Source of the DNA: Rhodospirillaceae bacterium SYSU D60007
GTDB lineage: Bacteria; Pseudomonadota; Alphaproteobacteria; Reyranellales; Reyranellaceae
Length of the DNA: 64,000 nucleotides
NCBI GenBank assembly: GCA_003574685.1
Contig: QOCQ01000003.1
Span: 186,001-250,000, forward strand
Direction of reading: 5' to 3'
Below the pieces are notes generated by a model. That model was not told the DNA's origin, ran no database searches, and saw only the letters and a program-made list of their open reading frames with translations. This document shows, one piece after another, positions 1 through 64,000 of the stretch (the stretch's first letter is position 1; the number at the start of each line of letters is the position of its first letter). The position numbers and the translations under genes are program-made.

Positions 1-143
1 AGTCGCGCACCCTGCCCTATTGTTGCTGCAAATTTCAACCGCCTCCTGCCGGCCGGAATTACCCACAGTCGTCCGCCGATGATTCCTTGACCTTCGGACC
101 ACATCCTGTTGATGCACCACATCTTTTGTCCGATACACCCTTG

Positions 144-1274
144 ATGATGCGCTCCTCTCCCGAAGCCCGTCTTGCCGATGCTGTCCTGACGGTCGACCTC
201 GACGCCGTTGCTGCCAACTGGCGGCACCTGCGCGATCTTGGGCGTGCTGCCGGCCGGCCCGTGGACTGCGCGGCGGTGCTCAAGGCCGACGGCTACGGCC
301 TTGGGGCACAGCCTGTGGCGCAGCGCCTGTTCGCCGAAGGCTGCCGTCACTTCTTCGTTGCCCACGCCGACGAGGGCATCGCCGTGCGCCAAGCCGTTCC
401 CGGCGCCTGGATTTGCGTGCTGAACGGTCTGCCCGCGGGTGCTGACGCCGATTTCGTGGAGATGCGGCTGGTACCGGCGCTGAACGATCTGGCCCAGGTC
501 TCGGCATGGCGCTCCGCCGCCCAGCGCCATGCGCAACCGCTGGACGCTGTCATCCATCTCGATACCGGCATGCACCGCCTTGGGCTCACGGCCGAAGAGG
601 CAACGCTGCTGGCCGGCGACCGCATGCGCCTGCGAGGCTTGCGCCTGGCCCTCTTGATGAGTCACCTGGTGTCGGCCGAGAAGCCTGCCGACCCGCTCAA
701 CCGCGAGCAGCTCGATCGTTTCCGGGCGTTTCTCGCACGCATGCCGGGCGCGCCGGCGTCGCTGGCGAATTCATCGGGCATCTTCCTCGGCGCCGACTTC
801 CATTTCGACCTGATGCGGCCGGGCGCCGCACTCTACGGCATCAATCCCACGCCCGGCGCTGCCAACCCGATGCAGCAGGTGGCCACGCTCAGGGCCAGAA
901 TTCTCCAGGTCCGGCAAATTGATGCGATGACTGGCGTTGGCTATAACCACGACTGGCGGTCGGCGCGGCCGAGCCGGATCGCAGTGGTCGCGGTGGGCTA
1001 TGCCGACGGCTATCTGCGCGCGCTCGGCAATCGTGGCGAACTCGTCATCGACAATCATGTGGCAAGGGTCGTCGGCCGCGTCTCCATGGATCTTCTGACT
1101 GTCGATGTCACCGACCTGCCGGAGGATGCGGTGCGCCCTGGAGCCTTCGCCGAACTGATCGGGCCCAGCCAGACCCCCGACCAGGTAGCCGAGAAGGCGC
1201 GCACCAACGGCTACGAGATACTGACGTCGCTGGGGGCACGCTTTCACCGGCAATATACCGGGGCGGTTTCGTGA
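144..1274 (+). CDS. alr: alanine racemase
   Basis: PLP-dependent fold-type III racemase interconverting L- and D-alanine, which supplies D-Ala for peptidoglycan. The PLP-binding lysine sits in LKADGYG (K47 from the chosen start), and the second catalytic base region is seen as VGYNHDW in the C-terminal half. About 376 residues is normal for Alr. The frame is open back to a TTG at 87, but ATG 144 starts just before the conserved N-terminal strand (LTVDLDAVAANWRHL), so it is preferred. The stop overlaps the GTG start of the next gene (GTGA at 1271-1274), suggesting coupling to the downstream mlaE gene. Confidence 0.95.
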   Translation: MMRSSPEARLADAVLTVDLDAVAANWRHLRDLGRAAGRPVDCAAVLKADGYGLGAQPVAQRLFAEGCRHFFVAHADEGIAVRQAVPGAWICVLNGLPAGADADFVEMRLVPALNDLAQVSAWRSAAQRHAQPLDAVIHLDTGMHRLGLTAEEATLLAGDRMRLRGLRLALLMSHLVSAEKPADPLNREQLDRFRAFLARMPGAPASLANSSGIFLGADFHFDLMRPGAALYGINPTPGAANPMQQVATLRARILQVRQIDAMTGVGYNHDWRSARPSRIAVVAVGYADGYLRALGNRGELVIDNHVARVVGRVSMDLLTVDVTDLPEDAVRPGAFAELIGPSQTPDQVAEKARTNGYEILTSLGARFHRQYTGAVS

Positions 1275-2050
1275 GCCTGGCGCCAGTCGCGCTGCTGGGG
1301 CGCATGACGCTGGCGTTTCTCGCGCTGGTCGGCTCGGTCACCGCGTTTGCCGCGCAGGCCATCGCACAGGGCTGCCGACCACCCTACTATCGCCAGCAGA
1401 TCGTCCGGCAGATGCTGGAGATCGGCTACTATTCACTGCCCGTTGTCGGCCTGACGGCGATCTTCACCGGCATGGTGCTGGCGCTTCAGAGTTACACCGG
1501 TTTTGCCCGCTTCTCGGCGGAGAGTGCTATCCCGCAAGTGGTGGTGGTGTCGCTGACACGCGAGCTGGGACCGGTGCTGGCCGGCCTGATGGTCGCCGGC
1601 CGCGTCGGCGCGGCAATGGCGGCCGAGATCGGCACCATGCGCGTCACCGAACAGATCGACGCGCTGACGACGCTCTCAACCGATCCCTTTCGATATCTGG
1701 TGATGCCGCGGCTGCTGGCCGCCATGGTCACGCTGCCGATCCTTGTGCTGGTCGCGGATCTGATCGGTGTGCTGGGCGGCTACCTCGTGGCCGTCTACAA
1801 GCTCGAGTTCAACGATCTCACGTATCTCAAGAACACCCTCGACTATCTGGAGGTCGAGGACGTGCTTTCCGGCGTCGTCAAGGCCGCGGTATTCGGTTTC
1901 CTGATCGCGCTGATGGGCTGCTACCAGGGCTACCACTCACGCGGCGGCGCGCAGGGTGTCGGAGCGGCAACGACGGCCGCCGTCGTCTCGGCTTCGGTAC
2001 TGATCCTGACCTTCAACTACTTCCTCACCGAAGCCTTCTTCGCGCGCTAG
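1271..2050 (+). CDS. mlaE: MlaE-family lipid ABC transporter permease
   Basis: Inner-membrane permease of an Mla/MCE-type phospholipid transport ABC system (maintenance of outer-membrane lipid asymmetry). At 259 residues, with several hydrophobic segments and the conserved central stretch TRELGPVLAGLMVAGRVGAA followed by EIGTMRVTEQIDAL, it is a clear MlaE/DUF140 protein. It starts at GTG 1271, overlapping the alr stop, and is followed 2 bases later by the ATPase gene. No MCE-domain mlaD gene follows, and the only mlaC-like gene of the window is about 20 kb away. Confidence 0.92.
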   Translation: MSLAPVALLGRMTLAFLALVGSVTAFAAQAIAQGCRPPYYRQQIVRQMLEIGYYSLPVVGLTAIFTGMVLALQSYTGFARFSAESAIPQVVVVSLTRELGPVLAGLMVAGRVGAAMAAEIGTMRVTEQIDALTTLSTDPFRYLVMPRLLAAMVTLPILVLVADLIGVLGGYLVAVYKLEFNDLTYLKNTLDYLEVEDVLSGVVKAAVFGFLIALMGCYQGYHSRGGAQGVGAATTAAVVSASVLILTFNYFLTEAFFAR

Positions 2051-2052
2051 CC

Positions 2053-2826
2053 ATGGACTCCCCCAAGATCAGCCTGAAGGGCGTGCGCAAGGCCTTCGGC
2101 CCCAAGAAGGTGCTCGACGGCATCGATATCGATCTCGCGGCCGGACAGTCGCTGGTCGTGATCGGCGGCTCGGGTTCAGGCAAGTCGGTGCTGCTCAAAT
2201 GCATCCTCGGCCTGTTGCGGCCGGATGGCGGCTCGATCAGGATCGACGGCGAGGAGACGGCCCGCCTGTCCGGCAATGAGCGCGCGCGGGTCATGAAGAA
2301 GTTCGGCATGCTGTTCCAGGGCGGCGCGCTCTTCGACTCGCTGCGTGTATGGCAGAACGTGGCGTTTGGCCCCATCCAGGCCGATGGCATGGCGCCTGAC
2401 GCGGCCAAAGAAGTCGCACTGGCGAAACTGGCCGCCGTCGGCCTGCCGGCAGAGGTGGGAGAGCTCTATCCTTCCGAGTTGTCTGGCGGCATGCAAAAAC
2501 GTGTAGCGCTGGCGCGGGCCATTGCACGCGAGCCGGAGATCATCTTCTTCGACGAGCCGACCACCGGCCTTGATCCGATCATGGCCGACGTGATCAACGA
2601 CCTGATCGTCAAGTGCGTGCGCGGCCTTGGCGCCACGGCCATTTCGATCACCCACGACATGGGGAGCGCGCGCAAGATCGGCGATCGCATCACGATGATC
2701 TACGACGGAAAGCTGATCTGGCAGGGCGCCACCGCCGACGTTGACAGCTCGGGCAACGCGTATGTCGATCAGTTCATCCACGGCAAGGCCGAAGGGCCCA
2801 TCAAGATGCAGGTACGCAGGCTGTGA
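2053..2826 (+). CDS. mlaF: MlaF-family ABC transporter ATP-binding protein
   Basis: ATPase partner of the upstream MlaE permease. Walker A GGSGSGKSVLLK lies around residues 37-48, the ABC signature LSGGMQKR around 143, and Walker B IIFFDEPTTGLDP around 163-175, followed by the switch histidine in SITHDMGSA. The 257-residue length fits MlaF. It begins 2 bases after the mlaE stop, and its last codons overlap the GTG start of radA (GTGA, 2823-2826), so alr-mlaEF-radA-cvpA look like one transcription unit. Confidence 0.92.
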   Translation: MDSPKISLKGVRKAFGPKKVLDGIDIDLAAGQSLVVIGGSGSGKSVLLKCILGLLRPDGGSIRIDGEETARLSGNERARVMKKFGMLFQGGALFDSLRVWQNVAFGPIQADGMAPDAAKEVALAKLAAVGLPAEVGELYPSELSGGMQKRVALARAIAREPEIIFFDEPTTGLDPIMADVINDLIVKCVRGLGATAISITHDMGSARKIGDRITMIYDGKLIWQGATADVDSSGNAYVDQFIHGKAEGPIKMQVRRL

Positions 2827-4256
2827 GCCGGCCACAACGCACCTTCGTCTGCCAGTCCTGCGGCGCCGTCTATGCCAAATGGGCGGGCAAATGCGATGCC
2901 TGCGGAGGCTGGAACACCGTCGTCGAGGAAACGGCCGGTACGGCGGCGGCCGGTGCGCCGCCGGGCCGACTGGCTGGCGGCGGCAAGGGGCGGCGCATCG
3001 AGTTCGCAGGGCTCACCGGCACCAGCGAGCAGCCGCCGCGGCTGGTCACTGGTCTCGCCGAGTTCGACCGCGTGTGCGGCAGCGGACTGGTGCCGGGCTC
3101 GGCGCTGTTGATCGGTGGCGATCCCGGCATCGGCAAATCGACGCTGCTGCTGCAGGTTGCGGCCGCCTTGGCCAGGGCTGGCATCGGCTGCGCCTACATC
3201 TCGGGCGAGGAGGCGCTCGACCAGGTGCGCTTGCGGGCGCAGCGGCTGGGACTGGACAAGACGGACGTACAGTTGGCCGCAGCCACCGCGATCCGCGACA
3301 TCGTGGCCACACTGGATGCGCGGGGCGCACCGTCCGTGGCGGTAATCGATTCGATCCAGACTATGTGGCTCGACTCGATCGACAGCGTGCCGGGCACTGT
3401 GACCCAGGTACGGGCCAGCGCGCAGGCGCTGATCGAGCTGGCCAAGCGGCGCGGCGTAACAGTGCTGCTGGTGGGCCATGTCACCAAGGAAGGCGCCATC
3501 GCTGGCCCGCGCGTGCTGGAGCACATGGTCGATACGGTTCTCTACTTCGAAGGCGAACGCGGACATCAGTTCCGCATCCTGCGCGCCGTGAAGAACCGGT
3601 TCGGGCCCACCGACGAGATCGGCGTCTTCGAGATGTCGGACCGGGGGCTGATCGATGTGGCGAACCCCTCGGCACTGTTTCTTGCCGAACGGCGCGGCGC
3701 GGTATCGGGAGCTTGCGTTTTTGCCGGCGTGGAGGGCACCCGGCCAGTGCTGGTCGAAATCCAGGCGCTCGTAGCCCCCTCCTCCTTCGCCACACCCAGG
3801 CACGCCGTGGTAGGCTGGGATTCAGGCCGGCTGGCCATGGTGCTTGCCGTGCTTGAGGCGCGCTGCGGCGTCTCTATCGGTCCGAATGACGTTTATCTGA
3901 ATGTTGCCGGCGGCCTTCGCATCGCTGAACCGGCCGCGGATCTTGCCGTCGCGGCGGCGCTGATTTCATCGCTGGCCGACACTCCGGTGCCGGCCGACAC
4001 CGTGATATTCGGCGAGATCGGCCTTGGCGGCGAGGTGCGCGCGGTCAGCCAGCGCGACGCGCGCCTGAAGGAAGCCGCCAAGCTGGGTTTTCAAAAAGCC
4101 GTGGCGCCGGTGACAGATGGCGCCAGGCCGACGGCCGGCGGCATCAGCGTTGACGAGGTCGGCCATCTGTCAGACCTTGTGGCGCGGCTGCGGCCCACGA
4201 ACGAGCGGCGGCGCCCCCTAGCACCTGCCGGGCGCCGGCAGGGCCGTTACGATTGA
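2823..4256 (+). CDS. radA: DNA repair protein RadA
   Basis: RecA-like ATPase with a Lon-like C-terminal domain, acting in branch migration during recombinational repair. An N-terminal C4 zinc finger is visible (C10, C13, C24, C27). Walker A GGDPGIGKST lies near residue 98, the family-specific KNRFG motif is at about 257-261, and a Lon-protease-like domain (DVYLNVAGGLRIAEPAADLAVA) follows. The 477-residue length is slightly above usual, with a basic C-terminal tail. The GTG start overlaps the mlaF stop. The radA-cvpA-purF order is a common alphaproteobacterial synteny. Confidence 0.95.
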   Translation: MSRPQRTFVCQSCGAVYAKWAGKCDACGGWNTVVEETAGTAAAGAPPGRLAGGGKGRRIEFAGLTGTSEQPPRLVTGLAEFDRVCGSGLVPGSALLIGGDPGIGKSTLLLQVAAALARAGIGCAYISGEEALDQVRLRAQRLGLDKTDVQLAAATAIRDIVATLDARGAPSVAVIDSIQTMWLDSIDSVPGTVTQVRASAQALIELAKRRGVTVLLVGHVTKEGAIAGPRVLEHMVDTVLYFEGERGHQFRILRAVKNRFGPTDEIGVFEMSDRGLIDVANPSALFLAERRGAVSGACVFAGVEGTRPVLVEIQALVAPSSFATPRHAVVGWDSGRLAMVLAVLEARCGVSIGPNDVYLNVAGGLRIAEPAADLAVAAALISSLADTPVPADTVIFGEIGLGGEVRAVSQRDARLKEAAKLGFQKAVAPVTDGARPTAGGISVDEVGHLSDLVARLRPTNERRRPLAPAGRRQGRYD

Positions 4257-4262
4257 GGGATC

Positions 4263-4889
4263 ATGGAATCGCTCGGCCTCACTCCGCTCGACTTCGTGGC
4301 ATTCGCCGTGCTGATCTTCACGGCGCTGATGGGCCTTTCCAGCGGCCTTGTTCATGCGTTGCTGTTCATCGGTGCCTGGCTCGGCGCCGGGGTCGCCGCC
4401 TGGCATTTCCGGCCCGTGTTGCAGCCGGAAGTCGAGAATTTCGTCTCCTCCGAACAGGTGGCCTATTTTGTCACCCTGCTGGGCATTTTCGTGATCGTGC
4501 TGATGATGCTCAGCATGCTCGCGGGCGCACTGGGCAAGCTGGTGCGGGGCAGCTTCTTCCGCATCCCCGACAAGATCCTGGGCCTGGGCTTCGGCGCCCT
4601 GTGCGGCGGCCTGCTGTTGTCGACCGCCTACCTGCTCTACACCTACATCGCCAAGCCGGCCGATCCGCCGCCGGCCATCATCAGCCAGGCCCGCACCTAC
4701 CCGATGGTCAAGGCCGGCGCCGACCTGATCGAGCCCTACCTGCCGGAGAGCTTCAAGACCCGTGCCCGCGCCGCCGGCAAGCAGCCCGCGCCGGCGCCAG
4801 CCCCGGATACAGCGCCGAAGCCGCCTGGGGATAGCGCCATCCCGCCCCCCACTGCACCCTCCGAATTGCCGCCTGCGCCCAAGCAGTAG
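4263..4889 (+). CDS. cvpA: CvpA family membrane protein
   Basis: Inner-membrane protein of the colicin V production family, whose exact role is unsettled. About four hydrophobic segments fill the first 130 residues, including the family-typical LTPLDFVAFAVLIFTALMG start and the GFGALCGGLLLSTAYLLYTYI stretch. The last roughly 60 residues are an alanine/proline-rich low-complexity tail. It starts 6 bases after the radA stop behind a GAGGGA ribosome-binding site and precedes purF, the usual cvpA-purF arrangement. Confidence 0.9.
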   Translation: MESLGLTPLDFVAFAVLIFTALMGLSSGLVHALLFIGAWLGAGVAAWHFRPVLQPEVENFVSSEQVAYFVTLLGIFVIVLMMLSMLAGALGKLVRGSFFRIPDKILGLGFGALCGGLLLSTAYLLYTYIAKPADPPPAIISQARTYPMVKAGADLIEPYLPESFKTRARAAGKQPAPAPAPDTAPKPPGDSAIPPPTAPSELPPAPKQ

Positions 4890-4922
4890 CGCCACAGCGC
4901 CGCAGCCGCCGCAAATCCTGCT

Positions 4923-4958
4923 GGCGCCCCGCCCCGATCGGAGTATAAGGGCGGCGCC
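4923..4958 (+). other. GC-rich stem-loop between cvpA and purF
   Basis: GGCGCC and GCCC on the left can pair with GGGC and GGCGCC on the right, with two unpaired C and a 14-base loop containing GTATAA. No T-run follows, so it is not a standard intrinsic terminator. It could be an RNA structure in the purF leader. Weak evidence. Confidence 0.25.
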
Positions 4959-5000
4959 CCCGGTACCCCCATCCTGGCGGCCGGTGTCAGGCGGAGACAG

Positions 5001-6470
5001 ATGGTGACGACGGGTATATTCCCCGGCACGAACCCACTGGACGACGACCATCTGCACGAAGAGTGCGCGCTTTTCGGGATCTACGGCACCAGTGACGCTG
5101 CGGCCCACACCGCGCTTGGCCTGCATGCCCTTCAGCATCGCGGCCAGGAGGCGTCAGGCATCGTCTCTTTCGACGGTGAGACGTTCCACAGCCACCGTGA
5201 TCTGGGCCTGGTCGGCGACATCTTCGGCGATGCGGCCGTCATCCAGAAGCTGAGGGGCCACGCGGCCGTCGGCCACAACCGCTACGCCACTACGGGCGAT
5301 ACGGTCCTGCGCAACGTGCAGCCGATCTATGCCGATTTCGAGTTCGGCGGCCTTGCCGTGGCGCATAACGGCAATCTCACCAACGCCCATATCCTGCGCC
5401 GCGAACTGGTCCGCCGCGGCTGCCTGTTCCAGTCGACCATGGACACCGAGGTCATCAATCACCTGATCTCGCGCTCCACCTATCACACCGTGGTCGACCG
5501 GGTGATCGATGCCCTGCAGCAGGTCAAGGGCGCCTACTCGCTGGTCATGCTTACCGCCGACGGCCTGATGGGCGTGCGTGATCCCTACGGCGTGCGGCCG
5601 CTGGTTCTGGGCCGCCTCGACAGCGCCTGGATTCTCGCGTCCGAGACGGTGGCGCTCGACATCCTCGGTGCCGACTTCGTGCGCGAGATCGAACCGGGCG
5701 AGCTGGTGCTGATCGGCGAGGACGGCCTGAAATCGATCAAGCCCTTCGGCAAGGCGCCGCGCCGCCTCTGCATCTTCGAGCATATCTACTTTGCCCGCCC
5801 CGACTCGATGATGGACGGGCTGGGCATCTATGAGGTGCGCAAGCGCATTGGCATGGAGCTGGCGAAGGAAAGCCACGTACCGGCCGATGTGGTAGTGCCG
5901 GTGCCCGATTCAGGTGTGCCAGCGGCCATGGGCTACGCCCAGCAATGCGGCCTGCCGTTCGAGCTCGGCATCATCCGCAACCATTATGTCGGGCGCACCT
6001 TTATCGAGCCCGCCGATCATATCCGCCATCTCGGGGTCAAGCTGAAGCACAACGCCAACCGCGCCAGCCTGCAGGGCAAGCGGGTGATCCTGGTCGACGA
6101 CTCGATCGTGCGCGGCACCACCTCGGTGAAGATTGTCGCCATGGTGCGCGCCGCCGGTGCGCGCGAGGTGCATATGCGCATCGCGGCGCCTCCCACCACC
6201 CACTCCTGCTACTACGGCGTCGATACGCCGGAACGCGACAAGCTGCTGGCGGCGCGCATGCAGGTGCCCGAGATGGCGCGCTTCATCGGCGTCGATTCGC
6301 TCGCCTTCGTCAGCATGGACGGCCTCTACCGCGCGGTCGGCGAGGCGCGGCGCGACCCGACGAACCCGCGCTTTTGCGACGCCTGCTTCACCGGCGATTA
6401 TCCGATCGCGCTCGACGATCTGGACGATCCCGAAGAGCGCCAGCTTTCGCTGCTGCGCGAATCGGCGTGA
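5001..6470 (+). CDS. purF: amidophosphoribosyltransferase (PurF)
   Basis: First committed enzyme of purine synthesis: PRPP plus glutamine gives 5-phosphoribosylamine. The N-terminal Ntn glutaminase nucleophile is C22 (HEECALFGIYG), implying removal of a propeptide of about 21 residues as in the Bacillus-type enzyme. The four cysteines expected to bind a 4Fe-4S cluster are all present: C257 (RRLCIFEHIYF), C403 (THSCYYGVDT), and C459/C462 (FCDACF). The PRPP-binding loop VILVDDSIVRGTT starts near residue 362. The start has a GGAG site (GGCGGAGACAG). The SDR gene follows after 4 bases. Confidence 0.96.
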   Translation: MVTTGIFPGTNPLDDDHLHEECALFGIYGTSDAAAHTALGLHALQHRGQEASGIVSFDGETFHSHRDLGLVGDIFGDAAVIQKLRGHAAVGHNRYATTGDTVLRNVQPIYADFEFGGLAVAHNGNLTNAHILRRELVRRGCLFQSTMDTEVINHLISRSTYHTVVDRVIDALQQVKGAYSLVMLTADGLMGVRDPYGVRPLVLGRLDSAWILASETVALDILGADFVREIEPGELVLIGEDGLKSIKPFGKAPRRLCIFEHIYFARPDSMMDGLGIYEVRKRIGMELAKESHVPADVVVPVPDSGVPAAMGYAQQCGLPFELGIIRNHYVGRTFIEPADHIRHLGVKLKHNANRASLQGKRVILVDDSIVRGTTSVKIVAMVRAAGAREVHMRIAAPPTTHSCYYGVDTPERDKLLAARMQVPEMARFIGVDSLAFVSMDGLYRAVGEARRDPTNPRFCDACFTGDYPIALDDLDDPEERQLSLLRESA

Positions 6471-6474
6471 CCCC

Positions 6475-7230
6475 ATGACCGGCAGCGAAGCACCAGCAGG
6501 CACGGGCCGGCTGGAGGGCCGGATCGCGTTGATCACTGGCGCTTCGCGCGGCATCGGTGCGGCGGTGGCGCGGCGCTTCGCGGCCGAGGGCGCGCATGTC
6601 ATTGCCGTTGCGCGCACCATCGGCGGCCTCGAAGAGCTGGATGACGCCATCAAGAGCACGGGCGGCAGCCCGGCGACGCTGGTGCCGCTGGACCTGACCG
6701 ACTTCGACGCCATCGACCGGATGGGCCATGCGCTCTACGAGCGGTTCGGCCGGCTCGACGTGCTGGTGGGCAATGCCGGGCTGCTGGGTACGCTCTCGCC
6801 GGTCGGTCATATCGAACCCAAAGTATTCGAACGCGTCGTTGCGGTGAACCTCACGGCCAACTGGCGCCTGATCCGTTCGCTCGATCCGTTGCTGCGCCAG
6901 TCGCCATCGGGCCGCGCGATCTTCGTCACCTCGGGCATCACCCGGCGCACGGCTCCCTACTGGGGTGCCTATGCGGCCACCAAAGCGGCGCTGGAGACGC
7001 TGGTACGCATTTACGCTGCCGAGGCGGCGCACACCGCACTCAAGGTGAACCTGATCAATCCCGGCCCGACCCGCACCCGCATGCGGGCCGATGCGTTCCC
7101 CGGCGAAAATCCGGAAACCCTGCCGCCACCGGATGCCATTGCCGCCGCCTTCGTGCCGCTGGCCGAGCCTGGCTGCTCCCACCACGGCGCGTGGATCGCC
7201 GCCGACGAATGGCTCACCTCGGAGGAATAA
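6475..7230 (+). CDS. SDR family oxidoreductase
   Basis: Classical short-chain dehydrogenase of 251 residues. The cofactor loop TGASRGIG starts near residue 20, an NAG motif is present (GNAGLLG), and the catalytic pair is Y166 and K170 (YAATK). Substrate unknown. The frame extends upstream into purF, but ATG 6475, 4 bases after the purF stop, gives the family N-terminus (GRIALITGAS). Its position directly behind purF suggests co-transcription; a role in purine metabolism is not implied by the sequence. Confidence 0.88.
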   Translation: MTGSEAPAGTGRLEGRIALITGASRGIGAAVARRFAAEGAHVIAVARTIGGLEELDDAIKSTGGSPATLVPLDLTDFDAIDRMGHALYERFGRLDVLVGNAGLLGTLSPVGHIEPKVFERVVAVNLTANWRLIRSLDPLLRQSPSGRAIFVTSGITRRTAPYWGAYAATKAALETLVRIYAAEAAHTALKVNLINPGPTRTRMRADAFPGENPETLPPPDAIAAAFVPLAEPGCSHHGAWIAADEWLTSEE

Positions 7231-7245
7231 CGCAGGCACTTCCCC

Positions 7246-7818
7246 ATGAACGCGCATCCGTCGCCACAAGACGTACGCTGGTCGGACGGCACGATCTTTA
7301 CCGTCGGGCATTCGACGTTGCCGATCGGGCGCTTCATCGCCTTGCTGCAAACCTACGGAATCGAACGGCTCGTGGACATCCGTACGGTGCCGCGTTCGCG
7401 TCATAACCCGCAGTTCAACGACAGCGCCCTGGCCGACAGTCTCTCGGCGGAGCACGTCGAATATGTGCCGATGCAGGCGCTGGGCGGATTGCGGCATCCG
7501 CGCAAGGACTCGCCCAATGGCGGCTGGCGGAACAAGGGCTTTCGCGGCTATGCCGACTATATGCAGACGGCGGCGTTCGAAGACGCACTTGAAGAGCTGG
7601 TTCGGTTGGGCCGACAGAAGCGCGTTGCCATAATGTGCGCCGAAGCCGTGCCGTGGCGCTGCCATCGCTCGCTGGTTGCCGACGCGCTCGGCGTGCGCCG
7701 CGTGCCCGTGGTCGAAATCCTGTCGGAAAGCAGCTACCGGATGCACAAGCTTACGCACTTCGCTCGTGTCGAAGGAACGCGGATCACCTATCCGCCGGAA
7801 CAGGCCTCATTACTCTAG
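7246..7818 (+). CDS. DUF488 domain-containing protein
   Basis: Small soluble DUF488 protein of 190 residues with unknown biochemical role. The family signature TVGHST...FIALLQTYGIERLVDIRTVPRSRHNPQFN is near the N-terminus, and the second conserved block MCAEAVPWRCHRSLVADAL, with its Cys-His pair, lies near residue 130-145. It starts 15 bases after the SDR stop and probably belongs to the same transcript. The family is named from sequence, and no substrate can be proposed. Confidence 0.85.
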   Translation: MNAHPSPQDVRWSDGTIFTVGHSTLPIGRFIALLQTYGIERLVDIRTVPRSRHNPQFNDSALADSLSAEHVEYVPMQALGGLRHPRKDSPNGGWRNKGFRGYADYMQTAAFEDALEELVRLGRQKRVAIMCAEAVPWRCHRSLVADALGVRRVPVVEILSESSYRMHKLTHFARVEGTRITYPPEQASLL

Positions 7819-7880
7819 CCGTCTCGGGGCGGACCTGCCTGCCGTCCTCCGCGGCAGGCGGCGCTGCTACCACGATGTGA

Positions 7881-8465
7881 TCAGGTCGAGGTCCTGCGGA
7901 TGACGACCGGGACAGGCCTGCAGACAGTGTTGCAGACCGGCGAGTGCTGCTGGGCCAAAGCGAGCAGGTCATCGAGCTCTGCGTCCGGGCAGTCGGCCTT
8001 GACGCGCATCTGAATGTTGATCTGCTCGTATCCGGCCGGGACGCTGTCATCGAGTCCGAGCAGCCCCTGGAGGTCAATGTTGCCGCTGAGCTCGGTCGAC
8101 AGCTCGCGAATGGTGATACCCCGCGCCATTGCGTGCAGCACGAACGTCGTCGTCACACATCCGGCAAGGGCGTGGAGGAGAAACTCGACCGGATTGGCAC
8201 CCTCATTATTGCCGAGCAACACGGGCGGCTCACCGTTGGTGAAGACGAAGGGATGGGTCCGCGACCTGTCCTCCCGGCCGGCACCAAAGAAGCTCTGGAT
8301 TGTGGAGCGGTTCTCGCCGCCACTGATCCAGGTGTTGTGGGCACGGAACTGGAACCTGGCAAGACTCTTGTCGGCCTTGAGGGCCGCGATCGTGGCATGA
8401 GCGGCCTCGACGTTGAAGCCGTTGATGCAGGTTATCTTCTCGGCAATGGCGGATTGGCTGGTCAT
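7881..8465 (-). CDS. OsmC family peroxide-reductase-like protein
   Basis: OsmC/Ohr superfamily protein of 194 residues, a family of thiol-dependent (organic) peroxidases. Redox cysteines are seen at C103 (HALAGCVTT) and C178 (HSPVCNTV), with an extra C182. The frame is open upstream to 8645, but the start at 8465 has a GGAG site (GATGGAGACTAGCC) and gives the family N-terminus. It is transcribed divergently from the GlxA-type regulator at 8612, so regulation by that neighbour is a reasonable inference. Confidence 0.85.
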   Translation of the reverse strand: MTSQSAIAEKITCINGFNVEAAHATIAALKADKSLARFQFRAHNTWISGGENRSTIQSFFGAGREDRSRTHPFVFTNGEPPVLLGNNEGANPVEFLLHALAGCVTTTFVLHAMARGITIRELSTELSGNIDLQGLLGLDDSVPAGYEQINIQMRVKADCPDAELDDLLALAQQHSPVCNTVCRPVPVVIRRTST

Positions 8466-8572
8466 GGCTAGTCTCCATCGTTTTGCGTTGTTGCCGGGCT
8501 GGCCGGATAAGGCGAAGCCGTCTCGGCGAGCACAGGATGGAGCTAGCAAGATCCAAGCATCAGAGCGTGTTT

Positions 8573-8600
8573 TGCCAGAAACAGTCCTTTCGTGCCAAAA
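8573..8600. promoter_or_regulatory. direct repeat in the OsmC / GlxA-type divergent promoter region
   Basis: TGCCAGAAA (8573-8581) and TGCCAAAA (8593-8600) are near-identical words 20 bases apart, about two helical turns, just before the regulator start. AraC-family proteins often bind direct repeats at this spacing, so this is a candidate operator for the adjacent GlxA-type regulator. Inference only. Confidence 0.35.
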
Positions 8601-8611
8601 TCGATGACACC

Positions 8612-9679
8612 ATGGATCGCCACCCGCCAAGTCCAATCGAGGCATTCATTCTGGCATTGCCGGAAACAGCGGGATCAGCACTTTACGGCATGGTGGATGT
8701 GCTCGCCGCGACCGGCACGTTATGGCGCGAGCTCGTTGGCGAGGAACCGGGTCACCGTCTTATTCAGCCCCGGATTGTCTCCACGTCGCGCCAGGCATTC
8801 CGGTGCGGCAACGGCATTCCGGTCAGTCCCGACGCAGCTCTCGGCGAGGCGACAGGAGCCGGGATCATCATCATCCCGGAGCTTTGGCTGGCGCCGACGG
8901 ATGACATGGCGGAGCGCTATGCCGAGGTCAAGGAATGGGTCCGGCGGTGCTACCGCAATGGCAGCGCGATCTATACGGCCTGCTCGGGATCAATTCTGCT
9001 GGCCGCGACAGGCCTGCTCAACGGCCGCGAGGCCACCTCACACTGGGGGTATCAGGATCTTTTCCGCCGGAGCTTTCCTGCCGTCCGTTTCAGTCCGGCG
9101 CCAAACCTGGTGATCGCCGATGCGGGCGGGCGAATCGTCACCGCCGGCGGCACCACCTCCTGGCACGATCTGGCCTTGCACATCATCGCCCGTCACTGTA
9201 GCCCCGGCGAGGCGTTGCGCATCGCCAGGGTATATCTCCTGAAGTGGCATGGCGAAGGGCAACTTCCTTTTGCCAGTCTGGTGCGGCGCCAGCCTCACGC
9301 GGACTCCGTGGTGCGGAGTGTCGAGACGTGGCTTGCCCAGCACTACCGCGAGCCACACGTCGTTGCCTCTGCCGTGGAGGCATGCGGCACTCCCGAGCGG
9401 AGCCTCAAGCGGCGTTTCAAGGCCGCGACCGGCACGACCCTCATGGCCCATGTGCAGAACCTTCGCATCGAGGAGGCGAAACGCCTGCTCGAGACCGAAG
9501 GCGTCTCGGCGGACGACATCTCTGCCATCGTCGGCTACGACAATCCGGCGTTCTTTCGCCGTCTCTTCAAGCGTTGCACTGGTCTCACGCCGGGCGCCTA
9601 CCGGCGTATGTTCCGTCCGATGGCGACGGCCGCTGCTGGCGGGCATGTCGACGGTGCCAAAGAGCAACACCCCGGTTAG
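8612..9679 (+). CDS. GlxA-type transcriptional regulator (DJ-1/PfpI + AraC HTH)
   Basis: AraC-family regulator of 355 residues with an N-terminal DJ-1/PfpI-like domain (residues about 10-190; elbow cysteine C124 in [16 protein letters not shown]). The C-terminal AraC DNA-binding domain (about 260-345) shows [13 protein letters not shown] and [18 protein letters not shown] 8612 is chosen because it opens the DJ-1 domain; the frame extends to 8483 without homology. It is divergent from the OsmC gene, its likely target. Its stop codon shares TTAG (9676-9679) with the stop of der on the other strand. Confidence 0.88.
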
Positions 9680-11115
9680 CTCGCCTGCTCCACGTACGGG
9701 TTCTTTGGCTTGCGCATGTAGATGCGGATGGGGACGCCGGGGAGATCGAACTGCTCGCGCAGGCCGTTGACCAGGTAGCGGACGTAGCTTTCCGGCAGTT
9801 CGGCGGGGCGGCTGACGAAGAGGGCAAACGTCGGCGGCCGGGATTTGATCTGCGCGCCGTAGCGGATGCGGATGCGGCGGCCATCGACCAGCGGCGGCGG
9901 GTTGCGCTCGACCATGCCTTCCAGCCAGCGATTGAAGGCGGCCGTCGGGATGCGCCGGTTCCACAGCGCGTGGATGTTCATGACGGCGGGCATCAGCTTG
10001 TCAACGCCCCGGCCCGAGCGTGCCGACAGCCCGACAATAGGCACGCCCTTGACCTGCGCGAGGGAAGCCTGAAGGCGGTCGCGCAACCTGCGCCAAGCGG
10101 CACCCTGGGCCTTCGCATCGCCACGCATCAGCTCGTCGATCTTGTTAACGGCGATGACCAGCGCGCGGCCCTCCTCCTCCACCATGCGGGCGATGGCGAG
10201 ATCCTGCTTCTCCAGCATTTGCCCGGCATCGATCACCAGCACCACCACATCGGCGAAGCGCACAGCGTCCAGCGTGTCGCGTGCCGAGAGCACCTCCAGC
10301 TTCTCCGAAACATTGGCACGCCGACGCAGGCCGGCGGTATCGACCAGCCGAATCCGGCGTCCATTGAAGCGCCAGTCCACGGCAATCGCATCGCGCGTGA
10401 TGCCGGCTTCGGGACCGGTGAGCACGCGATCCTCGCCCAGCAGACGGTTGAGCAGCGTCGACTTGCCGACGTTGGGCCGACCGACAATGGCGAGCTGGAT
10501 GGGCCGGTCCGGCGGCTCGTCCGGGCCACCTTCCCAATCGGCCTCCTCAGCGCCGGCAGACGGCGCATGACCCTGGCGGGCTTCATCCGCGTCCCCGGAA
10601 CCTGCGGCCGGCGGCTCGCCCACCAGCGGCGCCAGGGCATCCCGCAGATCGGCCAGACCTTCGCCATGCTCAGCCGAGAGCGCCACCGGCTCGCCAAGCC
10701 CAAGGCCAAATGCCTCAGCGATTCCTGCATCGCCCGCGCGACCCTCGGATTTGTTGGCCACCAGCACGGTCTTGCGCGCATGCGCCCTCAGCCAGCGCGC
10801 GAAACTGCGGTCCAGCGGCGTGATGCCCGCGCGGGCATCGACCAGGAAGAGGACCGCATCGGCATCGCGCACGGCCTGTTCCGTCTGGGCGCGCATGCGC
10901 GCCTCCAGAACCTCGCCCTTGGCCTCGTCCCACCCGGCAGTATCGACGACGGTGAACTCGAGGTCGGCGAGACGGCCGGCGCCCTCGCGGCGGTCGCGCG
11001 TCGTGCCCGGATCGTCAGCGACGATGGCCGACCGACGGCCGACCAGCCGGTTGAACAAGGTCGATTTGCCGACATTCGGCCGGCCAACGAGAGCGAGCTT
11101 GGGCATGGTTGTCAT
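9676..11115 (-). CDS. der: ribosome biogenesis GTPase Der (EngA)
   Basis: Double-Era-like GTPase for 50S subunit assembly. Two G domains are visible: [14 protein letters not shown] near the N-terminus (about residues 10-25) with switch DDPGTTRD, and [14 protein letters not shown] at about 213 with [11 protein letters not shown]-like C-terminal domain follows. An acidic linker of about 30 residues separates the G domains. The 479-residue length is typical. Start 11115 (or ATG 11106, three codons in). It lies behind bamB and yfgM, the common proteobacterial yfgM-bamB-der arrangement. Confidence 0.96.
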
Positions 11116-11144
11116 GCCGTCCGGCCATGGCTGTTGCCCGGGAC

Positions 11145-12479
11145 CTACCGCAACGCGATCAGGCGTCCGCTGTCGGTGAGAACGAAGGCGGTGCGGTCGG
11201 CAATCACCGGGGCGATCATGATCGGGGAGCCGAGGCTCAGCTTGCCCAGCGGCCGGCCGTCATAGGGCGAAAGCGATAGCAGCTCGCCCGTGGAACCGCC
11301 GATCAGCAGCCGGTCACCTGCCAGCACGGGACCTGCCCATAGCACCGGGTCGCGCTTTCTCTCGTCGCTGTAGGCGGTGAGCGGCGTGACCCAGTTGATC
11401 TTGCCGTTACTGCGGTTCAGGCAAATCACCTCGGCGTTGTCCGTGATGACGAAGACATGCGCGCCCGCCACCCAGGGAGTCTGCGCGCCCGCAAGCCGCC
11501 GCTCCCACACGCGCGCGCCGGTGCGCAAATCGAAGGCGGCAAGCAACCCGCCACTGCCGATGGCAATGGCACGATCATTGTCGATCACCGGCCTGCCGCG
11601 AATATCCGTCATTGCCGCGACGGGTCCGCCGGGGCCGGAACGCTGGCCGATCAGCGACTCGTTCCAGGCCTGTTTGCCGGTGTCGGCTTGCAGTGCCACC
11701 AGCTCGCCGGAGCTGAAGGGGGCGACGATCAGCGCGCCCGAGGCCGAGGGGCTGGTGCCGGCCATGAAGGCGGCGGTTTCCGAGAGTGCGGCGTAGTCCC
11801 ACTGCGAGGAGCCGTCGGCCGCCGCCAGGGCATGCAGGCGGCTGTCGATGCTGATGGCAAACACCCGGTCATGGAACACCGTGGGTGCGCCACGCACGGG
11901 GGCTGAAATCGCGGTCCGCCAGACCTCATCGCCGGTGGCGGGGTCAAGCGCAAAGACGACCGCGAAGCCCGTGGTGGCAAACAGCCGGCCGCCGTAGAAC
12001 GCCAAACCGCCGCCGAATTCGTTGCTGTCGCGCGCCTTCTCGGGCTCAAGCGCCTTGCGCCAGAGCAGCTTGCCGGTGGCCGCCTCGAACGCTGAAACCG
12101 TGCCTTGCGCGTCTTTCACGTAAACGCGACCCTCGGCAACAACCGGAGGCGTCAGCAACTGGCGTTCTGATCCCGATCCGGCGCCGACATCGGCGGTCCA
12201 CGCGATCTGCGGATTGTCGCCCAGCTCCAGATGGTGCATGGCGAAACTGGCGAAACCGCCGGATTGTGGCCAGGAATCGTTTACGACGGGCCGCGGCAGA
12301 CGGACATCGCCGGCGTCCGGGTCGGGCTTGGCTTCCGTGTCGGCGCCCATGACGCTGATCCGCTCGCCCGGCAGCGGCGGGCCTTCGGAGCTACCGAAAA
12401 TGCCGCAGCCCCCCAGCAGGAAGCCGATCGCCGCAACCGCCGGCAGCGCGGCCATTCGAAGGCCCCTTGGTTCTTTCAT
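11145..12479 (-). CDS. bamB: BamB-like outer-membrane assembly lipoprotein (PQQ beta-propeller)
   Basis: Predicted lipoprotein component of the beta-barrel assembly machinery. The N-terminus is a lipoprotein signal with lipobox LLGGC (C25). The rest is a repeat-rich beta-propeller with PQQ-enzyme-like blades such as [20 protein letters not shown] and WRTAIS. The start at 12479 has AGGA at good spacing and a proper signal peptide. An alternative ATG at 12527 overlaps the upstream stop (ATGA) and would add 16 residues ahead of the signal, so coupling from there is possible. It sits between the YfgM-like gene and der. Confidence 0.85.
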
Positions 12480-12523
12480 GACCGCCCGTCCTGTCACCCG
12501 TGAACGCGTCACTCCGACGCTTG

Positions 12524-13180
12524 TCATTCTTTCTTATCGCCTTTGGCGTCGGCAAGAGCGGCGACCATCTCGCGGGCGCGCTCGCGCATGGCCTGCGGCG
12601 CCGCCGGATCATCGCGCAGTTCGGTCCACAGCGCGCGCGCCGATGTCGGATCATTACGCTTCAGCGCCAGGGCTGCCTGCAGCTCGAGCGCGCTCAGCCG
12701 CCATGGCCGGCCGCTGCCGGTGAGCGGCTGCAACCTTGCCTGCAACTCATCGGGATTGCCCGTCTCGAAGGCCTGCATGACACTCAGAAGGATGGCGACC
12801 TCCTTGAGCTCCTCCGACGGCATCGCTGGCGCTGCCGAAGCAAATTGCGTTGCGGCGGCCTTGTGGTCACCGCCTTCTGCCTTGAGTTCCGCGATCTTCA
12901 GCCGCGCCAGCGAGGCGTAAGGTTCCGCTCCCGAGGTCAGCTTCTCCAGTGCGGCGATGCTGGCCGCGCGATCCTTGCTGGCGCCTTCAACGGCGGCGGT
13001 GAATGCCTGGCTGGCGTCGGCGCGCTGCGAGCGCTGATACCAGCCCCAGCCGTTCCACGCAGCAATCGCCAGCACAAGGACGACCGCGGCGATGACCACC
13101 TTGGCGCCGTGCCGCTGCCACCACTCTTTCGCCCTGTCCTGTCGCAGGGCCTCGTCGACTTCCTGGAATATGTCCGCCAC
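12524..13180 (-). CDS. YfgM-like tetratricopeptide membrane protein
   Basis: Single-pass inner-membrane protein of 218 residues. The short cytosolic N-terminus (DIFQEVDEALRQDRAKEWWQRHG) precedes one transmembrane segment (about 26-47), then a periplasmic alpha-helical TPR-like domain. In other proteobacteria YfgM associates with the SecYEG translocon and periplasmic chaperones. Translation starts at a GTG (13180-13178) without a strong Shine-Dalgarno. Its TGA overlaps a possible ATG of bamB. Synteny with bamB and der supports the call. Confidence 0.82.
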   Translation of the reverse strand: MADIFQEVDEALRQDRAKEWWQRHGAKVVIAAVVLVLAIAAWNGWGWYQRSQRADASQAFTAAVEGASKDRAASIAALEKLTSGAEPYASLARLKIAELKAEGGDHKAAATQFASAAPAMPSEELKEVAILLSVMQAFETGNPDELQARLQPLTGSGRPWRLSALELQAALALKRNDPTSARALWTELRDDPAAPQAMRERAREMVAALADAKGDKKE

Positions 13181-13275
13181 GCGTGATGCCCGGCTGCTGG
13201 AGGGGAATTTTCTTGCGCGGCGTTTCTATCCCGCCGCCATCTGTTTGGCAATTTCACACCTCTCCGCTCCCTCCG

Positions 13276-13299
13276 CCGGGACCGCTTTACCGGTCCGGG
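13276..13299. other. imperfect inverted repeat upstream of the DUF2794 gene
   Basis: CCGGGACCG and CGGTCCGGG flank a 6-base loop (CTTTAC), with one mismatch, in the 174-base intergenic region between the divergent YfgM-like and DUF2794 genes. It could be an operator or an RNA hairpin; nothing else in this gap is recognised. Confidence 0.25.
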
Positions 13300-13354
13300 A
13301 CATTCTGCAAATATTTCAACGCGGTTGAGGTTTGCGGGAGAGTGCGGCGAGTCG

Positions 13355-13690
13355 ATGACGATGCTTTATCAACTGGCCGAGGCGCGGGCGCGCCGCAAGG
13401 TGGTCACCTTCGACCGCCGTGAGCTGATGGATCTCCTGAACCTTTACAGCCGCCGGGTCGCCTCCGGCGAATGGCGCGACTACGCCATCGATTTCCGGCC
13501 TGGCATCGCGCTGTTTTCGATCTTCCGCCATAGCTGCGAACAGCCCCTGTTTGCCATCGCCAAGCTGGCAGCGCATCAGCGGCACGACCGGTACCAAGTG
13601 TTCACAGGCCCCCGCCGGCTGGCGCAAGCCGAAACCTTGGCGGATGCACTGCGCGTGTTCGACCGTGGTCCCCGCCTCCTGAATATCTGA
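13355..13690 (+). CDS. DUF2794 family protein
   Basis: Small soluble protein of 111 residues belonging to DUF2794, a family I know mainly from alphaproteobacteria and whose function is unknown. The recognisable core is VTFDRRELMDLLNLYSRRVASGEWRDYAIDF followed by AIAKLAAH. ATG 13355 is preferred over the upstream TTG at 13325. The gene stands alone between a divergent YfgM-like gene and the TetR gene that begins 46 bases later. Confidence 0.8.
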   Translation: MTMLYQLAEARARRKVVTFDRRELMDLLNLYSRRVASGEWRDYAIDFRPGIALFSIFRHSCEQPLFAIAKLAAHQRHDRYQVFTGPRRLAQAETLADALRVFDRGPRLLNI

Positions 13691-13736
13691 ATTATTGCGC
13701 TGGCAATGTATGTATCGGGAAGCTATATGCAGGTCC

Positions 13737-14369
13737 GTGGATACTGACCAGTCAGTCATATCAGCCCGCAACCTGCGAGCGGCAGACCGTGAGCGACAGA
13801 TCGTCCACGCAGCGCTGGCGCTGTTCGTCGAGCGCGGCTTCGCGGCCACGAAACTGGATGATGTGGCGCGCCTCACCGGAGTCAGCAAAGGCACGCCCTA
13901 TCTCTACTTCCCCAGCAAGGAAGCCCTGTTCAAGGCCGTCATCCGAGAGGCGATCCTGGCGCCGCTCAACGCCGGCGAAGACCTGGTCGCCAGCTACGCC
14001 GGCACCACCGAGGCGCTGCTGCGGGAGGTCGTCGTCCGCTTTCGTGAGTTCAACGAGACGCCGGCCGCCGGTGTGTTCAAGCTGGTGATCGCCGAGGCCG
14101 GCAACTTCCCCGAAGTCGCCCGCTACTTTGTCGAGGAGATCGAGCGGCGCGGGCTGAGGCTCTTCGTCGCGATTCTCAGGCGCGGCATCGCGCGCGGTGA
14201 AATTCGGCCCCTGGAAGATGTCGAGAGCGCCGCCCTGGTACTGCGGGCGCCGTTGGGCATGCTGGCGATCTGGCGATGGTCGCTGGCGCCGCATACGGGA
14301 CCGCACCCGCCGCTCGACGCCTTCTTCGACGCGTACATCGATACATTCCTCAGAGGTTTGCGGCCATGA
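13737..14369 (+). CDS. TetR/AcrR family transcriptional regulator
   Basis: Regulator of about 210 residues. The N-terminal HTH is clear (ALALFVERGFAATKLDDVARLTGVSKGTPYLYFPSKEALFKAVI), followed by a ligand-binding domain with a TetR C-terminal AcrR-like pattern. The frame opens at TTG 13695 and has an ATG at 13710, but GTG 13737 lies about 8 bases after a TATATG -10-like element and just before an operator-like inverted repeat, so a near-leaderless GTG start is my best guess. Its stop overlaps the RND adaptor start (ATGA), which supports local control of the efflux operon and autoregulation. Confidence 0.85.
   Translation: MDTDQSVISARNLRAADRERQIVHAALALFVERGFAATKLDDVARLTGVSKGTPYLYFPSKEALFKAVIREAILAPLNAGEDLVASYAGTTEALLREVVVRFREFNETPAAGVFKLVIAEAGNFPEVARYFVEEIERRGLRLFVAILRRGIARGEIRPLEDVESAALVLRAPLGMLAIWRWSLAPHTGPHPPLDAFFDAYIDTFLRGLRP
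13743..13756. promoter_or_regulatory. operator-like inverted repeat for the TetR regulator
   Basis: ACTGAC-CA-GTCAGT is a perfect 6-base inverted repeat with a 2-base spacer, of the (T)GACxx(x)GTC(A) type seen before many TetR regulators of RND pumps. It lies at the extreme 5' end of the tetR coding frame, immediately downstream of the TATATG element at 13724-13729, so a bound repressor would block initiation or early elongation. Confidence 0.55.
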
Positions 14370-15484
14370 GGCGTCGTACTGTCGTTATCGCCGGCATCGC
14401 GGTGCTGGGTTTGCTGGCTGGCGTGGGCGGGCTGATCGCTGCGCAACGTCCTGCCGGCGTTGCGCCGGCACGCACCGCCGCGACCGTACAGCGGCCACTG
14501 GAGCTGCTGGATATCGAGCTGCACACAGTGCAGAAGCGCACGCTGAAGGAGAAAGTGCGTTTCACCGGTTCCACCCAGCCAGTCGATCAGACGGTGGTGA
14601 AAGCCCGCGTGGCCGGACGTCTGGCCGAAGTGCTGGTGCGCGAGGGCGACCGCGTCCGCGAGGGCCAGGTGCTGGCGCGGTTCGAGACCATCGAGCTGCA
14701 GGCGCGGCTGGACGAGAAGATCTCCCATCTTGAGGCGGCGCGGGCAGAGGCGCGCTGGGCGGAAAAGGATCGCAACGACAAGGCCCAGCTCCATGAACAG
14801 AAGGTCGTGTCTCGATCAGCCTTTGAACAGGCAAGCGCCGTGGGCGACGCCAAGAGGTCGCTGGTGGCCGTGGCCGAGGCGCAGGTCGAGATCGCGCGCA
14901 AGAACCTCAAGGATGCGGTCGTCGTGGCCCCCTTCGCCGGGGCGATCGGCGAGCGCTTTGCCAATCCCGGCGAGTCGATTCCGATCGATGGCAAGCTGAT
15001 GACCCTGCTGGACACCACGCGCGTGGAGGTGGCGGCCCAGGTGCCGGCCGCCGACGTGGTGGCGCTTCGGGTCGGGCAGCCTTCGCTGGTGGTGGTCGAA
15101 GGATTCGGCGAGCGCCTCTTCCCGGCCAGGGTGACGCGCATCAGCCCCACGACCCAGCCCGGCTCGCGGTCGGTGCCGGTGTTTGTCGAGATCATCGAAC
15201 GGGACGAAGCGCTGCGCGGTGGCCTGTTCGGTACCGGCGAGATCACGGTGGCGGAAGTACGTGGCGCGATTGCCATACCGACGGCTGGTCTGCGGCGGGA
15301 TGAGGGCGGCGACCATGTGCTGGCCATACGCGAGGGCCGGCTTGTGCGCGTGCCGATCACCGTCGGACGGCGCTGGTCGCGCGGCGACTTCATCGAGGTG
15401 AGCGGCATTGAGCCCGGCGAGCGCATCATCGCCGCCCCCCTCCCCGGCCTGAAGCCCGGCCAGCCCGTCTCGGTGATGCCGTGA
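14366..15484 (+). CDS. RND efflux periplasmic adaptor subunit
   Basis: HlyD/AcrA-like membrane fusion protein of 372 residues that links an inner-membrane RND pump to an outer-membrane channel. The N-terminal membrane anchor or signal is RRRTVVIAGIAVLGLLAGVGGLIA. The lipoyl half-motifs are VKARVAGRLAEVLVREGDRVREGQVLA and DAVVVAPFAGAIGERFANPGE, with a coiled-coil hairpin between them (about 105-165). A beta-barrel and membrane-proximal domain follow. The start overlaps the tetR stop (ATGA), and the RND pump gene starts 34 bases downstream. No outer-membrane TolC-type gene is in the window. Confidence 0.92.
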   Translation: MRRRTVVIAGIAVLGLLAGVGGLIAAQRPAGVAPARTAATVQRPLELLDIELHTVQKRTLKEKVRFTGSTQPVDQTVVKARVAGRLAEVLVREGDRVREGQVLARFETIELQARLDEKISHLEAARAEARWAEKDRNDKAQLHEQKVVSRSAFEQASAVGDAKRSLVAVAEAQVEIARKNLKDAVVVAPFAGAIGERFANPGESIPIDGKLMTLLDTTRVEVAAQVPAADVVALRVGQPSLVVVEGFGERLFPARVTRISPTTQPGSRSVPVFVEIIERDEALRGGLFGTGEITVAEVRGAIAIPTAGLRRDEGGDHVLAIREGRLVRVPITVGRRWSRGDFIEVSGIEPGERIIAAPLPGLKPGQPVSVMP

Positions 15485-15518
15485 CGGGATCTGCAAGGCC
15501 GGTGGGCGCTCGGCGACC

Positions 15519-18500
15519 ATGAGGCTCACCCGTATTGCGGTCGACAATCCAGTCTTCGCGACCATGATGATGGTCGCGTTGCTGGTACTGGGTGCCTTTT
15601 CCTATCAGCGACTCGGCGTCGATCAGTTCCCGAACGTCGACTTCCCGATCGTGGTCGTCAGCACTGAGTATCCGGGAGCTTCACCAGAAACCGTGGAGAC
15701 CGAGATCTCGCGCAAGATCGAGGAGGCGATCAACGCCATTGCCGGGCTGAAGACCCTGACGTCGCGCTCCTACGAGGGCCAGTCGGTGGTGATCGCCGAA
15801 TTCGAGCTTTCGGTGTCCTCGGCCCAGGCGATGCAGGACGTGCGGGAAAAGGTCCAACAGGTGCGCGCCGGCTTCCGCGACGAGGTCGAGGAGCCGCTGG
15901 TGCAGCGGTTCAATCCGGACGACATCCCGATCGTCTCGGTGGCGCTGCGCTCCGATGTGCGCTCGCGGCGCGACCTCACGACCATCGTCGACCAGATTGT
16001 CGTGAAACGCCTCGAGAACGTGCGCGGCGTGGGCAAGGTCAGCATCGTTGGCGGCGTGAAACGGCAGATCAACGTTCATCTCAAGCCGGAACGTCTCCAG
16101 GCCTTGCGCGTGGGCGTCAACGAGGTGCTGAAGGCGATCCGGGACGAGAACCAGAATTTCCCGGCCGGCAGCGTGAGTCGTGGAAACGATGACCGCGTGA
16201 TCGAGATCGACGGACGCATTGTCGATCCCTCGCGCTTCGCCGATCTGATCGTGGCACGGCGCGGCAATGCACCAGTTTATCTCGGAGAGGTCGCGGATAT
16301 CGTCGATGGCGAGCAGGAGCTGGAGAGCGCTGCCCTGCTCGATGGTGCGCCGGCGCTGGCAATCGATGTGGTGAAGGCACAGGGCACCAACACCATCGAG
16401 ATCGCCGACGGGGTGCGTCGTGTCGTGGCCGAACTGATGAAGGGCGGCGTACCGTCCGATGTGCGTCTGGACATCGTACGCGATTCCTCGCGCGGCATCC
16501 GCAATTCGGTCACCAACGTGCAGCACACCCTCATCGAGGGTGGACTGCTGACCATCGCCATCGTCTTCCTGTTCCTGCATTCCTGGCGCAGCACAGTTAT
16601 CACCGGACTTGCCTTGCCGATTGCGGTCGTGGGCAGCTTCACGGTGCTGGCGGCATTCGGATTCACGCTCAACGTGCTGACGCTGATGGCGCTGTCGCTG
16701 GCGATCGGCATCCTGATCGACGATGCCATCGTGGTGCGCGAGAACATCACGCGGCACCTCGCGATGGGCAAGTCGCACCGCCAGGCCGCGCTGGACGGAA
16801 CCAACGAGATCGGACTGGCGGTCCTCGCCACCACCTTCACGATCGTCGCGGTCTTTCTGCCGGTCGCCTTCATGGGCGGCATCATCGGCCGCTTCTTCTT
16901 CCAGTTCGGCATCATGGTATCGGCCGCGGTGCTGATCTCGCTGCTCGTGTCGTTCACGCTCGATCCCATGCTCTCGAGCGTCTGGTATGACCCGCAGGCG
17001 CATGGCGGCGGCCGGTTCGCGCGCGGACTGGAGGCGGCCCAGAACGCGCTGGCGTCCGGCTACCGCCGATTGCTGGGCCGGGCGCTGGCCTGGCGAAAGA
17101 CGACGCTGCTGGTGGCGCTGGCCGCCTTTGTCGGCAGCTTCGGGCTGGTTCGCTTCATCGGCGTAGAGTTCGTACCGCAGGCGGATCTGGGAGAGCAGGT
17201 GATCACGATCGAAACGCCGGTCGGCTCGTCGCTGGAATACACCACCGCCAAGCTGCGACAGGTCGATGCCGCGGTCCGGGAATTTCCGGAGATCGCCTAC
17301 ACCTACGGCACCGTGAACACGGGCTACGTGCAGGGCAAGAACCAGGCCAGTCTGTATCTGCGCTACAAGGATCTGTCGCAGCGCAAGCGCTCGCCCGAGC
17401 AGATGGCGCAGCCGATTCGCGAACGGCTGGCGGCCATTCCCGGCATCAAAATCTCGGTCAATATCCCCGGTGGTCCCGCCGGGGGCGTGCAGAAGCTGAT
17501 CCAGCTCTCGCTGCAGGGCCCGGACATGGCGACGCTGGACCGCCTGTCGCGGCAGGTGATGGACATGACGGCGGCCATACCGGGCGCTGTCGATGTCGAT
17601 CGCAACCTGAAGGCGGCGCGGCCGATTTTGAGCGTCAAGGTAAAGCGCGAAGTGGCCTCGGACCTCGGCGTCGGGACCGCAATGGTGGCGCAAAGCCTGC
17701 GGCCGCTGTTTGCCGGCGACGAAACCAGCCTGTGGAAGGCGCCCGATGGCGAGAACTACACGGTGATGGTGCGTCTGCCGGAGAGCGACCGCGCCGGGCG
17801 CGACGACCTCGACCGCGTCTGGCTGGCAGCCGGTCCCGATGACTCCGGCTCGCCGCGCATGGTGCAGCTCAGCCAGATCGCGGCCATCACCACGTCGGCG
17901 GGCGCGTCGCAGATCAACCGGCGCGACCTGCAGCGCGAGGTGCAGATTACGGCCAACGTCTCCGGCCGCTCCAGCGGCGACGTCAGCCGCGACTTGCAGG
18001 CCGCGATCGCGAAGCTTGACCTCCCACCGGGCTATCGCTTTGCCTTCAGCGGCTCGACGCGGGACATGGCGGAGAGCGCGGCCTATGCCGGCCAGGCGCT
18101 GCTGCTGGCCATCATCCTGATCTACCTGATCCTTGCCTCGCAGTTCGGCAGCTTTCTGCAACCCGTGGCCATCATGCTGTCGCTGCCGCTATCGCTGATC
18201 GGTGTGTTCCTGGGCCTGCTGGTGGCCGGCACGACGCTCAACATCTTCAGCGCCATCGGCTTCATCATGCTGATGGGGCTGGTGACCAAGAACGCGATCC
18301 TGCTGGTCGACTTCGCGAACCAGGCGCGTGGCCGCGGCCTGCCAATGCGCGAGGCGCTGCTGGAGGCCGGCACGATCCGCCTGCGGCCCATCCTTATGAC
18401 GACGCTGGCGATGATCTTTGGCATGATCCCGCTGGCGCTGGGCATCGGCGAGGGCGCCAGCCAGCGAGCGCCAATGGCGCATGCCGTGATCGGCGGGCTG

Positions 18501-18650
18501 ATCAGCTCGACACTGCTGACGCTGGTGGTGGTACCCGTTGCACTGCTCTACATCGATCGCGTCGCTGCCTGGGGACGGCGCTGCTTTGGCCGGCGCTCGG
18601 CTGATGAACGCGTGGGCCTTGATGGCCTTCATCCGGAGGCCGGCGCCTGA
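15519..18650 (+). CDS. RND family efflux pump, inner-membrane subunit
   Basis: AcrB/HAE1-type proton-driven exporter of 1043 residues. It has the twofold-repeated RND plan: a first transmembrane helix (NPVFATMMMVALLVLGAFSY), a large periplasmic loop, a transmembrane bundle with the proton-relay pair in GILIDDAIVVREN, a second periplasmic loop, and a final bundle with LMGLVTKNAILLVDFANQ. The preceding adaptor and TetR genes form a standard tripartite-pump operon lacking its outer-membrane channel. Substrate cannot be read from sequence. Confidence 0.94.
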   Translation: MRLTRIAVDNPVFATMMMVALLVLGAFSYQRLGVDQFPNVDFPIVVVSTEYPGASPETVETEISRKIEEAINAIAGLKTLTSRSYEGQSVVIAEFELSVSSAQAMQDVREKVQQVRAGFRDEVEEPLVQRFNPDDIPIVSVALRSDVRSRRDLTTIVDQIVVKRLENVRGVGKVSIVGGVKRQINVHLKPERLQALRVGVNEVLKAIRDENQNFPAGSVSRGNDDRVIEIDGRIVDPSRFADLIVARRGNAPVYLGEVADIVDGEQELESAALLDGAPALAIDVVKAQGTNTIEIADGVRRVVAELMKGGVPSDVRLDIVRDSSRGIRNSVTNVQHTLIEGGLLTIAIVFLFLHSWRSTVITGLALPIAVVGSFTVLAAFGFTLNVLTLMALSLAIGILIDDAIVVRENITRHLAMGKSHRQAALDGTNEIGLAVLATTFTIVAVFLPVAFMGGIIGRFFFQFGIMVSAAVLISLLVSFTLDPMLSSVWYDPQAHGGGRFARGLEAAQNALASGYRRLLGRALAWRKTTLLVALAAFVGSFGLVRFIGVEFVPQADLGEQVITIETPVGSSLEYTTAKLRQVDAAVREFPEIAYTYGTVNTGYVQGKNQASLYLRYKDLSQRKRSPEQMAQPIRERLAAIPGIKISVNIPGGPAGGVQKLIQLSLQGPDMATLDRLSRQVMDMTAAIPGAVDVDRNLKAARPILSVKVKREVASDLGVGTAMVAQSLRPLFAGDETSLWKAPDGENYTVMVRLPESDRAGRDDLDRVWLAAGPDDSGSPRMVQLSQIAAITTSAGASQINRRDLQREVQITANVSGRSSGDVSRDLQAAIAKLDLPPGYRFAFSGSTRDMAESAAYAGQALLLAIILIYLILASQFGSFLQPVAIMLSLPLSLIGVFLGLLVAGTTLNIFSAIGFIMLMGLVTKNAILLVDFANQARGRGLPMREALLEAGTIRLRPILMTTLAMIFGMIPLALGIGEGASQRAPMAHAVIGGLISSTLLTLVVVPVALLYIDRVAAWGRRCFGRRSADERVGLDGLHPEAGA

Positions 18651-18699
18651 TTGAGCCGCAGGCGTTGCCGTACGCGGGCGATTCTGGGATGAATGCGCG

Positions 18700-19926
18700 A
18701 TGGCAACGGCGGCACCCTCGCAGGCACTCGAGCCGACGATATCCAGTCGCCGGCGGACCCTGTCGGCCTGCTGCGGCGCGCATGTCCTGCATGACGGCCT
18801 GACGGATCTTCTCAACGTGCTCTATCCCATCCTGCAGGCGCAGTTTGGGCTGAGCTATGCTGCCATTGGGTCCTTGAAGCTGCTGTATTCGGGCGCCATG
18901 GCCAGCGGCCAGATGCCCTCGGCATTGCTGGCAGAGCGGATCGGCGGTGTACGGACGCTCGCGATCGGCACGGCAGCGGCCGCGTGCGGCTATCTGATCG
19001 CCGGCCTCTCGGGCGGACTGGCAGGTGTCGCGATCGGCCTGGTGCTGGCCGGGCTGGGCGGCAGCACGCAGCACCCCGTGTCGTCGAGCCTGATCTCTGC
19101 GGCCTATGCGGGTTCTGGTTCACGCATGGCGCTGGGCACGTACAATTTCTCGGGCGATATCGGCAAGGTCGTCCTGCCCGCCGCGTTCGCATTCGTGGCA
19201 GCCGCGCTGCCGTGGCGCGAGGGTCTGTTCGCCGTGGCGGCGCTCGGCTTTGCCAGTGCGCTTTTGATTCCGATCACGCTCGCGCACGTTCCCCGCCCTG
19301 CCGCTGCAGAATCGGAAGCGCCAGCAACCGCCGCGGCGGAAACGGCCGACAGACCCGGCGCCTTTCGCCTGCTGCTCGCCGTCCATGTGGCCGACTCGGT
19401 GACGCGGTCAGGGTTCCTGGTGTTCCTGCCCTTCCTGTTGCGCGAGAAGGGTGCGGATCTGCCCACCATCGGGCTTGCGCTGTCGCTGCTGTTTGCCGGC
19501 GGCGCCTTCGGCAAGCTGGTATGCGGCTGGCTGGGCACGCGGCTGGGTGTATTGCGCACGGTGCTGCTCACCGAGCTCGTTACGGCAGTGCTGATCGCCG
19601 CCCTGCTGCCGCTCTCGCTACTGCCCGCGCTGGTGGTGCTGCCGCTGGTCGGCGTGGCGCTGAACGGCACCTCGTCCGTGCTCTACGGCACGGTTCCCGA
19701 ATTCGTCGCGCCGGCCAGGCGCACCCGGGCATTCGGCCTGTTTTATACCGGCGGGTCTGTGGCCGGCGCCGTCGGCCCCCCGCTCTTCGGCCTGTGCGGC
19801 GACCTCGCCGGGCTGCCCGCGACCATGCTGCTGATCGCCGCGGTCGCGCTGGCCACGCTGCCCCTGAGCTGGGCGCTGCGGCCGGCCTTCAATGCGAATG
19901 GCGCGGGACTCCCTTCGTCTCCGTAA
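18700..19926 (+). CDS. MFS transporter, fosmidomycin-resistance (Fsr)-like
   Basis: Twelve-helix major facilitator of 408 residues. The start of the transport domain ([41 protein letters not shown]) resembles the Fsr subgroup, whose known member exports fosmidomycin. The central loop (about residues 200-225) is alanine/glutamate rich. It follows the RND pump on the same strand by 49 bases, so it may be co-expressed. Its 3' end overlaps the convergent dehydratase gene by 38 bases. The drug specificity is an inference from family resemblance only. Confidence 0.85.
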
Positions 19927-21682
19927 TGCGCTGGAAATCGACGGCAAAATCCAGGCACGCGCCGGTGTCGAACTGACCCTCGAACTTGCGCTGAAGTTCC
20001 TGCCACGGCGTCTGGCTGGCGGGGTAATTCGGCTTCCACTCCTTGCGGCGCTTCGCCAGCTCCCCTTCGGACACCAGCATGTTGGCGGTGCGCTTGTTGA
20101 GATCGACGCGGACCTTGTCGCCGGTCTTCAGCAGCGCCAGGCCGCCGCCCACAGCGGCCTCGGGCGAGGCGTTGAGGATCGAGGGGCTGGCGGAGGTGCC
20201 GCTCTGGCGGCCGTCGCCGACGCAGGGCAACAACAGGACACCGCCTTTCACCAGCCGGTCAGGTGGCAGCATGTTCACCACCTCGGCACCCCCGGGATAG
20301 CCGATGGGTCCGGTATAGCGAACGAAAAGAATGCTGTTCTCATCTACCGGCAATGAGGGATCGTTGATGCGGTGATGGTAGTCTTCTGGCCCATCGAAGA
20401 CGATGGCGGTCCCTTCGAAGGCACCCTCGTCACCTGGCCGTTCGAGATACTTCTTACGGAACTCCGGCGAGATCACCGAGGTCTTCATGATCGCCGAGTC
20501 GAAGAGGTTGCCGCTCAGCACAGCGAAACCAGCCTGCTTCAGCATCGGCTCGTCCCAGGATTTGATGACCTCGTTATCCACGGGTTTCGCCGTCTTCAGG
20601 TTCTCGGCCAGCGTCCTGCCCGTCACGGTGAGCGCATCGCCATGCACCTTGCCCTTGCGCAGCAGTTCGGCCATCACCGTCGGCACGCCGCCCGCGCGAT
20701 GAAACGCCTCGCCGAGATACTTGCCGGCCGGCATGCAGTTCACCAACAACGGAATGTCGTAGCCGATTCTGTCCCAGTCACGGGTCTCCAGCTTGACACC
20801 GATGTGGCGCGCGATGGCAACCACGTGTGGGGGGCAGTTGGTTGAGGCGCCAAGGGCGCTTGCAGCCACGATGGCGTTCTCGAACGCCTTGCGGGTGAGG
20901 ATCTTCGAGGGCCGCAGATCTTCCCATACCATGTCGACGATGCGCCGGCCGGTTTCATATGCCATCTGGCCGCGCTCGCGGTACGGTCCGGGAATGGCGG
21001 CGCAGCCCGGCAGCGACAGGCCCAGCGCCTCGGCCATACTGTTCATCGACAACGCGGTGCCCATCGTGTTGCAGTGCCCGACGCTGGGCGCAGACGAGGC
21101 CACCATCTCGATGAACTGGTCCATGTTGATGCGCCCGGCTGCGAGCTCCTGGCGGGCGTACCAGACGATGGTGCCCGAGCCCGCCAGCCCGCCGGCGAAA
21201 TGGCCATCGAGCATCGGTCCGCCCGACAACACGATCGCCGGGATGTTCACGGTAGCAGCGGCCATGATCATCGCCGGCGTGGTTTTGTCGCAGCCGGTCG
21301 TGAGCACCACGCCATCGAAGAAGTAGCCGTAGAGCGATTCCACGGCGCTGAGATAGGCGAGATTGCGATCCAGCGCCGCTGTCGGCCGCTTGCCCGATTC
21401 CTGGATCGGGTGCACGGGAAATTCGATCGGAATACCGCCCGAGTCGCGTATGCCGTCGCGGACACGCCATGCCAGGTCCAGGTGGTGGCGGTTACAGGGC
21501 GAGAGGTCGCTACCCGTCTGGGCGATGCCGATGATCGGCTTGCCGCCGCGCAGCTCGGCCAGGGTCAGGCCGAAATTCAGGTAGCGCTCGAGATAGAGCG
21601 CGGTCATGGTCGGATCGCTCGTGCTGTCGAACCATTCCCGGCTGCGCAGCTTCGAGGGATCCTTGCCGTTCTTGCTGGCCAT
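19889..21682 (-). CDS. IlvD/Edd-family sugar-acid dehydratase (xylonate-dehydratase-like)
   Basis: Fe-S dehydratase of 597 residues. Candidate [2Fe-2S] ligands are C63 (SPCNRHH), C131 (TTGCDKTTP) and C204 (VGHCNTMG). From memory it closely resembles Caulobacter XylD over its whole length, down to a C-terminal PRHSH, so an aldonate such as D-xylonate, L-arabinonate or gluconate is the likely substrate and 2-keto-3-deoxy acids the product. The start at 21682 has a strong GGAGGAAG site; the open frame to 21739 overlaps the upstream gene. It lies with KDG kinase and KDPG aldolase genes, favouring a phosphorylated Entner-Doudoroff-like route. Confidence 0.88.
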
Positions 21683-21699
21683 TGCTTCCTCCTCGGTTG

Positions 21700-22647
21700 T
21701 CACGCCACCGGCGTCAACAGACGGCCGTGCGCAAACCACGACCTGAGATTGTCCACAACGAGCTGGCCCATCGCGCCGCGGGTTTCGACCGTGCCGCTGG
21801 CGACGTGCGGCTGAATCACGACGTTCTCCATGGCGAACAGCTCCGGCGGTGCGTTGGGCTCGTCACCGTAGACGTCGAGCGCGGCAGCGCCCAGCCGGCC
21901 GTCCTTCAGCGCCCGCACCAGCGCGGCTTCATCCACCACCGAGCCTCTGGCGACGTTCACCAGGGTACCCTTGGGTCCCAGCGCCTCCAGTACCCCCGAC
22001 GTAACGAGGCCGGCGGTTTCCGGCCCGCCCTTGCACGTCAGCACAAGATAGTCGACCTCCGTTGCGAGACGTACCAGGTCATCGACATAGCGGTAGAGCG
22101 TGTCCGGCTTGGACCGCGGTCCGTACCACGACACGTCCATGCCAAAGGCAAGGCAGAGTCGCGCAAAGGCCTGACCGATCTGCCCCAGCCCCACGATGCC
22201 GACCTTCTTGCCTCGCGCCCGTCGCGTGAGGGGATATTGATCCTTGCCGTCGCGCAGATAATCGCCGCGCCGGACATAGGCATCGGCTTGCGGGATGCGG
22301 CGCGCGCTGGCCAGAAGCAGCGCCATTGCAAAGTCCGCTACCTCCTGCGTCAGGACGTCGGGCGTATTCGACACGGCGACGCCACGCTGCATGCATGTCG
22401 CAAGATCGATCGCGTCCGTACCCACGCCGTACGAGGCCACCACCTCCAGCTTCGGCAGCCGTTCAATCAGCTCGCCCTTGAGTCCCGTCGCTCCGGTGGT
22501 CGCAGCGGCTCGCACACGTTTTGCAATGTCAGCCACGAAACCGTCACGATCCGGTGCTTCCCAGAGGCGATGCACCTGGAAGTGCTCGTCCAGTTGCCCC
22601 ATGGTGCTGTCGATCAGAGGTACCGTGAGCAGAATGTCGGGTTTCAT
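21700..22647 (-). CDS. D-isomer-specific 2-hydroxyacid dehydrogenase
   Basis: NAD(P)-dependent reductase of 315 residues of the glyoxylate/hydroxypyruvate reductase type. The Rossmann motif is [16 protein letters not shown]. The substrate-side arginine is in [10 protein letters not shown], and the catalytic His is in IQPHVASGT. It begins at 22647 (open frame to 22686) and ends 17 bases before the dehydratase start, so the two form one minus-strand unit. A role in reducing 2-keto acids made in sugar-acid breakdown is plausible but not shown. Confidence 0.88.
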
Positions 22648-22763
22648 GTGCCGCACGTCCCTCGCGTTCCCGCCCCTTGATACCACATGGTAGGGAACTT
22701 CGGTTCTTCGGTCACCGTTGATACTATCTCGCTTCAGGTATCCGCCACATCGGAGGTAGCGAA

Positions 22764-23351
22764 ATGGCCGCTTTCTTGCTGACCCGGCGTCTCGCCACTG
22801 CCCTGATGTGTGGCGTCTTACTGGTCACCGCAAGCGCGCCTGTCCTCGCCGCCGATGCCGCCGACGTCGTGCGGAACGGCGCCAATCGCATGCTGCAGGT
22901 GCTCAAGGCCGGCGCTTCGGATGCCGAGCGCGAAGCAACCCTCACCGAGGTCATGCGGGCGCACTTCGATCTGCAGGCCATCGGACGTACCGTGCTGGGC
23001 CGTCACTGGAACGCTGCCACGCCCGAACAGCGCCAGCGTTTTCTGGCTGCCTTTGAAAAGGCTGAGGTGAAGGCCTACTCCGACCGCTTCCGGCAATACA
23101 GTGGCCAGACTCTAAAGGTCGGCAAGGTGACCACAAATGGTCCGGCCCAGATGGTCGAGAGCCAGATCGTCCAGCCAAACGCATCGCAGCCGATCCAGCT
23201 AACGTGGGAGATCCGTAACGGCAAGATTACCGACGTGATCATCGAGGGTGTGAGCATGGCGGCTACCCGCCGGTCCGATTTCAACAGCTACATTCAGCGT
23301 CATGGGCTGGATGGGCTGATCCAGGAACTGGAACGGCGCAGCAGCGCGTAA
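22764..23351 (+). CDS. MlaC/Ttg2-type lipid-binding periplasmic protein
   Basis: Secreted ABC-transport auxiliary protein of 195 residues. The signal peptide MAAFLLTRRLATALMCGVLLVTASAPVLAADA is clear, and the mature part carries the MlaC/HpnM pattern (HFDLQAIGRTVLGRHWNAATPEQRQRFLAAFEKAEVKAYSDRF). It probably shuttles phospholipid or hopanoid-type lipids between membranes. GGAGG lies 8 bases before the start. It stands alone, about 20 kb from mlaEF, with sugar-acid genes on both sides. Confidence 0.88.
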   Translation: MAAFLLTRRLATALMCGVLLVTASAPVLAADAADVVRNGANRMLQVLKAGASDAEREATLTEVMRAHFDLQAIGRTVLGRHWNAATPEQRQRFLAAFEKAEVKAYSDRFRQYSGQTLKVGKVTTNGPAQMVESQIVQPNASQPIQLTWEIRNGKITDVIIEGVSMAATRRSDFNSYIQRHGLDGLIQELERRSSA

Positions 23352-23383
23352 GGTCTGCCGCATCCGCTGACGCGCACCGACTC

Positions 23384-24310
23384 ATGACCTCGCCTGCCCT
23401 GGTTTGCTTCGGCGAACCGATGGTCGAATTCAACCAGACGGCGCCTGGCGAGCGGCGCTGGCTGCAGGGATTCGGCGGCGATACGTCGAACGCCGCCATC
23501 GCCGCTGCCCGGCAAGGTGCTTCTGTCGGTTATGTCTGCTCCCTGGGCAAGGACACATTTGGCGACAGACTTATCGAGCTCTGGCAGGCCGAAGGAGTGG
23601 ACTGCTCGCATGTAGCCCGACGCACGGACGGCCATACCGCCGTGTACTTTGTTACGCATGACCAGCACGGCCATCGCTTCGACTACCTGCGCACCAGATC
23701 GGCCGCCAGCCGCATGGGCCCTGACGACCTGCCCCGCGACTACCTTGCCGGCGCGCGTATCCTGCACCTCTCCGGCATCAGCCAGGCAATCTCGCCGCAA
23801 GCCCGCGCCGCCGGTTTCGCCGCGATCGACATCGTCAAGGCGGCGGGCGGGCGCGTCTCCTATGATACAAACCTGCGGCTGAAACTGTGGGCGATCGAGA
23901 CGGCGCGGCAGACCATCCACGATGCCGTGGCGCGCTGTGACATCGCGCTGCCGAGTCTCGAGGATGCCGAGCAGCTCACCGGGTTGTCCGACCCGGATGC
24001 CGTTGCCGATTTCTACCTGAAGCTGGGACCGTCGATTGTCGCGCTGAAGCTGGGCAAGGACGGCGCCCTGGTCGCCACACCGGCAGCCCGCGAGCGAATA
24101 CCTGGTCGTCAGGTCAAGGCCGTGGATGCGACCGGCGCCGGCGACACGTTCGGCGGCAATTTTCTCGCGCGGCTGCTGGCTGGCGATGATCCCTTCACGG
24201 CGGCCCACTGGGCCAACGCCGCCGCTGCCCTCAAGACCATGGGTTTCGGCGCTGTTGACCCGATGCCGACGCGAGAGGCAGTGTCCGCCTTTCTGGCGGA
24301 AGCTGACTAG
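23384..24310 (+). CDS. kdgK: PfkB-family sugar kinase, probable 2-keto-3-deoxygluconate kinase
   Basis: Ribokinase-family kinase of 308 residues. The signatures are GGDTSNAAIAAARQGASVGYVCSLGKDTFGD at the N-terminus and the catalytic DATGAGDTFGGNF (D254) at the C-terminus. Substrate assignment to 2-keto-3-deoxygluconate comes from overall KdgK-like sequence and from the adjacent convergent KDPG aldolase gene. It would phosphorylate KDG to KDPG. It follows mlaC by 32 bases on the same strand. Its stop shares CTAG (24307-24310) with the eda stop on the other strand. Confidence 0.82.
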   Translation: MTSPALVCFGEPMVEFNQTAPGERRWLQGFGGDTSNAAIAAARQGASVGYVCSLGKDTFGDRLIELWQAEGVDCSHVARRTDGHTAVYFVTHDQHGHRFDYLRTRSAASRMGPDDLPRDYLAGARILHLSGISQAISPQARAAGFAAIDIVKAAGGRVSYDTNLRLKLWAIETARQTIHDAVARCDIALPSLEDAEQLTGLSDPDAVADFYLKLGPSIVALKLGKDGALVATPAARERIPGRQVKAVDATGAGDTFGGNFLARLLAGDDPFTAAHWANAAAALKTMGFGAVDPMPTREAVSAFLAEAD

Positions 24311-24945
24311 CGCTTCGTACCGGCTCTCAACGACAGCGCTGCGCATGCCAGCGCCTCGATCCGGCTCCAGTCAGCCGCTTCTACCGCGCCTTGTGGTGCC
24401 AGCCACGACCCACCGACACAAGGTACGTTTGATAGTGCCAGGTACGCCGCCGCATTGCGCGCATCGACGCCGCCGGTGGGACAGAAGTGCAGCGTGGGCA
24501 AGGGCGCCTGCAGAGCACGCAGAAATGCAGCACCACCCGCGGCCTCTGCGGGGAAGAACTTCAGGTGGCGATAGCCCCGCTCCGCCAGCGCCATGGCTTC
24601 CGATACCGTCGCGATGCCGGGTAGCCAAGGCAGCTCCGAGTCAGCCGCCGCGTTCAACAAGGCTGGCGAATGTCCGGGACTGACGGCGAAGCATGCACCG
24701 GCGGCACGTGCGGCAGCGAACTGCGCCGGCTCGAGCACGGTTCCTACGCCGACAATGGCTTCCGGCACTTCGGCGGCGATGGCGCGCACCGCTTCCAGTG
24801 CACCGTCGGTGCGCAGGGTGACTTCCAGAACCCGCACGCCGCCTGCGGCCAGCGCACGGGCGACGGGCACACCATCCGCTGGACCTTGCAGCGTCAGGAC
24901 CGGGACGACCGGTCCCAGCCCCAGCAATTCGCCGGTCGATCTCAT
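24307..24945 (-). CDS. eda: KDPG/KHG aldolase (Eda)
   Basis: Class I 2-keto-3-deoxy-6-phosphogluconate aldolase of 212 residues, cleaving KDPG to pyruvate and glyceraldehyde 3-phosphate. Expected catalytic residues are present: E41 and R45 in EVTLRTDGALEA, and Schiff-base lysine K129 in HLKFFPAE. The glycine-rich GVGTVL and CPTGGV segments are typical. The start at 24945 gives the normal length, while the open frame runs back to 25395 inside the SDR gene. It is preceded 11 bases away by the SDR gene on the same strand. Confidence 0.92.
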   Translation of the reverse strand: MRSTGELLGLGPVVPVLTLQGPADGVPVARALAAGGVRVLEVTLRTDGALEAVRAIAAEVPEAIVGVGTVLEPAQFAAARAAGACFAVSPGHSPALLNAAADSELPWLPGIATVSEAMALAERGYRHLKFFPAEAAGGAAFLRALQAPLPTLHFCPTGGVDARNAAAYLALSNVPCVGGSWLAPQGAVEAADWSRIEALACAALSLRAGTKR

Positions 24946-24956
24946 GGCTTGCGCCC

Positions 24957-25691
24957 TCAGATGCTCCAGCCTCCGTCGATCACATGCGTCGTGCCTGTTG
25001 TAAAGGCGCTCTCGTCGCTGGCGAGGTAAACAGCCAACGCGGCGATCTCTTCGGGCGTTCCAAACCGTCCACCAGGCTGGCGTGCCTTGAACATCGAGGC
25101 GTCGCCACCCAATGCCGCAATACGCGCGTTCAGCGACGGACTCTCGACTGTGCCGGGGCAGATCGCATTGCAGCGGATGTTCTGCTTCACGAAGTCGACC
25201 GCCACCGACTTGGTCAACCCCACGACGGCAGCCTTGGTGCTGCCATAGACGAAGCGCAGCGGCGCTCCCTTGTGTGAGGATGCGGCCGAGGCAACGTTGA
25301 TGATCGATCCGCCGCCCTTGTCGAGCATGCCCGGAAGGAAGGCCCGAATCGTCCAGAACATGCTGCGCACGTTCAGGTCGAAAGCGAATCGCCACTCGTC
25401 ATCCGTCGCATCCAGCACTGTGCCATGATGCACGAAGCCGGCACAATTGAAGAGCACGTCGATGCTGCCCAGCCGCGCTGCAAGGTTGTTGATCGCAGCC
25501 TTGTCCAGCACGTCGAGCTTCTCGGCGTGAACGCCCGTCAGGCCCTTCATGCCCTGCAACAGCTTCGTGTCGTTGACATCGGTGGCCCAGACCTCGGCGC
25601 CCTCCTGAGCGAATGCCCGCGCCGTGGCGGCGCCGATACCCTGGGCGGCGGCCGTTACGAGGCACCGCTTGCCCTTCAGACGCATTGCCAT
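24957..25691 (-). CDS. SDR family oxidoreductase, 2-keto-3-deoxy-L-fuconate-dehydrogenase-like
   Basis: Classical SDR of 244 residues. The cofactor loop TAAAQGIG begins at residue 13, and an acidic residue follows strand 2 (WATDVND), favouring NAD. An NCAG motif is present, and the catalytic site is YGSTK near residue 150. Overall it resembles the subgroup containing 2-keto-3-deoxy-L-fuconate dehydrogenase and DHRS6-type enzymes. Placed directly upstream of eda, it probably oxidises a deoxy-sugar acid intermediate. Substrate is an inference from neighbours. Confidence 0.82.
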   Translation of the reverse strand: MAMRLKGKRCLVTAAAQGIGAATARAFAQEGAEVWATDVNDTKLLQGMKGLTGVHAEKLDVLDKAAINNLAARLGSIDVLFNCAGFVHHGTVLDATDDEWRFAFDLNVRSMFWTIRAFLPGMLDKGGGSIINVASAASSHKGAPLRFVYGSTKAAVVGLTKSVAVDFVKQNIRCNAICPGTVESPSLNARIAALGGDASMFKARQPGGRFGTPEEIAALAVYLASDESAFTTGTTHVIDGGWSI

Positions 25692-25710
25692 GTCCCTTCT
25701 CCGGGTGGCT

Positions 25711-26496
25711 TCACGCTCCCTTGAAATCTGGCAAGCGCTTTTCGGCCCAGGCCTTTACGCCCTCCTTGAAGTCCGCCGTCTTGCGGGTCCAGTCCTGCTC
25801 GATCAGCTCACGCTCGGTGGCAGCTTCTACGGCGTCGGCCAGGCCCCGCCTCACGGTTTCGCGGGTCGACATGACGGCCAGTGGCGCGGATTGCGCGATT
25901 TCCGTGGCGAGCGCTGTCGCGGCGGCGCGCAGTTCGGCCAATGGCACCAGGACATCGGCCATGCCCATGGCCACGGCCTCCTCACCGGTTACACGGCGGC
26001 CCGTATAGAACAGCAGGTTGGCCTTCTGCTGGCCAACCAGGCGCGGCAGCGTGCAGGTCAGCCCGAAGCCCGGGTGGAAGCCCAGCCGGTTGAAGTTGGC
26101 GCTGAAGCGGCCCTCAGGGCAGGTCACGCGGAAATCGGCCATCAGCGCCAGGCCCAGGCCGCCACCGATCGCCGCACCCTGCACTGCCGCCACGATGGGC
26201 TTGCGGGTGCGGAACAGGCGGATGGCTTCCTTGTAGAGGTGCTTGCCGGTTTCACCGGCGCTGCTGCCGGTCGCTGGCCGGTTGGCGAAATCCGCACCGG
26301 CGCAGAACGATTTGCCTTCGGCACCCAGAACCACGGCCCGGCACACCGGGTCCCGGTCGAACGCTTCCAGCGCGTCGCCAATCTGGTTGATGAGGGCGTT
26401 GTCGAAATAGTTGTGCGGCGGCCGCCGGATCTCGATCGTGCCGACATGGCCCGACAGGCTCACCCCGATATCCTTGTACGTCACGTGCGCGTCCAT
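25711..26496 (-). CDS. crotonase (enoyl-CoA hydratase/isomerase) family protein
   Basis: Crotonase-fold protein of 261 residues. The oxyanion-hole motifs are KSFCAGADF and AAIGGGLGLALMADF. Aligned by eye to classical enoyl-CoA hydratase, the two catalytic glutamates are replaced, by G115 in GGGLGLA and by F135 in FSANFNRLG, so simple hydratase activity is doubtful. The start at 26496 has GGAGG 7 bases upstream, while the frame is open to 26520. It lies 19 bases before the SDR gene on the same strand. Reaction unknown. Confidence 0.82.
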   Translation of the reverse strand: MDAHVTYKDIGVSLSGHVGTIEIRRPPHNYFDNALINQIGDALEAFDRDPVCRAVVLGAEGKSFCAGADFANRPATGSSAGETGKHLYKEAIRLFRTRKPIVAAVQGAAIGGGLGLALMADFRVTCPEGRFSANFNRLGFHPGFGLTCTLPRLVGQQKANLLFYTGRRVTGEEAVAMGMADVLVPLAELRAAATALATEIAQSAPLAVMSTRETVRRGLADAVEAATERELIEQDWTRKTADFKEGVKAWAEKRLPDFKGA

Positions 26497-26584
26497 GGCC
26501 GCCTCCATTCCCAATGGCATTCATGGCGACCATAGCACGCCTCGCACCGCGTCCAAGTTGCCGCCTTGCGCGTTGAGGAATGCC

Positions 26585-27028
26585 TCAGCGCTCAACGGCC
26601 TGCAGCGCGGCCGCGACACGATCCTCGGCGTCAGCGACAACCTGATAGTCGCCGAGCAATGCTTTCAGAGCATGCCGCTCACGCTCGATTTCGAAGGAGG
26701 TGCGGAAGCCCATCCGGCGCAGAACTGGAACCGGCGGGCACCAGCCCTGCACCGCATGCTGGAACAGAAAAATGCTTACCAGGCCAGGAACGACGAGCCA
26801 CCGCTTGCGGCCGGCCGTTCCCAGCAGCAGACCCATGAACCCGGCAACGGCGGCATTGGCCTGGATCGCCCTCTCGATGTCCCATTCCTCGTCGAGTTCG
26901 CGCAGGCGCTGAGGAATCTGCTCGGGGCGACGGGCAAAGTAGCGGACATTCTCCTCAATGCTCCGGGCAATCGCGCGATTGATCCGCACACTGGTGTTGA
27001 CCGGCACGCGCTCGCGGCTCGTGTACAT
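26585..27028 (-). CDS. small membrane protein, DUF2892/YgaP-like
   Basis: Protein of 147 residues with an N-terminal basic/helical part, two close hydrophobic segments (about 57-95; AAVAGFMGLLLGTAG and WLVVPGLVSIFLFQHAV) and the WCPPVPVLRRMGFRTSFEIERERHALKAL ending that I associate with DUF2892-related membrane proteins. No enzyme motif is seen. The frame opens further upstream (27247) without homology. It is separate from the crotonase gene by 88 bases. Function unknown. Confidence 0.65.
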   Translation of the reverse strand: MYTSRERVPVNTSVRINRAIARSIEENVRYFARRPEQIPQRLRELDEEWDIERAIQANAAVAGFMGLLLGTAGRKRWLVVPGLVSIFLFQHAVQGWCPPVPVLRRMGFRTSFEIERERHALKALLGDYQVVADAEDRVAAALQAVER

Positions 27029-27200
27029 GGCATGCCTCATCCTTGGGCCGAAAAATCTGGCGGCTAAACGCAACCCGTGGGGGGCAGTTCCGACAAACGA
27101 ACCGGACACCGGCAAGCAAGAGCCTCCCACCGCGAAAATGGGTGCAGGACCTGCCGCACTCCGGTAAAGCACGTGGTGTTCTGGTGAAGGTTGATGCGAG

Positions 27201-27473
27201 ATGGCAGACAGCGAATCGCGTATTCTGCAGCTTGCGCCTGGGGACAATGTTGCCGTGGCCGTCCGTGAGATCGAGGCTGGGGAGGTCGTGCGGATCCAGG
27301 GACGCGAGATCCCGATGCCACAAACGCTGCAGGCAGGTCACAAATTCGCCGCCCGCCGGATCGAGGCCGGCGAGACGATTGTGAAGTATGGCACGCCGAT
27401 CGGACGTGCGTTGGCTGATATCGCTGCCGGTGAGCACCTCAATGCCGGGAACATTGGCGGCGCGGAACCCTGA
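27201..27473 (+). CDS. UxaA-type SAF-domain protein (small altronate/galactarate dehydratase subunit-like)
   Basis: Small protein of 90 residues made only of the SAF-like N-terminal domain of UxaA/GarD-type dehydratases (LAPGDNVAVAVREIEAGE, AGHKFAARRIEAGETIVKYGTPIGRA, IAAGEHLNAGNIGG). In split members this subunit pairs with a separate catalytic UxaA C-terminal protein, which is absent from this window. It lies 17 bases before rlmB and near a sugar-acid gene cluster on the other strand. The catalytic partner may be encoded elsewhere. Confidence 0.8.
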   Translation: MADSESRILQLAPGDNVAVAVREIEAGEVVRIQGREIPMPQTLQAGHKFAARRIEAGETIVKYGTPIGRALADIAAGEHLNAGNIGGAEP

Positions 27474-27490
27474 CGATGATGGCCTGAACG

Positions 27491-28315
27491 ATGGCAAGTC
27501 GAACCGGCCGGAACAAGAGCAAGGGAACAGGAACAAGGCGGCTGCTGGCCAGCCATGCCCGTAGCTGGCTGTGGGGCCGCAATCTGGTGCTGGAAACCCT
27601 GACTGCCGGCCGCTGGCCCGTCTTCGAACTGCACCTGGCCAGCGACCTGCCGGCCGATGCGGTATCGGCAGCGACGACGGCGATACAGGCGGCTGGCCAG
27701 AAGCCGAAGACGTCGCGCGCTGCCAAGACGCGTCTGGCGCAGCTTTGCGGCACCGCCGACCACCAGGGATATGTCGCACGCGTCGGCGAGTACCCTTATG
27801 TATCCGCCGACGAAATGCTGGCGCGCGCCCGCCAGCCGGCGCTGTGGCTGATTCTCGATGGTGTGCAGGATCCGTACAATCTCGGCGCCATGCTACGCTC
27901 GGCCGAGGTGTTTGGCGTTGACGGAGTGTTCCTCGCCTCGCAAGGCCAGGCCGGCGTGAACAGCCTCGCAGCACGCAGCTCGGCAGGTGCCGTCAACCGG
28001 CTCGATATTGCCCGCATCGACAGCCTGCCTGCCTTCATTGCCCGGCTGCGTCGCGAGGCGGTCCGGGTCGTTGGCGCCAGCGTCGAGGCCGATTATTCGC
28101 TGGATACTGTCGACCTGGCAGGTCCCACCGCGCTGGTGATCGGCAACGAAGGAACTGGCCTGTCCCGCGAGGTCATGACGGCCTGCAACATGCTGGCAAA
28201 GATTCCGCAGGCTGGCAGTCTCAACTCGCTTAATGCTGCTGCGGCGGCGGCCGTGTGCCTCTACGAGGTGCAGCGCCAGCGCCGCCAGGACGTCTCGGTC
28301 TGGGGCAACACCTGA
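27491..28315 (+). CDS. rlmB: TrmH-family 23S rRNA (guanosine-2'-O-)-methyltransferase, RlmB
   Basis: SPOUT methyltransferase of 274 residues that makes 2'-O-methylguanosine in 23S rRNA (G2251 in E. coli numbering). The RNA-binding N-terminal domain starts with GRNLVLETLTAGRWPVFELHL. The knot motifs are NLGAMLRSAEVFGVDGVFL, LVIGNEGTGLS and IPQAGSLNSLNAAAAAAV, as in RlmB. A basic tail of about 20 residues leads the protein. ATG 27491 has only a weak ribosome-binding site, so coupling to the SAF-domain gene is possible. Confidence 0.9.
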   Translation: MASRTGRNKSKGTGTRRLLASHARSWLWGRNLVLETLTAGRWPVFELHLASDLPADAVSAATTAIQAAGQKPKTSRAAKTRLAQLCGTADHQGYVARVGEYPYVSADEMLARARQPALWLILDGVQDPYNLGAMLRSAEVFGVDGVFLASQGQAGVNSLAARSSAGAVNRLDIARIDSLPAFIARLRREAVRVVGASVEADYSLDTVDLAGPTALVIGNEGTGLSREVMTACNMLAKIPQAGSLNSLNAAAAAAVCLYEVQRQRRQDVSVWGNT

Positions 28316-28330
28316 TAACACCTCGCACGC

Positions 28331-29635
28331 CTATTTGATCATGGTCTGCGGAACCAGCAGGATGATCTGCGGGAATGCCAGCAGGATGGCAACGTTGACG
28401 ATGTCGACGGCCACGAACCAGCCGCAACCACGGAAGATGTTGCCCATGCTGACGTCCTTGGCCACGCCCTTCAGGACATAGACGTTCAGACCGACCGGCG
28501 GCGTCATCAGCCCGATTTCGACCATCCGCACCACAAGGATGCCGAACACGATCGGATCGATTCCAAGTTCTTTGATGGTCGGCAGGATGATAGGCACCGT
28601 GAGCAGCACCATGCCGATGCCATCGAGAAACATGCCCAGAACGAGGTAGAGCAGCAGGATGCACACCAGGACTACCATGGGCGAGACATCCATGGTGGCG
28701 ATGCCCTTCGCGAGTGCAGCCGGTGTGCCCGTGAAGCCGAGAAAGTGAACGAAGATCAGCACGCCCGCGACAATCGCAAAGATCAGGGCAGTGGTGCGTA
28801 TCGTCTCGATCATCGAGGCGGCGAACTGGCCGAAGCCGATGCGCGGCAGCGCCATCAGCAGCGCGCCGATCGCACCCACGCCCGCAGCCTCGGTGGGGGT
28901 GGCAAGCCCGGTGTACATGCTGCCCATGACCAGCAGGATGATGGCGATCATGCCCCAGATGCCCTTGAGCGACACCAGCCTGTCCGACCAGGTGATGCCC
29001 CGGACCGGGGGCCCCAGCGAGGGATCAAGCTTGAAGCGCACCAAGAGCATGATGACGTAGGTGGCGGCCTGCAGCAGGCCCGGCAATATGCCGGCCAGCA
29101 GCAGCGCACCGATCGACTCTTCGGCAATGAAACCATAGATCACTATCAGCACCGATGGCGGAATCATGATCGCCATGGTGCCGCCGGCGGCGACACAGCC
29201 AGTCGAAACCTTGTCGTCGTAGCCGAACTTCCGCAGCTCCGGCAGCGCCACCCGGCCCATGACGGCCGCCGATGCTGTCGAGGCGCCGCATGCCGCAGCA
29301 AAACCGGCACAGCCCATGACCGTTGCTATGGCAAGCCCGCCTGGCAGATGGCCCAGCCACTGCCGTGCCGCCCAGTAGATGTCGCGCGTGATGTTGGCGT
29401 GATAGGCGAAGAAGCCCATCATGATGAACAGCGGCAGGACCAGAAGATTGTAGTTGGTGAGATGCCCAACAATCGTCTGTGCCGACAGTGATGCTGCCGG
29501 GTCGTAGCCGCGCAGGATCCAAAGTCCGAGAAAGCCACAGATCGCCGTAGCGAATGCGATCCGCACGCCGGACATCAGGAACAGCGTCAGGCCGATCAGC
29601 GAGAGAACGCCGATGCTTACCGGATCCACTGGCAT
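28331..29635 (-). CDS. TRAP transporter large permease (DctM)
   Basis: Large integral-membrane subunit of a tripartite ATP-independent periplasmic transporter: 434 residues, about 12 hydrophobic helices. Typical stretches are PLFIMMGFFAYHANI, GASTASAAVMGRVALPELRKFGYDDKVSTGCVAAGGTMAIMIPPS and GMFLDGIGMVLLTVPIILPTIKELGIDPI. It is the last gene of a dctP-dctQ-dctM order read on the minus strand, 9 bases after the small permease. Uptake is driven by an ion gradient. Substrate is not deducible. Confidence 0.93.
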   Translation of the reverse strand: MPVDPVSIGVLSLIGLTLFLMSGVRIAFATAICGFLGLWILRGYDPAASLSAQTIVGHLTNYNLLVLPLFIMMGFFAYHANITRDIYWAARQWLGHLPGGLAIATVMGCAGFAAACGASTASAAVMGRVALPELRKFGYDDKVSTGCVAAGGTMAIMIPPSVLIVIYGFIAEESIGALLLAGILPGLLQAATYVIMLLVRFKLDPSLGPPVRGITWSDRLVSLKGIWGMIAIILLVMGSMYTGLATPTEAAGVGAIGALLMALPRIGFGQFAASMIETIRTTALIFAIVAGVLIFVHFLGFTGTPAALAKGIATMDVSPMVVLVCILLLYLVLGMFLDGIGMVLLTVPIILPTIKELGIDPIVFGILVVRMVEIGLMTPPVGLNVYVLKGVAKDVSMGNIFRGCGWFVAVDIVNVAILLAFPQIILLVPQTMIK

Positions 29636-29644
29636 TCTCCCCTG

Positions 29645-30238
29645 CTACTCGACCGCATGGATGCCACCGGACTCTGGCTCGTTCGCCGGAAACCGGCGAG
29701 GGTCATACACGTGAAGCACCTGGAGAAACATGCGCAGTGAGATCAGCAGATAGCCAAGCGCGACGGCGGCGCCGCTCGGCCAGGTTTTGAAGTATGGCGG
29801 CGACATTGTGACGTCGTCGTAGAGCCAGAGCTGCCAGGTATGTCTCGCGCTGAACCAGGCGAGTACGACGCAGATGAAAATGCTGGCCAGCAGCGTCGCT
29901 ATCATCGCGTAGCGGCGCACACGGTCGGACAGCCAATCCAGCACCAGGTCCATGCCGACATGGCCATGCATGGATTGCGTATAGGACAAACCAAGAAAGA
30001 CGATGATTGGCACCAGAAGCTCGGCGCCTTCGAGATGTCCCGGGATCGGCGCATTGAAGGCATAGCGCATCAGCACTTCGGCACCGACGAACATCATGGC
30101 GAAGAATGCGACTGCGGCGGCGGCCATCGCGAGCGCGATCTCCACTCGCCGCAAGTATCGGCCGAACGGCGTCGCCACAGCCGTCGTCGCAGCCATCACG
30201 GCCACGACGACGGCGGCAAGAACCACCAATTCATGCAT
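29645..30238 (-). CDS. TRAP transporter small permease (DctQ)
   Basis: Small membrane subunit of the TRAP system, 197 residues with four or more hydrophobic segments and the DctQ-typical GAEVLMRYAFNAPIPGHLEGAELLVPIIVFLGLSYTQ stretch. It begins at ATG 30238, 16 bases after the binding-protein stop, and an adjacent in-frame extension to 30337 lacks homology. One extra N-terminal helix precedes the usual four, a variation seen in this family. Confidence 0.88.
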   Translation of the reverse strand: MHELVVLAAVVVAVMAATTAVATPFGRYLRRVEIALAMAAAAVAFFAMMFVGAEVLMRYAFNAPIPGHLEGAELLVPIIVFLGLSYTQSMHGHVGMDLVLDWLSDRVRRYAMIATLLASIFICVVLAWFSARHTWQLWLYDDVTMSPPYFKTWPSGAAVALGYLLISLRMFLQVLHVYDPRRFPANEPESGGIHAVE

Positions 30239-30254
30239 GCGCAGCCGCCGCCAG

Positions 30255-31283
30255 CTACTTCTTCGTTGCGGTTTTACTCTTGGCGACCTCTGCCTGGACG
30301 AACTCGAGGATCTTCGTACCCGGGCGCCCCGCAGCATCCTGTTCCTTCGCCCAGGCCTGCCAGATCGGCTCTGAAGCCTTCATCAGCTTGTCACGCTCTG
30401 CCTCCGGGAATGGCGTGATCTCGAGCTTCTCCCGGAAGATCGGGATCCACTTGTCGTCTTCCTTCTGGTAGGCCTTGATGAGCGCATCAAGGGCGAGCGC
30501 CTGTGCATGTGGCAGTTTGGCCTTGAGATCGTCCGGCAGCTTGCTCCAGACATCGAGACTTACCCCGTACCAACACATGAAGCCGCTCATAGCCATGCCG
30601 TCGGTGACGTACTTTGCGACTTCGTAGAGCTTGTAGGCACCAAAGCTGTAGCTGTAGGGAAAGCCGAAGCTGTCAATCGTGCCGCGTTCGAGGGCCTGGT
30701 AGCTCTCCGGCGCCGTCACCATTGTCGGGACCGCCCCGAACGTCTGCAGCGCCTTGGCGTTCAGCCCGCTGATGCGCATCTTCACGCCCTTGAGGTCCGC
30801 GACCGATGCGATCCGCTTGTTGCCCATGAACTCATAGGCCGGCAACACGATCGGACTGAAGTACTTGATGTTCCAGCGCTTGGCCATTTCCTCGATGATT
30901 GCCGGGTGCGCCTGCACGGCCTCGTTCACCTTTGCGTTCGCCTCCAGGCCACGCGGCGCAAGGAATGGCAGCTCCATGACCGTCATCAACGGAAACTTGT
31001 TGGGGTAGTAGCCGGCACACAGCAGCCCGCCCTCGTAGCCGCCGGACTTGATCGCTTCGGGGGCCTGCCGCTCCGGGCCGAGCGCCGCGCCATAGGCGAT
31101 CTTGATTTCGAACTTGCCGCCTGACTCTTTCTTGTAGAACTCCGCCATGGCTTCGATGCCGGCGGTGACCGCACGGGGCGGACCGAAGATATTGAAGTTC
31201 CAGACCGTGGTCTGGGCAATCGCAGGCGCCGTGCACAGCGCAACGGCGAAGAAGCCCGCGACGAACGTCGAGCCTCGCCTCAT
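30255..31283 (-). CDS. TRAP transporter substrate-binding protein (DctP)
   Basis: Periplasmic binding protein of 342 residues with signal peptide MRRGSTFVAGFFAVALCTAPAIAQ. The mature protein has DctP-family features: GGYEGGLLCAGYYPNKFPLMTVMELPF, the conserved LKGVKMRISGLNAKALQTFGAVPTMV with its arginine for a carboxylate ligand, and ALERGTIDSFGF. It is first in the TRAP operon. A lysine-rich C-terminus ends the protein. The ligand is probably an organic acid, not further resolved. Confidence 0.92.
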   Translation of the reverse strand: MRRGSTFVAGFFAVALCTAPAIAQTTVWNFNIFGPPRAVTAGIEAMAEFYKKESGGKFEIKIAYGAALGPERQAPEAIKSGGYEGGLLCAGYYPNKFPLMTVMELPFLAPRGLEANAKVNEAVQAHPAIIEEMAKRWNIKYFSPIVLPAYEFMGNKRIASVADLKGVKMRISGLNAKALQTFGAVPTMVTAPESYQALERGTIDSFGFPYSYSFGAYKLYEVAKYVTDGMAMSGFMCWYGVSLDVWSKLPDDLKAKLPHAQALALDALIKAYQKEDDKWIPIFREKLEITPFPEAERDKLMKASEPIWQAWAKEQDAAGRPGTKILEFVQAEVAKSKTATKK

Positions 31284-31384
31284 GACATCCTCCCAAGTTC
31301 GCGCCGTTTTTGTTGTGTGGCACGTTTAATCAGGCAGCATGCACGACTTCCCGTCGGGGCTCAAGGGAGGTTCACTGCCGTCAA

Positions 31385-32131
31385 TCAGTTCACGCCGACT
31401 GCGCGACTCATTGTGGGGCCGATTTCATCGTGAATGACCAGGTCGGCGTCGCTGTCCTGGTCGGTCGGTTCCCGATTGATGATGACCAGCCGTGCACCAT
31501 TGCGCCTGGCCATGATGGGAAAGGCCGCCGCGGGGTAGACGACCAGCGAGCTGCCCAGCACGATGAACAGGTCACAGCCGAGCGTTTCCTCCTGCGCCCG
31601 CTCCATGGCGATCTCCGGCATCGCCTGGCCAAACGAGATCGTTGCGGTCTTGATAATGCCGGCGCACTTCGTGCACTCCGGCAACGTCTCGTCCTTCTCG
31701 AATATGCCGCGTACCCACTCCAGCTCATGACGCTCGCCGCAGTCGAGGCAGGCAGCGTAAGTCGAGTTGCCGTGCAGCTCGATGATTCTGTCATCGGGAA
31801 CGCCTGAAGCCTGGTGCAAGCCGTCGACGTTCTGCGTCACAATGGCGGTCATCTTGCCCTGCTCCACCAGCCGCGCCAGCGCGCGGTGGCCGGCATTCGG
31901 CGTCGCCCGCCTCATGACAGCATCGGTAGCGAACTTGCGCCGCCAGGATTCCCGACGGGCTTCGGCCGACGCGAGGAAATCGCTGAAGTCGATGGGCTGA
32001 TAGCGCGTCCAGATGCCGCCGGGTGAACGAAAATCGGGAATACCCGACTCGGTCGAAATGCCCGCCCCGGTGAAGCCGACAATCCGGGTCGCCTCGGCGA
32101 TGATCCGCCGCAGTTCGTCGGCTGCCGTCAT
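31385..32131 (-). CDS. cobB: Sir2-family NAD-dependent protein deacylase (CobB-like)
   Basis: Sirtuin of 248 residues removing acyl groups from lysine side chains with NAD. Signatures are GAGISTESGIPDFRSPGG, TQNVDGLHQ, the catalytic His in ELHGN, and two zinc CxxC pairs (CLDC, CTKC). The start at 32131 has GGAGG; the frame is open to 32224, inside livF. It lies 28 bases behind livF, so it is probably the last gene of the livG-acs-livHMKF operon. That suggests control of the operon's acyl-CoA synthetase by deacylation, an inference. Confidence 0.9.
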   Translation of the reverse strand: MTAADELRRIIAEATRIVGFTGAGISTESGIPDFRSPGGIWTRYQPIDFSDFLASAEARRESWRRKFATDAVMRRATPNAGHRALARLVEQGKMTAIVTQNVDGLHQASGVPDDRIIELHGNSTYAACLDCGERHELEWVRGIFEKDETLPECTKCAGIIKTATISFGQAMPEIAMERAQEETLGCDLFIVLGSSLVVYPAAAFPIMARRNGARLVIINREPTDQDSDADLVIHDEIGPTMSRAVGVN

Positions 32132-32159
32132 GGATGCCTCCTGTACCGGTTGACCGGCG

Positions 32160-32954
32160 TCAGGATAGCCAACGCTTGCGGCGCTTGTAATGCTTGACGT
32201 CGCGGTAGGACTTGCGGGAGCCAACTTCGTTCAGCCCAAGGTAGAACTCCTTGATATCAGAGTTCTCGCGCAGCTTCCCTGCTGGTCCCTCCAGCACAAT
32301 GCGGCCGTTCTCCATCACATAGCCGTGCTCGGCCACACCAAGGGCCATGGTGGCATTCTGCTCCACCAGCAGGACTGTCAGCTTCTCCTGATTTACCAGC
32401 CGGCTGACGATCTCGAAGATCTCTTCCACCAGCATTGGCGCCAGGCCCAGCGAAGGCTCGTCCAGCAGCATCACCCGCGGCCGGCTCATCAGGGCCCGTC
32501 CGATTGCCAGCATCTGCTGCTCCCCGCCCGAGAGGTAGCCGGCCTCCTGGTGGCACCGCTCCCGCAGGCGCGGGAAGTAGCTGTAGACCAGGTCGATGTT
32601 CTCCCTGACCTTGCGCAACTCGCGTTCGATGTGGGCGCCGGCAATGAGGTTTTCCTCTGTCGTCAGGTGCTCAAAGACGCGGCGGCCTTCGAACACCTGA
32701 ACGATACCCAGTCGAGTAATATCGGACGCGCGTTTGCCGTCGATCCGCTGCCCATCGAACTCGATGTGGCCCTTCGTGACTTCGCCGCGCTCGCTGTAGA
32801 GAACACCGGAGATCGCCTTCAGGGTTGTGCTCTTGCCGGCGCCGTTGGCACCCAGCACCGTGGTGATCGAGCCTTCCTTCGCCTGCAGGGAGACGCCCTT
32901 CAGGACAAGGATCACGCCGTCGTAGACGACCTCGATGTTGTTCAATGTCAGCAT
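32160..32954 (-). CDS. livF: branched-chain amino acid-type ABC transporter ATPase LivF
   Basis: ATP-binding protein of 264 residues. Walker A is GANGAGKSTTLKAISG, the signature is LSGGEQQMLAIGRALMSRPRV, and Walker B is MLLDEPSLGLAP. The C-terminus carries a basic tail (KSYRDVKHYKRRKRW). It is separated from the livK gene by a 63-base gap holding a perfect 13-base palindrome. It is part of a full Liv-type system (livG, H, M, K, F) on the minus strand. Confidence 0.92.
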   Translation of the reverse strand: MLTLNNIEVVYDGVILVLKGVSLQAKEGSITTVLGANGAGKSTTLKAISGVLYSERGEVTKGHIEFDGQRIDGKRASDITRLGIVQVFEGRRVFEHLTTEENLIAGAHIERELRKVRENIDLVYSYFPRLRERCHQEAGYLSGGEQQMLAIGRALMSRPRVMLLDEPSLGLAPMLVEEIFEIVSRLVNQEKLTVLLVEQNATMALGVAEHGYVMENGRIVLEGPAGKLRENSDIKEFYLGLNEVGSRKSYRDVKHYKRRKRWLS

Positions 32955-32973
32955 CGTCGTTATCCGGCCACGT

Positions 32974-33004
32974 CCCTTCTCCCCGCGGGAAGCGGGGAGA
33001 AGGG
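32974..33004 (-). repeat. perfect 13-base-pair palindromic stem-loop between livK and livF
   Basis: CCCTTCTCCCCGC (32974-32986) and GCGGGGAGAAGGG (32992-33004) are exact complements around a 5-base loop. There is no T-run on either strand. It lies 13 bases after the livK stop and before livF in the same operon, as REP-type elements do. The CCCTTCTCCCCGC word is of a kind that recurs in proteobacterial intergenic repeats. It may protect the upstream binding-protein mRNA. Confidence 0.75.
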
Positions 33005-33017
33005 ATCGGCACCGGCC

Positions 33018-34274
33018 TCAGCTCTTTTTGGCGTCGGCTTCGATGTGTTTCTTCAGCACCTCCGGATAAGCGCGGAACCAGTCGCTCTGCTTTGTAAGCT
33101 TGCCACCCTTGACGGTGAAGACCTGGACCCAGCCGCCGCCCTCATGGTCGGCAGGCGTGATCTCCAGCGGCGGCATCAGCCCGCCAAGTGTCACACCCTT
33201 GATCTTCTCAAAGCCTTTCTTCACGTCCTCGCCGGTGATGGTGCCATTGCCACCTTTGGCTTTCAGCGCGTTGCGGATTGCCTCGACATGGACCGCGCCA
33301 ATAAGGATGCCGCGGTTGTAGTAGACCGTCGACTGCATCACCTCGGGTGGCTGCTTGCCCTGCTTCTTGTACATCGCGATGATGTCCTTGTGGACTTGGT
33401 AATCCGTGCCGACACCCGCGAATTGCAGGGTGTTGTAGCCCTCGGCCACCTTGGCGCCGCCGGCTGCCTCAAGATCAGCCTCGGCCGAACCCCATACCAA
33501 CGCCACCACCTTGCGCAGCGGATAGCCGACGCGCTTGAATTCCTTGATCGACACCGACGGCGAGCGGCCGAACAGGTGCGTGATCACGAAGTCGGCGCGG
33601 AAGCGCTGGGCGATGTCGAGCACCTGGGCACCCATCTCGACACCGGGGGCCGGCACCGCAAAGGTCCTGAGTTCGAAGCCCTCGATCTTGGCGAGGTCCT
33701 CGAGGATAGGCAGCGGCTCCTTGCCTGCGGGGTTGTCATAGAACAGATAGGCGACCTTCTTGCCTTTGAGGTTGCCGCCAAGCTGATCCTTGGTGAACTT
33801 CACGGCTGCCGCGCCCTGCGACCAGTAGGTTGCGGCAATCGGGAATATGTAGGGATACCGCTTGCCGTCGGCGGCTGCAGCGGTGCCGAAGCCAGGTGAG
33901 GTTCCCGGGATCTTGTCCTCGGTCAGCTTGGCGGTAAGCGCCTGCGTGTGCGGCGTGCCGTAGAGTGCGATGCTGACCGCACCCTCCTTCTTGTGGCGCT
34001 CATAGGACTCGACGCCCTGCGGCACCTTGTACTCGTGGTCGATCTCTATCGCCCTGATCTTGTGGCCCTCGACGCCGCCCTGGGAATTGATCAGCGCGAT
34101 GTAGTCATGCAGGCCCGGACAGAGGACGACGCCCACCGTCTGGGTCGCGCCGGTGCGATCGCACTGTACGCCGACCACGATCTCCTTCTGCTGCGCCAGC
34201 GCCGATCCGGCGGCGCAGAATGCCGCCGTGGCTGCGGCCACCAGGACACCCCTTCTTGCTCTGAGTACCGTCAT
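33018..34274 (-). CDS. livK: Liv-type ABC transporter substrate-binding protein
   Basis: Periplasmic binding protein of 418 residues (Peripla_BP_6 class). The signal peptide is MTVLRARRGVLVAAATAAFCAAGSALAQ. The mature part begins KEIVVGVQCDRTGATQTVG and has the GTPHTQALTAKLTEDKIPG and VGYPLRKVVALVWGSAEADLEAAGG segments. The start at 34274 has a strong GGGAGGG site. Found with an acyl-CoA synthetase in the operon, its ligand may be a carboxylic acid (aromatic or branched) rather than an amino acid. Confidence 0.9.
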   Translation of the reverse strand: MTVLRARRGVLVAAATAAFCAAGSALAQQKEIVVGVQCDRTGATQTVGVVLCPGLHDYIALINSQGGVEGHKIRAIEIDHEYKVPQGVESYERHKKEGAVSIALYGTPHTQALTAKLTEDKIPGTSPGFGTAAAADGKRYPYIFPIAATYWSQGAAAVKFTKDQLGGNLKGKKVAYLFYDNPAGKEPLPILEDLAKIEGFELRTFAVPAPGVEMGAQVLDIAQRFRADFVITHLFGRSPSVSIKEFKRVGYPLRKVVALVWGSAEADLEAAGGAKVAEGYNTLQFAGVGTDYQVHKDIIAMYKKQGKQPPEVMQSTVYYNRGILIGAVHVEAIRNALKAKGGNGTITGEDVKKGFEKIKGVTLGGLMPPLEITPADHEGGGWVQVFTVKGGKLTKQSDWFRAYPEVLKKHIEADAKKS

Positions 34275-34299
34275 TGAACCCTCCCTGGGTTGGGTACGC

Positions 34300-35388
34300 C
34301 TAATACGAGAATGGCCAGACCCTGAAATAGCTGCGGACATTGCGCCACAGCCGGTTGAGCCCTTCCGGCTCAAGCACAAGAAACACTATAATCAGCAGGC
34401 CGAACGCGCTCAGCCGCACTGCCGGTATGATGTTGTTCAGCTCCGCCGTCGTGAACAGCAGGGTGCCGAACGACTCCATGAAGAGGCGGATGACGATGGG
34501 CAGTAGCGTAACGAAGATCGCCCCGAAGATCGAGCCCAGCACCGACCCCAGCCCGCCAATGATGATCATGGCGAGGTAGTCGATCGAGGTCGTGATCAGG
34601 AAGTTCTCGTAATTCGCGATGCCGAGATAGTAGGTGTACAGCACGCCCGTCACGCCGGCGTAGAACGAGGAGATGGCAAAGGCGATCAGCTTGTACCGGA
34701 AGATATCGATGCCGATGATTTCGGCGGCGATATCCTGGTCGCGGATGGCGATGAACGCCCGCCCTATCCGGCTGCGAACGATGTTGAGCGTGGCGATGAT
34801 GGCTATCACCGCAAAGAACAGCAGGAAATAGTAGAGCTCTCGCTGGGTCCGGAGCTCCATGCCGAAAATCGTCGGGCGCGGCACCTCGATCGAGGCCTGC
34901 GATCCGCCCGAAATCCACGGCACATGATTGATGATCCATTCGATGATGAGCTGCGCTGCCAGGGTCGCGATGGCGAGATACAATCCCTTGATGCGCAGCG
35001 ACGGGATGCCTACAACCACGCCGATGGCTGCCGCCATGATGCCGCCCGCCGGCAACGTCACCCAGAACGGCAGATCCAGTTTCACGGCCAGGTTGGCAGC
35101 GGTATAGGCGCCGACCGACATGAAGGCGGCGTGGCCGATCGAGATCTGACCGGTATAGCCGACCAGGATGTTCAGCCCGAGGGCGCCGACCACCGCGATC
35201 ATGATGATGTTGACGATCGAGATGTAATACTCTGCGGCGATACCGCCGGTGAGCCCCGTGACCAGCGGTGGCATCACCAGGAATACGGCCACCAGCACGC
35301 CCACCGTCCAGCGCGCGATCGGCAGCGGATACAGGGCCATGTCGGCCATGTAGGTCGTCTTGAAGTATCCCGACTCGCGATGGAACAT
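34300..35388 (-). CDS. livM: Liv-type ABC transporter permease LivM
   Basis: Integral-membrane permease of 362 residues with about ten hydrophobic segments. The family core is LGLNILVGYTGQISIGHAAFMSVGAYTAA, followed by RSRIGRAFIAIRDQDIAAEIIGIDIFRYKL, the cytoplasmic coupling loop. The start at 35388 has GGAGG and lies 23 bases after livH; the frame runs further upstream inside livH. It is the second permease of the operon. Confidence 0.92.
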   Translation of the reverse strand: MFHRESGYFKTTYMADMALYPLPIARWTVGVLVAVFLVMPPLVTGLTGGIAAEYYISIVNIIMIAVVGALGLNILVGYTGQISIGHAAFMSVGAYTAANLAVKLDLPFWVTLPAGGIMAAAIGVVVGIPSLRIKGLYLAIATLAAQLIIEWIINHVPWISGGSQASIEVPRPTIFGMELRTQRELYYFLLFFAVIAIIATLNIVRSRIGRAFIAIRDQDIAAEIIGIDIFRYKLIAFAISSFYAGVTGVLYTYYLGIANYENFLITTSIDYLAMIIIGGLGSVLGSIFGAIFVTLLPIVIRLFMESFGTLLFTTAELNNIIPAVRLSAFGLLIIVFLVLEPEGLNRLWRNVRSYFRVWPFSY

Positions 35389-35411
35389 CTGCCTCCTGCT
35401 CCCGCTGCCGC

Positions 35412-36296
35412 CTAGACGCGTTCGATCTTCCGCTTGCCGAAGATGCCGTAGGGCCGGACCATCAGGGCGATGATCATGAGCACGTACGGCGCGAAGTCCT
35501 TGGTGCCACCGCCCACCAGCGGATCCAGATAGCCTGCCGCCAGATTTTCGACGATACCGACGATCAGCCCGCCAACCACGGCGCCAATCACCGAGTCGAG
35601 CCCGCCCAGGATGACGACAGGGAAGACCTTGAGGCCAACGAGCGATACGTGCACATCGACGCCCAGCATCGAACCCCAGACGATGCCGCCCAGCGCCGAC
35701 ACGATGCCGGCCATGGCCCATGCGAGTGCAAAGTAGCGCTCGACGTTGATGCCCATGGCCGATGCGACCTGCTGGTTGTCGGCGACTGCTCGCATGGCGA
35801 TGCCCATGCGGCTCTTCAGGAAGAACCAGCTAAAGGCTGCGAGGAACAGGATCGACACCACCGCGCCGGTGACCTGCACCGGCTGCAGGATGAACGGACC
35901 GAGGAAAATCGGTTCGTCGCCCACTGGCAGCGAGAACGACTTGGTCTCCACGCCAAAAATGAACGGCCCGGCACCGCGCAGGATCGCGGCGAGCCCGATC
36001 GTCGCCATGATCACCGCGACGATCGGGCGACCCAGAAGCGGTCGCAGAACGATACGCTCCAGCCCGAAGCTAAACGCGATCATGCCGGCCAGCGCGACGA
36101 TTACGGCCACCCAGAACGGAAGCTCGGCCATGACAATGACCGCGGCCGAGATCAGGGCGGCCAGCATGACGAACTCACCCTGTGCAAAATTGATGGCGTC
36201 GGTCGCCTTGTAGACCAGCACGAAGCCAAGTGCGATCAGCGAGTACATCAGGCCGATCAGCACGCCGTTGCCGATCAGCAGCAGGGCAAACTCCAT
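35412..36296 (-). CDS. livH: Liv-type ABC transporter permease LivH
   Basis: Integral-membrane permease of 294 residues with about eight hydrophobic segments. The family N-terminus is GNGVLIGLMYSLIALGFVLVYKATDAINFAQGEFVMLAA, and the coupling loop is KSRMGIAMRAVADNQQVASAMGINVERYFALAW. It starts 10 bases after the acyl-CoA synthetase stop and pairs with LivM. It is part of the 39065-31385 minus-strand operon. Confidence 0.93.
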   Translation of the reverse strand: MEFALLLIGNGVLIGLMYSLIALGFVLVYKATDAINFAQGEFVMLAALISAAVIVMAELPFWVAVIVALAGMIAFSFGLERIVLRPLLGRPIVAVIMATIGLAAILRGAGPFIFGVETKSFSLPVGDEPIFLGPFILQPVQVTGAVVSILFLAAFSWFFLKSRMGIAMRAVADNQQVASAMGINVERYFALAWAMAGIVSALGGIVWGSMLGVDVHVSLVGLKVFPVVILGGLDSVIGAVVGGLIVGIVENLAAGYLDPLVGGGTKDFAPYVLMIIALMVRPYGIFGKRKIERV

Positions 36297-36306
36297 CGGC
36301 CGCTCC

Positions 36307-38250
36307 TCAGGCAGCGGCGCGCAGCGCCGGGGGCACTGACACGTCGTGGATGTCGATCACGGAACGGAGCATGCTCTTGCGGCCGTCCTCGAACGTGATC
36401 TCCACCGTCACCTCGACATTCGCGGCGCCGCCGTAGAATGCGTCGATGACCGAAGCGTACTTTTCCGCTACAAAGCGGCGGCGCACCTTGCGCGTACGCG
36501 TCATCTCCGCGTCGTCGGCATCGAGCTCCTTGTTGAGCAGCAGGAAGCGCTGCACCTGTGCCGCCGGCGGCAGCCCGGCATTGCATTTGCCGATTTCCTC
36601 AAGGATCAGCTTCGCGACCTCGGGCTTGCGCGTGAGATCCATGTAGCTCGTGTAGGGCAGGTCATTGCGCTCCGCCCAGTTCCCGACGGTATTGATATCG
36701 ACCGAGATCATGGCGGCCACGAACGGGCGCTGGTCGCCAAACGCCACGGCTTCGCGGATGTAGGGGCTGAACTTCAGCTTGTTCTCGACGAACTGCGGTG
36801 CGAACGGCGTGCCATCCACCAGCTTTCCGACATCCTTGGCACGGTCGATGATCGCGAGATGGCCCCTCGGATCGACGAAGCCGGCATCGCCCGTCTTCAG
36901 CCATCCATCGCTTGTGACGGTGTCGCGGGTAATGTCCTCCTGCTTGTAATAGCCGCGGAAGATATTGCCGCCGCTGACAAGCACTTCACCGCCCTCATCG
37001 ACCCGGATCTGAACCCCCGGCAGGGTGCGGCCAACCGTGTCGGGATTGGCTTCACCATCCGGCTGCACGGCGATCAGGGCCGACGCCTCGGTGGCGCCGT
37101 AGACCTGCTTGAGGTTGATGCCGAAGGAACGGAAGAACCGGAAATTGTCGGGCCCCAGCGGCGCGCCGCCGGTGTAGCACGTCCGTGCCTTGCGCAGGCC
37201 GAGCTGGTCGCGCACCGGACCATAGACGAGGAATTCGCCGACCGCGTAGGCCAGCCGCTGCGGTAGCGGTACGGGCTTGCCCTCGGAGCGCAGCAACTCG
37301 ACGCGTTCTGCCAAGGCCCGGAATGTCTCGAATAGCCGTCGCTTGAACCGCGAGGCGTCGGTCGCCCGGACCTGGATAGCGGTCAGCATGTTTTCCCAGA
37401 TGCGCGGCGGCGCCACCAGCCCGCTTGGTCCCAGTTCGCGCAGATCGCGCTGCACGGTCTCGGGGCTCTCCGGACAGTTCGCTGTGATACCGGCAACCAG
37501 CCCGACGCCGATCGAAAACGTGGTGTCACCGACCCAGGCCATGGGCAGGTACGAAAGCCAGTTATCGCCCCGCCGGATACCCTCGCTTTCCACGAAGGCT
37601 TCCGAGACCGTGATCATGTTGCGGTGGCTGAGCATCACCCCCTTGGGATTGCCGGTTGTCCCCGAAGTGTAGGCGATCATTGCGATGTCGTCCGCCCGGC
37701 CCTTCGCAAGCTCGGCCTCGAAATAGCCCGCGTTCTTGCCGGCGAAAGCGCGACCGGCCTCTTCCACATCGGAAAAGGCCTTGATGACGGCCACGTCGGC
37801 ATAGCCAAGCATGCCGCGCGGATCATCGTAGATCAGCCACTTCAGGTTCGAGAGCTGGTCCTTCAGCGACAGGATCTTGTCGACCTGCTCCTGGTCCTCG
37901 GCGACGATGAACGATACTTCAGCGTGATTAAGGACGTAGACCAGTTCTGCGGCGATCGAATCCTGGTAGACGGGCACGGAGTAGCCGCCCAGAGCCGCCG
38001 CCGCGAGTTGTGCAGCGTAGAGACGCGGCCGGTTGTCGCCAATGACCGTCAGCTTGTCGCCGCGCCTGAAGCCCAGCGCGGCAAGCCCGAGGGCGAAGTC
38101 GCGGACATGGCCGTGGTAGTCGGCCCAGGTATAGGTCCGCCATATGCCGCGGTCCTTTTCGCGCATCGCGGCCTCGGTGGGCCATTGCCTGGCATTGCGC
38201 GCCAGCAGCTTCGGCAGGGTGCAGGTATCGTCGGAGTCGACGAGGCTCAT
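36307..38250 (-). CDS. AMP-dependent (long-chain-type) acyl-CoA synthetase
   Basis: Adenylate-forming ligase of 647 residues, activating a carboxylic acid to its CoA thioester. The P-loop-like motif YTSGTTGNPKG is around residue 195, GATEAS follows the GGAPLGPDN segment, the A8 motif is WLKTGDAGFVDPRGH, and the A10 lysine lies in EMTRTRKVRRRF. A tail of about 40 residues (VEVTVEITFEDGRKSMLRS) extends past the usual end. Its ATG overlaps the livG stop (38247-38250), embedding it in the transporter operon, so imported acid is probably activated at once. A sirtuin gene closes the operon. Confidence 0.92.
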   Translation of the reverse strand: MSLVDSDDTCTLPKLLARNARQWPTEAAMREKDRGIWRTYTWADYHGHVRDFALGLAALGFRRGDKLTVIGDNRPRLYAAQLAAAALGGYSVPVYQDSIAAELVYVLNHAEVSFIVAEDQEQVDKILSLKDQLSNLKWLIYDDPRGMLGYADVAVIKAFSDVEEAGRAFAGKNAGYFEAELAKGRADDIAMIAYTSGTTGNPKGVMLSHRNMITVSEAFVESEGIRRGDNWLSYLPMAWVGDTTFSIGVGLVAGITANCPESPETVQRDLRELGPSGLVAPPRIWENMLTAIQVRATDASRFKRRLFETFRALAERVELLRSEGKPVPLPQRLAYAVGEFLVYGPVRDQLGLRKARTCYTGGAPLGPDNFRFFRSFGINLKQVYGATEASALIAVQPDGEANPDTVGRTLPGVQIRVDEGGEVLVSGGNIFRGYYKQEDITRDTVTSDGWLKTGDAGFVDPRGHLAIIDRAKDVGKLVDGTPFAPQFVENKLKFSPYIREAVAFGDQRPFVAAMISVDINTVGNWAERNDLPYTSYMDLTRKPEVAKLILEEIGKCNAGLPPAAQVQRFLLLNKELDADDAEMTRTRKVRRRFVAEKYASVIDAFYGGAANVEVTVEITFEDGRKSMLRSVIDIHDVSVPPALRAAA

Positions 38251-39065
38251 GCCTGGGCACCTCCCCTTGAGGTTCCGAGATATGCCTGGATCACATCAGG
38301 ATTGCGCTGGACCTCTTCAGGCGTGCCGGCGCCGATGCGACGCCCCCGGTCCAGCACAACGACGTGATCCGAAATATCCATCACGACACCCATATCGTGC
38401 TCGATCAGCACCACCGTGATCTTGCGCTCCAGGTTGGCATCGAGCACGTAGCGCGCCATGTCCTCCTTCTCGTCCTGGTTCATGCCGCCCATCGGCTCGT
38501 CCAGCAGCAGGACTTTCGGTTCCAGGGCGAGCGCCCTGCCCAGTTCGACGCGCTTGCGCAATCCGTAGGACAACGCGCCGGTCTGCTGCTTGCGCAAGTC
38601 CTGGAGCTTGAGGAAGTCGATGATTTCCTCGCAGCGCTCGCGGTGGGCGACTTCTTCCCTGAGGGCCGGACCCCAATAAAGCGCACTGGCCAGCACGCCT
38701 GTCTGCATATGGACGTGGCGGCCCAGCATGAGGTTGTCGAGGACGGTCAGCCCGCTGAACAGCGCGATATTCTGAAACGTGCGGGCGATGCCGCGCGCCG
38801 CCACCTGGCTCGGGCGCAGCGACGTGATGTCATGACCCTCCAGCGCAATCCTGCCGGTGTCCGGGCGATAGAAGCCCGACACCATGTTCAGAAGCGACGT
38901 CTTGCCAGCGCCATTGGGTCCGATCACCGACACGATGGCGCCCGCCGGCACATCGAGCGACACGTCGTGCACGGCCGTCACGCCGCCGAACTTCTTCGAC
39001 ACCCCTTCAACGGTCAGGATCGGGGCGGCCCTGCCACGTTCGGCCAGGGTCTCCGCGGCCGACAT
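38247..39065 (-). CDS. livG: Liv-type ABC transporter ATPase LivG
   Basis: ATP-binding protein of 272 residues and first gene of the operon. Walker A is GPNGAGKTSLLNMVSGFY, the signature region LSYGLRKRVELGRALALEPKV is of the LivG type, and Walker B is LLLDEPMGGMN. It has an N-terminal extension of about 20 residues before the nucleotide-binding domain. Upstream lies a 275-base divergent region (39066-39340) that must hold its promoter; only a near-palindrome at 39133-39151 is visible there. Confidence 0.92.
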   Translation of the reverse strand: MSAAETLAERGRAAPILTVEGVSKKFGGVTAVHDVSLDVPAGAIVSVIGPNGAGKTSLLNMVSGFYRPDTGRIALEGHDITSLRPSQVAARGIARTFQNIALFSGLTVLDNLMLGRHVHMQTGVLASALYWGPALREEVAHRERCEEIIDFLKLQDLRKQQTGALSYGLRKRVELGRALALEPKVLLLDEPMGGMNQDEKEDMARYVLDANLERKITVVLIEHDMGVVMDISDHVVVLDRGRRIGAGTPEEVQRNPDVIQAYLGTSRGGAQA

Positions 39066-39132
39066 GCGTTACAGCACCCTCGGCAGGGGCGGCAGGAAGC
39101 ACCTTCCCGCCCCGGCGGCGGCCTCCAGAACA

Positions 39133-39151
39133 GCTTGTGCCAGCACAAAGC
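39133..39151. promoter_or_regulatory. near-palindrome in the livG / deacetylase divergent region
   Basis: GCTTGTG and CACAAAGC flank a 4-base centre, complementary apart from one extra A. It lies 68-86 bases before the livG start, a plausible place for an operator of the Liv operon. No matching regulator gene is adjacent. The rest of 39066-39340 shows nothing I recognise. Confidence 0.25.
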
Positions 39152-39340
39152 CCTCCCATTCGACGTCCCCTGCACGGGCGCCATTTGTGCGGGGCACGCC
39201 CCGGCGTCCTCGTGCAAGGATTCCACGCATGGCGTGGCCTCCACTTTCATCATGAACGTGCATTCAGGGAAAGGCAACCGGCTTGCGCTGCGGATCGCCG
39301 CCCCCGACAATCACACCGGCACGCCGTCGCGGAGACCGCC

Positions 39341-40198
39341 ATGCGCAGACACATCGCCTGCCTGACATTCGATCACGACCACATGTCCGGCTTCATCGCC
39401 CGCGGGATGACGACGCCGACTCCGCTGTCGCGCGGCGAGTTCGACCTGGTGGCCATTCCGCGCATCGTCGATCTGCTCGACCGTTATGGCATCAAGGCGA
39501 CGTTCTTCACACCGGGCCACACCATCGAAAGCGCACCGCGAAGCGTCGAACAGTACGTAGCGGCAGGTCATGAACTGGCGCACCACGGCTGGACCCATCG
39601 CCCGCCGGCCACCGTCGGTCGGGACGAGGAGGAAGAGGAGATCGTCCGGGGCAATGACGCCATCCGGAAAATGAGCGGACGCACAGCGCGGGGGTACCGA
39701 TCACCTGCCTGGGATCTCAGCCCCCATACGATCGAGCTGCTGCTCAAGCACGGCATGACGTACGACAGTTCGCTGATGGGCAACGACTACGACTGCTACC
39801 CCGCCCGCCAAGGCGACGTGGCGGAGCTCAAATCGCCCTTCGTCCGGGGTCACGAGACGGCCCTCGTCGAGATGCCGATAAGCTGGTCGCTCGACGACTT
39901 CCCCTACTTCGAATACATGCGCAACCCCAATGGCTCGCTGCAGCAGGGCCTGTCCAACGCCACCCACGTCCTTGAGAACTTTGTCGACGATTTCGTCTAC
40001 ATGACGCGCATCCGCGAACGCGGCATTCTCACCTATACGTTTCATCCGCATGTGATCGGCCGCGGGCACCGCATGATGATGCTGGAACGCCTGATCCTGC
40101 GGTTGATGGAGCAGGGCGCCGTGTTCATGACAATGGAACAGGCACTCTCGGAATGGCGGACCTGGCAGGCCAATGTCAGCCGCAAGGCAGCGGAGTAG
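39341..40198 (+). CDS. polysaccharide deacetylase (NodB-type) family protein, cytosolic
   Basis: Carbohydrate-esterase-4-like protein of 285 residues without a signal peptide. The catalytic aspartate/metal region is LTFDHDHMSGF (D11, H12, D13), with SRGEFDLVAIPRIVDLLDRYGIKATFFTPGHT and the zinc His motif HELAHHGWTH. The pattern is that of the soluble PgdA/PuuE-like subgroup, some members of which act on small amides rather than polymers. GGAG precedes ATG 39341; the frame is open to 39137 without homology. It is divergent from livG. Confidence 0.87.
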   Translation: MRRHIACLTFDHDHMSGFIARGMTTPTPLSRGEFDLVAIPRIVDLLDRYGIKATFFTPGHTIESAPRSVEQYVAAGHELAHHGWTHRPPATVGRDEEEEEIVRGNDAIRKMSGRTARGYRSPAWDLSPHTIELLLKHGMTYDSSLMGNDYDCYPARQGDVAELKSPFVRGHETALVEMPISWSLDDFPYFEYMRNPNGSLQQGLSNATHVLENFVDDFVYMTRIRERGILTYTFHPHVIGRGHRMMMLERLILRLMEQGAVFMTMEQALSEWRTWQANVSRKAAE

Positions 40199-40319
40199 CG
40201 GCTGCCCTGCCCTGAAGGCAGACGAAGACCTGTTTCATAAAGAGCCGGTGCGACGAAGTGCCGGTTGGTGCGCGTATGCCCGGTTACCACGTCAAAGGTG
40301 GCCATACAGGACAAAAACC

Positions 40320-40715
40320 ATGAGCGACTCACGAACCGGTCGGAATGCTGGCAACCGCGCGCGGATGGTGACCGTGCGGCTGGAACTTGCCCGAAACCCG
40401 GGCTTTCCCGAAGGAGCCGGCGACTGCGGCTACGAGATTCGCGTGCCGCTTGATGAGGGCGGCCATATCGACCTCGCGGCCTTCAATGCCGACCGCGAAG
40501 CCTGCACCGTTCGCCGCTTCTGGCGCGGAGAGGAGGAACAGCTTGGCAAGCTGGAACATGGCAGACGGGGCTGGGCTTTTTCCTACGGTCCCGGCGAGGA
40601 GGATGATGAACCGCTGTACAAGCTCGATTCGCACGCGCTCAAGGTTGGCGAGTACGTGACCATCCGGGAGTACGACGGCCCTACCTACACGTTCCGCGTC
40701 GCGCGGATCGTCTGA
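40320..40715 (+). CDS. conserved hypothetical protein
   Basis: Protein of 131 residues, acidic in its second half, with no signal peptide or membrane segment. Visible features are a strand-rich N-terminal half (RMVTVRLELARNPGFPEGAGDCGYEIRVPLDEGG), FWRGEEEQLGKLEHGRRGWAFSYGPGEEDDEPLYKLD and a closing YVTIREYDGPTYTFRVARI. I do not recognise a named family. A CAGGA site precedes ATG 40320. It lies 14 bases before the UspA gene and is probably co-transcribed with it. Function unknown. Confidence 0.75.
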   Translation: MSDSRTGRNAGNRARMVTVRLELARNPGFPEGAGDCGYEIRVPLDEGGHIDLAAFNADREACTVRRFWRGEEEQLGKLEHGRRGWAFSYGPGEEDDEPLYKLDSHALKVGEYVTIREYDGPTYTFRVARIV

Positions 40716-40729
40716 CAGAGGAAGGTGTC

Positions 40730-41539
40730 ATGCTGTTCAGGACCTTGCTGGTTCACGCCAATGCGGACCCTCACCTGCAGGCTCGCCTGGCGCTGGCCGT
40801 CAGTGTGGCACGCGAGCACGGCGCGAAGCTGATGATCGTCCATCCGTTCCAGCCGCTGCTGACCTCGATGTTCTATGGCGAGCATGTGCCGGTACAGGCG
40901 ATCGAAGCCCAGATCGAGCTCGAAAGGCGCAATGCTGCCGAGATCAAGGACAGGACGGCGGAGTACCTATCGCGGGAAGGCGTTGCGTGGGAATGGCGCA
41001 CCCAGGAAGGCCCGCTTGAGCCTGTATTGGCCAGCAGCGGGGTGATCGCCGACATGATCATTATGGGCCAGGACGAGCACGACCGCGACTCGTCGCTGGT
41101 GGCGACCGTCGCGCTGACTGCTGGCCGACCGGTCCTTTGCGTTCCGCATACAGGCACGTTCACCACCTGCGGCCGACGGGTGCTGGTGGCATGGAACGGG
41201 AGCCGCGAGTCGGCACGCGCCACGCACGACGCGCTGCCCTTCTTGCAGAAGGCCGACAACGTTATCCTCTTCGCCGCCGATCCTGAAGCTGAGCGCGGTG
41301 CAAGCGTGCCTGACGCCGCTGCACATCTCGCCGCACACGGCGCCAAGGTTGAGGTAAAGCGCACGGTGCTGGGTGATCTGGATGCAGGCAGTGCGATCCT
41401 CAATGCGGCAGCCGAAACGGGTGCCGACCTGGTTGTCATGGGTGCCTATGGCCACACGCGGCTGAGCGAATGGGTCTTTGGCGGTGCAACGCGCAGCATT
41501 CTGCAGGCCATGACCGTGCCCGTGCTGCTGTCGCACTGA
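40730..41539 (+). CDS. universal stress protein, tandem UspA domains
   Basis: Protein of 269 residues with two Usp domains in tandem. Domain 1 (about 1-140) begins FRTLLVHANADPHLQARLALAVSVAREHGAKLMIVH. Domain 2 (about 150-268) begins RRVLVAWNGSRESARATHDALPFL and ends with the ATP-binding pattern VVMGAYGHTRLSEWVFGGATRSIL. Only the second domain has the complete glycine pattern, so the first may not bind ATP. GAGGAAGG lies just before the start. Confidence 0.92.
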   Translation: MLFRTLLVHANADPHLQARLALAVSVAREHGAKLMIVHPFQPLLTSMFYGEHVPVQAIEAQIELERRNAAEIKDRTAEYLSREGVAWEWRTQEGPLEPVLASSGVIADMIIMGQDEHDRDSSLVATVALTAGRPVLCVPHTGTFTTCGRRVLVAWNGSRESARATHDALPFLQKADNVILFAADPEAERGASVPDAAAHLAAHGAKVEVKRTVLGDLDAGSAILNAAAETGADLVVMGAYGHTRLSEWVFGGATRSILQAMTVPVLLSH

Positions 41540-41622
41540 GTCCGTTGATGTGCTTGCCGCGGGGATGGTGGCCGCTCTAGGTTCCTTCCGCACCGATGAG
41601 GGTTCGGTTCGGAGGAACGGGA

Positions 41623-42333
41623 ATGAACGACACGGGTGGCCTGACAGCAGCGGATTTCAAGGCACTCAGAGCACTGGATACGCCGACGGTCTGCAATGCG
41701 CTTGAACTCGTGGCACCGCAACGCCGCCTGCACGGCTACAACACCCAGCCACTGCGCTGTCTTTATCCCGACCTGCCGCCGATGGTCGGTTTTGCCCGCA
41801 CCGGTACGATCCGCGCCGCCGAACCATCGTTTCGCCAGCCCGACGAAGATCGCGCCATGCGGCTGCGCTGGTACGAGTACGTCGACAAGGGGCCGAAGCC
41901 GTCCGTTGTGCTGTTGCAGGACCTGGATGCGCTCCCGGGTTACGGATCGTTCTGGGGTGAGGTAAACAGCCACGTCCATCGCGGCCTTGGCGCATTGGGG
42001 GTCATCACCAACGGTTCGGTGCGTGACATCCCCATGAATGCGAAGGGCTTCCAGATGCTGGCCGGCTCGGTTATGCCAAGCCATGCCTGGGTACACGTCG
42101 TGGATGTCGGCGTCCCCGTGAGCGTTTGTGGCATGTCCGTCCGGTCAGGCGACCTGATCCATGCAGACATGCACGGCGCGGTGGTCATCCCGCTCGACGT
42201 GGCCAGAAAGGTTGCCGACGCTGCAAAACTGTTGGCCCGCCGCGAGGCTGTCATCATCAACGCCTCGAAGAAGAAAGGCTTCAGCTTCGAAAAACTGGCG
42301 CAGGCAATGAAGGACTCCGCCGACATTCACTAG
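41623..42333 (+). CDS. RraA-like family protein (dimethylmenaquinone methyltransferase / HMG-aldolase fold)
   Basis: RraA-fold protein of 236 residues. The pattern is LDTPTVCNALEL at the N-terminus, then WGEVNSHVHRGLGALGVITNGSVRDI, with the R-D pair that in class II HMG/CHA aldolases binds substrate and metal, and GDLIHADMHGAVVIP. Members can be pyruvate-type aldolases or oxaloacetate decarboxylases. ATG 41623 has GGAGG. It is convergent with an HpcH/HpaI aldolase gene, with the shared stop CTAG at 42330-42333, at the edge of the sugar-ABC catabolic island. Confidence 0.85.
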   Translation: MNDTGGLTAADFKALRALDTPTVCNALELVAPQRRLHGYNTQPLRCLYPDLPPMVGFARTGTIRAAEPSFRQPDEDRAMRLRWYEYVDKGPKPSVVLLQDLDALPGYGSFWGEVNSHVHRGLGALGVITNGSVRDIPMNAKGFQMLAGSVMPSHAWVHVVDVGVPVSVCGMSVRSGDLIHADMHGAVVIPLDVARKVADAAKLLARREAVIINASKKKGFSFEKLAQAMKDSADIH

Positions 42334-43121
42334 TACGGGCCGGTGGGCTTGGCCGGGGTTGTGCCTGTCTTCATGTCGGCTACTGCTGCCTTTGCGGCAT
42401 TCATGAGCAGCGCGTTGTCAGCGAGGATCGTCACGAACTGATAGCCCCACCCGATCGCCTGCTTCGCATAGGCCGTCGAGGCGCAATGCAGCCCGGCATG
42501 GACCTTGTGCTTCCGGGCCGCTTCGAGGATGTGCCTGATCGTGTCGACCATGAAGGGGTCGGTATGGTCGCCGCGCGGCTCCTTGCCCAGTGAGAGGCCG
42601 AGATCGGCGGGACCAACATAGATACCGTCCAGGCCGGAAACACCCAAAATCTCGTCGAGATTGTCGAGCGCCTTGCGCGTCTCGATCATCGCCATGGTGA
42701 CGATCTGGCTGTTGGCCTCCTTCAGATAGTCTGCCCCGCCCCACCAGGCAGCGCGTGTCGGCCCCACGCTGCGATACCCTGCCGGGGCGTAGCGACAGGC
42801 GCCGACGAAAGCCTCACACTCGGCGCGGCTGTTGATCATCGGGCAGATCACACCCATCGCGCCGGCATCGAGCATCTTCATGATGATGCCCGGCTCATTC
42901 CAGGGCACACGGCACAACGGCATGGTCGCGGTCGTACAGACTGCCTGCATCATGCCGACGCCGGTCTGGTAGTCGACAAGGCCATGCTGCAGGTCGATGG
43001 TCAGCGAATCCCACCCCGCCTGGGCCATGTTCTCGGCCGAGATGCTGCTGGGTATGCCGAGCCAGCCATTGACCACGGCGCCGCCCGCTGCCCAGATCCG
43101 CTTGACGGTATTCTCCCGCAC
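42330..43121 (-). CDS. HpcH/HpaI-family aldolase
   Basis: Class II pyruvate-dependent aldolase of 263 residues. The pattern is NTVKRIWAAGGAVVNGWLGIPS, DLQHGLVDY, and the metal ligands in MIETRKALDN (Glu) and YVGPADLGLSLG (Asp). I choose the GTG at 43121 because GTGGAGGCGGGC precedes it and it gives the family N-terminus; the frame is open to ATG 43283. It faces the tandem binding-protein genes across a 265-base divergent promoter region and probably acts in the same pathway. Confidence 0.88.
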   Translation of the reverse strand: MRENTVKRIWAAGGAVVNGWLGIPSSISAENMAQAGWDSLTIDLQHGLVDYQTGVGMMQAVCTTATMPLCRVPWNEPGIIMKMLDAGAMGVICPMINSRAECEAFVGACRYAPAGYRSVGPTRAAWWGGADYLKEANSQIVTMAMIETRKALDNLDEILGVSGLDGIYVGPADLGLSLGKEPRGDHTDPFMVDTIRHILEAARKHKVHAGLHCASTAYAKQAIGWGYQFVTILADNALLMNAAKAAVADMKTGTTPAKPTGPY

Positions 43122-43386
43122 GCCCGCCTCCACGTTGATTGCTGCTTCGGCGCGATCCTCGTCTTCCGCAAAGCCTCCTGTCAAATGGGCCCCTGCAAGT
43201 GAGCAGCCAGCCGCCATGCGATGTCGTGAGGCAGTCATGCGCGACATTGGGTATGGACCTTCTGCCGCCAATTCGCATAGCATTGCGGCGAAGCACCAGG
43301 CAGAAGTGCGCGGGCGTGCCGGACCGGAACGCGCCGAAGAGATCGTCGCCGGCTTGCGAAAACCGGCGCACCACGGAGGAACCGCA

Positions 43387-44721
43387 ATGACTCATAATGT
43401 AACTCGCAGAAGGGTGACCAAGACGGCGCTCGCGTCGACCGCGCTGGTCGGCATGCCGTTCGTGCACGGCGCGCGTGCCGCCGGTTCGATTTCGGTTGGC
43501 TTCTGGGACCACTGGGTACCCGGTGCCAACAAGGCGACGACCGAACTCGTCAACGAATGGGCGGCGAAGGAAAAGGTCGAAGTCAAGATCGACTACATCA
43601 CGTCGCAGGGCAACAAGCTGCTGCTGACCATCGCCGCCGAGGCGCAGGCGAAGTCGGGCCACGACATCATCGCCATGGCCACCTGGGATCCGGCGGACAA
43701 GGCAGACGCGCTTGAACCCGTCAACGACATCATGGACGCCCTGATCAAGCAGAACGGGACCGTCAATGGTACCGTGGAGTACCTGGGCAAGCAGGGTGGC
43801 AAGTGGCTGGCAGTGCCCGCGACGGTCGGCAGCCAGATCAAGGGCCCCTGCTCGCGCATTGACCTGATGAAGAAGCATGCGGGAATCGACGTACAGGCGA
43901 TGTACCCCGCAGGCTCGCCGCCGAAGGCCGACGACTGGACCTATGACACCTTCCTCAAGGCCGCGGAGGCGTGCCACAAGGCCGGCCATTCGATCGGCAT
44001 CGGCCTCGGCACGACATCCGATTCGGTCGATTCAGTGGGTGCCATCTTCCACGGGTTTGGCGCGGACCTTGTCGACGCCAAGGGCAACATCACCGTCAAG
44101 TCGGACAACGTTCGCCAGGCGCTCGACTACTTCAAGCGTCTCGTGGCTTTCCTGCCGCCGGATGCACCGGCGTGGGACGATGCCTCGAACAACAAGTGGC
44201 TGGTGTCCGGCCGTGGTGCCATGATCATGAATCCGCCAAGCGCCTGGGCCGTGGCCAAGCGCGACGCACCGCAGGTTGCCGAGCAGTGCTGGACCCATGG
44301 CATGGCCAAGGGTCCGAAGGGACGCTTTGGTCCCTTCCTGCCGTTCTTCTGGGGCATCTGGAACTTCAGCAAGAACAAGGCAGCGGCCAAGAGCCTCGTT
44401 ACCTTCCTGTCGCAGCCCAGTTCGGTCGAGAAGATGGTGGTGGCCAGCGGCGGCTACGACCTGCCGTCCTTCTCCAAGCTGACGACGCTGCCGGTATGGG
44501 CTAACGCGGAGCCCCCCAAGGGGACGCTGTACCACTACGCCAATCCGCACGACCATCAGACACTGTCGATCGCGGCCGCACCGGCGCCGCCGAAGATCGC
44601 CCAGCAGATCTACAGGCAGGGCGTGCAGACGAAGATGGTGGTCCGCCACTTCCAGGGCGAGTCGGCCGAAAAGACGATCGCGTGGGCGGCCAGCGAACTC
44701 GAAGGGTTCATGCGCACATAG
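43387..44721 (+). CDS. sugar ABC transporter substrate-binding protein, paralogue 1
   Basis: Family 1 extracellular solute-binding protein of 444 residues. The N-terminus MTHNVTRRRVTKTALASTAL looks like a Tat signal (RRR then hydrophobic stretch, AxA cleavage near HGARAA). The start has GGAGGAA. The mature protein opens SISVGFWDHWVPGANKATTELVNEW. It is closely similar along its whole length to the next gene. It is the first gene of the ABC operon, followed by an intercistronic 12-base-pair stem-loop. Ligand not known; probably a sugar or polyol. Confidence 0.92.
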   Translation: MTHNVTRRRVTKTALASTALVGMPFVHGARAAGSISVGFWDHWVPGANKATTELVNEWAAKEKVEVKIDYITSQGNKLLLTIAAEAQAKSGHDIIAMATWDPADKADALEPVNDIMDALIKQNGTVNGTVEYLGKQGGKWLAVPATVGSQIKGPCSRIDLMKKHAGIDVQAMYPAGSPPKADDWTYDTFLKAAEACHKAGHSIGIGLGTTSDSVDSVGAIFHGFGADLVDAKGNITVKSDNVRQALDYFKRLVAFLPPDAPAWDDASNNKWLVSGRGAMIMNPPSAWAVAKRDAPQVAEQCWTHGMAKGPKGRFGPFLPFFWGIWNFSKNKAAAKSLVTFLSQPSSVEKMVVASGGYDLPSFSKLTTLPVWANAEPPKGTLYHYANPHDHQTLSIAAAPAPPKIAQQIYRQGVQTKMVVRHFQGESAEKTIAWAASELEGFMRT

Positions 44722-44737
44722 GTTGATCTGGACGGAT

Positions 44738-44765
44738 GCCGGGCGGGCCGCGTGGCTCGCCCGGC
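44738..44765 (+). other. intercistronic stem-loop between the two binding-protein genes
   Basis: GCCGGGCGGGCC (44738-44749) pairs with GGCTCGCCCGGC (44754-44765), 12 base pairs including one G-U, closing a GCGT tetraloop. It begins 17 bases after the first binding-protein stop. No T-run follows, so it is more likely an mRNA-stabilising or processing element than a terminator. Confidence 0.75.
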
Positions 44766-44820
44766 TCCGCGGCGGATTCGAGCCATCAGAGCGGGCAAAT
44801 AGCCATCCAGGGAGGGGCAA

Positions 44821-46152
44821 ATGTCGGGCTCCAGGCTTTCTCGGCGCACGTTTCAGCGACTGGCTGCCGGCACCGCACTGGCTGCCCCCTTTGTCCGCGG
44901 CGCACATGCCGCCGGCAAGATTTCGATCGGCTTCTGGGATCACTGGGTCCCGGGCGCCAACAAGGCGACGACAGACCTCTGCAATGAATGGGCCGCGAAG
45001 GAAAAGGTCGAGGTTCAGATCGACTACATTACCTCGCAGGGCAACAAGAACCGGCTGACCATAGCCGCCGAGGCGCAGGCGCGCGCCGGCCATGACATCA
45101 TGGCGATGCCCTCGTGGGAGCCGCACGACAAGGCCAAGCTGATGGAGCCGCTGGACGACCTGATGGAGCCGCTGATCAAGGCCAACGGCGCCGTCAATCC
45201 GACGGTCGAATATCTGGGCAAAGCCGACGGTCACTGGCTCGTGGTGCCAGCCACAGCCGGCAGCCAGATCAAGGGCCCATGCTCGCGCATTGATCTGTTG
45301 AAGGAGCACGCGGGCGTTGACATCCAGGCGCTCTACCCCGCCGGCAGTCCGCCCAAGGCCGACGCGTGGACCATGGATGCGTACCTGAAGGCAGCGCAGG
45401 CCTGCCACAAGGCGGGCTTCCCCTTCGGCGTTGGTGTTGGCGGCACACCCGATTCGGTTGATACCGCTGGCGCCATCTTCTCCGCCTTCGGCGCCGTGCT
45501 CGTCGACGCCAAGGGCAACATCACGGTCAAGTCCGACACTGTCCGCCAGGCACTCGACTACTACAAGCAACTTATGGCGGTACTGCCGCCCGACGTGCCG
45601 GCCTGGGACGATGCGTCAAACAACAAGTGGCTGATCTCGGGCAAGGGCGCCGCCATCATGAACCCGCCCAGCGCCTGGGCGGTGGCCAAGCGCGACGCCC
45701 CGAAGATCGCCGAGCAGTTGTGGACCCATGGCGCGCCCATCGGGCCGAAGGGGCGCTTCGCACCGTTCGTGCCGTATTTCTGGGGCGTGTGGAACTTCGG
45801 CCGGAATAAGTCGGCGGCCAAGAGCCTGCTGCTGCACCTATCCCAGGCCTCGGCGGCCGAGAAGATGGTGGCGGCGAGCGGAGGCTACGATCTGCCGGCG
45901 TTCGAGAAGCTAACTCTCTTCAAGACATGGGTCGAGGAAGGCCCGCCGAAGGGGACGCTGTACCACTACCCCAATCCTTACAATCATCAGGTGTTGTCGA
46001 TGGCGGGTGCGCCTGCGCCGCCGAAAATCGCGGTGCAGATCTATACCCAGGCGATCATGACCAAGATGGCGGTGCGGCACTTCCAGGGCGAGGCGATGGA
46101 GAAGACGCTGGCCTGGGCGGCCAGCGAGCTGGAAGGCTTCATGCGGACGTAA
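44821..46152 (+). CDS. sugar ABC transporter substrate-binding protein, paralogue 2
   Basis: Second solute-binding protein of 443 residues with a canonical-looking Tat signal, SRRTFQRLAAGTALAAPFVRGAHA. The mature sequence KISIGFWDHWVPGANKATTDLCNEW is nearly that of paralogue 1, and both share the CSRID, AGSPPKAD, DDASNNKW, NPPSAWAVAKRDAP and GGYDLP blocks. A tandem duplication is evident. GGGAGGGG precedes the start. It is followed by another perfect stem-loop and then the two permeases, so one membrane complex may serve two binding proteins of different specificity. Confidence 0.93.
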   Translation: MSGSRLSRRTFQRLAAGTALAAPFVRGAHAAGKISIGFWDHWVPGANKATTDLCNEWAAKEKVEVQIDYITSQGNKNRLTIAAEAQARAGHDIMAMPSWEPHDKAKLMEPLDDLMEPLIKANGAVNPTVEYLGKADGHWLVVPATAGSQIKGPCSRIDLLKEHAGVDIQALYPAGSPPKADAWTMDAYLKAAQACHKAGFPFGVGVGGTPDSVDTAGAIFSAFGAVLVDAKGNITVKSDTVRQALDYYKQLMAVLPPDVPAWDDASNNKWLISGKGAAIMNPPSAWAVAKRDAPKIAEQLWTHGAPIGPKGRFAPFVPYFWGVWNFGRNKSAAKSLLLHLSQASAAEKMVAASGGYDLPAFEKLTLFKTWVEEGPPKGTLYHYPNPYNHQVLSMAGAPAPPKIAVQIYTQAIMTKMAVRHFQGEAMEKTLAWAASELEGFMRT

Positions 46153-46156
46153 CAAC

Positions 46157-46187
46157 GTTCGGAGCGCAGGCATGCCGCGCTCCGAAC
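46157..46187 (+). other. perfect stem-loop between binding-protein 2 and the permease gene
   Basis: GTTCGGAGCGC (46157-46167) and GCGCTCCGAAC (46177-46187) are exact complements around a 9-base loop, starting 5 bases after the stop of paralogue 2. No T-run follows. This placement after a binding-protein gene matches elements that stabilise the upstream message in ABC operons. Confidence 0.78.
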
Positions 46188-46209
46188 AGGGTGAGAGCGA
46201 GGAACATTC

Positions 46210-47142
46210 ATGGCTGATATCGCGGTATCGCGTGCCGGCACAGTAAACGGCGCCGGCGGCCGGACCAGCCTGCACCGGCTGATGCAGCGCAAGTCTACCG
46301 TGGCCTTCCTGATGGCCCTGCCGCTGATCACTGTGATCGTGCTGCTGGTCGTCTATCCGGCAATCTATTCGCTGCATCTGGCGACGCTGAACAAGTCGAT
46401 GGAGCGCTTTGTCGGGTTCGGCAACTTCACTTTCCTGTTCGGGCGCGAGACGTTCTGGCTGGTCGTCAAGCAGTCGTGCATCTTCGCCATCACGGCTGTT
46501 GTGTTCAAAGCGCTGATAGGCTTCGTCGTGGCGCATTTCGTGCACAACATCCCCAGCAAGGGGCAGCGCAAGTGGCGGGGCATGCTGCTCGTGCCATGGG
46601 TCATCCCGCCGGCGATGAGCACGCTTGCCTGGCTGTGGCTGTTCGATCCCTCCTACAGCGCCTTCAACTGGATCCTGGCCCTGTTCGGGATCGACCCGGT
46701 TCCGTGGACGGGCGACGCCTACTGGGCGCGCTTTTCGGTCATCCTGGTCAACATCTGGATCGGTGCCCCGTTCTTCATGATCATGTATCTGGCCGCGCTG
46801 AAGTCGGTACCCGAGCAACTCTACGAAGCCGCCGCGATTGACGGCGCCACATGGTGGCAGCGCATCTGGTACGTGACCTTGCCGATGATGCGCAACATTA
46901 TCGCGATCACCACGCTGTTCTCGCTGATCGTCACGTTCGCGAACTTCGATATCGTGCGCGTGCTGACGGCCGGCGGCCCCCTCGACCACACCCATGTGTT
47001 CGCCACCTGGGCCTTCCGTGTGGGCATCGAGGGCGGCGACATCCCGCTGGGCGCGAGCGTGTCGCTGTTCATGGTGCCGATCCTGGCCGTGGCGGCCTGG
47101 TTTATCCTGCGCGACATCACCAAGCGGGGGAATGAAGCATGA
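46210..47142 (+). CDS. sugar ABC transporter permease (MalF/UgpA-type)
   Basis: Inner-membrane permease of 310 residues with six hydrophobic segments. The ATPase-coupling EAA loop is seen as YEAAAIDGATWWQRIWYVTLPMM. The first helix (STVAFLMALPLITVIVLLVVYPAIYSLHLA) is typical of CUT1-family permeases. GCGAGGAAC lies before the start. The last codons overlap the next permease start (ATGA at 47139-47142), so the two subunits are translationally coupled. Confidence 0.93.
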   Translation: MADIAVSRAGTVNGAGGRTSLHRLMQRKSTVAFLMALPLITVIVLLVVYPAIYSLHLATLNKSMERFVGFGNFTFLFGRETFWLVVKQSCIFAITAVVFKALIGFVVAHFVHNIPSKGQRKWRGMLLVPWVIPPAMSTLAWLWLFDPSYSAFNWILALFGIDPVPWTGDAYWARFSVILVNIWIGAPFFMIMYLAALKSVPEQLYEAAAIDGATWWQRIWYVTLPMMRNIIAITTLFSLIVTFANFDIVRVLTAGGPLDHTHVFATWAFRVGIEGGDIPLGASVSLFMVPILAVAAWFILRDITKRGNEA

Positions 47143-48050
47143 CCGCCGTCACTGCCAGCGATGCCGTGGCCGCGCCACGGCCGAAGTACGGCAGCATCAG
47201 CAAAAGCCGCCGGTGGGCGCTGCGCTGGTCCTACTTCTTCCTCGTGCTGTTCGCGATCTTCTTCCTGACGCCGCCCATATACATGTTCATCACCTCGCTG
47301 AAGAGCAGCGCGGAAATCTCGGCGGCGACCAATCCGTGGTGGGTGTTCGAGCCGACGCTGGAAAACTACATCGAACTCCTGACCCAGAACCAGTACCTGA
47401 TCTTTTTCCGCAACTCGGCGATTGTCTCGGTCTGCGTCGTATCGATTACCATGATCATCAGCGTGCTCGCGGCCTTCGCGCTGGCCCGGATGAAGTTCTG
47501 GGGATCGGCAACTCTCGCAACCGGTGTGTTCCTTACCTACCTGATCCCGGAAACCCTGCTGTTCATCCCGCTCTTCAAGACGTTTGCGTTCGTGCGCGAC
47601 ACGACGGGCATCGAGCTGATGAACCACTGGTGGACGCTCATCATCCTTTATCCGACCCTGACGGTGCCGTTTTGCACCTGGATCATGATCGGCTACTTCG
47701 CCAGCATCCCCAAGGAACTGGATGAGGCGGCGCTGATCGACGGTGCGACATGGCTGCAGACGCTTACCAAGATCTTCATTCCGGTGGCGCTGCCCGGCCT
47801 CATCGCGGCCACCATCTTCGCCTTCACGGTTTCGTGGGCGCAGTTCCTGTATCCGCTCGCCTTCACGACCTCGACTGACCAGCTTGTGCTGCCGGTCGGC
47901 ATCGTCACCACCCTGATCAAGGGCGACGTGTTCAACTGGGGCCAGATCATGACTGGTGCCCTGCTGGGCGCCGCCCCGCCGCTGATCATCTACGCCTTCC
48001 TAATGGACTACTACATCGCCGGCCTGACTGCCGGCGCCACCAAGGGCTGA
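47139..48050 (+). CDS. carbohydrate ABC transporter permease (MalG/UgpE-type)
   Basis: Second permease, 303 residues, six hydrophobic segments. The EAA loop is DEAALIDGATWLQTLTKIFIPVALPG. The first helix is SYFFLVLFAIFFLTPPIYMFITSLKS. It overlaps the previous permease by 4 bases and is followed 29 bases later by the ATPase gene. It forms a heterodimer with the upstream permease in CUT1-type systems. Confidence 0.93.
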   Translation: MTAVTASDAVAAPRPKYGSISKSRRWALRWSYFFLVLFAIFFLTPPIYMFITSLKSSAEISAATNPWWVFEPTLENYIELLTQNQYLIFFRNSAIVSVCVVSITMIISVLAAFALARMKFWGSATLATGVFLTYLIPETLLFIPLFKTFAFVRDTTGIELMNHWWTLIILYPTLTVPFCTWIMIGYFASIPKELDEAALIDGATWLQTLTKIFIPVALPGLIAATIFAFTVSWAQFLYPLAFTTSTDQLVLPVGIVTTLIKGDVFNWGQIMTGALLGAAPPLIIYAFLMDYYIAGLTAGATKG

Positions 48051-48079
48051 GCAGCATAACAGGGAGTTCCGGACAGACG

Positions 48080-49180
48080 ATGGCACAGGTTTCGTTGCGC
48101 AAGGTCGTGAAGCTCTACGACCAGACGCCCGCCGTTCGCGGCATCGATCTCGAGATCGCGGACAAGGAGTTCATCGTGCTGGTCGGGCCGTCCGGCTGCG
48201 GCAAGAGCACGACCCTGCGCATGATCGCCGGGCTGGAGGAGATTACTGACGGGCAGATCGCGATTGGTGGTGACGTCGTCAACGACGTCCCGCCCAAGGA
48301 TCGCGACATCGCAATGGTGTTCCAGAACTATGCGCTCTATCCCCACATGAGCGTGTTCGAGAACATGTCGTTCGGCCTGCGGCTCAAGCGTGTGGCGAAA
48401 GACGAGATCCGCCGACGGGTGGACGACGCGGCCCGCATTCTCGACATCACTGAGCTACTAGACCGCAAGCCCAAGCAGCTTTCCGGCGGCCAGCGCCAGC
48501 GCGTGGCAATGGGCCGCGCCATTGTGCGCGATCCCAAGGTGTTCCTCTTCGACGAGCCGCTGTCCAACCTCGACGCCAAGCTTCGCGTGCAGATGCGCAC
48601 CGAGATCAAGAAAGTACACCAGAAGGTGCGGACGACCACGGTCTACGTCACCCATGACCAGGTCGAGGCGATGACGCTGGCCGACCGCGTCGTGGTCATG
48701 AATGGCGGCATTATCGAGCAGGTCGGAGCGCCCAACGATCTCTATCATTCGCCGCAGACCAAGTTCGTAGCCGGCTTCATCGGATCGCCGGCGATGAACT
48801 TTCTCCCCTGCCGGATCGAGGAGGCAGCGGGAGCCCTGCGGGTGCGCCTGTCCGACAATCTGTCGTTCCCGGTGCCCGAGGACCGCACGGCGCGCTACAA
48901 GCCGCATGCCGGCAAAACCAGCCTGATGTTCGGCTTGCGCCCGGAGCACATCACCGAGGTGCCGCGGCACGTCGAACCAAACCAGCATCCCTTCGAGGTC
49001 ACGATCGAAGTGACGGAGCCGATGGGCATGGAGACGCTGGTCTACTTTACCATCGACGGCACTGAAATCTGCGGCCGGGTCAATCCCAATGCCGGCGCCA
49101 CCGACGGCGGCAAGATGAAGCTGCTGGCCGATCTGAACAACATGCACATCATCGACGACACGACGGCCAGGGTGCTCTAG
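48080..49180 (+). CDS. sugar ABC transporter ATP-binding protein (MalK/UgpC-type)
   Basis: ATPase of 366 residues. Walker A is GPSGCGKSTTLRMIAGLE, the signature LSGGQRQRVAMGRAIVRDPKV, Walker B FLFDEPLSNLDAKLR, and the switch is YVTHDQVEAM. The C-terminal TOBE/OB region (about 240-366; GLRPEHIT, GMETLVYFTIDG) is typical of the CUT1 subclass that can also be a regulatory site. It is the last gene of the transporter and is followed by a terminator-like structure at 49197-49238. Confidence 0.94.
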   Translation: MAQVSLRKVVKLYDQTPAVRGIDLEIADKEFIVLVGPSGCGKSTTLRMIAGLEEITDGQIAIGGDVVNDVPPKDRDIAMVFQNYALYPHMSVFENMSFGLRLKRVAKDEIRRRVDDAARILDITELLDRKPKQLSGGQRQRVAMGRAIVRDPKVFLFDEPLSNLDAKLRVQMRTEIKKVHQKVRTTTVYVTHDQVEAMTLADRVVVMNGGIIEQVGAPNDLYHSPQTKFVAGFIGSPAMNFLPCRIEEAAGALRVRLSDNLSFPVPEDRTARYKPHAGKTSLMFGLRPEHITEVPRHVEPNQHPFEVTIEVTEPMGMETLVYFTIDGTEICGRVNPNAGATDGGKMKLLADLNNMHIIDDTTARVL

Positions 49181-49196
49181 TTTGCGTCATCGCCAC

Positions 49197-49238
49197 GCGG
49201 CGCCCCGGCGTGAGGCCGCGGGCGCCGCACTCGTTTTC
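49197..49238 (+). terminator. terminator-like hairpin after the sugar ABC operon
   Basis: GCGGCGCCC (49197-49205) pairs with GGGCGCCGC (49220-49228), and an inner CGGC/GCCG stem extends it; a short T-run (GTTTTC, to 49237) follows 4 bases later. It lies 16 bases after the MalK-type stop and 24 bases before the next gene, so it may partly end transcription before the SDR. Confidence 0.55.
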
Positions 49239-49261
49239 GACACCAACCGCATGAGGATTCC

Positions 49262-50041
49262 ATGGCCGCTCTGGAAGGAAAGATCGCCTGGGTGACAGGC
49301 GCCGGTACGGGCATCGGACAAGCTGCGGCCGTAGCCCTCGCCCGCGAAGGGGCGACAGTCGTGCTGACTGGCCGCCGCAAGGAGCCGCTGGACGAAACCG
49401 TGGCGGCCATTGCGAAGGCAGGTGGCAAGGCAGTCGCCAAACCAGGCGACATGATGAAGGCCGAAATGGTCAATCGGGTGGTCGCTGACATCGACAAGGA
49501 GTTCGGCCGGCTCGACATCCTGGTCAACAATGCCGGCCTCAATATTACCGAGCGGAACTGGAAACAGCTTACGCCGGAGGGGCTGGACACCGTGGTCCAG
49601 GGAAACCTGTCGAGCGCGTTCTACTGCGCGATGGCCGTCCTGCCGATCATGCGGCGCCAGAGAGATGGCGTCCTGATCCACACATCGTCATGGGCAGGAC
49701 GCTGGGTCAGCCCTCTCAGTGGTTCGGCCTACAATGCTGCCAAGCACGGGGTTGTGGCGATGAGCCACGGCATCAACATGGAGGAATGCGTCAACGGAAT
49801 CCGTTCCTGCGTGGTCTGCCCAGGCGAGGTCGCGACGCCCATCCTGGACAAGCGTCCTGTTCCGGTGAGCCAGGAAGACCGGGCCAAGATGGTGCAATCC
49901 GAGGATTGCGGCGACCTGATCCGCTACATTGCCTGCCTGCCGCCGCACGTCTGCATCAACGAGGTCGTGATCAGCCCGACCTGGAATCGCGGCTACGTCG
50001 CGGCCCTTCAGCAGCCGCACGTTGGCGCCAGCAAGAAGTAA
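49262..50041 (+). CDS. SDR family oxidoreductase
   Basis: Classical short-chain dehydrogenase of 259 residues. The cofactor loop is TGAGTGIGQAAAVALAREG, NNAG is present, and the catalytic region is SAYNAAKHGVVAMSHG. It resembles the serine/3-hydroxyacid type subgroup. It begins 24 bases after the terminator-like hairpin behind the ABC operon, and the Ldh2-family gene starts 6 bases after its stop. Probably an oxidation step of the compound brought in by the transporter. Confidence 0.88.
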   Translation: MAALEGKIAWVTGAGTGIGQAAAVALAREGATVVLTGRRKEPLDETVAAIAKAGGKAVAKPGDMMKAEMVNRVVADIDKEFGRLDILVNNAGLNITERNWKQLTPEGLDTVVQGNLSSAFYCAMAVLPIMRRQRDGVLIHTSSWAGRWVSPLSGSAYNAAKHGVVAMSHGINMEECVNGIRSCVVCPGEVATPILDKRPVPVSQEDRAKMVQSEDCGDLIRYIACLPPHVCINEVVISPTWNRGYVAALQQPHVGASKK

Positions 50042-50047
50042 GATCGT

Positions 50048-51134
50048 ATGAGCATTACAATCGCTGCCTCGTCGCTGGCGGGTTCGTACGGGACATCTTC
50101 GTCGCGGCGGGCTGCTCTTCCGACGAGGCGGAGCGTATCGGCAAATACCTGGTCGAGGCCAATCTTACCGGGCATGACAGCCACGGGGTCATCCGCGTGC
50201 CGCGCTATGTGCAGATGCTCAGGGATGGCGCCATCGTCCCGGACGTGACCGTCGACGTGGTGATCGACACGCCGGTACTGGCTGTTGTGGACGGCAAGTA
50301 TGGGTTCGGCCAGACAGTTGCCCCACAGGCGGTGCGCCTCGGTATCGACAAGTGCAAGCGCATGGGCCTGAGTGCGGTGGCCCTGCGCAATGCCGGCCAT
50401 ACGGGCCGGACCGGCGACTTCGCCGAGATGGCGGCGGCGGAAGGGCTCGTATCGGTCCACTTCGTGAACGCGCGCGGCAGCGTGCTGGTCGCCCCCTATG
50501 GCGGCGTCGAGCGCCGCTTCTCGACGGCGCCCTTCTGCGTCGGCATCCCCCGCGCCGAAGCGCCGCCGCTGGTGCTAGACTTCGCGACCTCGATCGTCGC
50601 CGAGGGCAAGGTGCTGGTGGCCAGCCAGGGTGGCAAGGCCATCCCGGCCGATGCATTGATCGGACCCGGCGGCGCCACCAGCGACGATCCTCATCTGCTC
50701 TATGGCGACTACACGCCTGATGGACCGCGAGTCCATCGCAACGGAAAGGGCGCGATCCGGGCATTCGGCGAACACAAGGGTTCGGGGCTTGCCTTCATGT
50801 GCGAGCTGCTCGGCGGTGCTCTCACCGGCAATGGTGCGACGCAGGACGGGCAGCGCTTCGCCAACGCATGTTCTCGTTCTATGTGAACCCCGGCCTCGTC
50901 GATCCGGCGGACTTCTTCGGACCAGAGGTGGCCCGGTACACCGCCTTCGTGAAGGCCTCGCGTCCCGCGACGTCGGAACAGGAAGTGCTCGTGGCCGGTG
51001 AACCGGAGATTCGCATGCGTGCGAAGCGCCAGGCCGAAGGTCTTCCCCTGCCCGATGACACATGGACCAGCATTGTCAATGCCGCGCGGCTCGTTGGCCT
51101 TGACGAAAGGCGAATCCAGCAGGTGGCATTCTGA
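50048..51134 (+). pseudogene. malate/L-lactate (Ldh2) family dehydrogenase, two single-base frameshifts
   Basis: The three reading-frame pieces together make a complete enzyme of about 362 residues. The start MSITIAASSLAG (50048-50082) continues as FVRDIFVAAGCSSDEAERIGKYL in another frame, then GMFSFYVNPGLVDP in a third from about 50866. Both breaks are explained by one missing G: in GCGGGTTC (50078-50085) and in AACGCATG (50863-50870). Conserved NAD-dependent Ldh2 segments (GHDSHGVIRVPRY, RNAGHTGRTGDFAEMAA, FGEHKGSGLAFMCELLGGALTG) are intact. It may be a real pseudogene, or two sequence errors in G-rich positions. Family members oxidise malate, lactate, ureidoglycolate or similar 2-hydroxy acids. 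Confidence 0.85.
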
Positions 51135-51220
51135 TAGTGGCTTCTGTCAGGGGGTGCGGTGTGCCTCTTGATCGGGCAAACGAACAGGATGATGCTGGCT
51201 TTCTGGTGCGGAGCAGCGAA

Positions 51221-51619
51221 ATGGGCTTCAGCATTCAACGCATCGATCATGTCGTGCTCCGGGTACATGACCTCGATGGCATGATCCGCTTCTACGAACG
51301 GGCGCTCGGCTGCACGGTGGAGCGGCGGCTCGATAGATTGCAACTCGTGCAGTTGCGCGCCGGCGATTGTCTGCTCGATCTGGTCAAGAACGATGCGCAC
51401 CGCGACGGCGCAAACATGGACCATCTTTGCTTCAGGATCGAACCGTTCGACTTGCAGACCATCGCGCAAGCACTGGAACCGTTCGGCGTTTCGCCCGGCG
51501 AGGTGGTTCAGCGCTACGGTGCGGAAGGCGATGGCCCTTCCGTCTATTTTAATGACCCCGAGGGCAATCAGATCGAGCTGAAGGGCCCGGCTACCAGCCC
51601 GCCGCTCCGTCGCCGCTGA
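51221..51619 (+). CDS. VOC (glyoxalase/dioxygenase-fold) family protein
   Basis: Protein of 132 residues with two beta-alpha-beta modules. Metal ligands of the vicinal-oxygen-chelate fold appear as His in QRIDHVVLRV, His in MDHLCFRIE and Glu in NDPEGNQIELKG. GGAG stands before ATG 51221; the frame opens at GTG 51137 without homology. It lies 86 bases after the Ldh2 gene. It could be a lyase, isomerase or binding protein; substrate unknown. Confidence 0.85.
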   Translation: MGFSIQRIDHVVLRVHDLDGMIRFYERALGCTVERRLDRLQLVQLRAGDCLLDLVKNDAHRDGANMDHLCFRIEPFDLQTIAQALEPFGVSPGEVVQRYGAEGDGPSVYFNDPEGNQIELKGPATSPPLRRR

Positions 51620-51649
51620 CGCGCTTCTGCCGGCTCCGTGCGCGACAGT

Positions 51650-51671
51650 GCAGGGACAAGGGAATCCCTGC
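51650..51671 (+). other. stem-loop after the VOC gene
   Basis: GCAGGGA and TCCCTGC form a 7-base-pair stem with an 8-base loop, 31 bases after the VOC stop, without a T-run. It may mark the 3' end of that transcript. The rest of the 51620-51838 gap shows no recognisable element apart from a GGGAG site before atuA. Confidence 0.35.
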
Positions 51672-51838
51672 CGCCAAACTGGAGCCACATTGAGCAGGCC
51701 GCATACTGGCGCCATCGTGCCTGGCGCGCTCAGGCATAGTTACGTTCAGATCGGGGGCCCAGGGGTGCTTGCGCAGTCGAGAGTTCAGGGCGGCGGGACT
51801 GTCGCCACGACGATCCTCCCGATATCAGGGAGAGCGGG

Positions 51839-53176
51839 ATGAAACGATCGTTGCGTATCGCTTGCGGTGCCGGATTCTCCTCCGATCGCCTCGAGCCCGC
51901 TGTAGAACTGGCCCAGCGGGGTGCGCTCGACTATCTGATCTTTGAGTGTCTGGGCGAACGGACCATGGCATTCGCGCACCGGGATCGTATGCTTGACGGC
52001 GCCAAGGGTTACAATCCGCATGTAGCCCAGCGCATGCGGGCGGTTCTGCCCGCCTGCCGCCGGCATGGCACCGTCGTCGTCACCAACATGGGTGCCGCAA
52101 ACCCGCTCGCGGCAGCCCATTTGACGGTCGGCATCGCCCGCGAGCTTGGTCTGGCGGGTCTCAAGGTCGCCTGCATCGAGGGCGACGATGTTACGCGACA
52201 GATCGGACCGGACACACCATTGCATGACAGGCAAGGCAATGTTCGCGATGTTGGGCTGCCGGTCGTCGGCGCCAACGCCTATCTCGGGGCCGAGGCGCTT
52301 CTGCCGGCGCTTAAGTCCGGCGCGGATGTCGTCCTTGCGGGACGCGTTGCCGATCCGTCGCTGTTTGTTGCGCCGCTGGCCCATGGTTTTCAGTGGACGA
52401 TGGATGACTGGCAGCTTCTCGGCCGGGCCACTGCCGTCGGCCACCTGCTGGAGTGCGGCATGCAGGTTACCGGGGGCTACTTCGCCGATCCCGGATTCAA
52501 GGATGTGCCCCGACTTGTGGATTGCGGTTTTCCGATCGCCGAGGTCAACTTTGACGGCGGCTTCGTGGTCACCAAGCTGCCCGACAGCGGCGGGTGCGTC
52601 ACCACGGCGACGGTCAAGGAGCAGCTTCTCTATGAAGTGCACGATCCCGCGAGCTACCTGACGCCGGATGTCACGGCCGATTTCTCCGCAGTGCAGATCG
52701 AACAGGCCGGCGATGATCGCGTTCGCGTGACCGGCGCGGACGGCAACCGTCGCCCGGACCGGCTCAAGGTGACCATTGGCTTCGACGGCGGTTTTCTTGC
52801 CGAGAGCGGCATCAGCTATGCAGGTCCGAATGCGCAGGCGCGGGCGCGGCTGGCGGGCGAAATCGTCTGGCAGCGCTTGTCGCGCAACAACGCGCTGCAG
52901 GGCGACCTGCGCATCGACATGATCGGCGTCAACTCGCTGCATGGCACGGCACACCAGCAGGCTACGGACACCGAGGACGTACGGTTGCGCGTGGCGCTGC
53001 GCTCGCGTCGGCGTGAAGAGATCGACACGATGCTGTGGGAAGTCGAGGCCCTGCTGTGCTGCGGGCCCGCCGGTGGCGGCGGCTATCGCGCGTCCGTGTC
53101 GCCCTGCGTCGTCACGCATTCAGCCCTGATCGCACGCGAGCAGGTGCGCCCCACACTGAGGATGTTCACCGCATGA
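51839..53176 (+). CDS. AtuA-like (DUF1446) family protein, large subunit
   Basis: Protein of 445 residues from the family of AtuA, named for acyclic terpene utilisation in Pseudomonas, where its chemistry is not settled. The N-terminus is characteristic: RIACGAGFSSDRLEPAVELAQRGALDYLIFECLGERTMAFAH, then TNMGAANP, VVLAGRVADPSLFVAPL and the CGPAGGGGYRASV ending. In one-gene members a small ferredoxin-like-fold domain follows; here it is a separate gene overlapping by 4 bases. GGGAGAGC precedes the start. It probably works with the Ldh2/SDR/aldolase genes in hydroxy-acid breakdown. Confidence 0.85.
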   Translation: MKRSLRIACGAGFSSDRLEPAVELAQRGALDYLIFECLGERTMAFAHRDRMLDGAKGYNPHVAQRMRAVLPACRRHGTVVVTNMGAANPLAAAHLTVGIARELGLAGLKVACIEGDDVTRQIGPDTPLHDRQGNVRDVGLPVVGANAYLGAEALLPALKSGADVVLAGRVADPSLFVAPLAHGFQWTMDDWQLLGRATAVGHLLECGMQVTGGYFADPGFKDVPRLVDCGFPIAEVNFDGGFVVTKLPDSGGCVTTATVKEQLLYEVHDPASYLTPDVTADFSAVQIEQAGDDRVRVTGADGNRRPDRLKVTIGFDGGFLAESGISYAGPNAQARARLAGEIVWQRLSRNNALQGDLRIDMIGVNSLHGTAHQQATDTEDVRLRVALRSRRREEIDTMLWEVEALLCCGPAGGGGYRASVSPCVVTHSALIAREQVRPTLRMFTA

Positions 53177-53493
53177 GCGCGCGCCTGAGGGTCCACGATA
53201 TCGCCCACGCCCGCGCGGGCGACAAGGGCGACATCTCCAACATTTCGGTCTGGGTGTACGATCCGAAGGATTATCCATTGCTCAAGAAGCAGCTCACCGC
53301 CGAACGCGTGAAAGCCGCCTTTCCCCGGCTCATTCGGGGCGAGGTACTGCGCTACGAGCTGGATCGCCTGCATGGCGTGAACTTCGTGCTGCACGATACG
53401 CTCGAAGGCGGTGTGAACAGGTCGATGAATCTCGACTCTCATGGAAAGTCGTTCAGCTACCTCATTCTCGGTCTGGAGCTGGACGCTGACTGA
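53173..53493 (+). CDS. AtuA C-terminal ferredoxin-like-fold domain protein, small subunit
   Basis: Protein of 106 residues matching the C-terminal domain of AtuA-family proteins: HDIAHARAGDKGDISNISVWVYDP, LTAERVKAAFPRLIRGEVLRYELDRLHGVNFVL and LDSHGKSFSYLILGLEL. Its ATG overlaps the stop of the large-subunit gene (ATGA at 53173-53176), so the two are surely translated together and likely form a complex. A fused version would be a single protein of about 550-600 residues. Confidence 0.85.
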   Translation: MSARLRVHDIAHARAGDKGDISNISVWVYDPKDYPLLKKQLTAERVKAAFPRLIRGEVLRYELDRLHGVNFVLHDTLEGGVNRSMNLDSHGKSFSYLILGLELDAD

Positions 53494-53545
53494 AGCTGCG
53501 GAGGAACGCCCTCCCCTGTCCGCCGTTTCCTCGCAGGAGATGGCC

Positions 53546-54451
53546 ATGGCAGGACAGGGGCGTATCCATATCGGCATATCCGGCTGGTCGTATCGTCCAT
53601 GGCGCGGCGTCTTTTACCCGCCTGGACTACCGGCGAGACGGGAGTTGTCATACGCGGCCAGCAAATTCGGAACGATAGAGATCAACAGCACATTCTATCG
53701 CCTGCAGAGCGTCGCCAGTTTCGCTCGCTGGGCTGACGAAACGCCGGAGAACTTCATCTTCTCCGTCAAGGGGTCCCGGTACATTACGCACATGCTGCGC
53801 TTGCGCGGGGTCGAAAAGGCGTTGGCTACATTTCTCGCCTCCGGCCTGCTGCGGCTCGGTCCGAAACTCGGCCCGATCCTCTGGCAACTTCCGGAGCGTT
53901 TCGCCTTTGATCCAGGACGTCTTGAAGCATTCCTGAAGTTGTTGCCCCGCGACATGGAAGCGGCTGCTGAAATGGCCACCGGGTATAACAGGCGCGTGGC
54001 GGGAAAGAATGTCTGGACGCGCGCAATGGCACGCGGTCCGCTACGCCATGCCGTCGAGGTGCGTCATCCAAGTTTTGTGTGCCCCGAGTTCATCCGTCTC
54101 CTGAGGAAGCTCGACACGGCTCTCGTGTGCGCCGACGCAGTGGACTGGCCTCGCCTCATGGATGTTACGTCGGACTTCGTTTACTGCCGCCTGCATGGCG
54201 ACAAGGAACTCTACGCCAGCGGCTACGACAGGTGCGCTCTCGACCAATGGGCGAGGCGGACCGTCGATTGGTCAGCGGGGCGGGAACCTGCTGATGCCGA
54301 GCGAGCTCTGCCCCGCCCTGCTCCGGTCCGCGGCGCCCGTGACGTTTTCGTCTACTTTGACAACGATGCCAAAGTGCGCGCTCCAAGCGACGCCCAGAGT
54401 CTGGCCCAACTGCTTACTCGCAAGTTGCGGCCAGCACGGCGCGCAGCCTAG
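53546..54451 (+). CDS. DUF72 domain-containing protein
   Basis: TIM-barrel-like DUF72 protein of 301 residues and unknown activity. The family signature IHIGISGWSYRPWRGVFYPPGLPARRELSYAASKFGTIEINSTFYRLQ opens it, followed by KGSRYITH, LGPILWQLPERF and the VYCRLHGDKELYASGYD and DVFVYFDNDAK blocks. ATG 53546 is preferred over 53540 because AGGAG lies 7 bases upstream of the former. The stop shares CTAG (54448-54451) with the convergent glycine-zipper gene. Confidence 0.88.
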   Translation: MAGQGRIHIGISGWSYRPWRGVFYPPGLPARRELSYAASKFGTIEINSTFYRLQSVASFARWADETPENFIFSVKGSRYITHMLRLRGVEKALATFLASGLLRLGPKLGPILWQLPERFAFDPGRLEAFLKLLPRDMEAAAEMATGYNRRVAGKNVWTRAMARGPLRHAVEVRHPSFVCPEFIRLLRKLDTALVCADAVDWPRLMDVTSDFVYCRLHGDKELYASGYDRCALDQWARRTVDWSAGREPADAERALPRPAPVRGARDVFVYFDNDAKVRAPSDAQSLAQLLTRKLRPARRAA

Positions 54452-54696
54452 TAGTAGTAACTGTCGTGGTAGTACCGATCGCGGCGAGGCGTGGTCGCGG
54501 CGCCGACGCCGGCACCGACGGCGCCACCCACCACGGCACCTGTCAATGGCCCCATGCCTGTCGCGGCGCCGACGACCGCGCCTGAGCCCGCACCGATGGC
54601 ACCGCCCGTAACAGCACGCTGGCCCCACGTATCACCACAGGCGCCGGCCAGCAGCGCGATGACCGGCAAGGCTGCAAGACTGCGCTTGGTCAACAT
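54448..54696 (-). CDS. small glycine-zipper lipoprotein
   Basis: Protein of 82 residues. An N-terminal signal (MLTKRSLAALPVIALLAGAC) ends in a probable lipobox with C20, followed by a glycine/alanine zipper (GGAIGAGSGAVVGAATG, then GAVVGGAVGAGVGAAT) and a tyrosine-rich end (RRDRYYHDSYYY). It resembles 17-kDa-antigen / YMGG-type envelope proteins. A strong AAGGAGGGA site lies before the start. Transcribed divergently from the EipB-like gene. Function unknown; probably in the outer membrane. Confidence 0.8.
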   Translation of the reverse strand: MLTKRSLAALPVIALLAGACGDTWGQRAVTGGAIGAGSGAVVGAATGMGPLTGAVVGGAVGAGVGAATTPRRDRYYHDSYYY

Positions 54697-54845
54697 TGCA
54701 TCCCTCCTTGGGTACAGATGAAAATACGTCAGCGCGAGAATTTGGTTGCGACGAGACGGTTGGACACGCCGTTGCCACGTTCCGGCGCGTATGCAATGTG
54801 GCCAAACGGCGGCGGGCAAAACTGGCATTCTGCCAAGGGACATCG

Positions 54846-55640
54846 ATGACAAAGGTGCCGCTTATGCTTCGCCTTGCCGCGTTTCTGGCGGCCATTTCTG
54901 CGGTGACGCCTTGTGCAGCAGCAGACCTGTCGCCGCATGAAGGCAAATACGTCGTGCGCCTGGGCACCTCGGCTAGTGCGCCGCAGGTGGGGACCGCCCG
55001 CCAACTGCTTGGCCTGGACTGCCGCGTGTGGCGACTGGAACGGGATGTCCTGACAGACATTGCGTTGACCGGCGGCCTGCGGCTGACTTCCGGATCGGAG
55101 CTGCGTGGTGTCGAACCGCGCGACGGTGCTGCTTTCGACTACGAGCTGCGACGCACGCATAACGGTCGCGAATCAACGATCACCGGCCGCATCTCCGCGG
55201 GAAAGGACTCGTCCCGCGCCAGTCTCGTTTTTCCATCGCGCCCGGTCATCCTGGAGCTGCCGTCAGACCTGGTGCTGCCGGTGTCGGCCTTTGCCAGGGT
55301 CATCGATGTGCTGAAGTCCGGGGCCACTTCCTTCAGCTTTCTTGTCTACGACCCCGAGCTGACCAGTGGAGCCCTGCGTGTTGAAGGTGGCATAGTGCCG
55401 GCCGATGCGCTGCGGCCGATGCCGGCGGATACCGTCAGCTTGCCGGAGGGGGCCGCATGGCCCATCGAGCTGGCGTTCACCCGGACAGAGGGCAGCACGC
55501 GACCGCTGTTCAGCGTGCTGGCACTGCTGCACGAGGGCGGTATCCTCGACCGCCTGACCATCAATACGGGGCTGGTCGCCGCGTCGGCCGATCTCGTCGG
55601 CCTCTCGTTGCTGCCTCGCCCGACATGCCCGACGTCGTGA
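54846..55640 (+). CDS. EipB-like (DUF1849) periplasmic envelope-integrity protein
   Basis: Secreted protein of 264 residues with signal peptide MLRLAAFLAAISAVTPCAAA. The mature N-terminus LSPHEGKYVVRLG and a beta-rich body fit the EipB/DUF1849 family, in which Brucella EipB folds as a spiral beta-barrel protecting the envelope. EipB has a disulphide between an N-terminal and a C-terminal cysteine. Here C59 (LGLDCRVW) and C261 (PRPTCPTS) occupy the same relative places. The assignment rests on my reading of weak similarity plus this cysteine pair. Confidence 0.65.
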   Translation: MTKVPLMLRLAAFLAAISAVTPCAAADLSPHEGKYVVRLGTSASAPQVGTARQLLGLDCRVWRLERDVLTDIALTGGLRLTSGSELRGVEPRDGAAFDYELRRTHNGRESTITGRISAGKDSSRASLVFPSRPVILELPSDLVLPVSAFARVIDVLKSGATSFSFLVYDPELTSGALRVEGGIVPADALRPMPADTVSLPEGAAWPIELAFTRTEGSTRPLFSVLALLHEGGILDRLTINTGLVAASADLVGLSLLPRPTCPTS

Positions 55641-55717
55641 TGTGAGACGTGCCGATTGACTTCGAAATGAACGCAAGCCATTGTGTATTTATGCGCACAA
55701 TGCAGATCCTGAAGTCC

Positions 55718-55749
55718 AAAAAAACCTCCCCACCAGGGGCCAGAGGTTT
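55718..55749 (-). terminator. intrinsic terminator on the minus strand (antisense to the dapA leader)
   Basis: Read on the minus strand, AAACCTC, an inner CCC/GGG stem and GAGGTTT form a hairpin that runs straight into seven T residues (A-run 55718-55724 on the plus strand). It would stop transcripts arriving from the DUF502/DUF4286 genes, which otherwise continue antisense through dapA. Confidence 0.5.
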
Positions 55750-55785
55750 CGTCTGCGCTGAGTACGCGCATCGCGAGCATCACAG

Positions 55786-55817
55786 GACCCCGCCGGATCG
55801 ACGGGGTCTTTCTTTTT
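55786..55817 (+). terminator. rho-independent terminator between eipB-like gene and dapA
   Basis: GACCCCG (55786-55792) and CGGGGTC (55802-55808) form a 7-base-pair stem with a 9-base loop, followed directly by TTTCTTTTT. It is 145 bases after the EipB stop and 42 bases before the dapA start. Because no promoter-like sequence is visible in those 42 bases, it may act as an attenuator for dapA rather than only ending eipB. Confidence 0.65.
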
Positions 55818-55859
55818 CTCCGCCCCGCGCCTCCGGCATCACGACGAGGAGAGTGCGAC

Positions 55860-56762
55860 ATGACGAGATCAGCCACTGCCCGACTGCAGGGAGTCTGGCT
55901 GCCCCTGGTGACCCCTTTCCGGGACGGCGAACTCGATGAACATTCACTGAGGCGGCTGGTACGCCACTATGCGACACAGCCCGTCGAGGGACTGATCCTT
56001 GCCGCCACCACAGGCGAAGGGCTCACGCTGGACGGGAACGAAACGGAGCGGCTGGTTTCCATTACCGCTGAAACACTGGGTAGCAGGCTGCCACTGCTTC
56101 TCGGGATGTCAGGCAGCAATACGCGCAAGCTCGGCGCGGCTCTCGATGAAACATCTTCCTGGCCGATCAATGGCTATCTGATAGCCTGCCCCTACTACAC
56201 GCGCCCGTCGCAGGACGGCCTTTTCCAGCACTTCAGTACGCTGGCGCGCGACAGCGACAAGCCAATTGTCATCTACAACATCCCGTATCGTACCGGCGTG
56301 AACATGAGCAACGACACGCTGCTGCGCCTCGCTTCGTTGCCGCGGATCATCGGCATCAAGGATTGCTGCGCCGAGCCGGGGCAAACTTTCGATCTGCTTC
56401 GTGTCAGGCCGCAGGGCTTTGCCGTTCTGACTGGCGATGATGCGCAATTCTATAGCGCCCTCGCCCACGGTGCCGACGGCGGCATCCTCGCCTCCGCGCA
56501 TGTCGAAACCGGCCTCTTTGCGCGTGTCTACAACGCCATGCTTGACGGCAACTTTCACAGGGCATTGACCCTTTGGCGTGAGCTCGTCGATCTGACGCGC
56601 CTGCTGTTCGCCGAACCCAGCCCCGGCCCGATCAAGCACTGGCTCTGGCGGGCGGGACTGCTGGACAGCCCCGAAGTACGGCTTCCGATGACGGAGATCA
56701 GCGCGGCCTTGGCCGCGCGAATTGATGGGGCGATCGCCTGCCGCACCAGTATGGCCGCCTGA
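55860..56762 (+). CDS. dapA: 4-hydroxy-tetrahydrodipicolinate synthase (DapA)
   Basis: Class I aldolase of 300 residues condensing pyruvate with aspartate semialdehyde in lysine/diaminopimelate synthesis. Expected features: TTGEGLTL, YYTRPSQDGL, the substrate-carboxylate arginine in YNIPYRTGVN, the Schiff-base lysine in GIKDCCA, and GDDAQFYSAL. These match DapA rather than NanA-type paralogues, but the large family makes the exact substrate uncertain. GAGGAGAG lies before the start. Its 5' leader holds two terminator-like hairpins. Confidence 0.85.
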   Translation: MTRSATARLQGVWLPLVTPFRDGELDEHSLRRLVRHYATQPVEGLILAATTGEGLTLDGNETERLVSITAETLGSRLPLLLGMSGSNTRKLGAALDETSSWPINGYLIACPYYTRPSQDGLFQHFSTLARDSDKPIVIYNIPYRTGVNMSNDTLLRLASLPRIIGIKDCCAEPGQTFDLLRVRPQGFAVLTGDDAQFYSALAHGADGGILASAHVETGLFARVYNAMLDGNFHRALTLWRELVDLTRLLFAEPSPGPIKHWLWRAGLLDSPEVRLPMTEISAALAARIDGAIACRTSMAA

Positions 56763-56786
56763 GGGTCCGCTACCCTTCAACGGCCT

Positions 56787-57116
56787 TCAAAGGGCGAGGA
56801 AGACCTGGGAGCGCGATGTCACGCCGGGGGTGAACTGGTGCCAGCCGCGCATCGCCTGAAACTCGGGCGTGCGCAGCGCCTCCGGGCCGGCGAGCTCATA
56901 AACCGTCACGTAGGTCCTTTGTGACAGGCGGCGTCCTTCACCGCGCACGATTTCCGTGCCTTCGCCAGCTGACCGGTAGCGGCGTCCGCGCAGGACGCCG
57001 GGGCAGGCCAGCGCATCCGGCAGGTGTACTTCGTCGTACCACCGGTTCCAGTCGGTTTCGATCGCGGCATCCACCTCGACCGTCACGATGAACAGGCATG
57101 TGGGAAAATCCGCCAT
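56787..57116 (-). CDS. DUF4286-like dimeric alpha-beta-barrel protein
   Basis: Protein of 109 residues with the small ferredoxin-like fold pattern of DUF4286: LFIVTVEVDAAIETDWNRWYDEVHLPDALACPGVLRGRRYRS, then YVTVYELAGPEALRTPEFQAMRG. No catalytic residues can be assigned; relatives are stress- or heme-binding-type alpha-beta barrels. It is 18 bases downstream of the DUF502 gene on the same strand, so the two form one unit. Confidence 0.75.
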   Translation of the reverse strand: MADFPTCLFIVTVEVDAAIETDWNRWYDEVHLPDALACPGVLRGRRYRSAGEGTEIVRGEGRRLSQRTYVTVYELAGPEALRTPEFQAMRGWHQFTPGVTSRSQVFLAL

Positions 57117-57134
57117 AACGTCCCCTCCTTCCGC

Positions 57135-57779
57135 TCAATGGACCGACAGTAGCTGAGGCGCCGTCATGCCCATCGACACGTAGATGCTGGTCAATGCCTC
57201 GGCACTGATCGGTGCTGGTACGACCCATTCGGATGGCACGAACAACAACCCCCCACCAAACGGCACCGGTGCCGTTGGCACCAGCACTGCCAGATAGCTC
57301 TTGCCATCAATGCTGACCGCGTCCGACGCTGACAGCAAAGCCAGCACTGCCACGCCGCCGCTGCCGCCAAAAAAACACCATACCGGGGCCATGGCACTGG
57401 TATCGGTTTTCCCCTGTTTGCCGAAGGCGCCGACGAAACGGCTCAGCAGGCCATAGACGCTGCCAATCAGCGGCGTATGGTCCATGATACGTGCCACGAA
57501 GGCAGTGATGCCCGTCCGCAGTTGTGAGGACACCAGCAGCCCGACGCCATAGAGGCAGAGGATCACCGCCAGAAAGCCGATGAGATAGGCCGGTGCCCCT
57601 TTGGGCACGAACGCAAGCCCGATGGTTGAGAGGAGACGGCCGAAGGCGCTGTGGGGCCCGGCCCAGTCGATCAGGAGGGCGCCGACCCAGATCGTGCCGC
57701 CGATCGTCAGGACCAGCGGAAGAATGGCCAGCAGTCCGGCCAGCAGGATGCGTAGCTGATTGGACAGAAAACGCGCCAT
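57135..57779 (-). CDS. DUF502 family membrane protein
   Basis: Integral-membrane protein of 214 residues. Two hydrophobic segments are seen (LAGLLAILPLVLTIGGTIWVGALLI, AYLIGFLAVILCLYGVGLLV), followed by the DUF502 core IMDHTPLIGSVYGLLSRFVGAFGKQGKT and VLVPTAPVPFGGGLLFVPSEWVVP. The start at 57779 fits the family N-terminus (MARFLSNQLRILLAG), with an open frame to 57815. Function unknown. It probably drives the operon with the DUF4286-like gene. Confidence 0.85.
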   Translation of the reverse strand: MARFLSNQLRILLAGLLAILPLVLTIGGTIWVGALLIDWAGPHSAFGRLLSTIGLAFVPKGAPAYLIGFLAVILCLYGVGLLVSSQLRTGITAFVARIMDHTPLIGSVYGLLSRFVGAFGKQGKTDTSAMAPVWCFFGGSGGVAVLALLSASDAVSIDGKSYLAVLVPTAPVPFGGGLLFVPSEWVVPAPISAEALTSIYVSMGMTAPQLLSVH

Positions 57780-57890
57780 TTTGACCCCCGCAAACCACAT
57801 TTCCAGCGCCAACACTAAGCCGGCGATCGGCTGGACGCACGGGGGCTTGGCAGGTGCGGCTGGTCTTCCGGAAGTCCTCGAAACGGGTTC

Positions 57891-59375
57891 TCAGGCTCTG
57901 GCGGGAACCAGGCGTTCCGTCAGCGCCAGGCTACGATCCTCGCCGGCCTCGTGGTATTCGGCGTCCTGGTTGACCTGCCAGACATCCCACTTGGCGCGGC
58001 CGGCGAGGATGTTCTCCGCCGTGAGCAGCGCCGTCATCATGGCGTGGTCCTGGTTGTTATACTTGTGCATGCCGTTGCGGCCGACCAGGTGCAGACCGGC
58101 GGCATCGCGCTCGATCCAGGTGCGAATCACCGCAACGTTCTCCTGATAGACATCGTCGTAAACCGGGTAGGCCTTGGGCTGGCGGATCACATGGCCGTCG
58201 ATCACCTCGTCGGCCGCCGCCAGGCCCAGTTCGACCAGCTCCCGGCGGGCGAGGTCAATCAGGGTCTGGTCGTCCGAAGTCCAGAGGCTATCCCCCTCGA
58301 AGCAGAAATACTCGAGGCCGTAGCAGTTCAGCGCCGGGTCGGGAACAAGTTCGGGGGACCACGACTTGAAATTCTGGATCCGTCCGACCTGCACCCCCGG
58401 CTCATGGATATAGATCCAGTTGTCATCGAAGCGGCCGCGATCCTTCACTACCAGCGCCACGGTCAGGAAATCGCGGTACTTGAGGTCATTTGCGGCAGCG
58501 CGCACGGCGGCCGGCGGCACCGGCTCGAGGCCTGCGACCAGGTCGCGGATAGCCGCCGAGGAGATGACGTGGTCTGCCTCCAGGCGGTGCTGCCTGCCAT
58601 CGGCATCGACCGAGGTCACGGTCCATTTTCCTGAGAGATCGCGCGCCACGCCGGTCACTGTATGCCCGCGCAGCACTTTGCCGCCGCGCTCCTCCACCTT
58701 CCGGGCGGCAGTTTCCCACATCTGGCCGGGCCCCAGCCGGGGATAGCGGAAGCTGTCGATCAAGGTCTTCACCGTCTCGCCCCGGCTGGCGAGCTTCTTC
58801 GGCACCAGCGCGTGCCACACGGCCTTGCCCAGCGACAGGCCCTTGATGCGCTGGGCGGCCCAGTCGGCCGATATCTCGCTGCATTTCATGCCCCACACCT
58901 TTTCGGTGTAGGTTTTGAAGAAGATGCCGAAGAGCCGGGCCCCAAACTGGTTGGTGACCCATTCCTGGAAGTTCTTCGGCGCGGCCGTCGGCATCAGCCG
59001 TGCCCTGGCATAGGATGCCATGCACAGAAAGGACTCCAGGATTCCGAGCTTCAGCAGCGCATCGACCGCACGCAGCGGATAGTCGAACAGCTTGCCACGA
59101 TAGAAGATGCGGGACTTGCGCGGCCGGTCGATGAACTGGTCGCCCAGGATCTCTTGCCACAGCGCCTCGATTTCGGCCGACTTCGAGAAAAAGCGATGCC
59201 CGCCGATATCGAAACGAAATCCCTTGTAGCTCTCGGTGCGCGAGATACCACCGACATTGACCGGATCACGCTCAAGCACCGTAACAGGCACACCCGATTT
59301 GGTGAGATGCCAGGCGGCAGTGAGCCCGGCAGGGCCGGCCCCGATGCAGATGACGGACGGCTTGAAGCTGCTCAT
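57891..59375 (-). CDS. NAD(P)/FAD-dependent oxidoreductase, UDP-galactopyranose-mutase/amine-oxidase-like
   Basis: FAD-binding protein of 494 residues. The dinucleotide motif VICIGAGPAGLTAAWHL is at the N-terminus, with VTVLERD for FAD ribose, FDIGGHRFF after it and a C-terminal LHLVGRNGMHKYNNQDHAM block, as in proteins of this family found in glycan clusters. It could be a mutase or an oxidoreductase acting on nucleotide or polyprenyl-linked sugars. It overlaps gtrA by 4 bases (59372-59375) and belongs to the 59890-57891 minus-strand unit. Confidence 0.85.
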   Translation of the reverse strand: MSSFKPSVICIGAGPAGLTAAWHLTKSGVPVTVLERDPVNVGGISRTESYKGFRFDIGGHRFFSKSAEIEALWQEILGDQFIDRPRKSRIFYRGKLFDYPLRAVDALLKLGILESFLCMASYARARLMPTAAPKNFQEWVTNQFGARLFGIFFKTYTEKVWGMKCSEISADWAAQRIKGLSLGKAVWHALVPKKLASRGETVKTLIDSFRYPRLGPGQMWETAARKVEERGGKVLRGHTVTGVARDLSGKWTVTSVDADGRQHRLEADHVISSAAIRDLVAGLEPVPPAAVRAAANDLKYRDFLTVALVVKDRGRFDDNWIYIHEPGVQVGRIQNFKSWSPELVPDPALNCYGLEYFCFEGDSLWTSDDQTLIDLARRELVELGLAAADEVIDGHVIRQPKAYPVYDDVYQENVAVIRTWIERDAAGLHLVGRNGMHKYNNQDHAMMTALLTAENILAGRAKWDVWQVNQDAEYHEAGEDRSLALTERLVPARA

Positions 59376-59890
59376 GCGACTCTCCGCAACGACGGAATGA
59401 GGCTGGGCATTCTCGTCACGAAGGCACGCAGGCCTGCGTTGAACGAGAACACGCTGTGACCCGCGAATGAGTAGAAGGTGACAAGTGCCGTGGCGCCTGC
59501 ATGCGACAGGAATGGCGTGGAGAGATGCCAGCCCAAGAGTGTCAGCCCCTCGGTTAGCCCGGCCCAGTGCGCCAGTCCCAGCAGCACGGACGCCAAGAGC
59601 GCGGTCAGGCCCACGCCGCCAAGTGCGACGATCACGAAGGTGCGCAACTGCGCGAATGCAGATCGTCCGCGATAGCGGAAGTTGAAAGCGTAGTTCAGGC
59701 CGAAATTGACCAGCAGACCCGAAGCCGCCCCGATAAGGACGGCCATCCAGAACGGCAGGAGCGCGGCCGGCCCTGGCAGTGTGTAAAGCGCACGTCCGAC
59801 CAGCAGGTTAACGAGGGCGGCGATTCCGCCGAAAATGAGAAAGGTCGCGAACCGCCAGGAGAAGAACATCCGGACCAACGCCTTGGCCAT
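59372..59890 (-). CDS. GtrA family membrane protein
   Basis: Small membrane protein of 172 residues with four hydrophobic segments and the GtrA signature FLIFGGIAALVNLLVGRALYT followed by GLLVNFGLNYAFNFR. GtrA-like proteins are thought to move polyprenyl-linked sugars across the membrane. It overlaps the FAD oxidoreductase gene start and follows the carbamoyltransferase gene by 95 bases, so it fits a glycan-decoration role. Confidence 0.85.
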   Translation of the reverse strand: MAKALVRMFFSWRFATFLIFGGIAALVNLLVGRALYTLPGPAALLPFWMAVLIGAASGLLVNFGLNYAFNFRYRGRSAFAQLRTFVIVALGGVGLTALLASVLLGLAHWAGLTEGLTLLGWHLSTPFLSHAGATALVTFYSFAGHSVFSFNAGLRAFVTRMPSLIPSLRRVA

Positions 59891-59985
59891 CGCGAGCTTC
59901 CAAGTTGATGTCAGCCCGACCTATGTATTTGATTCGCCGGCCCTCTGCCCTGCTCAACTGGTCCAGATTGGAGTTTGGCGGATTG

Positions 59986-61746
59986 TCAGTCCGGGCGCCT
60001 GATAACCCTGTCGCCCAGGACGAGCACGTCCATTCGCGTCCGCAGGAAGCAGTCCAGTGCCTCCTCGGGTTTGCAAACCACCGGCTCATTCTCATTGAAG
60101 CTGGTATTGAGAACGATGGGCACACCGGTAAGGGCGCCGAAGGCGGTGATAAGGCGATGGTATCTGGGATTGCCTTTCTCGGTAACTGTCTGCAACCGGC
60201 CAGTCCCGTCGACATGTGTCACCGCCGGGATCGAGACCCGCCGGGCCGGGCGGATACGGAACACCTGCATCATGAAGGGCACGTCGTCGTCGGTTTCGAA
60301 CCAGTCGACCACGGCCTCCCTCAGGATCGACGGTGCGAAGGGCCGGAACGACTCGCGGCGCTTGATCTTGAGGTTCAGGATATCCTTCATATCGGCACGT
60401 CGGGGATCGGCCAGGATCGAGCGGTTGCCGAGCGCGCGGGGGCCCCACTCCAGCCGCCCCTGGAACCAGCCGATCACCTTTCCGTCGGCGATGGCCGCCG
60501 CGGTGCGATGGCAGAGTTCGTGTTCGTCGTCGATTGTTTCGACGCTGCAGCCGGCGGCGTCAATGTCTGCCCGGCGCGTCTCTATGGCCGCATCGATTTC
60601 TTCCGTCGTGGCTGATGGCCCCCAATAGGCATGGTCCATGACGAAGTGGCGGGGAACATCGCGCGATTCGGGCAGTGAATGCCATACATGGAATGCAGCC
60701 CCGATGGCCCCTCCTGCGTCGCCCCCGGCCGATTGGATGTAGCAATTCCTGAAGGGAGAGTCCTCGTAGAGCTTGCCGTTGGCGACCGAGTTGTACGCAC
60801 AACCTCCCGAAAGCACGACGGCATCCAGCCCATATCGCCGGTGCAGCGCGGCCAACAGGTTAAAGAAGGCCTTCTCGTACATGGCCTGCGCCGAGCGGGC
60901 GATGTCCTTGTGGCGCTGCTCCAGCGGCTCTTCCTTGCCGCGTGCCGGTCCAAGAAGTTCGGCCATGGCAGGCGACCAGATACGTCCGCCGGACGGCATG
61001 CCGTCGCGCACCTCGTATTTCGAGCCTTCCCGTGCGTGTGTGTAGTAGTGCAGGTCGAGCGCGAAGGTACCGTCATCCTTCAGCCGGACGAGCTGCTCCA
61101 TCTGCTTGAGGTAAGCCGGCTCGCCGTACGGCGCGAGACCCATCACCTTGTACTCATCGCCATAGTGCGGAAAGCCTATGAACTGGGTTATCCCTTCATA
61201 AAAGATGCCGAGCGAATGGGGAAAATGCACACGGCCATCGATCGAAAGGGCCGTACCGTTGCCCGTTCCCCATGAAGCGCTGGCAAAATCGCCAAAGCCA
61301 TCCACCGAAACGGCCACTGCCTTGTCGAACGGCGACACCAGGAATGCCGACGCAAGATGGCACAGATGATGTTCCACCTGGTGCACCTCGCCGCCAAACT
61401 TCATGTCGGGCAGCGTCGAGGCGAGCTGGGCTCGTACGTCGGCCCATTGCTGCCGGTTGCGCAGCCGGCTCAGGACCAGATCCAGGCTCGGCCGCTTCGC
61501 GACGACATAGGCGATCTTGCGCCATAGATTGGCATGGCTGTCGCGGTTGATCGCTACATGGCCTACCTGGTCAAGCGCGATTCCAGCTTCCTTCAGGCAA
61601 TATCGAATAGCCTCGCTGGGAAACCCGCCCCAATGCTTGATGCGCCTGAAGCGTTCCTCCTCCACGGCAGCGACAAGCTCGCCGTCCTTTACCAGGCAGG
61701 CCGCGGAATCCGCGTGAAAGGCGTTCAGACCGAGAATGTAGGTCAT
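59986..61746 (-). CDS. carbamoyltransferase of the NodU/CmcH family
   Basis: Enzyme of 586 residues transferring a carbamoyl group from carbamoyl phosphate, via an adenylate, to a hydroxyl of a sugar or natural product. The Kae1-like N-terminal domain holds LGLNAFHADSAACLV and HHLCHLASAFLVSPF (metal-binding His pair), then SVDGFGDFAS and LSGGCAYNSVANG. The YrdC-like C-terminal domain holds FQGRLEWGPRALGNRSILADPR and VLNTSFNENEPVV. It overlaps the GT2 gene by 4 bases (61743-61746), so O-carbamoylation of a surface sugar is likely. Confidence 0.92.
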   Translation of the reverse strand: MTYILGLNAFHADSAACLVKDGELVAAVEEERFRRIKHWGGFPSEAIRYCLKEAGIALDQVGHVAINRDSHANLWRKIAYVVAKRPSLDLVLSRLRNRQQWADVRAQLASTLPDMKFGGEVHQVEHHLCHLASAFLVSPFDKAVAVSVDGFGDFASASWGTGNGTALSIDGRVHFPHSLGIFYEGITQFIGFPHYGDEYKVMGLAPYGEPAYLKQMEQLVRLKDDGTFALDLHYYTHAREGSKYEVRDGMPSGGRIWSPAMAELLGPARGKEEPLEQRHKDIARSAQAMYEKAFFNLLAALHRRYGLDAVVLSGGCAYNSVANGKLYEDSPFRNCYIQSAGGDAGGAIGAAFHVWHSLPESRDVPRHFVMDHAYWGPSATTEEIDAAIETRRADIDAAGCSVETIDDEHELCHRTAAAIADGKVIGWFQGRLEWGPRALGNRSILADPRRADMKDILNLKIKRRESFRPFAPSILREAVVDWFETDDDVPFMMQVFRIRPARRVSIPAVTHVDGTGRLQTVTEKGNPRYHRLITAFGALTGVPIVLNTSFNENEPVVCKPEEALDCFLRTRMDVLVLGDRVIRRPD

Positions 61747-62543
61747 GGCAGACGGTCAGACTCCCGCGGGCCACCTGACATTGTACGCTGGATCAACAGC
61801 ATCGAGAGGATCATGTCCGCGGTCGTACGCTGCAAGGCGTACTGCCACCCTGGCCAGCCATCGAGGATGAGGCCCCGTCCGAACAGACAGTAGAGCAGGA
61901 CGAGGGGCGGCCCCAGCACGCGGGTGCGGCGGATACGGTCTGCCCACGGAAGCTGTTCCCAGGGCGTTGAAAGCAGCTTTTCGGCTTCGCGTCTCTGATA
62001 ATGGAACTGCGATGACAGCCACCGATCCAACCCTTTGCGATCATCGTGCTCGAAACGGCCAAGCAGCCTGCCAATTGTCCCTGTCACCTTCGCTCGCTCG
62101 GTATGCCCATCCTGAACGAAGCTGACACGATCGCGCCGAAACAGGACCGGCAATTCCGGATAGAGCGAACCGCGCAGACGCCGGCCGTCGATACAATAGT
62201 CGAAGGCCACGCGATAGCCCCCGACGTCGTCGCCTGCTGCAAGCCCGCGGATCTCCTCAACAGTGGCCATGGGTACGATGTAGTCTGCATCCAGCCTGAG
62301 TACCCAGGGCGTAGCGATGTTGGCTTCATGAACCGCGAAGGACCACTGCCTGGCGTGACTGTCAAACGGACGAACGATGAGGCGCGTGTTGGGAAAGGTT
62401 GCCACCAGTGCCTGGGTTTGGTCCTGGCTGCCGCTGTCTACCACCACCACCTCACGCGCCCAGCGCAACCGTTCAAGGTTGCGGGCGATGTTCGGTGCTT
62501 CGTTGTAGGTCAGTATGACCGGCGTGATTTCGTTCAGATCCAT
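61743..62543 (-). CDS. glycosyltransferase family 2 protein
   Basis: GT-A-fold transferase of 266 residues. Features are ITPVILTYNEAPNIARNLERLRWAREVVVVDSGSQD and a DAD-type metal motif in LRLDADYIVP, then VLFRRDRVSFVQDGHTERAKV. The C-terminal part has a weak hydrophobic segment. It resembles WaaE/KdtX-type sugar transferases. The start at 62543 has a GGAAGG site; the frame is open to 62588. It is the first gene of the GT2-carbamoyltransferase unit. Confidence 0.87.
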   Translation of the reverse strand: MDLNEITPVILTYNEAPNIARNLERLRWAREVVVVDSGSQDQTQALVATFPNTRLIVRPFDSHARQWSFAVHEANIATPWVLRLDADYIVPMATVEEIRGLAAGDDVGGYRVAFDYCIDGRRLRGSLYPELPVLFRRDRVSFVQDGHTERAKVTGTIGRLLGRFEHDDRKGLDRWLSSQFHYQRREAEKLLSTPWEQLPWADRIRRTRVLGPPLVLLYCLFGRGLILDGWPGWQYALQRTTADMILSMLLIQRTMSGGPRESDRLP

Positions 62544-62912
62544 TGCCTTCCGGTCTGTACGGGCTTCCGAGCCAGATGAGATGCGCATGCCAGTATTGAA
62601 CAGCGCGCGTCATTCCGCTCTGGATGAAGGTGATGTGTTCCACATTACTGATCAAGCGTTCACGCCAAATTAGTCCCATTTTGGATTAGATTTTACCTTC
62701 CTCAGAACATTAACAAACGCATATAATATATTGAAAATGCCCAATTTCTTATCGCCGCACGTGCTGCAATTTCATGGCGAGCGCATTGACTTTGGAGGTC
62801 GTTCAGCTCTATAAGGCTGCAACGACCAATCCTTGCCAAATCCCCCTTGCGGTTCCGACCGGTTTTCAGCAGCCGGTCGGCAAGAAATGTTTGTGCTCTT
62901 GCGGTATGAGTA
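62544..62912. other. intergenic region between divergent GT2 and sugar-phosphate transferase genes
   Basis: This 369-base gap holds no convincing gene on either strand. It contains an AT-rich island (about 62670-62755) unlike the GC-rich surroundings, including a TATAAT at 62722-62727. It must carry the promoters of the two divergent glycan transcripts. The remainder (62756-62912) has no recognisable element and gives a long 5' leader to the plus-strand gene. Confidence 0.6.
62722..62727 (+). promoter_or_regulatory. candidate -10 element in the AT-rich glycan promoter island
   Basis: A perfect TATAAT lies in ACGCATATAATATATTG. No good -35 element is found 16-18 bases upstream on the plus strand, so the promoter may depend on an activator or an alternative sigma factor. 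It is the most AT-rich stretch I noticed in the window. Direction is assigned only by the consensus. Confidence 0.3.
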
Positions 62913-64000
62913 ATGGACCAGTCCAAGGCCCTGTCCGAGAAGAAACTCCTGTGGGCTGTACGGTTGCTCGATATGGCGATTCCGGCCGTCGTGGCATGGG
63001 TCGCCATCGCCGCGTGGCTTCCCGAACACTTCGACAACTTCAATAGCCAGTATTTCCTGGCAATGGCAGCCAGCGCATTGCTGGTTGGTAACCTGTTCTC
63101 CGGGCTGGACCTCTACTCCATTCGCCGCCTGTCAAATGTACCTGCCCAGGCTGGCCGCGTAGTGATCGGATGGACCGGGGTTGTCGCAGTTTTGCTGTTG
63201 GCAGCCTTCGCCGCCAAGGTTTCATCGAACTTCCCGCGCGGCTGGGCCATTCTGTGGTACTTCTGGAGCCTCGGCCTGTTCATTGCGCTGCGCTTTGCAG
63301 TGTTCGGCGTTCTCAGCCGCTGGATTGCTGCGGGCAAGCTGACCCGCGACGTGGCTGTGGTTGGAGCCGGGCCGCACGGCCGGCGCTTGGTAGAGCATCT
63401 GCGCCAGCAGGGCGATGGAAGTTGTAACATCATTGGTGTCTGGGATGAGCGCGCTTCCCGGCCGCTCGAACCCATCCACGGCGTGCGTGTTCGCGGCACT
63501 GTCGATGACCTGATCGCCTATGCCCGCCAGAGGCCGGTGGATCAGATCGTCGTCGCCCTGCCCTGGGCGGCGGAAATGCGCGTCATGAGAGTGCTGAAGA
63601 AACTCTGGGAATTGCCGGTCGACATTCGTCTCGCCCCGGACATGATCGGGTTCCGCCTGGCCCATTGCTCCTACAGCCAGCTCGGCTCCGTTCCGGTTCT
63701 GAACGTCTTTGACCGGCCGCTGTCCGAGGAAAAGCTACTGCTGAAGCGGCTTGAAGACGTCGTCCTGGCGCTGCTGATGCTTGCCGTGTTCTCGCCGGTG
63801 ATGGTGCTTACCGCCCTTGCCATCAAGCTCGACAGCAAGGGACCCGTTCTGTTTCGCCAGACGCGCTACGGCTTCAACAACCAAAAGATCCACGTCTGGA
63901 AGTTCCGTAGCATGTATGTCGAGGATTGCAGCGACGTTGCCCCCGTGCAGGCACGGGCTGACGACCCGCGGGTGACGCGAGTCGGGCGCATCATCCGGCG
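62913..64000 (+). CDS. polyprenyl-phosphate sugar-1-phosphate transferase (WcaJ-type), 3' end beyond window
   Basis: Partial membrane enzyme, 362 codons seen, starting surface-polysaccharide repeat-unit synthesis on undecaprenyl phosphate. Four N-terminal hydrophobic segments (AIPAVVAWVAIAAWL, AMAASALLVGNLFSGL, GVVAVLLLAAFAA, LFIALRFAVFGVL) precede a nucleotide-binding-like domain (VAVVGAGPHGRRLVEHL). The bacterial sugar-transferase domain begins at about residue 275 (LEDVVLALLMLAVFSPVMVL, then DSKGPVLFRQTRYGFNN and KFRSM). ATG 62913 has no good ribosome-binding site. The catalytic Asp-Glu region lies beyond base 64000. Confidence 0.88.
   Translation, partial: MDQSKALSEKKLLWAVRLLDMAIPAVVAWVAIAAWLPEHFDNFNSQYFLAMAASALLVGNLFSGLDLYSIRRLSNVPAQAGRVVIGWTGVVAVLLLAAFAAKVSSNFPRGWAILWYFWSLGLFIALRFAVFGVLSRWIAAGKLTRDVAVVGAGPHGRRLVEHLRQQGDGSCNIIGVWDERASRPLEPIHGVRVRGTVDDLIAYARQRPVDQIVVALPWAAEMRVMRVLKKLWELPVDIRLAPDMIGFRLAHCSYSQLGSVPVLNVFDRPLSEEKLLLKRLEDVVLALLMLAVFSPVMVLTALAIKLDSKGPVLFRQTRYGFNNQKIHVWKFRSMYVEDCSDVAPVQARADDPRVTRVGRIIR

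Follow-up and report, generated by a model that had tools for sequence, protein, structure and literature searches.

Why should one sugar importer keep two binding-protein genes side by side in front of a single set of permease genes? The question is raised by a stretch of 64,000 nucleotides from the Rhodospirillaceae bacterium SYSU D60007 (contig QOCQ01000003.1, positions 186,001 to 250,000; hereafter the window), in which two adjoining genes encode closely similar binding proteins (SBPs). The reading we prefer, at a probability of roughly 70%, is that of a CUT1-type importer for a sugar or a sugar-derived acid, with two old SBP paralogues serving one MalF-MalG-MalK2-like translocator. Each SBP would be exported in the folded state through Tat, would hold its ligand between its two lobes and would then dock onto the common permease. 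The copies most likely would have overlapping ligands with unequal preference or affinity, comparable to HisJ and ArgT on HisQMP.

Organization of the locus

The features discussed below are the following (coordinates are those of the window):

42330..43283, minus strand: HpcH/HpaI-type aldolase, divergent neighbour of SBP copy 1
43387..44721, plus strand: SBP copy 1, 444 residues, Tat-type signal TRRRVTK (Pfam, BLASTP, AlphaFold2 model)
44738..44765, plus strand: stem-loop 3′ of copy 1, 12 pairs, loop of 4
44821..46152, plus strand: SBP copy 2, 443 residues, Tat-type signal SRRTFQR (Pfam, BLASTP)
46157..46187, plus strand: stem-loop 3′ of copy 2, 11 outer and 2 inner pairs
46210..47142, plus strand: MalF-like permease (BPD_transp_1)
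47139..48050, plus strand: MalG-like permease (BPD_transp_1), 4-base overlap with the MalF-like gene
48080..49180, plus strand: MalK/UgpC-type ATPase (PRK11650, 512.8 bits against a cut-off of 432)
49262..50041, plus strand: SDR oxidoreductase, 3′ of the MalK-type gene
50083..51122, plus strand: Ldh_2-type (malate/L-lactate) dehydrogenase, reading frame broken near 50866

The initial annotation described two adjacent genes for matching proteins of 444 and 443 residues, followed by a single MalF/MalG/MalK set, and both statements hold. The copies align end to end with 320/444 identities (72%), 83% positives and one gap (BLASTP, full length), and 3′ of them lie two BPD_transp_1 permeases and one ATPase, that is, adjoining paralogous SBPs with one permease set, as in a shared-translocator pair. 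The ATPase scores above the cut-off for OB_MalK and slightly under it for TOBE_2 (20.4 against 21 bits), and the set has the CUT1/MalFGK-type composition of two permeases with one MalK-type ATPase bearing an OB/TOBE domain. SBP_bac_8 is found in both SBPs (E 1.7e-17 in copy 1, 3.2e-12 in copy 2) and SBP_bac_1 in copy 1 only, and with either SBP, as with the MalF-like and MalG-like proteins, every NCBIfam model stayed below its cut-off. Copy 1 starts at an in-frame ATG at 43387, within a longer open frame (42997-44721), at a position matched by the starts of its orthologues, and a GGAGG-like ribosome site, judged by eye, stands close 5′ of the ATG in both copies. A promoter scan found none, shuffled sequences yielding 0.7.

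Both intercistronic gaps fold strongly, with -52 kcal/mol (z -2.79) for 44722-44820 and -24 kcal/mol (z -3.14) for 46153-46209. Perfect stems of at least 8 pairs occur in 47 of 81 related gaps, the window counted, with differing sequences; the gap between copies 2 and 3 of Reyranella sp. CPCC 100927 has one of 4 pairs only. The malE-malF gap is the precedent for such stem-loops, and a stem-loop after each SBP gene may likewise keep SBP transcripts above those of the permeases.

Within its own genome (5.34 Mb, 58 contigs) copy 1 matches itself and copy 2, then three proteins at no more than 28% identity each, and one MalF of this importer's kind is found at E<=1e-60. Tandem SBPs as such are a recurrent feature of this genome, which has further pairs at C22:24821-27381, C17:33261-35737, C1:300518-303287 and C2:58383-60854, and four Peripla_BP_6 proteins in series at C56:184073-189298; one of the other pairs is of SBP_bac_8 type with its own MalFGK-like genes (L104).

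Relatives and copy number

A genome scan found 388 stretches encoding a relative, of which the best 80 were taken, giving 79 loci. Among these (best 80 of 388, several contigs ending nearby) 77 have one SBP, 71-77% identical to copy 1, Vineibacter terrae (L001) has two and CPCC 100927 (L002) four. Among the matches listed for the 75 genomes searched, at least six genomes carry at least two full-length neighbouring SBPs (G000, G003, G005, G057, G072, G074). Tandem SBP pairs have arisen independently in two further genera of the family, one with L099/L100 and the other with L101, which has no permease nearby.

SBPs of this family also outnumber their permeases. In 12 genomes, chosen by hand rather than at random and tallied by eye, there are 43 SBPs at E<=1e-100, 33 of them with at least 60% identity (a fragment among them), and 16 MalF proteins at 60% identity or more plus three at 41-42%, which is about two SBPs per cognate permease. 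An SBP without a MalF match in the fetched DNA occurs in 12/85 loci, some of them short contigs, and such SBPs limit the case for sharing, as they leave room for one copy to work with another translocator. Orphans of this sort, with no related MalF/G/K match in the fetched flanks, are L058, L077, L101, L096 and L044. In L103:9282-10994 (G019:C20) a single frame of 579 residues covers query residues 5-286 followed by 155-443; this internal in-frame duplication stems perhaps from unequal exchange between tandem copies, or from an assembly fault.

Twin-arginine-type signals

Both SBPs were said to carry twin-arginine-like signals, which a pattern rule bears out: the motifs TRRRVTK (copy 1) and SRRTFQR (copy 2) each lie N-terminal to a hydrophobic core. 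On this motif, and with TatC encoded in the genome, both SBPs are probably exported folded via Tat. The accompanying view, that such export is unusual for SBPs of ABC importers, does not stand up for this group. RRx[FLIVMY] occurs within the first 25 residues of 94/94 family proteins, the window's two included, and 91/94 also pass a rule requiring a hydrophobic core, counts that come from a crude pattern rule rather than TatP or SignalP, with no control set of non-secreted proteins. By the same rule 32/60 other fetched SBPs of the genome pass, namely 6/15 of SBP_bac_8, 13/23 of SBP_bac_5 and 13/22 of Peripla_BP_6 (22 fetched of 32 places above the cut-off), the rule having missed a plain RR in L111, L113, L114 and L117, and having picked in L106 an RR that precedes the likely start. 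Many Tat-dependent SBPs are likewise predicted in Brucellaceae in a survey that also cites R. leguminosarum and Halobacteraceae, according to the part of it drawn on here (PMC3305326). A literature search on Tat-dependent SBPs of Bradyrhizobium found no paper. The notion of Tat-type SBPs as a rarity in these bacteria has to be corrected.

Age and history of the pair

The SBP tree holds 56 of the 94 SBPs, rows more than 92% alike and one row of 156 residues being left out. Copy 1 groups with the first copies of V. terrae and CPCC 100927 (support 95/63, moderate), and copy 2 with the last ones, copy 2 of V. terrae and copy 4 of CPCC 100927 (100/100). A recent duplication, with the window's copies as sisters, is rejected (AU p 0.0003). 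Since copies 1 and 2 are not each other's closest relatives, the pair is, on this tree, older than the split from V. terrae, and it predates the separation of SYSU D60007, V. terrae and CPCC 100927 whether copy 2 arose by duplication or by transfer. The dN/dS ratio of the two copies is 0.24, and against their V. terrae orthologues it is 0.18 and 0.125; on account of these values both copies are judged to be under purifying selection and retained as functional.

How copy 2 came to its place is a separate matter. In the free tree its group is joined to four betaproteobacterial SBPs (95/84), with Bradyrhizobium next (82/88), which tells against duplication in place and would follow if copy 2 had come from a different lineage and been placed next to the resident SBP, its present function unchanged; the permeases of those genomes, in a quick tree, group with neither. 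We nevertheless regard such a transfer as unlikely. A single clade of all eight Vineibacter-group copies, though absent from the free tree, is not rejected (p 0.246), and copy 2 is 74% identical to L069, one of these four betaproteobacterial rows, against 76-80% to copies 1-3 of CPCC 100927. The permeases of the window, V. terrae and CPCC 100927 form one clade in a quick search.

Gene conversion within the window's pair was considered and rejected, as in 0/17 alignment windows does the likeness between the copies exceed that of each to its V. terrae orthologue. The two V. terrae copies themselves are 85-92% alike at the DNA level in alignment windows starting at codons 276-376 (the C-terminal part), where the orthologue pairs of V. 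terrae and SYSU D60007 are 74-87% alike. This may be the trace of partial gene conversion in V. terrae. Copy 1 of CPCC 100927 is 83-88% like copy 2 of V. terrae in the same part, and slow change of the C-terminal part together with a faster copy 1 in SYSU D60007 would also do as an explanation.

The end branch of the window's copy 1 is indeed longer (0.19, against 0.08 for copy 1 of V. terrae), and it is copy 1, for this reason, that would be the likelier of the two to have passed to another permease or to a sensor. Several loci in which members of the family stand apart from a related MalF lend something to this possibility, which we hold to be very unlikely: in three genomes copy 1 stands first and copy 2 last, adjoining the permeases, and whether copy 1 shows a higher rate changes with the outgroup chosen (p 0.0002 to 0.42), so that faster evolution of copy 1 was dropped as a claim.

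Fold and ligand cleft

The preferred reading, two SBPs sharing one translocator with overlapping ligands, can be examined further in the predicted structure. Modelled with AlphaFold2 (mean pLDDT 88.2, pTM 0.86), copy 1 has the sugar-binding SBP fold, with VIA Z values of 34.0-37.4 among the 50 matches listed; 7v09 (37.4), MalE3 6dtr (36.9) and the beta-glycoside-binding protein 7c6y (36.8) lie within 1 of each other and count as tied. Foldseek with the same model returned the same kinds of SBP. Copy 2, at 72% identity to the modelled copy 1, can be assigned the oligosaccharide-binding SBP fold.

Ten predicted cleft loops were picked by hand from secondary structure, PDB alignment and the mutants named in PDB titles (W41, W67, E117, W177). 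The predicted stacking aromatics W40, W43, W100, W263, W271, W287, W322, W325, Y357, Y382 and Y384 are common to both copies. Positions fixed for different residues in the two orthologue groups (each of three proteins) include 78, 99, 222, 255, 318 and 397, and at 98, 101, 107, 108, 217 and 395 the groups have no residue in common, one of them being variable. Residue 101, which adjoins W100, is L or W in 35/40 single-copy proteins; 3/3 copy-2 proteins have E here, and copy 1 of the window has D. Taken together this favours one ligand class for both copies and a possible shift of preference.

The simplest alternative is gene dosage, where both copies would bind one ligand equally and copy 2 would merely raise the supply of SBP. 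The identical aromatics would fit it, as would the loops, which are identical at 115/143 residues (80%) against 191/269 (71%) elsewhere, a weak difference (p 0.044) in segments chosen post hoc, and so would the C-terminal likeness of the V. terrae copies, if it reflects partial gene conversion. The copies have, however, been separate since before the species split, and the orthologue groups have no residue in common at five positions around W100 (98, 99, 101, 107, 108) or at seven others (78, 217, 222, 255, 318, 395, 397). We consider dosage unlikely, and modest divergence of ligand preference likelier than dosage pure and simple, because the aromatics are the same while group-specific differences fall in the N-lobe loop around W100 and in some others. 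The initial annotation, which had offered divergence in ligand or redundancy and had tied simple dosage to identical cleft residues with Sec-only signals, is thus upheld in part: loop positions do differ and the signals are Tat-like, whereas strong divergence in ligand is not indicated, since the predicted stacking aromatics are identical.

A broader version of the preferred reading can be put forward tentatively, as a conjecture less likely true than false. One translocator would be served by a waxing and waning pool of Tat-exported SBPs, tandem (2-4 copies, separately in three genera of this alphaproteobacterial family) and orphan, with variation in the W100 region tuning the proteins to related ligands. 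If the copies do differ in ligand, loci whose permeases are closely related and which have 1, 2 or 4 copies would form a compact natural set on how extra SBPs widen the range of an importer; if they do not, this is ordinary transporter biology.

Neighbouring genes and a possible ligand

In 9/79 related loci a homologue of the HpaI-type aldolase adjoins the SBP gene on the minus strand, and in 17/79 an SDR homologue lies 3′ of MalK (both from the best 80 of 388). The Ldh_2 gene is present in 3/3 Vineibacter/Reyranella-type loci scanned, right after the SDR gene in two (L004, L094) and one gene further in L100. In the Bradyrhizobium locus L029 a D-2-hydroxyacid dehydrogenase gene lies 3′ of MalK instead, and the flanks fetched for the Bradyrhizobium loci gave no SDR or aldolase match. 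The predicted neighbours (HpaI aldolase, SDR, Ldh_2 and RraA-like proteins, and the D-2-hydroxyacid dehydrogenase of L029) suggest, as a reasonable guess, that the imported ligand is a sugar acid or hydroxyacid. The Ldh_2-type gene of the window (50083-51122) is 88% identical to an intact relative, then 71% past the frame change near 50866, and is either a frameshifted gene or marked by a sequencing error. A literature search on sugar importers of Reyranella found nothing on this transporter among the papers listed, and the portion of PMC3454389 available, where TatP is used beside SignalP on Sinorhizobium SBPs, gives no ligand for this SBP family.

Comparison with known systems

Neither the arrangement of the SBPs nor their probable export route is of a new kind among bacteria. 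By analogy, we infer that the pair works like HisJ/ArgT-HisQMP or DppA1-A5/DppBCDF, with several SBPs on one translocator. HisJ and ArgT bear Sec signals, and they differ from the present SBPs in belonging to another family and to an amino-acid importer. They are similar to them in that HisJ and ArgT (LAO) are 70% identical, are encoded in one cluster, argT-hisJQMP, and use one translocator, HisQMP2, as described in parts of PMC6640053 and PMC5708682. In Pseudomonas aeruginosa, going by a part of PMC4206461, the several orthologous SBPs DppA1-A5 serve DppBCDF, which has more than one SBP per translocator in common with the window and differs in being a peptide importer. MalE-MalFGK2 (CUT1) and the beta-glycoside-binding protein of the 7c6x series resemble the present system in SBP fold and transporter composition, at 14-19% identity among the structural matches listed; unlike them, the window has two SBPs instead of one, and Tat-type signals. 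The single-SBP relatives of Reyranella and Bradyrhizobium share the SBP family, the Tat motif and mostly the MalFGK order, and are set apart by having one SBP where SYSU D60007 has two.
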